Made by a program: the position numbers and the translations under genes. A model generated the notes under the pieces. That model ran no database searches. It was given only the letters and a program-made list of their open reading frames with translations, and was not told the DNA's origin. This document shows positions 1 to 32,490 of a stretch of DNA of 32,490 nucleotides, piece after piece. Each line of letters begins with the position of its first letter. Positions within the stretch are counted from its first letter, which is position 1. This DNA is from Minisyncoccota bacterium (lineage in GTDB: Bacteria > Patescibacteriota > Minisyncoccia > Phycocordibacterales > UBA9973): positions 1 to 32,490 of the forward strand of contig JAGOPQ010000005.1 of NCBI GenBank assembly GCA_017991915.1, written 5' to 3'.

Positions 1-563
1 GATCTATACACACCACAGTGTTTACTGGATCAGGTGGTATTGCGGAAATCCAAATTAGAACGAGAGAAATGCATGCCGAAGCAGCTTACGGTGTGGCCGC
101 CCACTTTGCCTATAAAGAAAAAGCTCATAAAAAAGCCAAAGAAGATACTAAATCTAAATTTGAATGGATAGATGAACTAAAAGACCTGCAACATGTTTTA
201 AATGAACCAAAAAAATTCTTGGAACATTTAAAAATGGATTTCTTTAATGATCGTATCTTTTTGTTTACACCAAAGGGAGATGTCGTAGATTTGCCGGAGG
301 ATTCTACACCGATTGATTTCGCTTATTCCATTCACTCAGACATAGGCAACCACATCAGTGGAGCCAAAGTAAACGGCAAAATGTCTCAAATCTTCACCAA
401 GTTAAAGAATGGCGACATCGTAGAAATAATCAAAAAAGATTCTGCAAACCCATCCAGTAAATGGTTGGAATATGTGAAGACATCAATCGCCAAAAAACAT
501 ATCAAGGCTTACCTTGAAAAGAATAGTCTACTATCTAGATTGAAATCCTTCGGCCGTAGCTAG
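1..563 (+). CDS. RelA/SpoT-family (p)ppGpp synthetase, C-terminal part (5' end outside window)
   Basis: The product is the end of a bifunctional or synthetase-type RSH enzyme, which makes and/or degrades (p)ppGpp in the stringent response. The frame is open from base 3. It first shows the end of the synthetase domain (EIQIRT followed by a HAEAAYGVAAHF helix), then a TGS domain encoded at about 250-440 (RIFLFTPKGDVVDLP, DFAYSIHSDIG). It stops about 40 residues after the TGS domain. Long RSH proteins normally continue with helical, zinc-finger and ACT domains, so this looks like a shortened form without the ACT sensor. Its TAG stop shares the palindrome CTAG with the stop of convergent parB. 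The hydrolase domain, if any, is out of view, so I cannot call relA versus spoT. Confidence 0.9.
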   Translation, partial: SIHTTVFTGSGGIAEIQIRTREMHAEAAYGVAAHFAYKEKAHKKAKEDTKSKFEWIDELKDLQHVLNEPKKFLEHLKMDFFNDRIFLFTPKGDVVDLPEDSTPIDFAYSIHSDIGNHISGAKVNGKMSQIFTKLKNGDIVEIIKKDSANPSSKWLEYVKTSIAKKHIKAYLEKNSLLSRLKSFGRS

Positions 564-1549
564 ACGCTAAAATTGGAGATATTGTAAAGTCCTTCCTCTT
601 CTTCGTTCTTTTGGATTTCTTCCTTGGTTCTGTCATCTAGCACTTCTTCAACGATATCCGTTGATTCAGTCGGAGCATTTTGCGCAATATAATTTTCCAT
701 CATTTCATCTGGCTTTTTTTCCGCATTACCTTTTTGAATTAAATTTAAAATTTCACGCAAATCATCTGTAGAGAAATAATCAATCTTGATTTGTCCACCG
801 AGTTCTTTCCGATCAATGTGTACTCTGGTGCCAAGTTTTTCTTGGAATTCTTCTTCAAGCTCCACTATTTCTGGGTCAGGCATAAACTCCTTCTTGCGAA
901 CACGATCAAAAGCAATTTTGCGAGCCAATCTTTCAGCTTCACGAACTGTGATTTTCTTATATATAATTTCTTTAAACAAAACCATCTGCTCTTCGGGATA
1001 ATCTGCGAGCATCAAAATAGGTCTGGTGTGTCCTTCGGTTATTTTGCCTTCACTTAAGGCATTTAGAACTTCTTCAGGTAAAGCCAGGATGCGTAAAGTA
1101 TTGGATACGTATTCCCTACTTCGTCCAACTTTTTTGGCTACTTCGGCATGGGTGAATTTGAATTCACTAGTAAGTCTAAAAAATGCTCGAGCTCGGTCTA
1201 CAGCATTCAAATCTTCACGTTGCAAGTTCTCAATGATGGCAAGCTCTAGCTTCATCATTGAAGTATCGCCCACGCGAATGATGACAGGTACTTGAGATAC
1301 TCCGGCTAGCTTGGCTGCGCGCAAACGACGCTCACCAGCTATCAATTCATACTCGGTGGTTAGTCCGCCTTCTTCTTTTTCAACCTCCATTCTAGAGACT
1401 GTAAGTGGTTGGAGAACTCCGTATTGTTTTATGGACTGAGAAAGATCTTGAAGTCGTGCTTCATCGAATTCCCGTCTTGGTTGGTATGGGTTTGGTTTAA
1501 TCTTGTCTGTATCAATCCAGAAGATTGAGTTGGAATATAGTGTGGACAT
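560..1549 (-). CDS. parB: ParB/Spo0J chromosome-partitioning protein
   Basis: ParB is a CTP-dependent DNA clamp that loads at parS and works with ParA in chromosome segregation. The 329 aa protein has the N-terminal ParB/Srx fold starting with IKPNPYQPRREF (residues 17-28). The CTP-binding GERRLRA motif follows at 72-78 and ENLQREDL at 107-114, then a helix-turn-helix at about 134-155 (THAEVAKKVGRSREYVSNTL). The C-terminal 60 residues are acidic and low-complexity. ATG at 1549 is chosen because an extended -10 box ends 6 nt before it, predicting a leaderless message. The gene is divergent from the tRNA-Leu/murA unit and convergent with relA/spoT. No parA or parS is visible in the window. Confidence 0.95.
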   Translation of the reverse strand: MSTLYSNSIFWIDTDKIKPNPYQPRREFDEARLQDLSQSIKQYGVLQPLTVSRMEVEKEEGGLTTEYELIAGERRLRAAKLAGVSQVPVIIRVGDTSMMKLELAIIENLQREDLNAVDRARAFFRLTSEFKFTHAEVAKKVGRSREYVSNTLRILALPEEVLNALSEGKITEGHTRPILMLADYPEEQMVLFKEIIYKKITVREAERLARKIAFDRVRKKEFMPDPEIVELEEEFQEKLGTRVHIDRKELGGQIKIDYFSTDDLREILNLIQKGNAEKKPDEMMENYIAQNAPTESTDIVEEVLDDRTKEEIQKNEEEEGLYNISNFSV

Positions 1550-1555
1550 GCGAGT

Positions 1556-1564
1556 ATTTTAGCA
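1556..1564 (-). promoter_or_regulatory. Extended -10 of parB, leaderless start
   Basis: On the minus strand TGC-TAAAAT lies with its last base 6 nt before the parB ATG. A start about 7 nt after the -10 falls on the A of the ATG. No convincing -35 and no SD are seen. The identical TGCTAAAAT with the same 6 nt gap precedes the gene at 13232. Confidence 0.6.
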
Positions 1565-1585
1565 CACTTTATAAAAAGTATAGAA

Positions 1586-1614
1586 TTGATTTTATATCAT
1601 TTTTTGTGTAGAAT
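1586..1614 (+). promoter_or_regulatory. Promoter of the tRNA-Leu(CAA)-murA-miaA unit
   Basis: TTGATT (1586-1591), a 17 nt spacer and TAGAAT (1609-1614) form a good sigma70-type promoter, with transcription expected to start near 1621. The -35 sequence TTGATT and the 17 nt spacing are the same as at the tRNA-Ile/atp promoter (24082-24054). Confidence 0.65.
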
Positions 1615-1620
1615 CTGTGG

Positions 1621-1737
1621 ACTGACTGCTGTGCCCAGGTGGATGAAAATCAAACTGCTTTGGTTTTCATCCGAAGGAGGCCGACACCTGGGCGGCGGTC
1701 CGATAGGACGACAAATGCGAAGCATATTTGTCGAGTC
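1621..1737 (+). ncRNA. Structured leader upstream of tRNA-Leu
   Basis: Between the promoter and the tRNA lie about 115 nt that fold into three hairpins. The first is long: GCCCAGGTG (1633-1641) pairs with CACCTGGGC (1685-1693), and inside it a 14 bp stem (1641-1654 with 1659-1672, one G-U pair, loop CTGC) forms. The second is GTCC-GATA-GGAC (1698-1709). The third is CGACAAAT/ATTTGTCG (1709-1716 with 1726-1733), with an inner GC pair and a GAA loop. Bases 1633-1642 duplicate the first ten bases of the tRNA, so 1685-1696 can pair alternatively with 1735-1746, the tRNA 5' end. Function is unknown. It could be a cis-acting leader, a small RNA or a palindromic insertion. Confidence 0.4.
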
Positions 1738-1821
1738 GCCCAGGTGGCGGAATTGGTAGACGCGATAGACTCAAAATCTATTGATGGCAACATCATGAGA
1801 GTTCGATTCTCTCCCTGGGCA
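1738..1821 (+). tRNA. tRNA-Leu(CAA)
   Basis: An 84 nt class II tRNA. The acceptor stem GCCCAGG/CCTGGGC has discriminator A (1821). The D arm is GCG/CGC, the anticodon stem ATAGA/TCTAT holds loop CTCAAAA (anticodon CAA, reading UUG), the long variable arm is TGATG-GCAA-CATCA, and the T arm is GAGAG-TTCGATT-CTCTC. CCA is not encoded. The murA ATG starts at 1823, after a single C. A36-A37-A38 makes this tRNA a likely substrate of MiaA, which is encoded two genes downstream in the same unit. Confidence 0.95.
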
Positions 1822-1822
1822 C

Positions 1823-3157
1823 ATGTTTAACATGAAAAAATCAAACGGAAATAATAATAACTTTGAGATAGAAGGTGGAAGAAAACTTTCTGGCTCAATC
1901 ACCACCAACACTTCTAAAAATGGATCTGTTGGTCTTCTGTGTGCTTCACTTTTAAACAAAGGTAAGACAACCTTGCACGGAATTTCTAGAATAGAAGAAG
2001 TGTACAGAGTCATGGAGGTCATGGAAAGTATCGGCGTAAAGCTAAAGTGGACTGGTCCACAAACCTTGGAGATAACTCCCCCAGCCGAATTTAAAATGGA
2101 AACTCTAGACAAAGAAGGTGCTATAAAAACCAGAAGTATCATCATGTTCGCTGGTCCACTTATACACCACTTAAAATCTTTCTCTTTACCACACGCCCAA
2201 GGATGCAAGCTAGGCAAGCGAACCGTCAGCGCTCATATATATGGATTGGAAGAGATGGGTATCAGAGTAAAAGTAACCAATCAAAATTACGAAATCAGCC
2301 ACAAGAAAATGCGCCCAACTGAACTCGTCATGTATGAATCCGGCGACACAGCTTGTGAGAACTTGTTGACTGCGGCTGCCTTAATCCCAGGCAAAACAAC
2401 AATCAAATTTGCTACTTCAAACTACATGGTCCAAGAAGTTTGCTTCTTTTTGGAAAAATTGGGCGTCAAGGTGGATGGTATCGGCTCGAACACCATCTCA
2501 GTGCACGGAATAAATGAGATCAACCAAGACGTAGAGTATTGGAACAGTGAAGATCCGATAGAATCCATGATGTGGATCACCGCAGCCATAGTGACTGATT
2601 CCAAACTAGAAATAAAAAAATGCCCGATAGATTTTCTTGAACTTGAACTTTATAAATTAGAGAAAATGGGGCTGAAGTATAAAGTTTCCAAAACTTATAA
2701 ATCAAAAAATGGACGCACAGATCTAGCTGACTTGGTCATAATGCCATCCAAGCTAAAAGCCCTAGAAGATAAAATAGAAGCTAGACCTTACCCAGGTATA
2801 AACATAGACAACTTACCTTTCTTTGGACTAATCGCGGCTTGTGCCCAGGGTCAGACATTGATCCACGACTGGGTCTACGAAAACCGCGCTATATACCTGA
2901 CCGAATTGAACCGCCTAGGTGGCACTGTACTACTTGCCGACCCACACAGAGTTTTCGTACAAGGACCGACAGAATGGAAGCCCGCGCAAGTGGTATGCCC
3001 CCCAGCACTAAGGCCTTCTGTGGTCATCATGCTGGCGATGCTAGCAGCCAATGGTAAATCTGTTCTTAGAAATGTCTACATGATAAATCGTGGCTATGAA
3101 ACTATTGTGAAGAGATTCAACAGTATCGGTGCCAAGATAAAAGAAACTTCAAACTAG
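1823..3157 (+). CDS. murA: UDP-N-acetylglucosamine 1-carboxyvinyltransferase
   Basis: MurA transfers enolpyruvate from PEP to UDP-GlcNAc, the first committed step of peptidoglycan synthesis in the cytosol. The 444 aa product has the EPSP-synthase-like fold. The catalytic loop Cys is present at about residue 128 (PHAQGCKLGKR), so fosfomycin sensitivity is possible. The substrate-binding Lys-Asn pair is at 32-33 (TSKNG). The sequence is divergent from textbook MurA but the length is normal. The start is either ATG 1823, 1 nt after the mature tRNA-Leu, or ATG 1832; neither has an SD. The gene ends at 3157, touching miaA, and is probably cotranscribed with both the tRNA and miaA. Confidence 0.88.
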   Translation: MFNMKKSNGNNNNFEIEGGRKLSGSITTNTSKNGSVGLLCASLLNKGKTTLHGISRIEEVYRVMEVMESIGVKLKWTGPQTLEITPPAEFKMETLDKEGAIKTRSIIMFAGPLIHHLKSFSLPHAQGCKLGKRTVSAHIYGLEEMGIRVKVTNQNYEISHKKMRPTELVMYESGDTACENLLTAAALIPGKTTIKFATSNYMVQEVCFFLEKLGVKVDGIGSNTISVHGINEINQDVEYWNSEDPIESMMWITAAIVTDSKLEIKKCPIDFLELELYKLEKMGLKYKVSKTYKSKNGRTDLADLVIMPSKLKALEDKIEARPYPGINIDNLPFFGLIAACAQGQTLIHDWVYENRAIYLTELNRLGGTVLLADPHRVFVQGPTEWKPAQVVCPPALRPSVVIMLAMLAANGKSVLRNVYMINRGYETIVKRFNSIGAKIKETSN

Positions 3158-3159
3158 TG

Positions 3160-4017
3160 ATGCAAAAAGTTATTGTCATATTGGGCCAAACCGCGACAGG
3201 TAAAAGTGCACTCGCGGTGAAGATAGCCAAACTCATAAATGGTGAGGTAATTTCTGCCGACTCTAGACAAGTATATAAAGGTCTAGATGTTGGTACTGGA
3301 AAAATAACCAAAAAAGAAATGAAAGGTATCCCTCATCACCTCCTCGACGTGGCTGAACCTAAAAAGAAATTTACAGTTGCTTTATATAAAAAATTAGCTG
3401 ATAAGACAATAAGGGAAATACTGGGTCGTGGTAAAACACCGATCATATGTGGTGGTACTGGATTTTATCTAGATGCGGTGACTAGTGGCGTCGTTCTACC
3501 TGAAGTACCACCAAACCCCAAACTACGTAAAATTTTAGAGAAGAAATCTATAGAAGAACTTTTTAAAATACTAAAGAAACTAGATTCAAATAGAGCGAAA
3601 AATATTGATGCGAAAAATAAAGTTCGCCTGGTCAGAGCGATAGAGATTGCCAAACATTTGGGCAAGGTGCCACCCATCAAACAAGAAAAACCAAAATATC
3701 ATTTTATAAAAATTGGTTTAAACTTGCCTATAAATAAACTAGAGAAGAAGGTGAAGCTACGAGTGGGGCAAATGTTTAAAGCTGGTTTATTGAAAGAAAT
3801 CAAAAAACTCAAAACTGATGGTATTTCCGACAAAAGATTGAAGGAGTTTGGTTTTGAGTACTTCAACCCCACTAAAGATGGGGTAATCATAGACACAATC
3901 AAGTACGCGAAAAGACAAATGACTTGGTTTAAAAGAGATGAAAATGTAAAGTGGTTTACCCCGGATGAATACTCAAAAATCAAAAAATACGTAATTGACT
4001 CAATGGGAAATAAATGA
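3160..4017 (+). CDS. miaA: tRNA dimethylallyltransferase MiaA
   Basis: MiaA adds a dimethylallyl group to N6 of A37 in tRNAs that read UNN codons. The P-loop GQTATGKS is at residues 9-16, followed by ISADSRQVYKGLDVGTGK, the GGTGFYLDA motif and a C-terminal KRQMTWFKRD segment typical of the family. Length (285 aa) is close to other bacterial MiaA proteins. ATG 3160 is preferred; a GTG at 3157 overlaps the murA stop. The tRNA-Leu(CAA) in the same unit and tRNA-Trp(CCA) at 6857 both have A36-A37-A38 and are expected substrates. The 3' end of the gene contains the -35 of the next unit. Confidence 0.93.
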   Translation: MQKVIVILGQTATGKSALAVKIAKLINGEVISADSRQVYKGLDVGTGKITKKEMKGIPHHLLDVAEPKKKFTVALYKKLADKTIREILGRGKTPIICGGTGFYLDAVTSGVVLPEVPPNPKLRKILEKKSIEELFKILKKLDSNRAKNIDAKNKVRLVRAIEIAKHLGKVPPIKQEKPKYHFIKIGLNLPINKLEKKVKLRVGQMFKAGLLKEIKKLKTDGISDKRLKEFGFEYFNPTKDGVIIDTIKYAKRQMTWFKRDENVKWFTPDEYSKIKKYVIDSMGNK

Positions 4018-4023
4018 TATAAG
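3995..4023 (+). promoter_or_regulatory. Promoter of the gene at 4084
   Basis: TTGACT (3995-4000), a 17 nt spacer and TATAAG (4018-4023), with TG one base upstream of the -10. The -35 lies inside the miaA coding region. The start is expected near 4030, giving a leader of about 54 nt, unlike most units in this window. Confidence 0.6.
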
Positions 4024-4069
4024 GCTTGTAGAGCAATACCCTTTCGGGAAACCTGTTCGTCACACCACT

Positions 4070-4076
4070 GGGGAGG
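4070..4076 (+). promoter_or_regulatory. Strong Shine-Dalgarno of the gene at 4084
   Basis: GGGGAGG sits 7 nt before ATG 4084. It fixes this start and is notable because almost no other gene in the window has an SD. Confidence 0.75.
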
Positions 4077-4083
4077 TTTACAC

Positions 4084-4587
4084 ATGTCTGCAAATGCCTT
4101 TAACTTCCTCATCATTCCCGCTCAATCTGGGCGAGTGGATTTTCGAGGGTTCTTCCCCTGGGCTGAGATCTGCAATATCAGCCATACGTTCGAGATGTTC
4201 ATGAAGGACCTTGGACACAACTACCAAGCCCCCGAATTCGTGGCCAAGATGTTCCACTCAGAAGGAGACGAGACTGCTGGGTTCTGGTGCAAGTTCACTC
4301 TTGCCTTCAACTCCCCCTTTGAGCCGAACAAGATCTGTGCGATTCTGAATTACCTGGGAAGTGAAGATGGTTCTCGGGTGCTCGATGTGCCGGAAGGACA
4401 GACTGAGATCAACATCATTCTCGGTTACACCATGGAGGATGGTGGAGGAGCGTACGTGCTGTACCTTACCCTCAAGCTAAGGACGAACAACGTCAAGGAA
4501 ATACACCTCGATGCCAAGTCTTTGTCAGGAGAAGGCAAGCTGTGGTCAATCCACAGACCACACGTCTGCTTATATCCGTTCGACTGA
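4084..4587 (+). CDS. Hypothetical protein in a GC-richer, SD-led single-gene unit
   Basis: I do not recognise this 167 aa protein. It has no signal peptide or membrane segment, is rich in Phe, Trp and Tyr, and looks like a soluble alpha/beta protein. Codon use differs sharply from its neighbours: all eight Lys codons are AAG and 11 of 14 Phe codons are TTC, while flanking genes favour AAA and A/T-ending codons. It has its own consensus promoter (3995-4023), a strong SD and a GC-rich hairpin just after the stop (4600-4621). Together these suggest a self-contained acquired gene or a highly expressed gene under different selection. TGA is the stop. The coding call is strong because of the SD, the codon bias and the open frame; the function is open. 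Confidence 0.75.
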   Translation: MSANAFNFLIIPAQSGRVDFRGFFPWAEICNISHTFEMFMKDLGHNYQAPEFVAKMFHSEGDETAGFWCKFTLAFNSPFEPNKICAILNYLGSEDGSRVLDVPEGQTEINIILGYTMEDGGGAYVLYLTLKLRTNNVKEIHLDAKSLSGEGKLWSIHRPHVCLYPFD

Positions 4588-4599
4588 AGACGTCCCGAC

Positions 4600-4621
4600 A
4601 CCGCCGGGGAAAACCGGCGGT
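4600..4621 (+). terminator. GC-rich hairpin after the gene at 4084
   Basis: ACCGCCGG (4600-4607) pairs with CCGGCGGT (4614-4621) around loop GGAAAA, starting 12 nt after the stop. There is no U tract, so it may be a processing or stability hairpin rather than a classic intrinsic terminator. A perfect palindrome GGACATATGTCC (4647-4658) follows. Confidence 0.5.
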
Positions 4622-4705
4622 CAGTATAATCGAAAAATAGTAAATCGGACATATGTCCACACGAACCCTAACGGATTTATCTGGTTGGGGTAAAATTGTG
4701 TCTTT

Positions 4706-5299
4706 TTATTTATTTCTATTGTGTTTAACTACTTCAAAAATGGCTGGCAACACAGAGAGGAAAACAACTACTAGTATAACTATAGGCATATAATTCTGAA
4801 TCCAAGGGAAACTCCTACCCAAGAAATAACCAGACAGGGTTACGATAAATGACCACAGCAAGGAACCAGCCAAGCTATATCTTAAAAAATCTAAATATTT
4901 CATACGAGCTACTCCAGCAATTATAGGCGTAAATGTACGTACGATGGGCACAAAGCGTGACAGCATTATGGCCGATTTACCATGCTTCTCAAAGAAATTG
5001 TGGGCTTTATTTAAATAGGCATCCTTCAGTAAAAATCTAAAGAAAGAGACACGTTTTAGGTGAGTTAAGTTTTCTCCAATGAAAAAACCAAAAATCCCAC
5101 CAAAAAAAGTACTTACGAAAATAAGTGGTATTACGAAATGTATTTTTAGTAAACCACTAGCGGCGAGTAGGCCTGTAGTGAATAGTAAACTATCGCCCGG
5201 TAGGGCAAAAAATACACCGGACTCTAAAAAAACAATAATGAAAATGCCCCAATATCCGTATTGAGTGATGAGATAGGTTATGTCAAAAAGATTGTGCAT
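4706..5299 (-). CDS. DedA family (SNARE-associated/VTT domain) membrane protein
   Basis: DedA proteins are integral membrane proteins; some members flip undecaprenyl phosphate or phospholipids. The 197 aa product shows the family signatures ESGVFFALPGDSLL (about residues 26-39) and SRFVPIVRTFTPIIAGVARM in the C-terminal half, with about five hydrophobic segments. The paired re-entrant-loop acidic residue (E26) and the arginines of the RFVPxxR motif are present. It would act in the cytoplasmic membrane and could support lipid-carrier recycling for the wall genes nearby. The start ATG 5299 lacks an SD. A probable leader with a hairpin (5314-5347) lies upstream. Confidence 0.9.
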   Translation of the reverse strand: MHNLFDITYLITQYGYWGIFIIVFLESGVFFALPGDSLLFTTGLLAASGLLKIHFVIPLIFVSTFFGGIFGFFIGENLTHLKRVSFFRFLLKDAYLNKAHNFFEKHGKSAIMLSRFVPIVRTFTPIIAGVARMKYLDFLRYSLAGSLLWSFIVTLSGYFLGRSFPWIQNYMPIVILVVVFLSVLPAIFEVVKHNRNK

Positions 5300-5313
5300 C
5301 GTGGCGGGCTTTC

Positions 5314-5347
5314 AGAGTGGATTTCCGAACTAATAAAAGACCACTCT
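5314..5347 (-). promoter_or_regulatory. Hairpin in the DedA leader
   Basis: AGAGTGG and CCACTCT form a perfect 7 bp stem around a 20 nt loop, 15 nt upstream of the DedA ATG. It could affect translation or mRNA stability; I see no riboswitch match. Confidence 0.35.
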
Positions 5348-5377
5348 TTGATTAAAATAAGTTTTAGCGACCATAAT

Positions 5378-5386
5378 AATATAGCA
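5378..5386 (-). promoter_or_regulatory. Extended -10 of the DedA gene
   Basis: Minus-strand TGC-TATATT gives a start near 5371 and a leader of about 70 nt. No clear -35 is seen. Confidence 0.45.
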
Positions 5387-5403
5387 CATATCAGTTTTGG
5401 ATT

Positions 5404-6333
5404 TTAGTCTAGGGAATTTGAATCTTTAAAACAAAGAATGTTTTCGTATATATTGGGAAATTCCAAATTTGTTGTTGCTCGTGGCTGAATATATCCTGTC
5501 ATGCAAGCAAATAATTTTCCATCTTTTTTGGAACCAGAAACATGAAACTTCATGTAATGAGCCCCGTCTTTCAAACGAGCAACGTATGCCTTACCTACTT
5601 CTATGGAAATCTTCTTTTGATATCCTGATATTGGTGCTTCTAATAAATTTTGCATATCATAATATTCCGCCCTTAAATCATTTTTTGTACTGTCTTTGCT
5701 TATTTCTTGAACCCCACCTTGTCCCAAAAATTCTATTTCGAGAATAGTGCGCCCTAAAATATTAGCTTCCTTTGCTTCATTATCAATAACATTAAAAGTA
5801 AAGTCGTAATCTTTTCCAACTTTTATATCATTTGGGTCAAGATTATATAAAAATGGTGACACGTCCATATTTGGTTTTTCTAACACAAAAACCCTAGTGA
5901 ATTGAATAAATTCTTGAGGATTTTTAATTTTATTTAACTTAATTATTTTTAAACCCAGAAAAGCTGGTAAACTTGTTATTTCATTAACACCATTGGTATG
6001 GTAGCCATTTTTACTTACTGTTATTTGACAGGGGAAAAAAACTCCAACGGAAAAAGTTATCCCTAAAAAAGTATTATGATTAGCCTTGTTTAGACATCCA
6101 TTCCATCCATAAGATGCATACTTTACATTGGCGCCATTAATTGGCAGAAAAGTTTCGCCGTCAACAACCACAGTGGGTCGTAAAAAGAATGTAACTAAAA
6201 GTATTGATAGAATCGAAATAAAAATTTCCCCCATCTTCCTATGTTTACTTTTTGGTTCAATGTCGGGAATAGAAACATTAGAAGTATTTAAAATTTTTGT
6301 TTGCTCAATTTCTGGTAGTGAGGAAAGTCCCAT
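5404..6333 (-). CDS. Hypothetical membrane-anchored protein
   Basis: I do not recognise this 309 aa protein. Residues 1-33 are polar, then one hydrophobic segment (about 35-52, EIFISILSILLVTFFL) probably anchors it with the C-terminal part outside. After the segment, a region around residues 53-140 resembles a beta-sandwich carboxypeptidase-regulatory-like repeat (TVVVDGETFLPINGANVKYA, then VSKNGYHTNGVNEI). A longer beta-rich region of unknown fold follows. The start ATG 6333 is fixed by a TATAAT ending 7 nt upstream, which predicts a leaderless message. The T run between them is also the U tract of the upstream gene's terminator. Confidence 0.75.
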   Translation of the reverse strand: MGLSSLPEIEQTKILNTSNVSIPDIEPKSKHRKMGEIFISILSILLVTFFLRPTVVVDGETFLPINGANVKYASYGWNGCLNKANHNTFLGITFSVGVFFPCQITVSKNGYHTNGVNEITSLPAFLGLKIIKLNKIKNPQEFIQFTRVFVLEKPNMDVSPFLYNLDPNDIKVGKDYDFTFNVIDNEAKEANILGRTILEIEFLGQGGVQEISKDSTKNDLRAEYYDMQNLLEAPISGYQKKISIEVGKAYVARLKDGAHYMKFHVSGSKKDGKLFACMTGYIQPRATTNLEFPNIYENILCFKDSNSLD

Positions 6334-6369
6334 AAAAAAAATTATACCATATTAATTACTATACGGTAT
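6334..6369 (-). terminator. Intrinsic terminator of the tRNA-Trp/YdjM-like unit
   Basis: On the minus strand ATACCGTAT (6369-6361) pairs with ATATGGTAT (6352-6344) as a 9 bp stem with one G-U pair and an 8 nt loop, followed by AA and eight T. It begins right after the TGA stop at 6370 and ends on the base before the next ATG (6333). Its 3' arm overlaps the TATAAT box of the next gene. Confidence 0.65.
6341..6349 (-). promoter_or_regulatory. Extended -10 of the gene ending at 5404, leaderless start
   Basis: TGG-TATAAT on the minus strand with exactly 7 nt (all T) to ATG 6333 predicts initiation on the start codon. The element is embedded in the terminator 6334-6369. Confidence 0.65.
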
Positions 6370-6855
6370 TCAGTTTTGAATTTTTCTCCCCTTAAAATAC
6401 CAATAACCATACAGTCCGAGGATTAAAGCAATATTTGGAATAAACATCATTGGCTGACCCCAAGATATGCCGTCAACTGAAAAGTCTGAAATCGGCCACA
6501 AAAAAGGTGTTGGAAAAAAAGCAGCGTCATGGGTGGGTATATCAACTAAAATATGAAGTGGCCAAGCCAAAGCAAGCTTAGCAAAGTGCTTATAACCCAA
6601 AAACCAGAGAACTGTAAGAAAAACACTAAATACAACAAGACTATGCGAAAAATTATAGATACTGAAAACATATACTGGAATCGTCTCTATGTTTGGTTGT
6701 CCTAATCCGTCATTAGAGACCAAGCTCATTATGAAAAATGCACCGAAAGCTAAGAGATCAGGTGTAATGCCAAATAAAAAAGCCGTAATATAATCACGCT
6801 TGCTAAGGCGACCAAATGCTACCCCACCATATAGACCATGGGAAAAAATGTCCAT
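6370..6855 (-). CDS. YdjM/DUF457-like membrane protein (putative metal-dependent hydrolase)
   Basis: The 161 aa product resembles the inner-membrane YdjM/DUF457 family, named as predicted membrane-bound metal-dependent hydrolases; the biochemical role is unproven. It starts MDIFSHGLYGG. It has a PDLLAF motif where the family has a conserved P-D, an NFSHSLVVF segment with the conserved H-S, and a PLHILVDIPTHD segment carrying a likely H/D metal site. About four membrane helices are visible. ATG 6855 lies one base after the discriminator of tRNA-Trp with no SD, so translation must begin on an mRNA released by tRNA processing or on the unprocessed transcript. It ends with TGA. Confidence 0.7.
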   Translation of the reverse strand: MDIFSHGLYGGVAFGRLSKRDYITAFLFGITPDLLAFGAFFIMSLVSNDGLGQPNIETIPVYVFSIYNFSHSLVVFSVFLTVLWFLGYKHFAKLALAWPLHILVDIPTHDAAFFPTPFLWPISDFSVDGISWGQPMMFIPNIALILGLYGYWYFKGRKIQN

Positions 6856-6856
6856 G

Positions 6857-6927
6857 CGGGCGATGAGAGAATCGAACTCCCGACATCGGTTTTGGAGACC
6901 GAAGTTATGCCACTTAACTAATCGCCC
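6857..6927 (-). tRNA. tRNA-Trp(CCA)
   Basis: A 71 nt tRNA on the minus strand. The acceptor stem is GGGCGAT/ATCGCCC with discriminator G (6857). The D arm is GTTA/TAAC, the anticodon stem TCGGT/ACCGA has loop CTCCAAA (anticodon CCA), and the T arm GGGAG-TTCGATT-CTCTC contains one G-U pair. The variable loop is 4 nt. CCA is not encoded, and the next ATG begins after a single C. Confidence 0.95.
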
Positions 6928-6951
6928 TTAATTTACATGCTATTTCTAACT

Positions 6952-6972
6952 AAAAAACGACCTTATGGCCGT
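6952..6972 (-). terminator. rpmG terminator, or +1 hairpin of the tRNA-Trp transcript
   Basis: Minus-strand ACGGCC-ATAA-GGTCGT (6972-6957) is followed by a T run. It can terminate rpmG transcripts. It also sits exactly where a transcript from the -10 at 6982-6977 would begin, so it may instead be a 5'-terminal hairpin of pre-tRNA-Trp. For read-through RNA an outer ACTAA/TTAGT pairing is also possible. Confidence 0.5.
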
Positions 6973-6976
6973 CCTT

Positions 6977-6985
6977 AGTATACCA
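6977..6985 (-). promoter_or_regulatory. Extended -10 of tRNA-Trp
   Basis: TGG-TATACT on the minus strand, just after rpmG, closely matches TGG-TATAGT before tRNA-Ile. The start is expected at about 6970-6972. No good -35 is seen, so this is a moderate call. Confidence 0.45.
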
Positions 6986-7001
6986 GAAATATAGAGAAAA
7001 T

Positions 7002-7160
7002 CTATTTTTTAGTCTCTTTATGCTTGGTCTTCTTTTTACACCATTTGCAGAATTTATTGAGCTCGATCTTTTTAACGACGAGTTTCTTGTTCTTGCTGGA
7101 CCAATAGTTGATGCGCTTGCAAGTTCCGCAGCTAAGTTTTATAAGTCTATCTTGTGACAT
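7002..7160 (-). CDS. rpmG: 50S ribosomal protein L33
   Basis: This 52 aa ORF translates as a zinc-ribbon L33. CGTC at residues 11-14 and CKWC at 38-41 give the four-cysteine (zinc-binding) form, followed by the typical KKTKHKETKK tail. The centre (NYWSSKNKK) matches the family's NYxxxKNKR segment. L33 is a structural protein near the E site of the large subunit. ATG 7160 is preceded by TATTAT with 6 nt between them, predicting a leaderless message. It lies downstream of the murI operon and upstream of tRNA-Trp. Confidence 0.9.
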   Translation of the reverse strand: MSQDRLIKLSCGTCKRINYWSSKNKKLVVKKIELNKFCKWCKKKTKHKETKK

Positions 7161-7166
7161 GGGTAG

Positions 7167-7172
7167 ATAATA
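7167..7172 (-). promoter_or_regulatory. -10 of rpmG, leaderless start
   Basis: TATTAT on the minus strand, 6 nt before ATG 7160; an overlapping second TATTAT lies 3 nt further upstream. No SD is present. Confidence 0.5.
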
Positions 7173-7176
7173 ATAC

Positions 7177-7205
7177 AAAAAGCCCTAAAAAGCAAATACC
7201 TAGGG
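7177..7205 (-). terminator. Terminator of the mreB-murI operon
   Basis: Minus-strand CCCTA (7205-7201, including the murI stop) pairs with TAGGG (7187-7183), followed by CTTTTTG. The stem is short (5 bp), so this is a weak intrinsic terminator. An alternative small hairpin AATACC-CTA-GGTATT overlaps it. Confidence 0.4.
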
Positions 7206-8012
7206 TATTAAGGCTTGTCCTGCCTCGACCTTTATTTTTAGTAGTTTCGAAGCTACGCGTCTGAACTTTTCTGGGTCCCCAGTAGTCACAAAAGACAGGC
7301 TCCCTTTCTTGTCTTGGTTATTTTTAAACTTGTTCCTTACAAGTAGGGCATTCGTGCGCTTGGCTATAGCTTTGCCACTATCTATGAGCTTGAGGTTTGG
7401 TCCCGCCATCTTGGCTATTACTTTTTTCAGAAATGGGTAATGGGTGCAACCAAGTACGAGCCTATCAGCCTTAGAAGCTTTTATCTCTCTAAGATATTTC
7501 TTAAGTAACTTATCAACTTCCGAATTCCCCATTTCTCCTTGCTCTACGGTGTCTTCTAAATTCTTACACCCAACATTAAAAACTTTTACTCCCTTACAAT
7601 TATCTCTGATTAAGTTCCTAACCACTTCACTTTTTGAAGTTGATGGTGTGGACATTACTCCGATTACTCCAGTTTTTGTAGTTTCAGCTGCTGGTTTTAT
7701 GGCTGGCACAGTGCCGACAATCGGGAAAGCATATCGGTTACGAATCTCATTTATGGCCCCACAAGTGGCAGTATTGCAGGCAATTACCATCATCTTTATA
7801 TTGTGATTTTTTACAAAATAATTTGTGATTCTAAGTCCTCTTTGCACAAGTTCTTTTTTGGTTTTTTCACCATAAGGAACATATTTTTGATCTGCTAGGA
7901 AGATAAAATTTTCCTCGGGCAACAATCTTCTCAGTTCGATTAAAATCGAGAGACCACCCACTCCAGAATCAAACACTCCTATAGGTTGTGAATTATTAAA
8001 ACTTTTTCGCAT
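7200..8012 (-). CDS. murI: Glutamate racemase
   Basis: MurI makes D-glutamate for peptidoglycan. The 270 aa protein has GVFDSGVGGLSIL at residues 12-24 (with D15-S16). The first catalytic cysteine is in ACNTAT (C79) and the second in LGCTHYPF (C189, next to the conserved T-H). Length is normal. It is the last gene of a probable operon; ATG 8012 directly abuts the ddl stop (TAA then ATG), so translational coupling is likely. Pairing of racemase and D-Ala ligase in one operon fits wall precursor supply. Confidence 0.95.
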   Translation of the reverse strand: MRKSFNNSQPIGVFDSGVGGLSILIELRRLLPEENFIFLADQKYVPYGEKTKKELVQRGLRITNYFVKNHNIKMMVIACNTATCGAINEIRNRYAFPIVGTVPAIKPAAETTKTGVIGVMSTPSTSKSEVVRNLIRDNCKGVKVFNVGCKNLEDTVEQGEMGNSEVDKLLKKYLREIKASKADRLVLGCTHYPFLKKVIAKMAGPNLKLIDSGKAIAKRTNALLVRNKFKNNQDKKGSLSFVTTGDPEKFRRVASKLLKIKVEAGQALIP

Positions 8013-8981
8013 TTACTTTACAGAAGTTTTTAACTTTTTTTCTTTGTTGAATCTTTCTATGGCCAAGTCTATCAGCCTATCCATGAGCTTGCTTTGAGGA
8101 ATTCCACTAGCTTCCCAGAGCTTTGGGTACATGCTGATATTGGTAAAACCCGGAATGGTATTTATCTCATTGACTAGGACTTCCCCATTCTTTTTTAGGA
8201 AAAAATCCACTCGTCCCAAGCCTTCACAATTCAAAACTTGGAAAACTTGGATAGCCATTGCTTGGATTTTCTTTCTAGTTTTTAAATCCATCTTGGCTGG
8301 AATTTCTACCACTGAACCTTGGTCTATGTACTTCGCGTCGTAAGAATAAAATTCTTGATTGGCTTTAATTTCTCCTGGAATGGAGGCGATAGGTACATCA
8401 TTGCCCAAGACAGCGCATTCTATTTCCCTACCAAGAATATTTTCTTCGACGATTATCTTTGTGTCGTATTGAAAAGCATTGGAGATAGCTTTTTTGAATT
8501 CTTTTTCATTTTTCGCCTTACTAACACCAACCGAAGAACCCATATTCGCTGGTTTTATAAACACCGGCAAACTCAAGGTCTGTACCACTTTTTTAAAGTT
8601 TATTTTCTCCCCATTTTTAAATGTCAAAAACTTACCGAGCGGAATTCCTGCGTCTCGAAAAAGTCTTTTCATCACGTCCTTGTCCATGCCCACCGCCGAA
8701 CCGAGCACTCCCGAACCAACAAATGGTACGCCAGAGAGCTTGAGTAAACCCTGCATACTACCGTCTTCACCAAAAGGGCCGTGAAGTACCGGAAAAATTA
8801 CATCAACTTGAGTGACAAGCTTGAAATCAAATTTACCATCCTTGCTGATTTTAATCGGCACCACATTGTACTTCTTCTTATCTAGAGCTTTAATGACATT
8901 TTCTGCAGAGGATAGAGACACTTCATGTTCGGCTGATTTTCCGCCAAACAAAACTCCGATTTTTAATTTCTTTGTTGCCAT
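8013..8981 (-). CDS. ddl: D-alanine--D-alanine ligase
   Basis: Ddl joins two D-alanines with ATP to give the dipeptide that MurF adds to the wall precursor. The 322 aa protein starts with [17 protein letters not shown], the family's N-terminal signature. Next come [26 protein letters not shown] and the ATP-grasp core ([16 protein letters not shown]). The C-terminal metal-binding segment is [26 protein letters not shown] 8981 lies 2 nt after the stop of the M24 peptidase gene. Confidence 0.95.
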
Positions 8982-8983
8982 TT

Positions 8984-9709
8984 TTAGAGTGTAGCACTTT
9001 TAATATCTTTCGGCACATTGGTCAAATTTACACAGGCATCTTTGGTTATGAGTACCATATCCTCAATACGAACACCACCCAATCCAGGCAGATATATACC
9101 CGGCTCTACGGTCATGACACAACCAACAGGCAGAACGTCCCCACTTTTTGGTTTGAAATTTGGCCACTCATGGATGACAGTACCCACACCATGACCCAAT
9201 CCATGTTTAAAATTATTCTTAAATTTTTTAGCTAAAAAATTACGAGCCACACTATCTACAACCCCAGCTTTTCTTTCTTTGGAATACAATTTATCTATTG
9301 CTCGCTGTTGAGCTTCTAAAACCGCCTCGTACACTTTCTTTTGCTTTGGGGTTGGCTCGCCCCAGAAATAAGTACGAGTCATGTCAGAACAATAGTGATT
9401 TATCGTGCAACCAAAATCAAACATGATAATATCACCTTGCTTCAACTTGCTCTTGCTGGGTTCGTGGTGAATGTTGGCCGTGTTTTTACCAAAAGAGACA
9501 ATAGGTGAGAATGAAAGCACAGGTGCTCCATACTTCACGAATGATTTCTTTATAAAGTCAGCAATTTCAATTTCGCTAACACCGGTTTTAAGTTTTTTTA
9601 AAGTGTCCCTTAGAACATCTTCACTGATTCTCTGAGCTCGAATTATATTTGCGATTTCTTCCTTGGTCTTTACTGCACGAATCTCATGAATCAACTTTAT
9701 TGTTTTCAT
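8984..9709 (-). CDS. M24 family metallopeptidase (Xaa-Pro aminopeptidase-like)
   Basis: A cytosolic aminopeptidase of the pita-bread fold, 241 aa, lacking the N-terminal creatinase-like domain of PepP/PepQ. Metal ligands are visible in order: D in MFDFGCT, D in [10 protein letters not shown] in GLGHGVG, E in [10 protein letters not shown] and E in VRIEDMV. The last block and the length suit a PepQ/PepP-like enzyme more than MetAP, but MetAP activity cannot be excluded. ATG 9709, 4 nt after the rseP stop, is preferred over a TTG at 9730 that would overlap rseP. Operon position is between rseP and ddl. Confidence 0.85.
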
Positions 9710-9713
9710 AACT

Positions 9714-10826
9714 CTAGAGAAGTTTCGCAATATCGTGATAGGTAACTAAAATCATCAGAATAATTAGAGCAGCAAAACCCATCAAGTTCGCCGTATTTAC
9801 GACTTTTGGATTCATCCGTGAGCCTTTAATTTTTTCAATCAAAAGAAAGAAAAGTCTACCTCCATCTAGAGCCGGTAATGGTAATAAATTGATTATTGCC
9901 AAATTCATAGATATCAAGCCTGCAAATGATAACAAATAGGCGAATCCGAATCTATAAGCCTCACCCACTATTGATACCATTCCAACGGGTCCAGTCACGG
10001 ATGCGAAGCTACCTGTGCCCTGTATACCCTGTTTTATAAGCGTATAAAGCCCCACAACGGTTCCTTGGGCCACAGACCAGTTCAACTTCATTCCTTCTAC
10101 TAGGGCCCCAAAAAGGGGCAATTTGGACGTACCTATCTGATCCATGGATATACCTATTGAGGGTTGTCCATCACGATCCATGGGGGTGATTTGAGCGACC
10201 TCTATTTCACTATTTTTTCCACGTAGATAACCTATTTCAATTTCGTGTCCACCATGAGCAAGAACAAAAGATTTCAGACTTTCAGGCGTAACGTCTACCC
10301 CCTCTTTAATTTCAACTTTCTTACTATCTACATACCTAAGTGAGACGATTTTATCACCAGAAGAAAGTCCAGCTTTTTCGGCGGGTGAATCCGCCAACAC
10401 AGATACGACTACGAGGTGAACATCAGACAGGGTGTGTCCTTTGGCTTCACTACCTACTGAAGTAGGTAGTCCGGACATAAATCCAAAAGAGAACAACAAC
10501 CAAGCCAACATAAAGTTGGCAAATACTCCAGCAAATAGTACAACCGCTTGTTTCCATTTTGCTTTATGCACAAAACTTCGTTCCTTGTCGGGACCATTTG
10601 TGTTTTCATCGTCAGGATTTTCACCAAAGATTTTAACGAACCCACCAAATGGTAAAGCATTGAAGGTGTATTCAGTCTCCCCTTTTTTAATTCCGAAAAG
10701 TTTAGGTGGAAAACCAAAACCGAATTCATCCACACGGATACCAAACTTTTTGGCACTATAAAAATGACCAAACTCGTGGACAATAACCAAAACCAAAAGA
10801 ATTACGATGAAAATAATTATATTCAT
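9714..10826 (-). CDS. rseP: RseP/RIP family site-2 zinc metalloprotease
   Basis: An intramembrane protease that cleaves single-pass membrane proteins such as anti-sigma factors or signal-peptide remnants. The 370 aa protein has the HEFGH zinc motif at residues 17-21 in the first helix. The NALPFGGFVKIFGE segment follows, then a PDZ domain at about 130-230 (ADSPAEKAGLSSGDKIVSL). The third zinc ligand motif NLLPLPALDGGR has LDGG at about 320-323. Four membrane helices are present. ATG 10826 follows frr by 6 nt and the stop lies 4 nt before the next gene's ATG. Confidence 0.95.
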   Translation of the reverse strand: MNIIIFIVILLVLVIVHEFGHFYSAKKFGIRVDEFGFGFPPKLFGIKKGETEYTFNALPFGGFVKIFGENPDDENTNGPDKERSFVHKAKWKQAVVLFAGVFANFMLAWLLFSFGFMSGLPTSVGSEAKGHTLSDVHLVVVSVLADSPAEKAGLSSGDKIVSLRYVDSKKVEIKEGVDVTPESLKSFVLAHGGHEIEIGYLRGKNSEIEVAQITPMDRDGQPSIGISMDQIGTSKLPLFGALVEGMKLNWSVAQGTVVGLYTLIKQGIQGTGSFASVTGPVGMVSIVGEAYRFGFAYLLSFAGLISMNLAIINLLPLPALDGGRLFFLLIEKIKGSRMNPKVVNTANLMGFAALIILMILVTYHDIAKLL

Positions 10827-10832
10827 ATAGTT

Positions 10833-11384
10833 TTATCCCATTACTTCTTTTTCTTTTTTAGAAAAGATGTTTTCAAGATTTTGATTAGCTTCGTCAATAA
10901 TTTTTTGCAATTCATCTTTGGCGCGGAATTTCTCATCTTCAGTCAATCCACCCTCTTCTTCTTTGGCTTGGACATCTTCCCAAACACGTTCTCGTTCTCG
11001 GCGAACAGTAATTCTGGCCTCCTCTAATTTCTCTTTTAAGACTTTGACCAAAGTACCTCGGTTTTCTGTTGTCAGTTGTGGAAAAATAACTCTGATACCT
11101 GCATCATCTGTGGCCACAGAAAGACCTAAATTGGCAGCCATTATGGCCTTTTCTATGTCTTTGACTTGAGATTTGTCCCAAGGAGCGATACGCAAGGTCT
11201 TTGGATCTTCTATGTTTACAGCAGCCACATTCTTGAGTGGAACTCGAGAGCCATATGACTCAACATTTATGCTATCTAATATCATTGGTGAAGCTCTACC
11301 AATGTTTAACTGACTATATTCCTTGGCTAAAAATTCTTCTGCTTTTTTAAGCCCAACTTTAAAATTTGAAAAATTGTATTGCAT
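10833..11384 (-). CDS. frr: Ribosome recycling factor
   Basis: RRF splits post-termination ribosomes together with EF-G. The 183 aa protein is of standard length and shows the family's first helix (KAEEFLAKEYSQLNIGRASPMIL), the VPLKNVAAVNIEDPKTLRIAPWDKS segment and the last long helix with ERVWEDVQAKEEEGGLTEDEKFRAKDELQKIID. Upstream is an 88 nt gap containing a 14 bp inverted repeat that reaches the start codon, so expression may be modulated. No SD is present. It lies in the mreB-holB-frr-rseP operon. Confidence 0.95.
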   Translation of the reverse strand: MQYNFSNFKVGLKKAEEFLAKEYSQLNIGRASPMILDSINVESYGSRVPLKNVAAVNIEDPKTLRIAPWDKSQVKDIEKAIMAANLGLSVATDDAGIRVIFPQLTTENRGTLVKVLKEKLEEARITVRRERERVWEDVQAKEEEGGLTEDEKFRAKDELQKIIDEANQNLENIFSKKEKEVMG

Positions 11385-11463
11385 CCCGTACGAAATTAAA
11401 TTATTTTTTATAAATTGACCTATCCCCTATATAAAATCAGTTTAGCATGATTTCGTACGGGAT
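11383..11463. repeat. 14 bp perfect inverted repeat flanking the frr upstream region
   Basis: ATCCCGTACGAAAT (11383-11396) and ATTTCGTACGGGAT (11450-11463) are exact reverse complements separated by 53 AT-rich bases. The frr-proximal arm includes two bases of the frr start codon. In read-through RNA the stem would sequester the start; alternatively the arms are protein operators. Confidence 0.7.
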
Positions 11464-11472
11464 TGCATGTAT

Positions 11473-12177
11473 TTATTGTAGCACAGGAATTAGTAATGCC
11501 ACAGATTCCATCAAACTCTTGGTGGAAGACCCTGGCATGCGTAAAAACTCTCGAACTTTGAAAATTTGTTTAAAGCAATCCACGGGAACCTTTTCAATTT
11601 TATTTTCCAAAACAACTTCAATTGAATTCAAAAATTTCAGAGCTTTGGTGCGAGTAGAGTCTAGGGACATGGTGATGTCTTCGTCTTCTTCCTCTACTTC
11701 CGTAAGTAGTGTTTTTATGAATTCTATTCTATCTCGAGGAGACATGGCAATAAATTTCTTGGCTTCAATGGTGGCGGTCTCTGTACTGTGCCTAATGAGA
11801 TAAAATCTAGAAATGAGTGTCTGTAACAGAATGTCCGTACTTGGAACTATTATAAAAAAGTGAGTATTCTCTCTCGGCTCTTCAAACATTTTTAGCATGG
11901 TGTTTTGGGCTTCCAGTAAAAAGCTGTTTGCAGAAATTATGAATATTCTTTTGCCAGCATTAGTAAAACTCATCTCACTACTCAATGATTTGAGATTTCG
12001 CGCATCATCTATCTTGAATGAATCTGTGGAGATATGATAAAAATCTGGATTACCCACTACTGATACGCCGATACTTTCTAGAAAAGATAAGATCTCAGGC
12101 ACGACATCGCCACGCACTCCTTCAATGAGGTACGCGTGATGTAGGTTGTCTTTATTTAAGTGCTCAGATATTTTCAT
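11473..12177 (-). CDS. holB: DNA polymerase III delta'-like clamp-loader subunit
   Basis: The 234 aa protein resembles the delta' subunit, the stator of the clamp loader. The N-terminus HHAYLIEGVRGD matches the family's first strand with a degenerate P-loop. Further on are KIDDARNLKS and then IFIISANSFLLEAQNTMLKMFEEPRENTHFFIIV, the Walker-B/sensor-1 region typical of delta'. TLISRFYLIR corresponds to the SRC motif, with Phe in place of Cys. It is shorter than E. coli delta' (334 aa) and lacks a zinc-finger cluster. It starts 3 nt after the mreB stop. Confidence 0.85.
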   Translation of the reverse strand: MKISEHLNKDNLHHAYLIEGVRGDVVPEILSFLESIGVSVVGNPDFYHISTDSFKIDDARNLKSLSSEMSFTNAGKRIFIISANSFLLEAQNTMLKMFEEPRENTHFFIIVPSTDILLQTLISRFYLIRHSTETATIEAKKFIAMSPRDRIEFIKTLLTEVEEEDEDITMSLDSTRTKALKFLNSIEVVLENKIEKVPVDCFKQIFKVREFLRMPGSSTKSLMESVALLIPVLQ

Positions 12178-12180
12178 CTT

Positions 12181-13194
12181 CTATTTTTTGGACAAGACAG
12201 TTTTCTTGTAGACATCTAGGTGTTCGAGCGCTATGCCTGTACCTTTGGCCACACAAAAAAGAGGATCTTCAGCCACAGCTGCCTTCACTCCTGTCTTTCT
12301 GAAAACTAAATCAGCTAGGTTTCGCAATTGAGATGAACCACCAGTCATAATGATACCGTAATCAATGATGTCGGAAGCCAACTCTGGTGGAGTTTCTTGG
12401 AGCACATCTTTGATGGCTTTGATAATTTGTTTGAGTTCAGGATCAATGGCTTTAACTATCTCATTTGTAGAAACTTGGGCAGAACGTGGAAGACCTTGGA
12501 TAAAATCTCTACCTTTTATGGTGACTCGGAGCTCTTCTTCGAGTGGAACAGCGGCGCCGATTTTTATTTTTACTTCTTCGGCTGTTCTGTCACCTATGGC
12601 TAGATTAAAAGTTTTTCGAATGTATTCTGCTATGGCGTGGTCAATTTTATTTCCAGCCCATTTTACAGAAGTAGAAGCTACGATACCACCGAGAGATATC
12701 ACTGCTACATCAGTAGTACCACCTCCGATATCTACCACCATATATCCCTTGGATTCATAAATTGGAATTCCTGCTCCAATAGCAGCCAAGATAGGTTCTT
12801 TGACCACGTAAGCATTCTTTGCACCCGCACGAATGGCAGCCTCTACCACTGCTCGGCGTTCAGTAGATGTCACCCCCGCTGGCACAGAAACCATGACATC
12901 AGGTTTAAAAATATTAAATTTACCCAAGGCTTTGTTTATAAAATATCGAAGCATGGCTTCGGTGACTCGGTAGTCGGCAATCACCCCATCCTTCATCGGT
13001 AGATAAGTGATGATATTGTCTGGAGTCTTACCTATCATGTCTTTGGCCTCAAAACCGATAGCCAAAATCTTGTTGTCCTGCTCTGAAACCGCCACAACAG
13101 AAGGCTCATTTAGGACTATTCCCTTACCCGGTAAAAACACTAAAGTATTGGCTGTTCCTAGGTCTATTCCGAGTTTTTTGGAAAACATTCTCAT
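12181..13194 (-). CDS. mreB: Rod shape-determining protein MreB
   Basis: MreB is the bacterial actin that directs lateral wall synthesis. The 337 aa protein begins MRMFSKKLGIDLGTANTLVF, with phosphate-1 motif GIDLGTANT. It then shows DVMVSVPAGVTSTERRAV, the phosphate-2 segment VVDIGGGTTDVAVISLGG, and the adenosine motif IIMTGGSSQLRNL. ATG 13194 is chosen over an upstream TTG (13203) because a TGA-TATATT box ends exactly 7 nt before it. It heads the operon mreB-holB-frr-rseP-peptidase-ddl-murI, so the shape gene, recycling factor and wall enzymes are co-expressed. No mreC or mreD is seen next to it. Confidence 0.95.
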   Translation of the reverse strand: MRMFSKKLGIDLGTANTLVFLPGKGIVLNEPSVVAVSEQDNKILAIGFEAKDMIGKTPDNIITYLPMKDGVIADYRVTEAMLRYFINKALGKFNIFKPDVMVSVPAGVTSTERRAVVEAAIRAGAKNAYVVKEPILAAIGAGIPIYESKGYMVVDIGGGTTDVAVISLGGIVASTSVKWAGNKIDHAIAEYIRKTFNLAIGDRTAEEVKIKIGAAVPLEEELRVTIKGRDFIQGLPRSAQVSTNEIVKAIDPELKQIIKAIKDVLQETPPELASDIIDYGIIMTGGSSQLRNLADLVFRKTGVKAAVAEDPLFCVAKGTGIALEHLDVYKKTVLSKK

Positions 13195-13201
13195 ACAAAG
13201 C

Positions 13202-13210
13202 AATATATCA
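13202..13210 (-). promoter_or_regulatory. Extended -10 of mreB, leaderless start
   Basis: TGA-TATATT on the minus strand, 7 nt before ATG 13194. It lies back to back with the promoter of the divergent gene (13217-13225), so the two promoters share about 20 bp. Confidence 0.6.
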
Positions 13211-13216
13211 CATTCA

Positions 13217-13225
13217 TGCTAAAAT
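13217..13225 (+). promoter_or_regulatory. Extended -10 of the gene at 13232, leaderless start
   Basis: TGC-TAAAAT, 6 nt before ATG 13232; identical in sequence and spacing to the parB element. The spacer GGAAGA could also act as a very weak SD. Confidence 0.6.
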
Positions 13226-13231
13226 GGAAGA

Positions 13232-13555
13232 ATGGAGTTAGAAAACGACGAGCATTTAAAAAACCCATTTGCTGGATATTTATTAAACCTGCAAAAAGAA
13301 AAAAAGAAAGTTAATCCTGTGCACGAAATTGTGAACTGTTATTACAGAATCAATGGGTGGGAGAAAATGCCCAAAGATTTTTATACTGGACGACACGCCT
13401 ACAACAAGCTGGCTCGTGAGGCAAAAATGTTATACCAAGCTTGTGACGAAGTTTTAGATGATTGTATTTGGGCGCTCGATAAAATGAAATATCTCGCAGA
13501 GCGCGGTGGCTTTGATTGGTCAATCATTACTTGCTTGAAACACAAGCTGTACTAA
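13232..13555 (+). CDS. Small hypothetical protein
   Basis: I do not recognise this 107 aa protein. It is soluble, helical, basic in the middle (NLQKEKKKVNP) and has a C-terminal half rich in Trp, Tyr and Cys (GWEKMPKDFYTGRHAYNKLAREAKMLY, then DDCIWALDKMKYLAERGGFDW). The three cysteines are scattered and do not form a zinc motif. It is divergent from mreB and 58 nt ahead of the flavin cassette. Coding status is supported by the leaderless promoter, the codon use and the position between two real genes. Confidence 0.7.
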   Translation: MELENDEHLKNPFAGYLLNLQKEKKKVNPVHEIVNCYYRINGWEKMPKDFYTGRHAYNKLAREAKMLYQACDEVLDDCIWALDKMKYLAERGGFDWSIITCLKHKLY

Positions 13556-13573
13556 TACGTATATGTATACGTA
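13556..13573. promoter_or_regulatory. Palindromic operator-like site upstream of the flavin cassette
   Basis: TACGTATA-TG-TATACGTA is an 8+8 bp inverted repeat that begins at the base after the stop of the preceding gene and lies just upstream of the -35 position of the cassette's promoter. The symmetry and position suit a dimeric regulator's binding site. There is no U tract, so it is not an obvious terminator. Confidence 0.5.
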
Positions 13574-13597
13574 TGCACCAAAAAATGATTTATATCG

Positions 13598-13603
13598 TAT
13601 AAT
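13598..13603 (+). promoter_or_regulatory. -10 of the FMN_bind-ApbE-NqrB/FNR operon
   Basis: Perfect TATAAT, 10 nt before ATG 13614, giving a predicted leader of only about 3 nt. The -35 region is poor, which would suit an activated promoter. Confidence 0.55.
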
Positions 13604-13613
13604 ATATATGTAG

Positions 13614-14327
13614 ATGAAAAAAATAATTTTATCTGTAGCCACAATTGTCTTGTTTGGCCTTTATTCTCTATTTATCAGATCGGGAGATATTTCGGCGCAA
13701 CTTTCAAAATTAAATCCTGTCCCAGATAACTCAGTAGAGATGACAACATCTGGTTCTGGAAAAGTTACTAAAAGCAGTAATTGTGTTTATATTCCATACG
13801 AGGATGATGAATCATCTGAGGATGAAAAAGATGACGAGGACGGTGAGATAAAACTTAAAAAAGGATATTACAAATGCACAACCATAACCGTAGCTGAACC
13901 GACAACACCAACTCCTGCACCCAAGCCGACTCCAACAACTCCCACACCCGTAGCCATAAACCCAAAACCAACTACTCCGAAACCAGTAACCCCGACCCCT
14001 CCAGTAATAATTCCACCACCTGCGACGAAACCACAAAATACTAAATGGAAGGATGGTACGTATATCGGCAACTCCATAGATGCTTATTATGGACAAGTGC
14101 AAGTATCGGTGACCACTTCTGGTGACCAAATAACCGCCATCACTTTCCTTGATTATCCTCAAGATCGCAGAACCTCATTACAAAAGAGTAATTATGCTAT
14201 GCCAATACTCAAGAAAGAAGCGATTTCAGCTCAAAGCGCAAAGGTAGATTCTGTATCTGGTGTCACCTATACAAGTAAAGCTTTCGTGGATTCATTATCA
14301 TCTGCTTTGACTCAAGCGAAAATCTAA
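13614..14327 (+). CDS. Secreted/anchored FMN-binding domain protein (flavinylation substrate)
   Basis: An extracytoplasmic electron carrier predicted to hold covalently attached FMN. Residues 1-29 form a signal peptide or membrane anchor (KKIILSVATIVLFGLYSLF). An acidic stretch (about 63-79) and a long Pro/Thr linker (about 95-140) follow, then the FMN_bind domain (144-237) beginning WKDGTYIGNSIDAYYGQVQV. The flavinylation motif DSVSGVTYTS at 212-221 makes Thr218 the expected attachment site for ApbE. The architecture resembles NqrC/RnfG peripheral domains on a flexible wall-spanning stalk. It is followed 1 nt later by apbE. The partner that it reduces is unknown. Confidence 0.88.
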   Translation: MKKIILSVATIVLFGLYSLFIRSGDISAQLSKLNPVPDNSVEMTTSGSGKVTKSSNCVYIPYEDDESSEDEKDDEDGEIKLKKGYYKCTTITVAEPTTPTPAPKPTPTTPTPVAINPKPTTPKPVTPTPPVIIPPPATKPQNTKWKDGTYIGNSIDAYYGQVQVSVTTSGDQITAITFLDYPQDRRTSLQKSNYAMPILKKEAISAQSAKVDSVSGVTYTSKAFVDSLSSALTQAKI

Positions 14328-14328
14328 C

Positions 14329-15078
14329 ATGAAAGAAACAAAACTCATCATGGGTATGCCGGTAACAGTGGAGATAGTAGATCCACAAACTGGAGAGGAT
14401 TCACTTGCTTTAGTGTTTGATTACTTTAAATACGTGGACGAGAAATTTAGTACCTACAAAAGCACAAGTGAGATAACCTTGATAAATGAGGGTAAGATTG
14501 AGGAAAAAAATTATAGTGATGATATGCGCGAAATATTTGCGCTTGCTGAAAAAACAAAAAAAGAAACTGATAGTTACTTTGATATAAAAAACAGAGAGAA
14601 TGTTTATGACCCCTCGGGAATAGTAAAAGGATGGGCCATACACAACGCTGGGAAAATCTTGAAGGACAATGGTTATAAAAATTTCTGTATAGAAGCTGGG
14701 GGTGATATTGAAACATTTGGACTAAACGATGAGGGAAAGCCGTGGACTATAGGTATCAGAAACCCATTTCAAACCGAAGAGATAGTGAAGGTGCTTGAAA
14801 TCACTGACAAAGGAATCGCCACATCTGGAACACACATACGCGGGCAACATATCTATAATCCCAAAAATAAAGCCGAGGTTTTAAATGACGTGGCCAGTTT
14901 GACAGTGATCGGCCCAGATATTTATGAAGCAGATAGGTTTGCTACGGCCTGCTTTGCTATGGGCAAAGATGGAATCATGTTTTTGGAAAACCTACCGGGG
15001 TTTGAAGGCTACATGATAGACAATACCGGCATGGCCACAATGACAAATGGTTTTAATCAATATCAAAAAAATAATTAA
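14329..15078 (+). CDS. apbE: FAD:protein FMN transferase (ApbE family)
   Basis: ApbE transfers FMN from FAD to Thr/Ser of a target protein. The 249 aa product has DPSGIVKGWA at residues 94-103 (family DxGGxAKG), IEAGGDI at 121-127, GIATSGTH at 162-169 and ADRFATACFAMG near 201-212 with the Mg-site Asp and Thr. It has no signal peptide or lipobox, unlike most ApbE proteins, although its presumed target is outside the membrane. ATG 14329 follows the previous stop by one base and leaves no room for an N-terminal signal. The target is very probably the FMN_bind protein just upstream. Confidence 0.9.
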   Translation: MKETKLIMGMPVTVEIVDPQTGEDSLALVFDYFKYVDEKFSTYKSTSEITLINEGKIEEKNYSDDMREIFALAEKTKKETDSYFDIKNRENVYDPSGIVKGWAIHNAGKILKDNGYKNFCIEAGGDIETFGLNDEGKPWTIGIRNPFQTEEIVKVLEITDKGIATSGTHIRGQHIYNPKNKAEVLNDVASLTVIGPDIYEADRFATACFAMGKDGIMFLENLPGFEGYMIDNTGMATMTNGFNQYQKNN

Positions 15079-15083
15079 ACAAT

Positions 15084-16616
15084 ATGCTAAAAATCATAGA
15101 CAACTTTCTAAATAAAATTACAATGTACCGCTTGGTGCTTTATTTCCTGCTTCTGCTTATTCTGGTGGCGATGATATTCGGATTTCTAGGAATACTCCCT
15201 TACAATCCGCTGATGCTTTTAGCCTCCACTCTCGCCATATTGGTGGTTTGTTATGCTGTAAATACTATTTTTGCTTACGTGTTTGATGCGCCGACAAACG
15301 TAGAATCCCTATATATCACGGCTTTGATTTTAGCTCTAATCATAACCCCACCTGAGTCCTTTTCTGATATTCAGTATTTGATATTTATCGCTTGGGCAGC
15401 GGTATGGGCGATGGCTTCTAAATACATACTAGCCATAGGCAAGAAACACATATTCAATCCGGCTGCATTTGCTGTGGTGCTCACTGCCCTCACTATCAAT
15501 CAGTCTGCGAGTTGGTGGGTGAGTACTCTCTATATGACTCCATTCATATTGATAGGCGGACTTTTGATTACTAGAAAAATTAAAAGATTTGATTTGGTGC
15601 TGACTTTTATTTTCTTTTCCTTGGTGGCAACAAGCATAACCCATGCCAACGTTCCACTCGAACTACCTAGAATAATCTGGAATTCATTTGTCACTTCCCC
15701 ACTTTTGTTCTTTGCTTTTGTTATGCTGACTGAACCACTAACCACGCCACCAACTAAACACCTAAGAATGGGCTACGGAGCTATAGTAGGAGCTATATTT
15801 GATCCTATGGTGCACATCGGTCCTCTGTTCTCTACCCCAGAGCTAGCTCTAGTCTTCGGTAATATATATTCATACATTGTCAGTCCAAAGAAAAAACTAA
15901 TTTTAAGATTGAAGGAGAAAATTAAAGTTGCCAGAGATACTTATGATTTTTCATTTGAAACTGATGAAGATGAATTTGCTTTTCGACCTGGTCAATATTT
16001 TGAGTGGACATTGGCTCATGCACACCCTGATAATCGTGGAAATAGAAGATACTTTACTATTGCTTCTACTCCCGTAGAAGAAGAGATACGCATGGGCGTC
16101 AAGTTTTATCCTGAACCAAGTAGTTTCAAGCAGGCTCTATTTAACCTAAAACCAGGGGGAAGAATCGTGGCTTCCCAGCTCTCAGGTGACTTCACGCTAC
16201 CCCACAATAAAAAGATAAAGCTTTGTTTTATTGCAGGTGGAATAGGCGTGACTCCTTTTGAAAGCATCATCACTCACATGTTGGAACGTAAACAAAAAAG
16301 AGATGTGGTTATGTTCTATTCCAACAGAACCATTGATGACATAGCTTATAAAAATACTTTTGATAAAGCAGAGAGCGAACTCGGTGTTCGTACTATTCAT
16401 GTTCTATCTGAGGAACATGACATTCCATCCGATTGGAGTGGTGAAAAAGGATTCATAAACGAAACTATGATAAAAAATAAAATGCCAGACTACAAAGACA
16501 GGATGTATTTCATCTCTGGTCCACATGGCATGGTAGAAGCATTTAAAGATACACTCTCTCAAATGGGTATACCAAAATCACACATAAAAGTGGATTTCTT
16601 CCCTGGGTTCGTCTAA
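15084..16616 (+). CDS. NqrB/RnfD-like membrane domain fused to ferredoxin-NAD(P)H reductase-like domain
   Basis: A 510 aa fusion likely to move electrons from cytosolic NAD(P)H across the membrane. Residues 15-265 contain about eight to ten helices with NqrB/RnfD-type signatures HIFNPAAFAV (122-131) and VMLTEPLTTPP (213-223). Residues 273-510 form an FNR module: RPGQYFEW (301-308), the flavin motif RRYFTIAS (321-328), the NAD(P)-site GGIGVTPF (385-392) and the C-terminal ISGPHGMV. The loop that carries covalent FMN (SGAT) in RnfD/NqrB is absent. It is 5 nt after apbE, and its TAA stop overlaps the rsmI stop. The partner is probably the FMN_bind protein. Confidence 0.85.
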   Translation: MLKIIDNFLNKITMYRLVLYFLLLLILVAMIFGFLGILPYNPLMLLASTLAILVVCYAVNTIFAYVFDAPTNVESLYITALILALIITPPESFSDIQYLIFIAWAAVWAMASKYILAIGKKHIFNPAAFAVVLTALTINQSASWWVSTLYMTPFILIGGLLITRKIKRFDLVLTFIFFSLVATSITHANVPLELPRIIWNSFVTSPLLFFAFVMLTEPLTTPPTKHLRMGYGAIVGAIFDPMVHIGPLFSTPELALVFGNIYSYIVSPKKKLILRLKEKIKVARDTYDFSFETDEDEFAFRPGQYFEWTLAHAHPDNRGNRRYFTIASTPVEEEIRMGVKFYPEPSSFKQALFNLKPGGRIVASQLSGDFTLPHNKKIKLCFIAGGIGVTPFESIITHMLERKQKRDVVMFYSNRTIDDIAYKNTFDKAESELGVRTIHVLSEEHDIPSDWSGEKGFINETMIKNKMPDYKDRMYFISGPHGMVEAFKDTLSQMGIPKSHIKVDFFPGFV

Positions 16617-17287
16617 GAAACGAGAACTGTAAATTCTCCCTTCTGCTTGATAGGGTTCTTCTCTAAATATTCTAGGAGCTCGGCTGGAGTACCAGCTTTG
16701 AATTCTTCGTAAACCTTGGTAAGTTCGCGAGCGATGCAGACTTTTTTGGTTGGGCAAAATTTGATTAGCGACTCAAGGGTTTTTAGAATACGATGCGGAG
16801 ATTCGTAGAAGACCATGGTGCGCTCTGACTGTGCAATTTCTTTAAATAGTGTTTCCCTGCCCTTCTTGTGTGGTAAAAATCCAAGAAAAGAAAATTCATG
16901 GGTTGGCAATCCTGAAGCCGAAAGCGCAGTGATTACAGCTGAAGCACCAGGTATTGGCACCACTTGCACATCATCACCAAACTTCTCTTTTACTAGTGAC
17001 ACTAGCATGGCTCCAGGGTCAGATATTCCTGGAGTACCAGCATCTGACACCAGCGCCAAATCTTTTCCATTTTCTAATAGTTCAAAAATCTTGTCAGTTT
17101 TAGCAAGTTTGCTCTGGGCGTGATAGCTCATGGTATCTTTGGTGATACCATATTTATTTAAAATCTTTTTTGTCTCGCGAGTATCTTCACACAAAATCAA
17201 ATCCACATTCTTCAATGTGTCTAGGGCGCGCATGGTTATGTCACCCATGTTGCCTATTGGCGTCGCTACTATGTAGAGTTTAGACAT
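16613..17287 (-). CDS. rsmI: 16S rRNA (cytidine1402-2'-O)-methyltransferase
   Basis: RsmI uses SAM to methylate C1402 in the decoding centre. The 224 aa protein is a tetrapyrrole-methylase-fold enzyme with LYIVATPIGNMGDITMRAL at the N-terminus, CEDTRETKKIL, ALVSDAGTPGISDPGAMLV, the GASAVITALSASGLP SAM-site segment and FLGFLPHKKGRE. The family's optional C-terminal extension is reduced. It lies 10 nt after atpC and so may be the last gene of the atp operon. It is convergent with, and overlaps by 4 bp, the NqrB/FNR fusion gene. Confidence 0.95.
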   Translation of the reverse strand: MSKLYIVATPIGNMGDITMRALDTLKNVDLILCEDTRETKKILNKYGITKDTMSYHAQSKLAKTDKIFELLENGKDLALVSDAGTPGISDPGAMLVSLVKEKFGDDVQVVPIPGASAVITALSASGLPTHEFSFLGFLPHKKGRETLFKEIAQSERTMVFYESPHRILKTLESLIKFCPTKKVCIARELTKVYEEFKAGTPAELLEYLEKNPIKQKGEFTVLVS

Positions 17288-17297
17288 AAATTATTTT

Positions 17298-17747
17298 TTA
17301 TTTTCTATACTTTCTGGTCCTCCACTTATCGGCAATTTTAACACGAGTGAGAGATCTTTCCAGTTCGGCTTCGAAGTGTTCAAAGTCAACGTGATCTTTA
17401 TTTTCCATTTGTTTGCGAAGTTCTTCGGCTTTTTGTTTAGCTTCTTCAATTTTACCATCACTCAACTCATGCATGTGTTCAGCAAAATCTGCCAATACGG
17501 CAACCTCGGTCATACCCTCTTCGTTCTTTTTTACTTCAACGAAACCACCCACCACGGCGAGTGGTATGCATTCTGTATTTACACAACCAACCACATCACC
17601 AGATTTTAATCCGATAACTATGGGAATATGGTCTGGAAGAATAGTGATTTCTCCTTCAGTAGTAGGCAAAGAAACTTGGTCTACAAGTTCTTCGAGGACC
17701 AATCTCTCAGGGGTAACGATCTTAAGTTTTAGTTGTTTAATACTCAT
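17298..17747 (-). CDS. atpC: ATP synthase epsilon subunit
   Basis: Epsilon is part of the F1 central stalk and regulates ATP hydrolysis. The 149 aa protein has the N-terminal beta-sandwich (KLKIVTPERLVLEELVDQVSLPTTEGEITILPDHIPIVIGLKSG), the VVGGFVEVKKNE turn, and a C-terminal helical hairpin that is longer and more charged than usual (about 95-149). It starts 2 nt after atpD without an SD. Confidence 0.95.
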   Translation of the reverse strand: MSIKQLKLKIVTPERLVLEELVDQVSLPTTEGEITILPDHIPIVIGLKSGDVVGCVNTECIPLAVVGGFVEVKKNEEGMTEVAVLADFAEHMHELSDGKIEEAKQKAEELRKQMENKDHVDFEHFEAELERSLTRVKIADKWRTRKYRK

Positions 17748-17749
17748 TT

Positions 17750-19114
<1,365 letters not shown>

Positions 19115-19140
19115 TTAATAATTTAATAATTTCTCTTTGT

Positions 19141-20037
19141 TTAACTCATCGACGCCATACCGGCGCTGATTTCTGAAATTTCTCTGGTAATGTTCGACTG
19201 TCGGGCTTTGTTAAATATCAAGGTTAGGTCATCTATCATTTCTCCGGAGGCTTCTGATGCATTTTTCATGGCTACCATTCGGGACGACTGCTCGGAGGCG
19301 TTTGATTCTAGTAACATCTGATAGATTTGCATTCTGGTGATTTTCTCTGCCAGTGATCCGATAAGTAGTTCTATGTCTCCTTCTATTAAATAATCTACTT
19401 TCTTTTCTACAACATGTTCTTCTGGTTTTATTTTTTCCAAACTATCTATCAATTCTTTTAGGTCTACTTTGCTGACAGGCAGGACTTGTTTGATGTTGGG
19501 TTTTTGAGTTAAAGCTGAAACGAAATCTGTATAGGCCACGTAAACTCTATCATAATTTTCTTTAGTGTACTCATCTACCACTAGCTTGGAAATTGGTAAG
19601 ATGTCTCGTAGAGAAATATGATCTGGAAGGTCAGTAAAAGAAGCGACAACTTTTTTACCAACACGACGCATAGACACGTCACCTTTTTTGCCGATAGTCA
19701 CCACATCTATATTTGTAGAATCAGTTTTTAAAAGTGTTAGTGCTTTTTTTACAACCTGAGCGTTATAAGCACCACAAAGTCCACGATTAGAAGTAATCAA
19801 AATCAGCAAAGTATTGTTTACTGGTCTTTGTGTAAAAAGTGGATGAGAATTTTCTGCTAGGCTGTCAGCAATAGAAGTCAGAACTTCCCAAGAATATTCA
19901 GCATATGGGCGAGTAGCTAAAGTACTAGAGAGCGCACGCTTCATCTTGGAAGCAGCCACTAGCTCCATAGCTTTGGTTATCTTCTTGGTATTTTTGACTG
20001 ACTTTATTCGACTTTTTATTGCTTTACTATTTGCCAT
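19141..20037 (-). CDS. atpG: ATP synthase gamma subunit
   Basis: The rotating F1 shaft, 298 aa. The N-terminal helix has the family motif KAIKSRIKSVKNTKKITKAM followed by ELVAASKMKRA, and the C-terminal helix has MKNASEASGEMIDDLTLIFNKARQSNITREISEI. The middle Rossmann-like part shows ITSNRGLCGAYNAQVVK. ATG 20037 follows atpA by 12 nt. No regulatory Cys insertion as in chloroplast gamma is seen. Confidence 0.96.
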   Translation of the reverse strand: MANSKAIKSRIKSVKNTKKITKAMELVAASKMKRALSSTLATRPYAEYSWEVLTSIADSLAENSHPLFTQRPVNNTLLILITSNRGLCGAYNAQVVKKALTLLKTDSTNIDVVTIGKKGDVSMRRVGKKVVASFTDLPDHISLRDILPISKLVVDEYTKENYDRVYVAYTDFVSALTQKPNIKQVLPVSKVDLKELIDSLEKIKPEEHVVEKKVDYLIEGDIELLIGSLAEKITRMQIYQMLLESNASEQSSRMVAMKNASEASGEMIDDLTLIFNKARQSNITREISEISAGMASMS

Positions 20038-20049
20038 AAACTTTTTAAA

Positions 20050-21549
20050 TTATTTCATGAAACCAGACTTGAAATCTTCAATTACTTTTTTAATTTTCAC
20101 TTCCCCTTCATCACTCCACATTTTCTTTTCAGAAATTTCTTTGTAGAAATCTTTGGCGTTGGTTTCAGAATAGTCGAACAGTCCTTGTTCGAACTCTTTA
20201 ATTCTATCTACTGGAACATCGTCCATATAACCCTTGGTTAAGGCATATAGAGTTACCACTTGGTTTTCTGTCTTCACAGGAGCGTATTGAGGTTGTTTTA
20301 AGACCTCCACAGCTCTTTTACCGCGTTCTAGTTGACGTTTGGTAGATTCGTCCAAGTCAGAGCCGAATTGAGAGAAAGCTTCAAGTTCGCGATACTGCGC
20401 TAAGTCTAACTTTAGTGTTCCTGCAACTTTTTTCATAGCTTTGATTTGCGCAGAACTTCCCACGCGAGAAACTGAGTTTCCGACATTTACCGCTGGACGA
20501 ATACCCTTATAGAATAAATCTGTCTCCAAGAAAATCTGTCCGTCAGTAATAGAAATAACGTTTGTAGGAATATAAGCAGAGATATCTCCAGCTTGGGTTT
20601 CGATAATTGGTAGCGCTGTGATTGAACCACCACCGTATTTTTCATTTCTTCGGCAAGCACGTTCAAGTAATCTAGAGTGCAAGTAGAAAACGTCTCCTGG
20701 GTAAGCTTCACGGCCAGGTGGTCGGCGAAGAAGGAGTGAAATTTCACGGTAAGCCACTGCGTGCTTGGAAAGATCATCGTAGATAATCAAAACATCTTTT
20801 CCTTGATCCATGAAATATTCAGCAATAGAAATTCCAGCGTAAGGAGCGACATATGAAAGAGCTGCGGATTCAGATGCTCCAGCAGATACGATAACTGTGT
20901 AAGCCATAGCACCACCTTCTTCTAGGCGAGCTTGCAGTTTGCGAAGCTTGGAATCTTTTTGACCAATAGATACGTAAACACAAATCATATTTTGACCTTT
21001 TTGGTTTAGAATTGTATCTATGGCAATAGCAGTTTTACCAGTCTGACGATCTCCGATGATAAGCTCGCGCTGACCACGGCCGATAGGAATGATGGAGTCG
21101 ATGGCTTTGATACCTGTAGCCACTGGTTGGTCCACACTTTGTCGAGTAACCACACCAGAAGCTACCCGCTCTACTGGATAAGTTTTATCTGTTTTTATCG
21201 CACCCTTGCCGTCTATGGCTACTCCGAGAGCATTTACCACACGGCCAATGATGGCGTCGCCAACTGGTACTTCCAGAATCTTACCAGTAGCCTTTACTTC
21301 ATCTCCTTCACGGATTTTTGAGAAATCTCCAAGGATGATGACACCCACAGCGTCTTCCTCCAAGTTTAGAGCCACACCAATTTCACCATTTGGAAAGCTG
21401 ACCATTTCAGAAGATTTTAAATCAGAAAGTCCTGACACTTTCGCAATACCATCAAAAAGCTCGAGCACTTTACCGACTTTTTCAACCTTAGTCTCTGCTA
21501 AAAAATTATCTATCTCTTTTCTTAAATTTTCTACAATGTGATTGCTCAT
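20050..21549 (-). CDS. atpA: ATP synthase alpha subunit
   Basis: The non-catalytic nucleotide-binding F1 subunit, 499 aa. The P-loop GDRQTGKT is at about residues 166-173. It also has [61 protein letters not shown] and the Arg-finger region [20 protein letters not shown]. The start is ATG 21549 (MSNHIVENL); an in-frame TTG at 21555 is less likely. It lies 10 nt after atpH. Confidence 0.97.
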
Positions 21550-21559
21550 ATTCAAATTC

Positions 21560-21967
21560 TTATTGTCTTGCTAAATATTCTTGTAATTGTCCAATTTTAT
21601 TTTTTATTGTTAAGTCCAGAACTTCGTCATTTATTTCAATTCTCATTCCTCCCAATAAACTGCTGTCCAACTTTTCTTCTAGGATTACCTCTTCGGCTTT
21701 ATATCTTTTTTTAAAAAAACTCATCAATTCATCTTTGGTCTTATGGCTGAGTTTCTCTGCGCTCGATACTACTGCCACCACAATCCCCTTTTCTTTGTTT
21801 ATTATTTTTTGAACTAAGTGGAGAATTTCATTACTCTTTGACATCAGTCGGCGATTCGCCAGAAAATGTGTAGCATTCTTTATAGCACTAGATAAATCCG
21901 CACCGGTTTTACCCGCTGTAGATAAATATATTGCACGTGCTATATCATTGTTGGCAATCTTGCTCAT
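21560..21967 (-). CDS. atpH: ATP synthase delta subunit (short)
   Basis: Delta links the peripheral stalk to the top of F1. At 135 aa it is about 40 residues shorter than typical (about 175-180), with loss mainly from the N-terminal helical bundle. The C-terminal signature is recognisable: [27 protein letters not shown]. Position between atpF and atpA supports the call. The spacing is 2 nt from atpF and 10 nt to atpA. Confidence 0.9.
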
Positions 21968-21969
21968 AA

Positions 21970-22461
21970 TTATAAATTATTCAATTCTTTGGTTACTCTT
22001 CCTTCATATGAACCGTCAATTTTCTCACCCAATATCTTTTCTGTAGCCTGCAAGACCAATGTTGCCACTTCTTTTTTGGCATCATTTACCATCTTCACCT
22101 TCTCCGCTTCCAGGGTCTTCTTGCCATTTTCAATCATCATGGCAACTTCTTCCTTGGCTGTTTCCATCATTTGAGTTTTCTTGGCTTCCGCATCCTTCTT
22201 GCCGGATTGGAAAATATCATTAGCTTCCTTTCTAGCTTTCTGGAGCGCCTCCTCGTATTCTTTGTTGGTTTTTTCTAAGATTTGCGCGTTGGCCTTTGCA
22301 TCACTAACACCCTTGCCAATCTTCTCTGCGCGTTCATCCATGAGTTTGTTTAAAGGCTTAAGGGCGTAAATATAAAGCACAACAAAAACTATGCCAAAGT
22401 TTACAGCTTGAGCAATAATAATTTTCCAGTCTATGTGAAATTTTGTAACAATTGATTCCAT
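21970..22461 (-). CDS. atpF: ATP synthase subunit b
   Basis: The peripheral-stalk subunit, 163 aa. One N-terminal membrane helix (about 12-33, KIIIAQAVNFGIVFVVLYIYAL) is followed by the family's LKPLNKLMDERAEKI and a long, charged, Ala/Lys/Glu-rich helix to about residue 145. A weak AGGA lies 7 nt before ATG 22461, one of the few SD-like sequences in this operon. A 97 nt gap with two UUCG hairpins separates it from atpE. Confidence 0.95.
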   Translation of the reverse strand: MESIVTKFHIDWKIIIAQAVNFGIVFVVLYIYALKPLNKLMDERAEKIGKGVSDAKANAQILEKTNKEYEEALQKARKEANDIFQSGKKDAEAKKTQMMETAKEEVAMMIENGKKTLEAEKVKMVNDAKKEVATLVLQATEKILGEKIDGSYEGRVTKELNNL

Positions 22462-22509
22462 GTAATTCCTAAAATTTAAAAGTTTGTAAAGTAATTTACA
22501 GCCACTAAT

Positions 22510-22541
22510 TTTTCAAAGCTTGCCGAAGCAAACACTGAAAA
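22510..22541 (-). promoter_or_regulatory. UUCG hairpin 2 in the atpE-atpF gap
   Basis: TTTTCA/TGAAAA outer stem, then TTGC-TTCG-GCAA on the minus strand. The C(UUCG)G loop is an exceptionally stable tetraloop. There is no U tract, so it is a likely mRNA-stability or processing element. Confidence 0.5.
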
Positions 22542-22542
22542 G

Positions 22543-22780
<238 letters not shown>

Positions 22781-23680
22781 TTAATTACTAATAATAATCG
22801 ACTCTTTTAATTTCGGTTGGTGTTCTTCTTCGTGGTGCTCGTCGTCGTGATCAGTGGATGCAATGGTGAAATAAACTACAAGTAGTATAGAGAAGATAAG
22901 CGCCTGAATTATTCCTACGATTATTTCAAGAAATAGAAATGGTACGGGAACTATGTATGCCACTATCGCCGCCATAGAAACCAAAAGCACTTCACCTGCA
23001 AATACGTTTCCGAAAAGACGGAAAGAAAGTGAGGCAACTTTTGCAAACTCACCTATGACTTCAAGTAAACCGACAAAGAACGTAATTGGAGCCACGACTA
23101 TCACGGTTTTATCGTGCTTAATCTTCTTAAAGATGCCTCCAAGTGCCTTTAGATTAACATATTTATTGAAAGTTTTCCAGATACCGATAGAGAATACTCC
23201 AAACAAGTTCGCCCCTAAAACAGACATAATGGCCAAGGCTACTGTGGTATTTACATCAGCTGTACCACCACGGAGGAATGGAATAAAGGTTGGGCCGTGG
23301 TCTCCTGTCTCAATTAAGCCAAAACCTCCGAAGGGCATTATACCCAACCAATTGTTTACTAGAATAAAAAAGAAAACGGAGATAGCGATTGGGAAAACTT
23401 TTAGAGAAATAGCTCGGTTGTTTGTCACCTGATCACATAAATCTAGAGCGCTCTCAACTACTACTTCAAAAATATTTTGTACTTTTCCAGGAACTGTCTT
23501 TAGTTTGGATCGCAAAACTGCAGATAAAATTACAATAATCAAAACAGCCACCCAACTCGTAACTAGCGCGTTGGTGATGGTAAAACTTTTATAGTGAGCT
23601 ATTGGTTCAGCAAACAGAGTCACTTCGTGGCTGATTGTCTCTTCTTTGGCTTCGTGTGTTGTGTTTTCTTGTATGCTCAT
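22781..23680 (-). CDS. atpB: ATP synthase subunit a
   Basis: The stator channel subunit, 299 aa, with about five to six membrane helices. The essential Arg is in VASLSFRLFGNVFAGEVLL. IVVVAPITFFVGLLEVIGEFAK and the last helix PFLFLEIIVGIIQALIFSILLVVYFT match the family. The C-terminus carries an unusual tail rich in His, Asp and Glu (about 277-290, TDHDDEHHEEEHQP), which is cytosolic or external depending on topology and could bind metal. It starts 3 nt after the atpZ/I-like gene. Confidence 0.95.
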   Translation of the reverse strand: MSIQENTTHEAKEETISHEVTLFAEPIAHYKSFTITNALVTSWVAVLIIVILSAVLRSKLKTVPGKVQNIFEVVVESALDLCDQVTNNRAISLKVFPIAISVFFFILVNNWLGIMPFGGFGLIETGDHGPTFIPFLRGGTADVNTTVALAIMSVLGANLFGVFSIGIWKTFNKYVNLKALGGIFKKIKHDKTVIVVAPITFFVGLLEVIGEFAKVASLSFRLFGNVFAGEVLLVSMAAIVAYIVPVPFLFLEIIVGIIQALIFSILLVVYFTIASTDHDDEHHEEEHQPKLKESIIISN

Positions 23681-23683
23681 GAT

Positions 23684-23944
23684 TTATTTATTAATATTTT
23701 GCTGATTTTCTGCTTCAATTCGCTTCATATACCTACTAACAACTCTGACAATCCCAGAACAGGAAACAAAAAAAGCAACTGCAGTAAGTCCTAGGAAAAT
23801 AAATGGTTTGGTTTGAAAATGCTTGTCTAGAGCTTTTCCAGCAATCAAAGCCAAAACTATGGGTACCACTACCCAAGTAGAAACCTCACTGAAAATCTCT
23901 GCCGCTGGTTCCCACCATGGAATTTTACTTTTATTATCTTCCAT
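23684..23944 (-). CDS. AtpZ/AtpI-like F-ATPase assembly protein
   Basis: The 86 aa protein has two membrane helices (about 20-36 and 48-68). It shows the family pattern WWEPAAEIFSEVSTWVVVPIVLALIAGKALDKHF followed by a short loop and FIFLGLTAVAFFVSCSGIVRVV. Proteins of this group assist c-ring assembly or Mg/Ca transport next to Fo. ATG 23944 comes one base after the discriminator of tRNA-Ile, so the whole atp mRNA is predicted to begin at this start codon after tRNA release. No SD is present. Confidence 0.8.
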   Translation of the reverse strand: MEDNKSKIPWWEPAAEIFSEVSTWVVVPIVLALIAGKALDKHFQTKPFIFLGLTAVAFFVSCSGIVRVVSRYMKRIEAENQQNINK

Positions 23945-23945
23945 G

Positions 23946-24017
23946 TGAGTGTGGATGGAATCGGACCATCGACCTCTGTCTTATCAGGACAGCGTTCTAC
24001 CACTGAACTACACACTC
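23946..24017 (-). tRNA. tRNA-Ile(GAT)
   Basis: A 72 nt tRNA on the minus strand. The acceptor stem is GAGTGTG/CACACTC with discriminator A (23946). The D arm is GTTC-AGTGGTA-GAAC, the anticodon stem CTGTC/GACAG has loop CTGATAA (anticodon GAT), the variable loop is AGGTC, and the T arm is GATGG-TCCGATT-CCATC. CCA is not encoded. It is the first element of the atp transcription unit. Confidence 0.95.
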
Positions 24018-24029
24018 AAAACCAAAAAC

Positions 24030-24048
24030 TACAGGCGTACGACCTGTA
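24030..24048 (-). promoter_or_regulatory. +1 hairpin of the tRNA-Ile/atp transcript
   Basis: TACAGG-TCGTACG-CCTGTA on the minus strand begins at the predicted start site (about 24047) and is followed by GTTTTTGGTTTT before the tRNA. It could be a 5'-protecting stem or a weak attenuator. Confidence 0.45.
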
Positions 24049-24053
24049 CAAAG

Positions 24054-24082
24054 ACTATACCAAAAAGGGTTGCTTTAATCAA
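24054..24082 (-). promoter_or_regulatory. Promoter of the tRNA-Ile/atp/rsmI unit
   Basis: TTGATT (24082-24077), a 17 nt spacer and TATAGT (24059-24054) preceded by TGG. The same -35 and spacing occur at the tRNA-Leu promoter. It is the only good promoter I see for the nine atp genes. Confidence 0.7.
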
Positions 24083-24114
24083 ACCGCTATTTCTATGTTG
24101 TGAGGTTAAAAACA

Positions 24115-24141
24115 CAAAAAGCACCTTTTGAGTGCTTTTTG
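24115..24141 (-). terminator. Terminator of the RRM protein gene
   Basis: CAAAAAGCAC pairs with GTGCTTTTTG (10 bp) around a 7 nt loop, followed by a T-rich stretch on the minus strand. It starts about 20 nt after the stop. Being symmetrical, it could also work on the plus strand. Confidence 0.8.
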
Positions 24142-24162
24142 TTTTGAGTGTAAAAAATTAAA

Positions 24163-24504
24163 TTAGTACTCTCGGCGTCCACCACGGTTTCCACCGCCGT
24201 ATCCACCATTGCCACCGCCGTATCCACCTGAACCACCAGTTCGTGGAGGTCGAGCTTCCATTGGGCGAGCTTCGTTGACTGTAAGCTTTCGTCCTTCAAA
24301 TTCTTGATCATTGAACATTCCGATTGCTGCTGCAGCCTCTTCAGCTGTTGCCATTTCAACGAATCCAAAACCCTTAGAACGACCAGACATTTTGTCCATG
24401 ATAATCACAGCTGATGTTACAGATCCAGCTTGTGCGAAGAGCTCTTTAAGAGCATCCTCTTGAGTACTGTAAGGTAATCCCCCTACATATAGCTTTGTCG
24501 CCAT
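24163..24504 (-). CDS. RRM-type glycine-rich RNA-binding protein
   Basis: A 113 aa single-RRM protein like the cyanobacterial Rbp proteins. RNP2 LYVGGL is at residues 5-10 and RNP1 KGFGFVEM at 44-51, with the usual aromatic residues. A Gly/Tyr/Asn/Arg-rich tail (90-113, repeats of GGYGGGN ending in RGGRREY) probably mediates RNA contacts or self-association. In cyanobacteria such proteins are cold-induced and affect mRNA stability or localisation; the role here is inferred. The gene has its own extended -10 promoter, an approximately 80 nt leader starting with a 10 bp hairpin, and a strong terminator. GGAGAAG 11 nt upstream may be a weak SD. Confidence 0.93.
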   Translation of the reverse strand: MATKLYVGGLPYSTQEDALKELFAQAGSVTSAVIIMDKMSGRSKGFGFVEMATAEEAAAAIGMFNDQEFEGRKLTVNEARPMEARPPRTGGSGGYGGGNGGYGGGNRGGRREY

Positions 24505-24554
24505 ACTATTTTACTTCTCCCGTTTTAAAAAACTGGGCAAAAACTATTTATAAA

Positions 24555-24586
24555 CGTAAATCTCTTTTCGCTAAATGAGATCTACG
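24555..24586 (-). promoter_or_regulatory. 5'-terminal hairpin of the RRM mRNA
   Basis: CGTAGATCTC (24586-24577) pairs with GAGATTTACG (24564-24555), 10 bp with one G-U and a 12 nt AT-rich loop. Its first base coincides with the predicted transcription start. It may be an RNA thermometer, a stability stem or an autoregulatory target. Confidence 0.5.
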
Positions 24587-24592
24587 AGAAAA

Positions 24593-24601
24593 AGTATAAC
24601 A
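24593..24601 (-). promoter_or_regulatory. Extended -10 of the RRM gene
   Basis: TGT-TATACT on the minus strand. A start 7 nt downstream falls at 24586. Confidence 0.5.
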
Positions 24602-24633
24602 CATGTCGCCGATTAAGCAAAGAAAGCAGATCG

Positions 24634-24658
24634 GCCCCACACCAGATAGGAATGGGGC
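24634..24658 (-). terminator. GC-rich hairpin after the cold-shock-domain gene
   Basis: GCCCCA and TGGGGC form a 6 bp stem around 13 nt, 25 nt after the stop. There is no U tract, like the hairpin after the gene at 4084. Confidence 0.4.
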
Positions 24659-24682
24659 ACGATGTCCTGATTGTGAGTGACG

Positions 24683-24916
24683 TCAATCTCTGACAATCTT
24701 CACCTCTTGAGCTTCCCTTCGTCCTTTGGAATCCTTTCCAATGGAGAACTCCACCCTCTCTCCCTTCATTAGGTAACGCCAATCGTCCTTACCACTACGC
24801 ACAATCTGCTTGTAGTGGACGAAAACATCGCGTTGTCCTTGAAGAGAGATGTAACCATAACCCTTGTTCTTGGCTTGGTCAAAACAACGCACAGTCCCAC
24901 GGAAACGTTGACTCAT
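24683..24916 (-). CDS. Cold-shock-domain protein
   Basis: A 77 aa single cold-shock domain that binds single-stranded nucleic acid. The start MSQRFRGTVRCFDQAKNKGYGYI has RNP1 KGYGYI at 18-23, and RNP2 VFVHY is at 31-35. The rest (LMKGERVEFSIGKDSKGRREAQEVKIV) matches the last two strands. Seven of eight Lys codons are AAG, unlike the neighbours. GGAGGA lies 4 nt before ATG 24916 and a near-consensus promoter precedes it. High expression, a foreign origin, or both could explain the different style. Confidence 0.93.
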   Translation of the reverse strand: MSQRFRGTVRCFDQAKNKGYGYISLQGQRDVFVHYKQIVRSGKDDWRYLMKGERVEFSIGKDSKGRREAQEVKIVRD

Positions 24917-24920
24917 ATCT

Positions 24921-24926
24921 TCCTCC
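24921..24926 (-). promoter_or_regulatory. Strong Shine-Dalgarno of the cold-shock gene
   Basis: GGAGGA on the minus strand ends 4 nt before ATG 24916. This is one of only two strong SD sequences in the window. Confidence 0.75.
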
Positions 24927-24958
24927 AGGGGGTGAGCAAGAACTCCTTTGCTTTTTCA

Positions 24959-24987
24959 AATTTAACAATTCAAAGAGTTTTTGTCAA
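24959..24987 (-). promoter_or_regulatory. Near-consensus promoter of the cold-shock gene
   Basis: TTGACA (24987-24982), a 17 nt spacer and TAAATT (24964-24959) with TG one base upstream. It is the only perfect -35 in the window. The start near 24952 gives a leader of about 36 nt. Confidence 0.75.
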
Positions 24988-24990
24988 AAC

Positions 24991-25959
24991 TTACTCTTCG
25001 TCTTCGTCTCCTACTACACCAGACTCTATAGCTTCTATGATCGGAGATATTTCCCCCATCATTATTTTTGGTAGGTTATGCCAAGATTTCTTGATACGGT
25101 GGTCAGTGACACGATCTTGAGGGAAGTTGTAAGTACGGATTTTTTCACTGCGATCACCGGTACCTATTTGATCTTTACGTACGCCTGCGTACTTCTTTGC
25201 TTCCTTTTCTTCCTCTAGAGCTTGTAGCTTGGCTGCGAGAATACTCATGGCTTGTTCACGGTTGGCTAGCTGGCTACGTTCATTCGTAGAACGTACGTCT
25301 ATGCCCGTAGGTATGTGGATTAGACGCACAGCTGTTTCAACCTTGTTAACATTTTGTCCGCCCTTTCCACCTGAACGAGAATATTCCATCTCTATGTCGG
25401 ATGGATTGATAACAAAATTTACTTTTTTTCTTATTGGCAAGATGGCAACGGAAGCAGTAGAAGTATGTACTCGGCCATTCTTCTCTGTAGCGGGTATTCG
25501 CTGTACTCGATGCACTCCGGTCTCTGCCCGAAGCATTTTGTACACGTCCTTACCTTTTATTTCAAAACTCGCTTCTTTGTAACCAGCGATATCGCTTTTG
25601 GATTCATAGTTAGTTTTCCAATTCCAACCTTTGATTTCGGTAAACTTTTCATACATGTGAGCCAGCTCCCAAGCAAACAAAGAAGCTTCGTCTCCACCGG
25701 CACCAGCACGTACTTCGAGAACAACTTCGTTGGGAAATTCTTCCTCTTCTTTGTCTTTAGCCAAGATGTCTTCAATTTGTTTTTCTAGAGCTTCTTTCTC
25801 CAACTGAATCCCCTTCAATTCCTCAGCGGCCATTTCATGAAGTGTGTCATCCCCGGCAAGCATCTCGCGAACTTCAGCCTCTTTACGCGCCAAAGTCTCT
25901 AGCATTCCTGCTAGATAGCTTGTACGGTGGTCTTTCTTAAGTTCTTCTAGATTTAACAT
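24991..25959 (-). CDS. prfA: Peptide chain release factor 1
   Basis: RF1 reads UAA and UAG. The codon-recognition tripeptide is PAT (156-158, in [18 protein letters not shown]), which distinguishes it from RF2 (SPF). The catalytic GGQ is at 200-202 ([13 protein letters not shown]). The best start is ATG 25959, giving 322 aa, about 35-40 residues shorter than E. coli RF1 (360), with the N-terminal helical domain reduced. An in-frame extension to 26004 is less likely. UGA stops in this window imply that an RF2 exists elsewhere. The C-terminus is acidic. Confidence 0.95.
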
Positions 25960-26004
25960 TGGTAGATTTAAATTCTTTCTTGGCACACTTTTTATAAGGC
26001 ACAA

Positions 26005-26100
26005 ATAATTTTCTACTGAAAATTTTATCTGCTCGGCTCGCCAGCCTGCGCAAGGCCTTCTAAAAAGTACGCCTGCGACGACTTTAAATCTTGGAGTAGT
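26005..26100 (-). other. Intergenic region with tandem GC-rich hairpins between rpmE and prfA
   Basis: After rpmE the minus strand carries GCCT-TGCGC-AGGC directly followed by GGCT-GGCG-AGCC, then AATTTTC-AGTA-GAAAATT (26024-26007). The GC content stands out from the surroundings. It may terminate rpmE or be a dispersed repeat; there is no U tract after the GC hairpins. A possible prfA promoter (TATAAA near 25994) lies just downstream. Confidence 0.35.
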
Positions 26101-26331
26101 CTACTTTTTAGCTTTAGCTTTTACAGCATCAGAAGCTACTTGGCGCTTCTTGAAACGTTCAACACGTCCAGCAGTGTCCATAATCTTCTCATTTCCTGTA
26201 TAGAAAGGGTGACAATTACTGCAGATTTCAACGCGTATATCAGACATTGTAGAACCAATATCAAAGACCGCTCCGCATGCGCAGGTGGCCTTGGCTTTAA
26301 CATCGTATTTTGGGTGTATCTCTTTTTTCAT
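26101..26331 (-). CDS. rpmE: 50S ribosomal protein L31 (zinc-binding type)
   Basis: The 76 aa protein begins MKKEIHPKY, the L31 signature. The cysteines at 17, 19, 37 and 40 (CAC, CSNC) make it the zinc-binding form. [18 protein letters not shown] is the conserved C-terminal part, and a Lys/Ala tail follows. ATG 26331 is preferred; an in-frame extension to 26349 lacks family similarity. TAAAAT (26357-26352) gives a short leader of about 14 nt. Confidence 0.96.
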
Positions 26332-26351
26332 GTTCAAATATGTTATCACAG

Positions 26352-26357
26352 ATTTTA
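26352..26357 (-). promoter_or_regulatory. -10 of rpmE
   Basis: TAAAAT on the minus strand, 20 nt before ATG 26331. It gives a short but not leaderless mRNA, with no SD. Confidence 0.4.
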
Positions 26358-26380
26358 GACTAACGCAAATCTGGCTGGAT

Positions 26381-27748
26381 TTACTGAAGTAAATCTATGT
26401 TGGCTTGGATTGTGGCTTTTAATCTAGCGACGCTATTTCCATAACTACAAGTAGCTCCGCCAGAACCATAGTATTTACAAGCAGCAATGTTTTGAGCACT
26501 CTGACTGGTACCTATCGCACCCAGGTCGGTCAAGTACATCGCTGAAGCCAAGAAAGCATCTTCTGGTGCCCATGGATTTGCATAATGCCCCAAGGCTAGT
26601 TGTAATCTATTCGTAAAAATTTTCCAAGTGGATGGAATAAATTGTGCAGGACCCATCGCTCCACCATAACCCAAAACTCCAGCAATAGGACAAGATACTG
26701 GTGTTTTATAGGGATCCAAGCCAAGAGATTTAGTGATATCCAAAAATGGTTGCACATCACGAGATGGCTTCATGACATTCGTAAATGGGGTTCCAGTATT
26801 TTTACCAGCACCAGCACCCGTTAGTGGATCAGTCAGGTAACATTGTCCAACGTTTGCACCTAGATTGGATTCTTGGGTTAGTATGGCTAGCAAGAAGGCT
26901 GGATCAATTCCCAGCTTGGCTTTGGCCTCATTGGCATACATCAATGCTGTGCCGAATTCTATTCTCTGTGATGTACCAGCGAGTGGGAACAAAGCGCTAC
27001 GAATTTTATCCGCTTGAGCTTTCTTCTGAGCTGCGAGTTTCTGATATTCTGCTTCTTGTCCTTTAGAAATAGCCAAGAGTTGTTTCTTTTCAGCTTCAGA
27101 TTGAGCAACTTTTTTCTGTGCACTTTCTAGCTCAGCCTTGGCATCTGTCTCAGCATTTTGCTTAGCTTCTAAGTCTTTCTTTTGTACCTCGGTTTCACTT
27201 TTTACTCCCCTGATTTCGTTTACTGAATCTTGGACCGCTTGTTTGATGGAGGCATATGATTCTAAATCATTATAAAAATTTGAAATGCTGTTGTCAGACA
27301 ACACTAGGTGTACAAAAGTTTCATTATCAAACTCATTAGTGTTGCGTATGAGCTGAGCTAGGGATTCATGTTCTCTCTCTATCTTAGCTGACAAACTGTT
27401 GATTGTAGAAACCTTCTTATTAATGTCCACCTTGAGCGAAGCAATCTTGAGAGCTCGTGCTTTTACTTTTGTAGTGAGGGCTTTGATTTGGCTATTTAAA
27501 TAATCTACATCACCTTTTATGGTACCGCTTTGTTTTTGTTGCGCTTTTTGTTTTTCTAGTAAGTTTGCCAACTCAGCTTCTATTTGGACGAGCTCTTTTT
27601 TACAGTATTCCTTATCTGTATCGCTAGATGAAGAAGTTAGGTTTAGACAGTTAAAAGCACCCTTGGTAGTAGAAGGAATATAGGCGAAACCGATTATTGA
27701 AATCATAACGAAAAAAGCTATGACGCTTTGTTTCTTTTGGCTCGTCAT
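26381..27748 (-). CDS. Secreted coiled-coil lytic transglycosylase-like protein
   Basis: A 455 aa cell-wall protein. Residues 1-31 form a signal peptide or anchor ([17 protein letters not shown]). Residues about 45-245 are a long coiled coil like those of EnvC/PcsB wall-hydrolase regulators. About 262-455 form a transglycosylase domain with catalytic Glu293 ([12 protein letters not shown]), QFIPSTW at 369-375 and [15 protein letters not shown]. The fusion suggests a regulated murein lyase, possibly in division. ATG 27748 is chosen over the longer frame (27856) that would overlap rplY, because TGC-TATAAT ends 7 nt before it. The first 12 codons hold a terminator-like inverted repeat. Confidence 0.88.
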
Positions 27749-27755
27749 AGCTTTT
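27711..27755 (-). terminator. Intrinsic terminator straddling the transglycosylase start codon (for rplY read-through)
   Basis: On the minus strand AAAAGCTATGACG (27755-27743) and CGTCATAGCTTTT (27725-27713) are perfect reverse complements (13 bp, 17 nt loop), ending in a run of six T. The 5' arm contains the transglycosylase ATG and the whole -10-to-ATG spacer. There is no other terminator after rplY. Confidence 0.65.
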
Positions 27756-27764
27756 ATTATAGCA
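27756..27764 (-). promoter_or_regulatory. Extended -10 of the transglycosylase gene, leaderless start
   Basis: TGC-TATAAT on the minus strand, 7 nt before ATG 27748. It is consensus in both parts. Confidence 0.7.
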
Positions 27765-27782
27765 TATTTAGTGTGGAGTTTT

Positions 27783-28439
27783 CTATTCTTTGGCTGGAGC
27801 TTCTTCACCACCTTCAGCACCCTCTTCTTCTTTCTTGCCTTTCTTTTCAACTTCAATAGCAGATAGATCTACAGGTACTGTCTCTTCTACTTCTTCTTTT
27901 TGTAGAACGATAGAAGCCACCACATCCTCAGGTGAAGCTATAACTTCAACGCCGGCTGGAACCTTGATATCAGATACGAAAATAGTGTCTTCAACAGTAG
28001 CAAGCTTACTCAAATCAACAACTAGGTTTTGTGGTAGGTCTTTTGGTAGAGCCTCTACTTCAACTTCGTGAAGAACTTTTACCAAGTTTCCAAGTCCAGC
28101 CTTTACTGCACCAGAAATACCTTCAAATACAAGAGGAACGTTAACATTAATTTTCTTCTTCATATCGATGGCTAGGAAGTCTACGTGAATAGGCTCGTCA
28201 GTCACAGGGTCAACTTGAACTTCGTGAATTAGAACATCCACATCTCCACCTTCAGTCTTGACTACAACTGCAGAAGATTCACCGGCTTGTCTCCAAACCT
28301 TCTTGAATTCAATGGTTGGAACCACGATAGAGGTATTCTCCTTGCCAGCGCCATAAAAAACAGCTGGGATTTGTCCGCCCTTTCTTAAATGAGCCAAGTT
28401 TTGGCTGTCGTCTCTCTTTTTAGCATTTATTACAAACAT
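27783..28439 (-). CDS. rplY: 50S ribosomal protein L25/CTC
   Basis: L25 binds 5S rRNA. The 218 aa protein is the long TL5/CTC form. The N-terminal domain (AHLRKGGQIPAVFYGAGKENTSIVV) ends in VDPVTDEPIHVDFLAI, and the C-terminal beta domain (VPLVFEGISGAVKAG, then PQNLVVDLSKL) follows. A Glu/Lys/Gly-rich tail is added from about residue 190. ATG 28439 is 7 nt from a consensus TATAAT, giving a leaderless prediction, though AGGG in the spacer could act as a weak SD. Confidence 0.95.
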   Translation of the reverse strand: MFVINAKKRDDSQNLAHLRKGGQIPAVFYGAGKENTSIVVPTIEFKKVWRQAGESSAVVVKTEGGDVDVLIHEVQVDPVTDEPIHVDFLAIDMKKKINVNVPLVFEGISGAVKAGLGNLVKVLHEVEVEALPKDLPQNLVVDLSKLATVEDTIFVSDIKVPAGVEVIASPEDVVASIVLQKEEVEETVPVDLSAIEVEKKGKKEEEGAEGGEEAPAKE

Positions 28440-28446
28440 AGGCCCT

Positions 28447-28452
28447 ATTATA
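28447..28452 (-). promoter_or_regulatory. -10 of rplY, leaderless start
   Basis: TATAAT on the minus strand, 7 nt before ATG 28439, directly downstream of the terminator of the upstream operon. Confidence 0.6.
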
Positions 28453-28455
28453 TAG

Positions 28456-28508
28456 AAAAAAATTAAAAAAGCAATCCCGAACCAAAATTATACTAATTTT
28501 TAACGGGA
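28456..28508 (-). terminator. Terminator of the gatB-fba-glcD-like operon
   Basis: Minus-strand TCCCG pairs with CGGGA, and AAAATT with AATTTT inside it, with two possible G-U pairs. ATTGC and two long T runs follow. It begins 7 nt after the oxidase stop. Confidence 0.6.
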
Positions 28509-28514
28509 AAGGCC

Positions 28515-30230
28515 CTAGACTCTGTGAACCGCATGTTCTTCCTTGGCAATGTGGTTTCGGATGTATTCCTTGGTGCCCATACCATTGCCATCCTTATTAA
28601 TTATGGGTATTTTCTTACCTGGGTTTAAAATATTTTTGGGATCAAAAATTTGCTTAATTTCCTTGAAAATTCCAAAAACATCTGCCCCATACATCTTCTG
28701 TAGATATGGAGTACGAATGATTCCATCATTGTGTTCAGCAGTTATGGAACCCCTGTATTTCAAAACCAAGTCATATACCTTCTCACCAAGTTCTAAAATA
28801 ATAGGGGCTGTGTCTTCTCGAGAAAAATCCATCAATGGAATGATGTGGAAATTACCTTCACCAGCATGACCCGCCAAAGTAAACATCAATTTATAATTCT
28901 TGAGAATGTTGTTTAGTTCAGGTAGAAACTTCGGTAGAAATTCTGGTCGAACGATGATGTCATCTATAAATGGTGCAGTGTGCATTCCCTTCACATGTTT
29001 ACGTAGTAGGGCAAAACTTTCACGTCTGATATCCCAGTATTTATTGGCTTCGGCTTCTGAAGCAGTGACATGCATTTTTAGATTGAAATTTTTAATTCTC
29101 TCGGTTAGAGCCAGACACTTTCTATCCACTTCTTCATTGTTTGCTCCCGCAAATTCTGCCAAAATAATTAGTTTTGGAAAACCACCAGTAACCATCATGA
29201 AAAATTCTGGCAAGAAGCTCCACATGAACTTGATCATCCCAACAAACCCCTTATTCTTTAAAAAATCTGGGAAGAATCGCACCGCTAGCTTCATGGTCTT
29301 ATCATCGTATGATTCTAGAGTTTCTGGCTTCATGACCAATATCTCATCCACTAGCCTACCCAATGGCTCCAAATCTTTCATGAATATGGCCACAAGCTTG
29401 GAGTACTTTGGATTCTCTACCAATTTAAAAGTAATTTGAGTGGCAATGCCCAGAGTGCCTTGAGATCCAATTAGGAGTTTATTTAAATTAAAAAAATTAG
29501 CAGGGGACTCACTCATCACATCCCAGAGATAGTATCCAGCAGAGTTTTTGTGGACGTTTGGTTTGGCTTTTTTTATTTCAGTGGCATTTCTGGTAATGAG
29601 ATTAAAAGTATTTTTGTATAAATTACCCTCATAATCCCCTTGCACGACTTTCCTTTCAAGCTCTGCCCTGGCTAAAGACTTCACTATGTATTCTTTACCG
29701 TCTGCGAAAACAACCTTGGCTTCCACCACATAGCTATCTGTCTTGCCATATTTCAAAGTTCTTTCTCCAGCTGAATTGTTGCCATACATTCCACCCATCG
29801 CATTCAAACTCTTTGAAGCTGTATAACAAGGTAGAATCAAACCTCTCTCTAGAGTTAGCTTTTCAAAATCTCTATAAAACATTCCCGGCTCCACGGTGAT
29901 CTCATCACCCTTAAAAGAAATCAGTTTGTTCATGTAACGCGTAAAATCAATAATGAGAGATTCACCAATTGCCCCACCGGACATATCTGTGCCAGCACAA
30001 CGCGCAGTGATAGATAGACCTGCCCAATCTTTATTCTTCTCTGGATCGGCATATTTATCTTTGTTCTCACTCACCCACTTCACGAGATTTGCCACATCTG
30101 TAGAATCTTTGGGAAAAAGCACCAGCTTTGGACGCACTTCAAAAATACTCGCATCCTTGGAATATTTTGCGAGTGTTTCATTACTATCTTCAACTTCCCC
30201 TTTAAAAAACTTTAATATTTCTTCTTTCAT
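28515..30230 (-). CDS. FAD-linked oxidase, GlcD/D-lactate dehydrogenase family
   Basis: A 571 aa flavoprotein predicted to oxidise a 2-hydroxy acid such as D-lactate or glycolate. The PP-loop FAD-binding domain shows CAGTDMSGGAIGESLIID, GGMYGNNSAGERTLKYGKT and LIGSQGTLGIATQITF. The C-terminal FAD-oxidase domain shows LAGHAGEGNFHIIPL and SITAEHNDGIIRTPYL with the conserved His/Asn, ending in FDPKNILNPGKK. The C-terminal Fe-S/CCG domains of some relatives are absent. The electron acceptor is unknown. ATG 30230 is chosen; the frame upstream to 30305 overlaps the preceding gene. Confidence 0.88.
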   Translation of the reverse strand: MKEEILKFFKGEVEDSNETLAKYSKDASIFEVRPKLVLFPKDSTDVANLVKWVSENKDKYADPEKNKDWAGLSITARCAGTDMSGGAIGESLIIDFTRYMNKLISFKGDEITVEPGMFYRDFEKLTLERGLILPCYTASKSLNAMGGMYGNNSAGERTLKYGKTDSYVVEAKVVFADGKEYIVKSLARAELERKVVQGDYEGNLYKNTFNLITRNATEIKKAKPNVHKNSAGYYLWDVMSESPANFFNLNKLLIGSQGTLGIATQITFKLVENPKYSKLVAIFMKDLEPLGRLVDEILVMKPETLESYDDKTMKLAVRFFPDFLKNKGFVGMIKFMWSFLPEFFMMVTGGFPKLIILAEFAGANNEEVDRKCLALTERIKNFNLKMHVTASEAEANKYWDIRRESFALLRKHVKGMHTAPFIDDIIVRPEFLPKFLPELNNILKNYKLMFTLAGHAGEGNFHIIPLMDFSREDTAPIILELGEKVYDLVLKYRGSITAEHNDGIIRTPYLQKMYGADVFGIFKEIKQIFDPKNILNPGKKIPIINKDGNGMGTKEYIRNHIAKEEHAVHRV

Positions 30231-30240
30231 ATTTATAATC

Positions 30241-30852
30241 TTAGTGAGCCCTGACCATATTTTGAGATTTATCAATAATTCGACGATACAGCTCAGGGTC
30301 AACAAATTTAATTTCCTCAGCCCATTTTTTTCCGATTTCCATCTCCTCCCTCCAGTGATCCTTGGATAGACGAAAAGCTAAAAAGGGTTTAAGCTCTGCG
30401 GGAATTTTTTCTGATTCTTCTTTCAAAGACAGCATAAATCCCTCCTTCCCCTCACCATCAGAACTAATATAACCTGCGATAGACGTATCAGGAAAACTGT
30501 AAACTTTGCCAAGTTGAATCATTGCATCTGTTTGATCATGTTCATCATCTAGCCTGATTAGTGTATCTACATCTTCTTCGCTTTGGGCAAAATAACAATC
30601 CTTATAACCACTTACTCGAGTAGGTACAAACTTAGCAAACAAACCTGCTTTTTTTAAAATTTCTAAAACTTCTTTTTCATCCACATCTCCCTTTACAGAA
30701 AAATCCGAACCTCTTTTGAGTTTTCGCCAGACTAAAATTAGATTTTTTTTCTGATAATCTACAATTGGTATTTTATGTAAATTTTCCAAAATTTCCTTTT
30801 CTGCTGGAGATAGTTCTTTTTTATGTTGAAATTTCTCAATATTGGGTTTCAT
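30241..30852 (-). CDS. Hypothetical protein between fba and the FAD oxidase
   Basis: I do not recognise this 203 aa soluble protein. It is highly charged, with two Trp-containing helices near the C-terminus (KDHWREEMEIGKKWAEEI). The middle includes acidic DEHDQTDAMIQLG, and the N-terminal half resembles a small alpha/beta domain (NLILVWRKLKRGSDFSV). There is no signal peptide or cysteine cluster. It lies 23 nt after fba and 10 nt before the oxidase, so it is cotranscribed with both and may act on the same metabolite or be a dedicated partner of the oxidase. This is only context. Confidence 0.75.
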   Translation of the reverse strand: MKPNIEKFQHKKELSPAEKEILENLHKIPIVDYQKKNLILVWRKLKRGSDFSVKGDVDEKEVLEILKKAGLFAKFVPTRVSGYKDCYFAQSEEDVDTLIRLDDEHDQTDAMIQLGKVYSFPDTSIAGYISSDGEGKEGFMLSLKEESEKIPAELKPFLAFRLSKDHWREEMEIGKKWAEEIKFVDPELYRRIIDKSQNMVRAH

Positions 30853-30875
30853 AATTAAGAATTTTAAAAAACTAT

Positions 30876-31730
30876 TTATTTTAGATTATTAAAAAGCTTT
30901 AGTCGTGCTTCTACTATGGCTTCAATTGCGCTCAATGCTGGAGCTAGTATCTTGGAAGGATTTATTTCATTTGGATTTTCATTTAGAAACTTTCGTGTCG
31001 CTTCAGCATAAGCCAAACGTATTTCTGAATTTATATGAACAATAGAAATGCCAGAAGCAATAGCATTCGTAAAGTCTACATCACGTAATCCAGAGCCTCC
31101 ATGGAGAACCATAGGCACTCCAGCAGTTTGGCGTATCTCAGCAACTAGCTTTTCATCTATGTGTGGTTTACCACTCTTTATCAGTCCGTGCACAGAACCC
31201 ACAGATGGAGCAAATAAATCTATACCCGTCTCATCTACGAATTTTTTCGCATCTTCTGGCTTGGTTAAAACCCCAGCGCCTTCGGGTATAGTGTCTTTGA
31301 TGTCTGAACCAGAACCGATATAGCCCAGCTCAGCCTCTACTAGGACTTCACGGCCACAATTCTTGGCATAGTCTACACATTGCTTGGTGACTGCCACATT
31401 TTCATCAAAAGGTAGTTTGGCGCCATCAATGATGACCATATCAAAACCAGCATCTATGCAGGCTTTTACACTTTCAAAACTGGCATGATGATCAGCATTT
31501 AGAAAAATAGGGTAATTGTCTCGCTCTCGAATTGTCTTCACTAGGGCCACAGCCTCCTCGCGTCCGACAAACTTTTCTTCTCCCTCAGAAACAGCGACGA
31601 TTATCGGTAAATTTAATTTTTTAGCAGCATTGTATATAGCATGCAAACCTTCAAGGTTTGAAAAATTAAAATGCCCTATGGCTACTTTATTTTCTTCAGC
31701 TTCTTTTATGTATTCGCGCAGTGTCTTCAT
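30876..31730 (-). CDS. fba: Class II fructose-bisphosphate aldolase (GatY/KbaY-like group)
   Basis: The zinc aldolase of glycolysis and gluconeogenesis, 284 aa. The first metal-site segment is FLNADHHAS (His-His pair), then VEAELGYIGSGSD, SVGSVHGLIKSGKP with a zinc-binding His, and MVLHGGSGLRDVDF with the third His and phosphate-binding glycines. Length fits the short class IIB type. Tagatose-bisphosphate specificity cannot be excluded. ATG 31730 lies 6 nt after TAAAAT, a leaderless prediction, though AAGGGA in the spacer could act as an SD. Confidence 0.9.
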   Translation of the reverse strand: MKTLREYIKEAEENKVAIGHFNFSNLEGLHAIYNAAKKLNLPIIVAVSEGEEKFVGREEAVALVKTIRERDNYPIFLNADHHASFESVKACIDAGFDMVIIDGAKLPFDENVAVTKQCVDYAKNCGREVLVEAELGYIGSGSDIKDTIPEGAGVLTKPEDAKKFVDETGIDLFAPSVGSVHGLIKSGKPHIDEKLVAEIRQTAGVPMVLHGGSGLRDVDFTNAIASGISIVHINSEIRLAYAEATRKFLNENPNEINPSKILAPALSAIEAIVEARLKLFNNLK

Positions 31731-31736
31731 TCCCTT

Positions 31737-31742
31737 ATTTTA
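31737..31742 (-). promoter_or_regulatory. -10 of fba, leaderless start
   Basis: TAAAAT on the minus strand, 6 nt before ATG 31730, next to the hairpin 31744-31773. Confidence 0.5.
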
Positions 31743-31743
31743 C

Positions 31744-31773
31744 CCCGCCTTCGCTAAAAAAGCTACGGACGGG
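31744..31773 (-). other. Hairpin spanning the gatB stop codon
   Basis: CCCG/CGGG, CC/GG and GCT/AGC paired segments with a 3x3 internal loop and a TTTTT loop on the minus strand. It includes the gatB TAG. There is no downstream U tract. It may be a stability element or part of a dispersed repeat. Confidence 0.35.
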
Positions 31774-32490
31774 CAAGCATTTCTTTAAGCAGTTTGATAA
31801 CTATTTGAGGGTTGGCTGAACCATTTGATTCCTTGATGATTTTACCCACGAGAGACATTATGGCATTCTCCTTTCCAGCTTTATATGTAGCTACTACTTC
31901 AGGATTCTCACCAATAATTTTTTCTACAATAACTTTAAGTGCACCTTCGTCGTTACTCTGGAGTAGATTTTTATCAGTCGCTATATGAAGTGGTGATTCG
32001 TCGTTCATCACAATCATAGCCAAGATATCTTTGGCAGCACGAGAAGAAATCTTACTATCTGAAACTAACTGCATGAGCTCTGCAAAATTTGCTTCACTTG
32101 GAAGCTTGGCTTCAGGATTGGATTTTTTTATTCCCAAGAAATCCGAAGTCACATAGTTGGAGGCGGTTTTAATTTTATCTTTATCTGTCAAAATTCCAGC
32201 AACTTTTTCAAACCAACTGCCCAGCTCTGCGTCGTTTATATATACTTCTATGTCTTCAGCTTTGATTCCAAAATCATTTTGATATCTAGTACGTCTAGCT
32301 ATTGGAAGTTCCGCCAGCTCGGACTTCATTTTCACCAAGTCAAAAGCTTCATGAAGTTTCATTTTTGGTAAATCTGGATCAGGGAAATATCTATAGTCCT
32401 GAGCATTTTCTTTGGAGCGCTGAGAAAAAGTTTTCTGCTTGCTTTCATCCCACCCACGAGTTTCCTGCACTATTTCTGCTTCTTTTCCGG
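31763..32490 (-). CDS. gatB: Aspartyl/glutamyl-tRNA amidotransferase subunit B, C-terminal part (5' end outside window)
   Basis: GatB, with GatA and GatC, converts Glu-tRNA(Gln) and Asp-tRNA(Asn) to the amidated forms. The visible part starts with IVQETRGWDES and RSKENAQDYRYFPDPDLP, the conserved end of the kinase-like domain. The helical and YqeY-like tRNA-binding tail follows (SSRAAKDILAMIV, then GKENAIMSLVGKIIKES). The frame is open to the window edge. Its presence implies transamidation rather than direct charging of at least one of Gln and Asn. Confidence 0.95.
   Translation of the reverse strand, partial: GKEAEIVQETRGWDESKQKTFSQRSKENAQDYRYFPDPDLPKMKLHEAFDLVKMKSELAELPIARRTRYQNDFGIKAEDIEVYINDAELGSWFEKVAGILTDKDKIKTASNYVTSDFLGIKKSNPEAKLPSEANFAELMQLVSDSKISSRAAKDILAMIVMNDESPLHIATDKNLLQSNDEGALKVIVEKIIGENPEVVATYKAGKENAIMSLVGKIIKESNGSANPQIVIKLLKEMLARP

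Follow-up and report, generated by a model that had tools for sequence, protein, structure and literature searches.

tRNA 3′ ends as a possible source of leaderless mRNA 5′ ends in a Minisyncoccota lineage

We found that three of three tRNA genes in the window (the whole stretch of 32,490 nucleotides analysed here, contig C15 of a genome of 566,686 bases in 34 contigs) run through the acceptor stem, the discriminator and a single C into the ATG of an open reading frame (ORF). On balance, we favor the reading that, in this lineage, tRNA 3′ processing that does not depend on RNase Z can replace the promoter in setting leaderless 5′ ends. For such loci, we infer co-transcription of tRNA and ORF, the position of the cut, the enzyme and leaderless translation.

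Relatives were gathered via AtpB, and those with names are mostly Candidatus Nomurabacteria. The genomes compared include two complete congeners (G004 and G010), 520 kb of an order-level genome (G014) and a member of another family within the order (L149). Counts refer to a three-genome set (the window's own genome and the two complete congeners, 101 tRNAs) or to a four-genome set that adds the order-level genome. tRNAs were detected with ARAGORN and Rfam; a loose T-arm-to-ATG pattern was discarded as a survey tool for its excessive noise.

Three tRNA genes that adjoin open reading frames

tRNA-Leu(CAA) occupies 1738–1821 of the plus strand (ARAGORN, Rfam), with acceptor stem GCCCAGG/CCTGGGC and discriminator A1821. 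C1822 follows on the same strand, and the ATG at 1823 opens a MurA-like ORF of 444 aa (1823–3157, plus strand; EPSP_synthase, PF00275), for which the ATG at 1832 is a second possible start. The order tRNA-Leu then murA is also found in relatives, at offsets of 4–14. By its sequence, TAGAAT at 1609–1614 (plus strand; context TTTTGTGTAGAATCTGTGG) probably serves as the −10 box for transcription of tRNA-Leu and murA. Upstream of tRNA-Leu, TGTGTAGAATGTGTG also occurs in the relatives L096, L100, L105 and L110, and the promoter motif TGTGTAGAAT is common to the window and relatives.

A structured element lies ahead of tRNA-Leu at 1632–1735, and its outer stem (GCCCAGG/CCTGGGC) equals the tRNA-Leu acceptor stem. 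Folding of the precursor predicts that the element and tRNA-Leu may exchange strands. The element has no Rfam match and was not seen in the relatives examined, among which L100 and L114 have other hairpins at this place.

The other two loci are on the minus strand. At the first, a likely −10 box (TATACT, 6977–6982, assigned by sequence) precedes tRNA-Trp(CCA) at 6857–6927 (ARAGORN, Rfam; acceptor stem GGGCGAT/ATCGCCC, discriminator G6857), which is followed by C6856 and by the ATG at 6855 of a YdjM-like membrane protein ORF of 161 aa (6370–6855; PF04307, below cut-off). This start is well supported, as homologues that have no upstream tRNA start at the same Met; in one homologue with no tRNA in front (L124), TATAAT stands at −12. 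At the second, TATAGT at 24054–24059 is by sequence the probable −10 box for tRNA-Ile and the atp genes, and tRNA-Ile(GAT) at 23946–24017 (ARAGORN, Rfam; acceptor stem GAGTGTG/CACACTC, discriminator A23946) is followed by C23945 and by the ATG at 23944 of an AtpI-like ORF of 86 aa (23684–23944; ATPase_gene1, PF09527). The next gene of the atp operon encodes AtpB (F0 subunit a; 22781–23680, minus strand). The AtpI-like start is also well supported, as atpI starts at offsets of 1–7 in several other loci. A preliminary description of this DNA had reported discriminator-C-ATG at the three tRNAs, with neither an encoded CCA nor a Shine–Dalgarno (SD) sequence, and the ARAGORN and Rfam positions, the acceptor stems and the sequence bear it out.

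We found that C follows the discriminator in 27/27 tRNAs of the window's own genome (21 as CA, 4 as CCA and 2 as CT), in 36/37 and 37/37 tRNAs of the two complete congeners and in 21/21 of the order-level genome, which amounts to 100/101 tRNAs in the three congeneric genomes and 121/122 in four. Behind tRNA-like T-arms with a fixed pattern in six genomes of the order, C and non-C stand at 142:10. Hence, since C is near-invariant behind discriminators, its conservation identifies it as tRNA base C74; the tRNA genes of the lineage retain this first C of CCA and, as read from them, mostly do not encode the CA. C1822, which had been taken for a spacer, is the encoded C74, as are C6856 and C23945. 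A role of the C as a one-base mRNA leader was ruled out, as it is fixed behind tRNAs, and the proposal that the messages start with a single C fails with it: a cut after C74 would give 5′-AUG.

In a small sample of loci from other candidate phyla, the full CCA is encoded in 14/20. A class-level survey (e.g. G131, G110, G090 and G075) showed some families that often lack even C74, and T commonly comes directly after the discriminator in these families.

The preliminary description had held that the one-base spacing is hard to ascribe to chance and had called for a search for excess tRNA-ATG abutment in relatives. Given C74 and base composition, exact C-ATG is found at 3/27 tRNAs of the own genome against 1.1 expected (P = 0.10) and at 3/101 tRNAs of the three genomes against 3.3 expected; a search for the C-ATG pattern in 60 relatives gave ~1.5 matches per genome. 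Once C74 is fixed, the exact spacing is at expectation, the three genomes hold no such excess, and the window's three of three amounts to a local cluster. Gene starts behind tRNAs in the three genomes are denser close in (16 at offsets 1–9 and 13 at 10–45). However, gaps of 1–9 nt are no commoner from tRNA to gene (16/50) than between non-overlapping protein genes (304/1030, P = 0.75), which rules out tight packing specific to tRNAs. Hence, because C-ATG is at expectation and the gaps match those between protein genes, the one-base gap is the tightest packing that C74 permits and no separately selected signal.

Translation starts and the promoters of atpI

SD sequences are not enriched before the starts of the window's own genome (13/222 starts vs 27/222 in the control stretch), nor are SD-like tetramers before starts in G004. 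We found instead a −10 box at −13 to −11 in 26/100 operon-first genes of the own genome (5–7 in shifted controls) and a sharp TATAAT peak at −12 from ATG in G004; G010 has the same −10 signal as the own genome, and the signal is weaker in G014. As the 16S rRNA of the relatives diverges from a strict helix-45 pattern, which gave zero matches, the gene was located by BLAST with E. coli 16S rRNA. Its 3′ tail is GTGGAATAATTCAATTTGAAAA in G004 (C1, after 65,450) and G010 (C1, after 16,505), and its E. coli counterpart is GGATCACCTCCTTA. In L149 the tail (after 225) is GTGGAATATTTCAATTTGAAAA, one change from that of the two congeners. The CCUCC anti-SD is thus missing from the 16S rRNA of G004, G010 and L149, which represent two families of the order; the anti-SD loss is data from relatives, as the 16S gene of the own genome lies outside the 359 kb examined. 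Taken from these sequences, the lineage appears to initiate without SD pairing, with mRNA 5′ ends at or near the start codon.

CCUCC-less 16S rRNA has been published for other candidate phyla (PMC10783764), where the examples given include the SD-scarce Campbellbacteria, Wolfebacteria, Absconditabacteria and Peribacter. The examples in the main-text table of that paper do not include Nomurabacteria, and the portions of it used here do not link anti-SD loss to the arrangement of tRNA genes. Beyond that paper, the open-licence literature that we consulted yielded no study of Parcubacteria/Patescibacteria dealing with SD, anti-SD or leaderless initiation.

The atpI loci offer a natural comparison. 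tRNA-Ile abuts atpI (1–7 nt) in 14 distinct loci, several of which besides the window have offset 1. Counting distinct loci only, TATA[ACT]T within ≤62 nt upstream is found at 0/14 abutting and 22/37 separated atpI loci (P = 7e-5), a contrast that is partly built in, as the tRNA sequence occupies the upstream space of the abutting loci. Hence, a tRNA neighbour goes with the absence of atpI's own −10 box. The earlier claim that tRNA excision creates leaderless messages is borne out in part: this absence, the lack of SD, the leaderless promoter spacing and the lack of a promoter between tRNA and ORF support it, and the single-C 5′ end does not stand. Adjacency of tRNA to atpI and to murA recurs in the genus and is not universal; the proposed link of tRNA processing to the expression of the wall and the ATP synthase genes is something we infer.

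Leaderless is not the sole mode, given that the atp leaders at separated loci are ~24 nt. Many of these loci read −10 box, 6–7 nt, hairpin AAAGCC..GGCTTT, U-rich run and start codon. In L211, L213, L223 and L225, tRNA-Ile and its C are followed directly by a hairpin (AAGGC..GCCTT), a U-rich run and ATG, so that, on sequence, a cut after C74 would give nearly the promoter-type 5′ end of the separated loci.

A short hairpin of the AAAGCC..GGCTTT type with a U-rich run stands immediately before the atpI start codon in L063, L065, L066, L069, L209, L227 and L229. This leader hairpin resembles a terminator or attenuator at the extreme 5′ end of the atp mRNA.

tRNA 3′ processing and rival explanations

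The cut that had been proposed was that of RNase Z, and the enzyme was not found. The RNase Z profile TIGR02651 stays below cut-off in 21/21 genomes of relatives and is above it in 9/14 control genomes; its weak matches are RNase J, a beta-CASP protein of ~460 aa and others. A motif scan of the two complete congeners also found no RNase Z. The proteins with HxHxDH in these two genomes are RNase J and an aCPSF1-like beta-CASP protein, and G010 has one distant MBL protein in addition (43 bits vs a cut-off of 293). The beta-CASP protein scores below cut-off with both of its nearest models, aCPSF1 and type VII Cas14. We consider this conserved aCPSF1-like protein the best candidate for the tRNA 3′ cutter. 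A CCA-adding enzyme is present (PF01743), and RNase R-like and PNPase-like ORFs were detected by motif only.

In the window's own genome, the aCPSF1-like beta-CASP protein corresponds to an open frame of 459 aa (G000:C27:45694), and most relatives have similar proteins.

In the mechanism that we propose, the usual gene would have its mRNA 5′ end fixed by a promoter, with the −10 box 12 nt ahead of the ATG. Where an ORF adjoins a tRNA, the promoter would have no room, transcription would come from the promoter of the tRNA, and excision of the tRNA would set the 5′ end of the downstream mRNA. Since C74 is kept in nearly every tRNA gene, the cut is likelier just after C74; it would probably leave 5′-AUG, and the CCA-adding enzyme would supply CA. 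By analogy and sequence, such a cut fits the conservation of C74, the CCA-adding enzyme and a Streptomyces precedent (PMC4681348), and the 5′-AUG would match what promoters of the lineage seem to produce.

Several points count against this mechanism, among them the built-in part of the atpI contrast, the 16S data from relatives and the ~24-nt leaders of separated atp loci. Packing alone accounts for the spacing, with short gaps no commoner behind tRNAs, and a 3′-to-5′ exonuclease of the RNase R or PNPase type might finish the tRNA end at the cost of the mRNA, which it would degrade. The main rival is accordingly compaction plus exonucleolytic tRNA maturation. If compaction were all, the genes would be packed in the ordinary way, the C would be C74, the ATG would follow by chance, and the ORFs would be expressed by read-through or some other translation, with no constructive role of tRNA processing. 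The gap distribution equals that between protein genes, exact C-ATG is at expectation, and offsets range over 1–14 among homologous loci, all of which suits compaction. However, with leaderless promoter spacing and relatives that lack the anti-SD, an AUG behind a folded tRNA would be a poor start, and atpI loci without the tRNA often have a promoter instead. We judge compaction alone unlikely, while giving it real weight.

Cleavage by RNase Z after the discriminator, with C-AUG as the mRNA and punctuation of the mitochondrial kind, agrees with the anatomy of the three loci and with a CCA that is encoded in only 4/27 own tRNAs. It is very improbable, as no RNase Z came over cut-off in 21 relatives or turned up by motif in two complete genomes, and a cut after the discriminator gives no evident reason for the conservation of C74. 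The lineage commonly has leaderless promoters, so promoters hidden inside the tRNA genes could start the ORFs leaderless without any processing; yet 18/18 genes that start ≤9 nt behind a tRNA have no −10 box at −14 to −11, and 14/14 abutting atpI loci have none within 62 nt, which makes hidden promoters the most doubtful of these explanations. We thus return to processing after C74 by a nuclease other than RNase Z as the preferred reading.

Known systems and genes behind tRNAs

The arrangement is like tRNA punctuation in animal mitochondria, in that the ORF abuts the tRNA, CCA is not (fully) encoded, there is no SD, the small-subunit rRNA (here that of relatives) lacks an anti-SD, and leaderless mRNA is presumed. 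ORFs lie directly behind the tRNA end at the three window loci and, for atpI, in several loci elsewhere, and translation without SD and anti-SD agrees with the unenriched SD and the three CCUCC-less 16S rRNAs. Exact abutment is not above chance (101 tRNAs) and, unlike in mitochondria, RNase Z/ELAC2 was not found (21 genomes by profile, two complete ones by motif) and the first C of CCA is kept. Here, moreover, the genome is bacterial, only a minority of its genes follow tRNAs, promoters are found at many of the rest, and processing is putative. Bacterial leaderless genes (PMC3160421, PMC5397173) likewise have a −10 box ~12 nt ahead of the ATG and no SD, a spacing seen in 26/100 operon-first genes of the own genome and at the −12 peak of G004; the difference is that some 5′ ends here would come from tRNA removal and not from transcription start. 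In S. coelicolor, tRNAs that encode CCA undergo cleavage between their two Cs (PMC4681348), which places the 3′ processing site, as proposed here, immediately past C74. Those tRNA genes contain the whole CCA, and the cleavage is not presented as a source of mRNA ends, whereas in the lineage studied here C74 is mostly the sole encoded base of CCA and ORFs adjoin the tRNAs.

If the proposal is true, the mRNA-end logic of mitochondria would be found in a bacterium whose ribosomes have converged on that state, with no anti-SD and a leaderless start. Two questions follow: what enzyme forms tRNA 3′ ends in bacteria that lack RNase Z and mostly do not encode CCA, and why C74 persists in nearly all tRNA genes of the lineage. 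More tentatively, in an order without anti-SD and RNase Z, cleavage after C74 by another nuclease (the candidate being aCPSF1-like) might serve as an alternative to promoters for the leaderless mRNAs of the atp operon, murA, t6A genes and the CCA-adding enzyme, and so couple tRNA maturation to the expression of its machinery.

The gene of the CCA-adding enzyme lies 9–13 nt behind tRNA-Arg or tRNA-Gly in three genomes, an arrangement that might let tRNA maturation and this enzyme feed back on each other. Also behind tRNAs are tsaD and the genes of a Sua5/YrdC protein, a SpoU methylase, a pseudouridine synthase and a VanY-like protein; the series of RNA-maturation genes in this position is suggestive. 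The tRNAs ahead of the CCA-adding enzyme gene are tRNA-Arg(tcg) in G004 (C3, 3,645), tRNA-Arg(tcg) in the window's own genome (G000:C5, 39,990) and tRNA-Gly(gcc) in G010.
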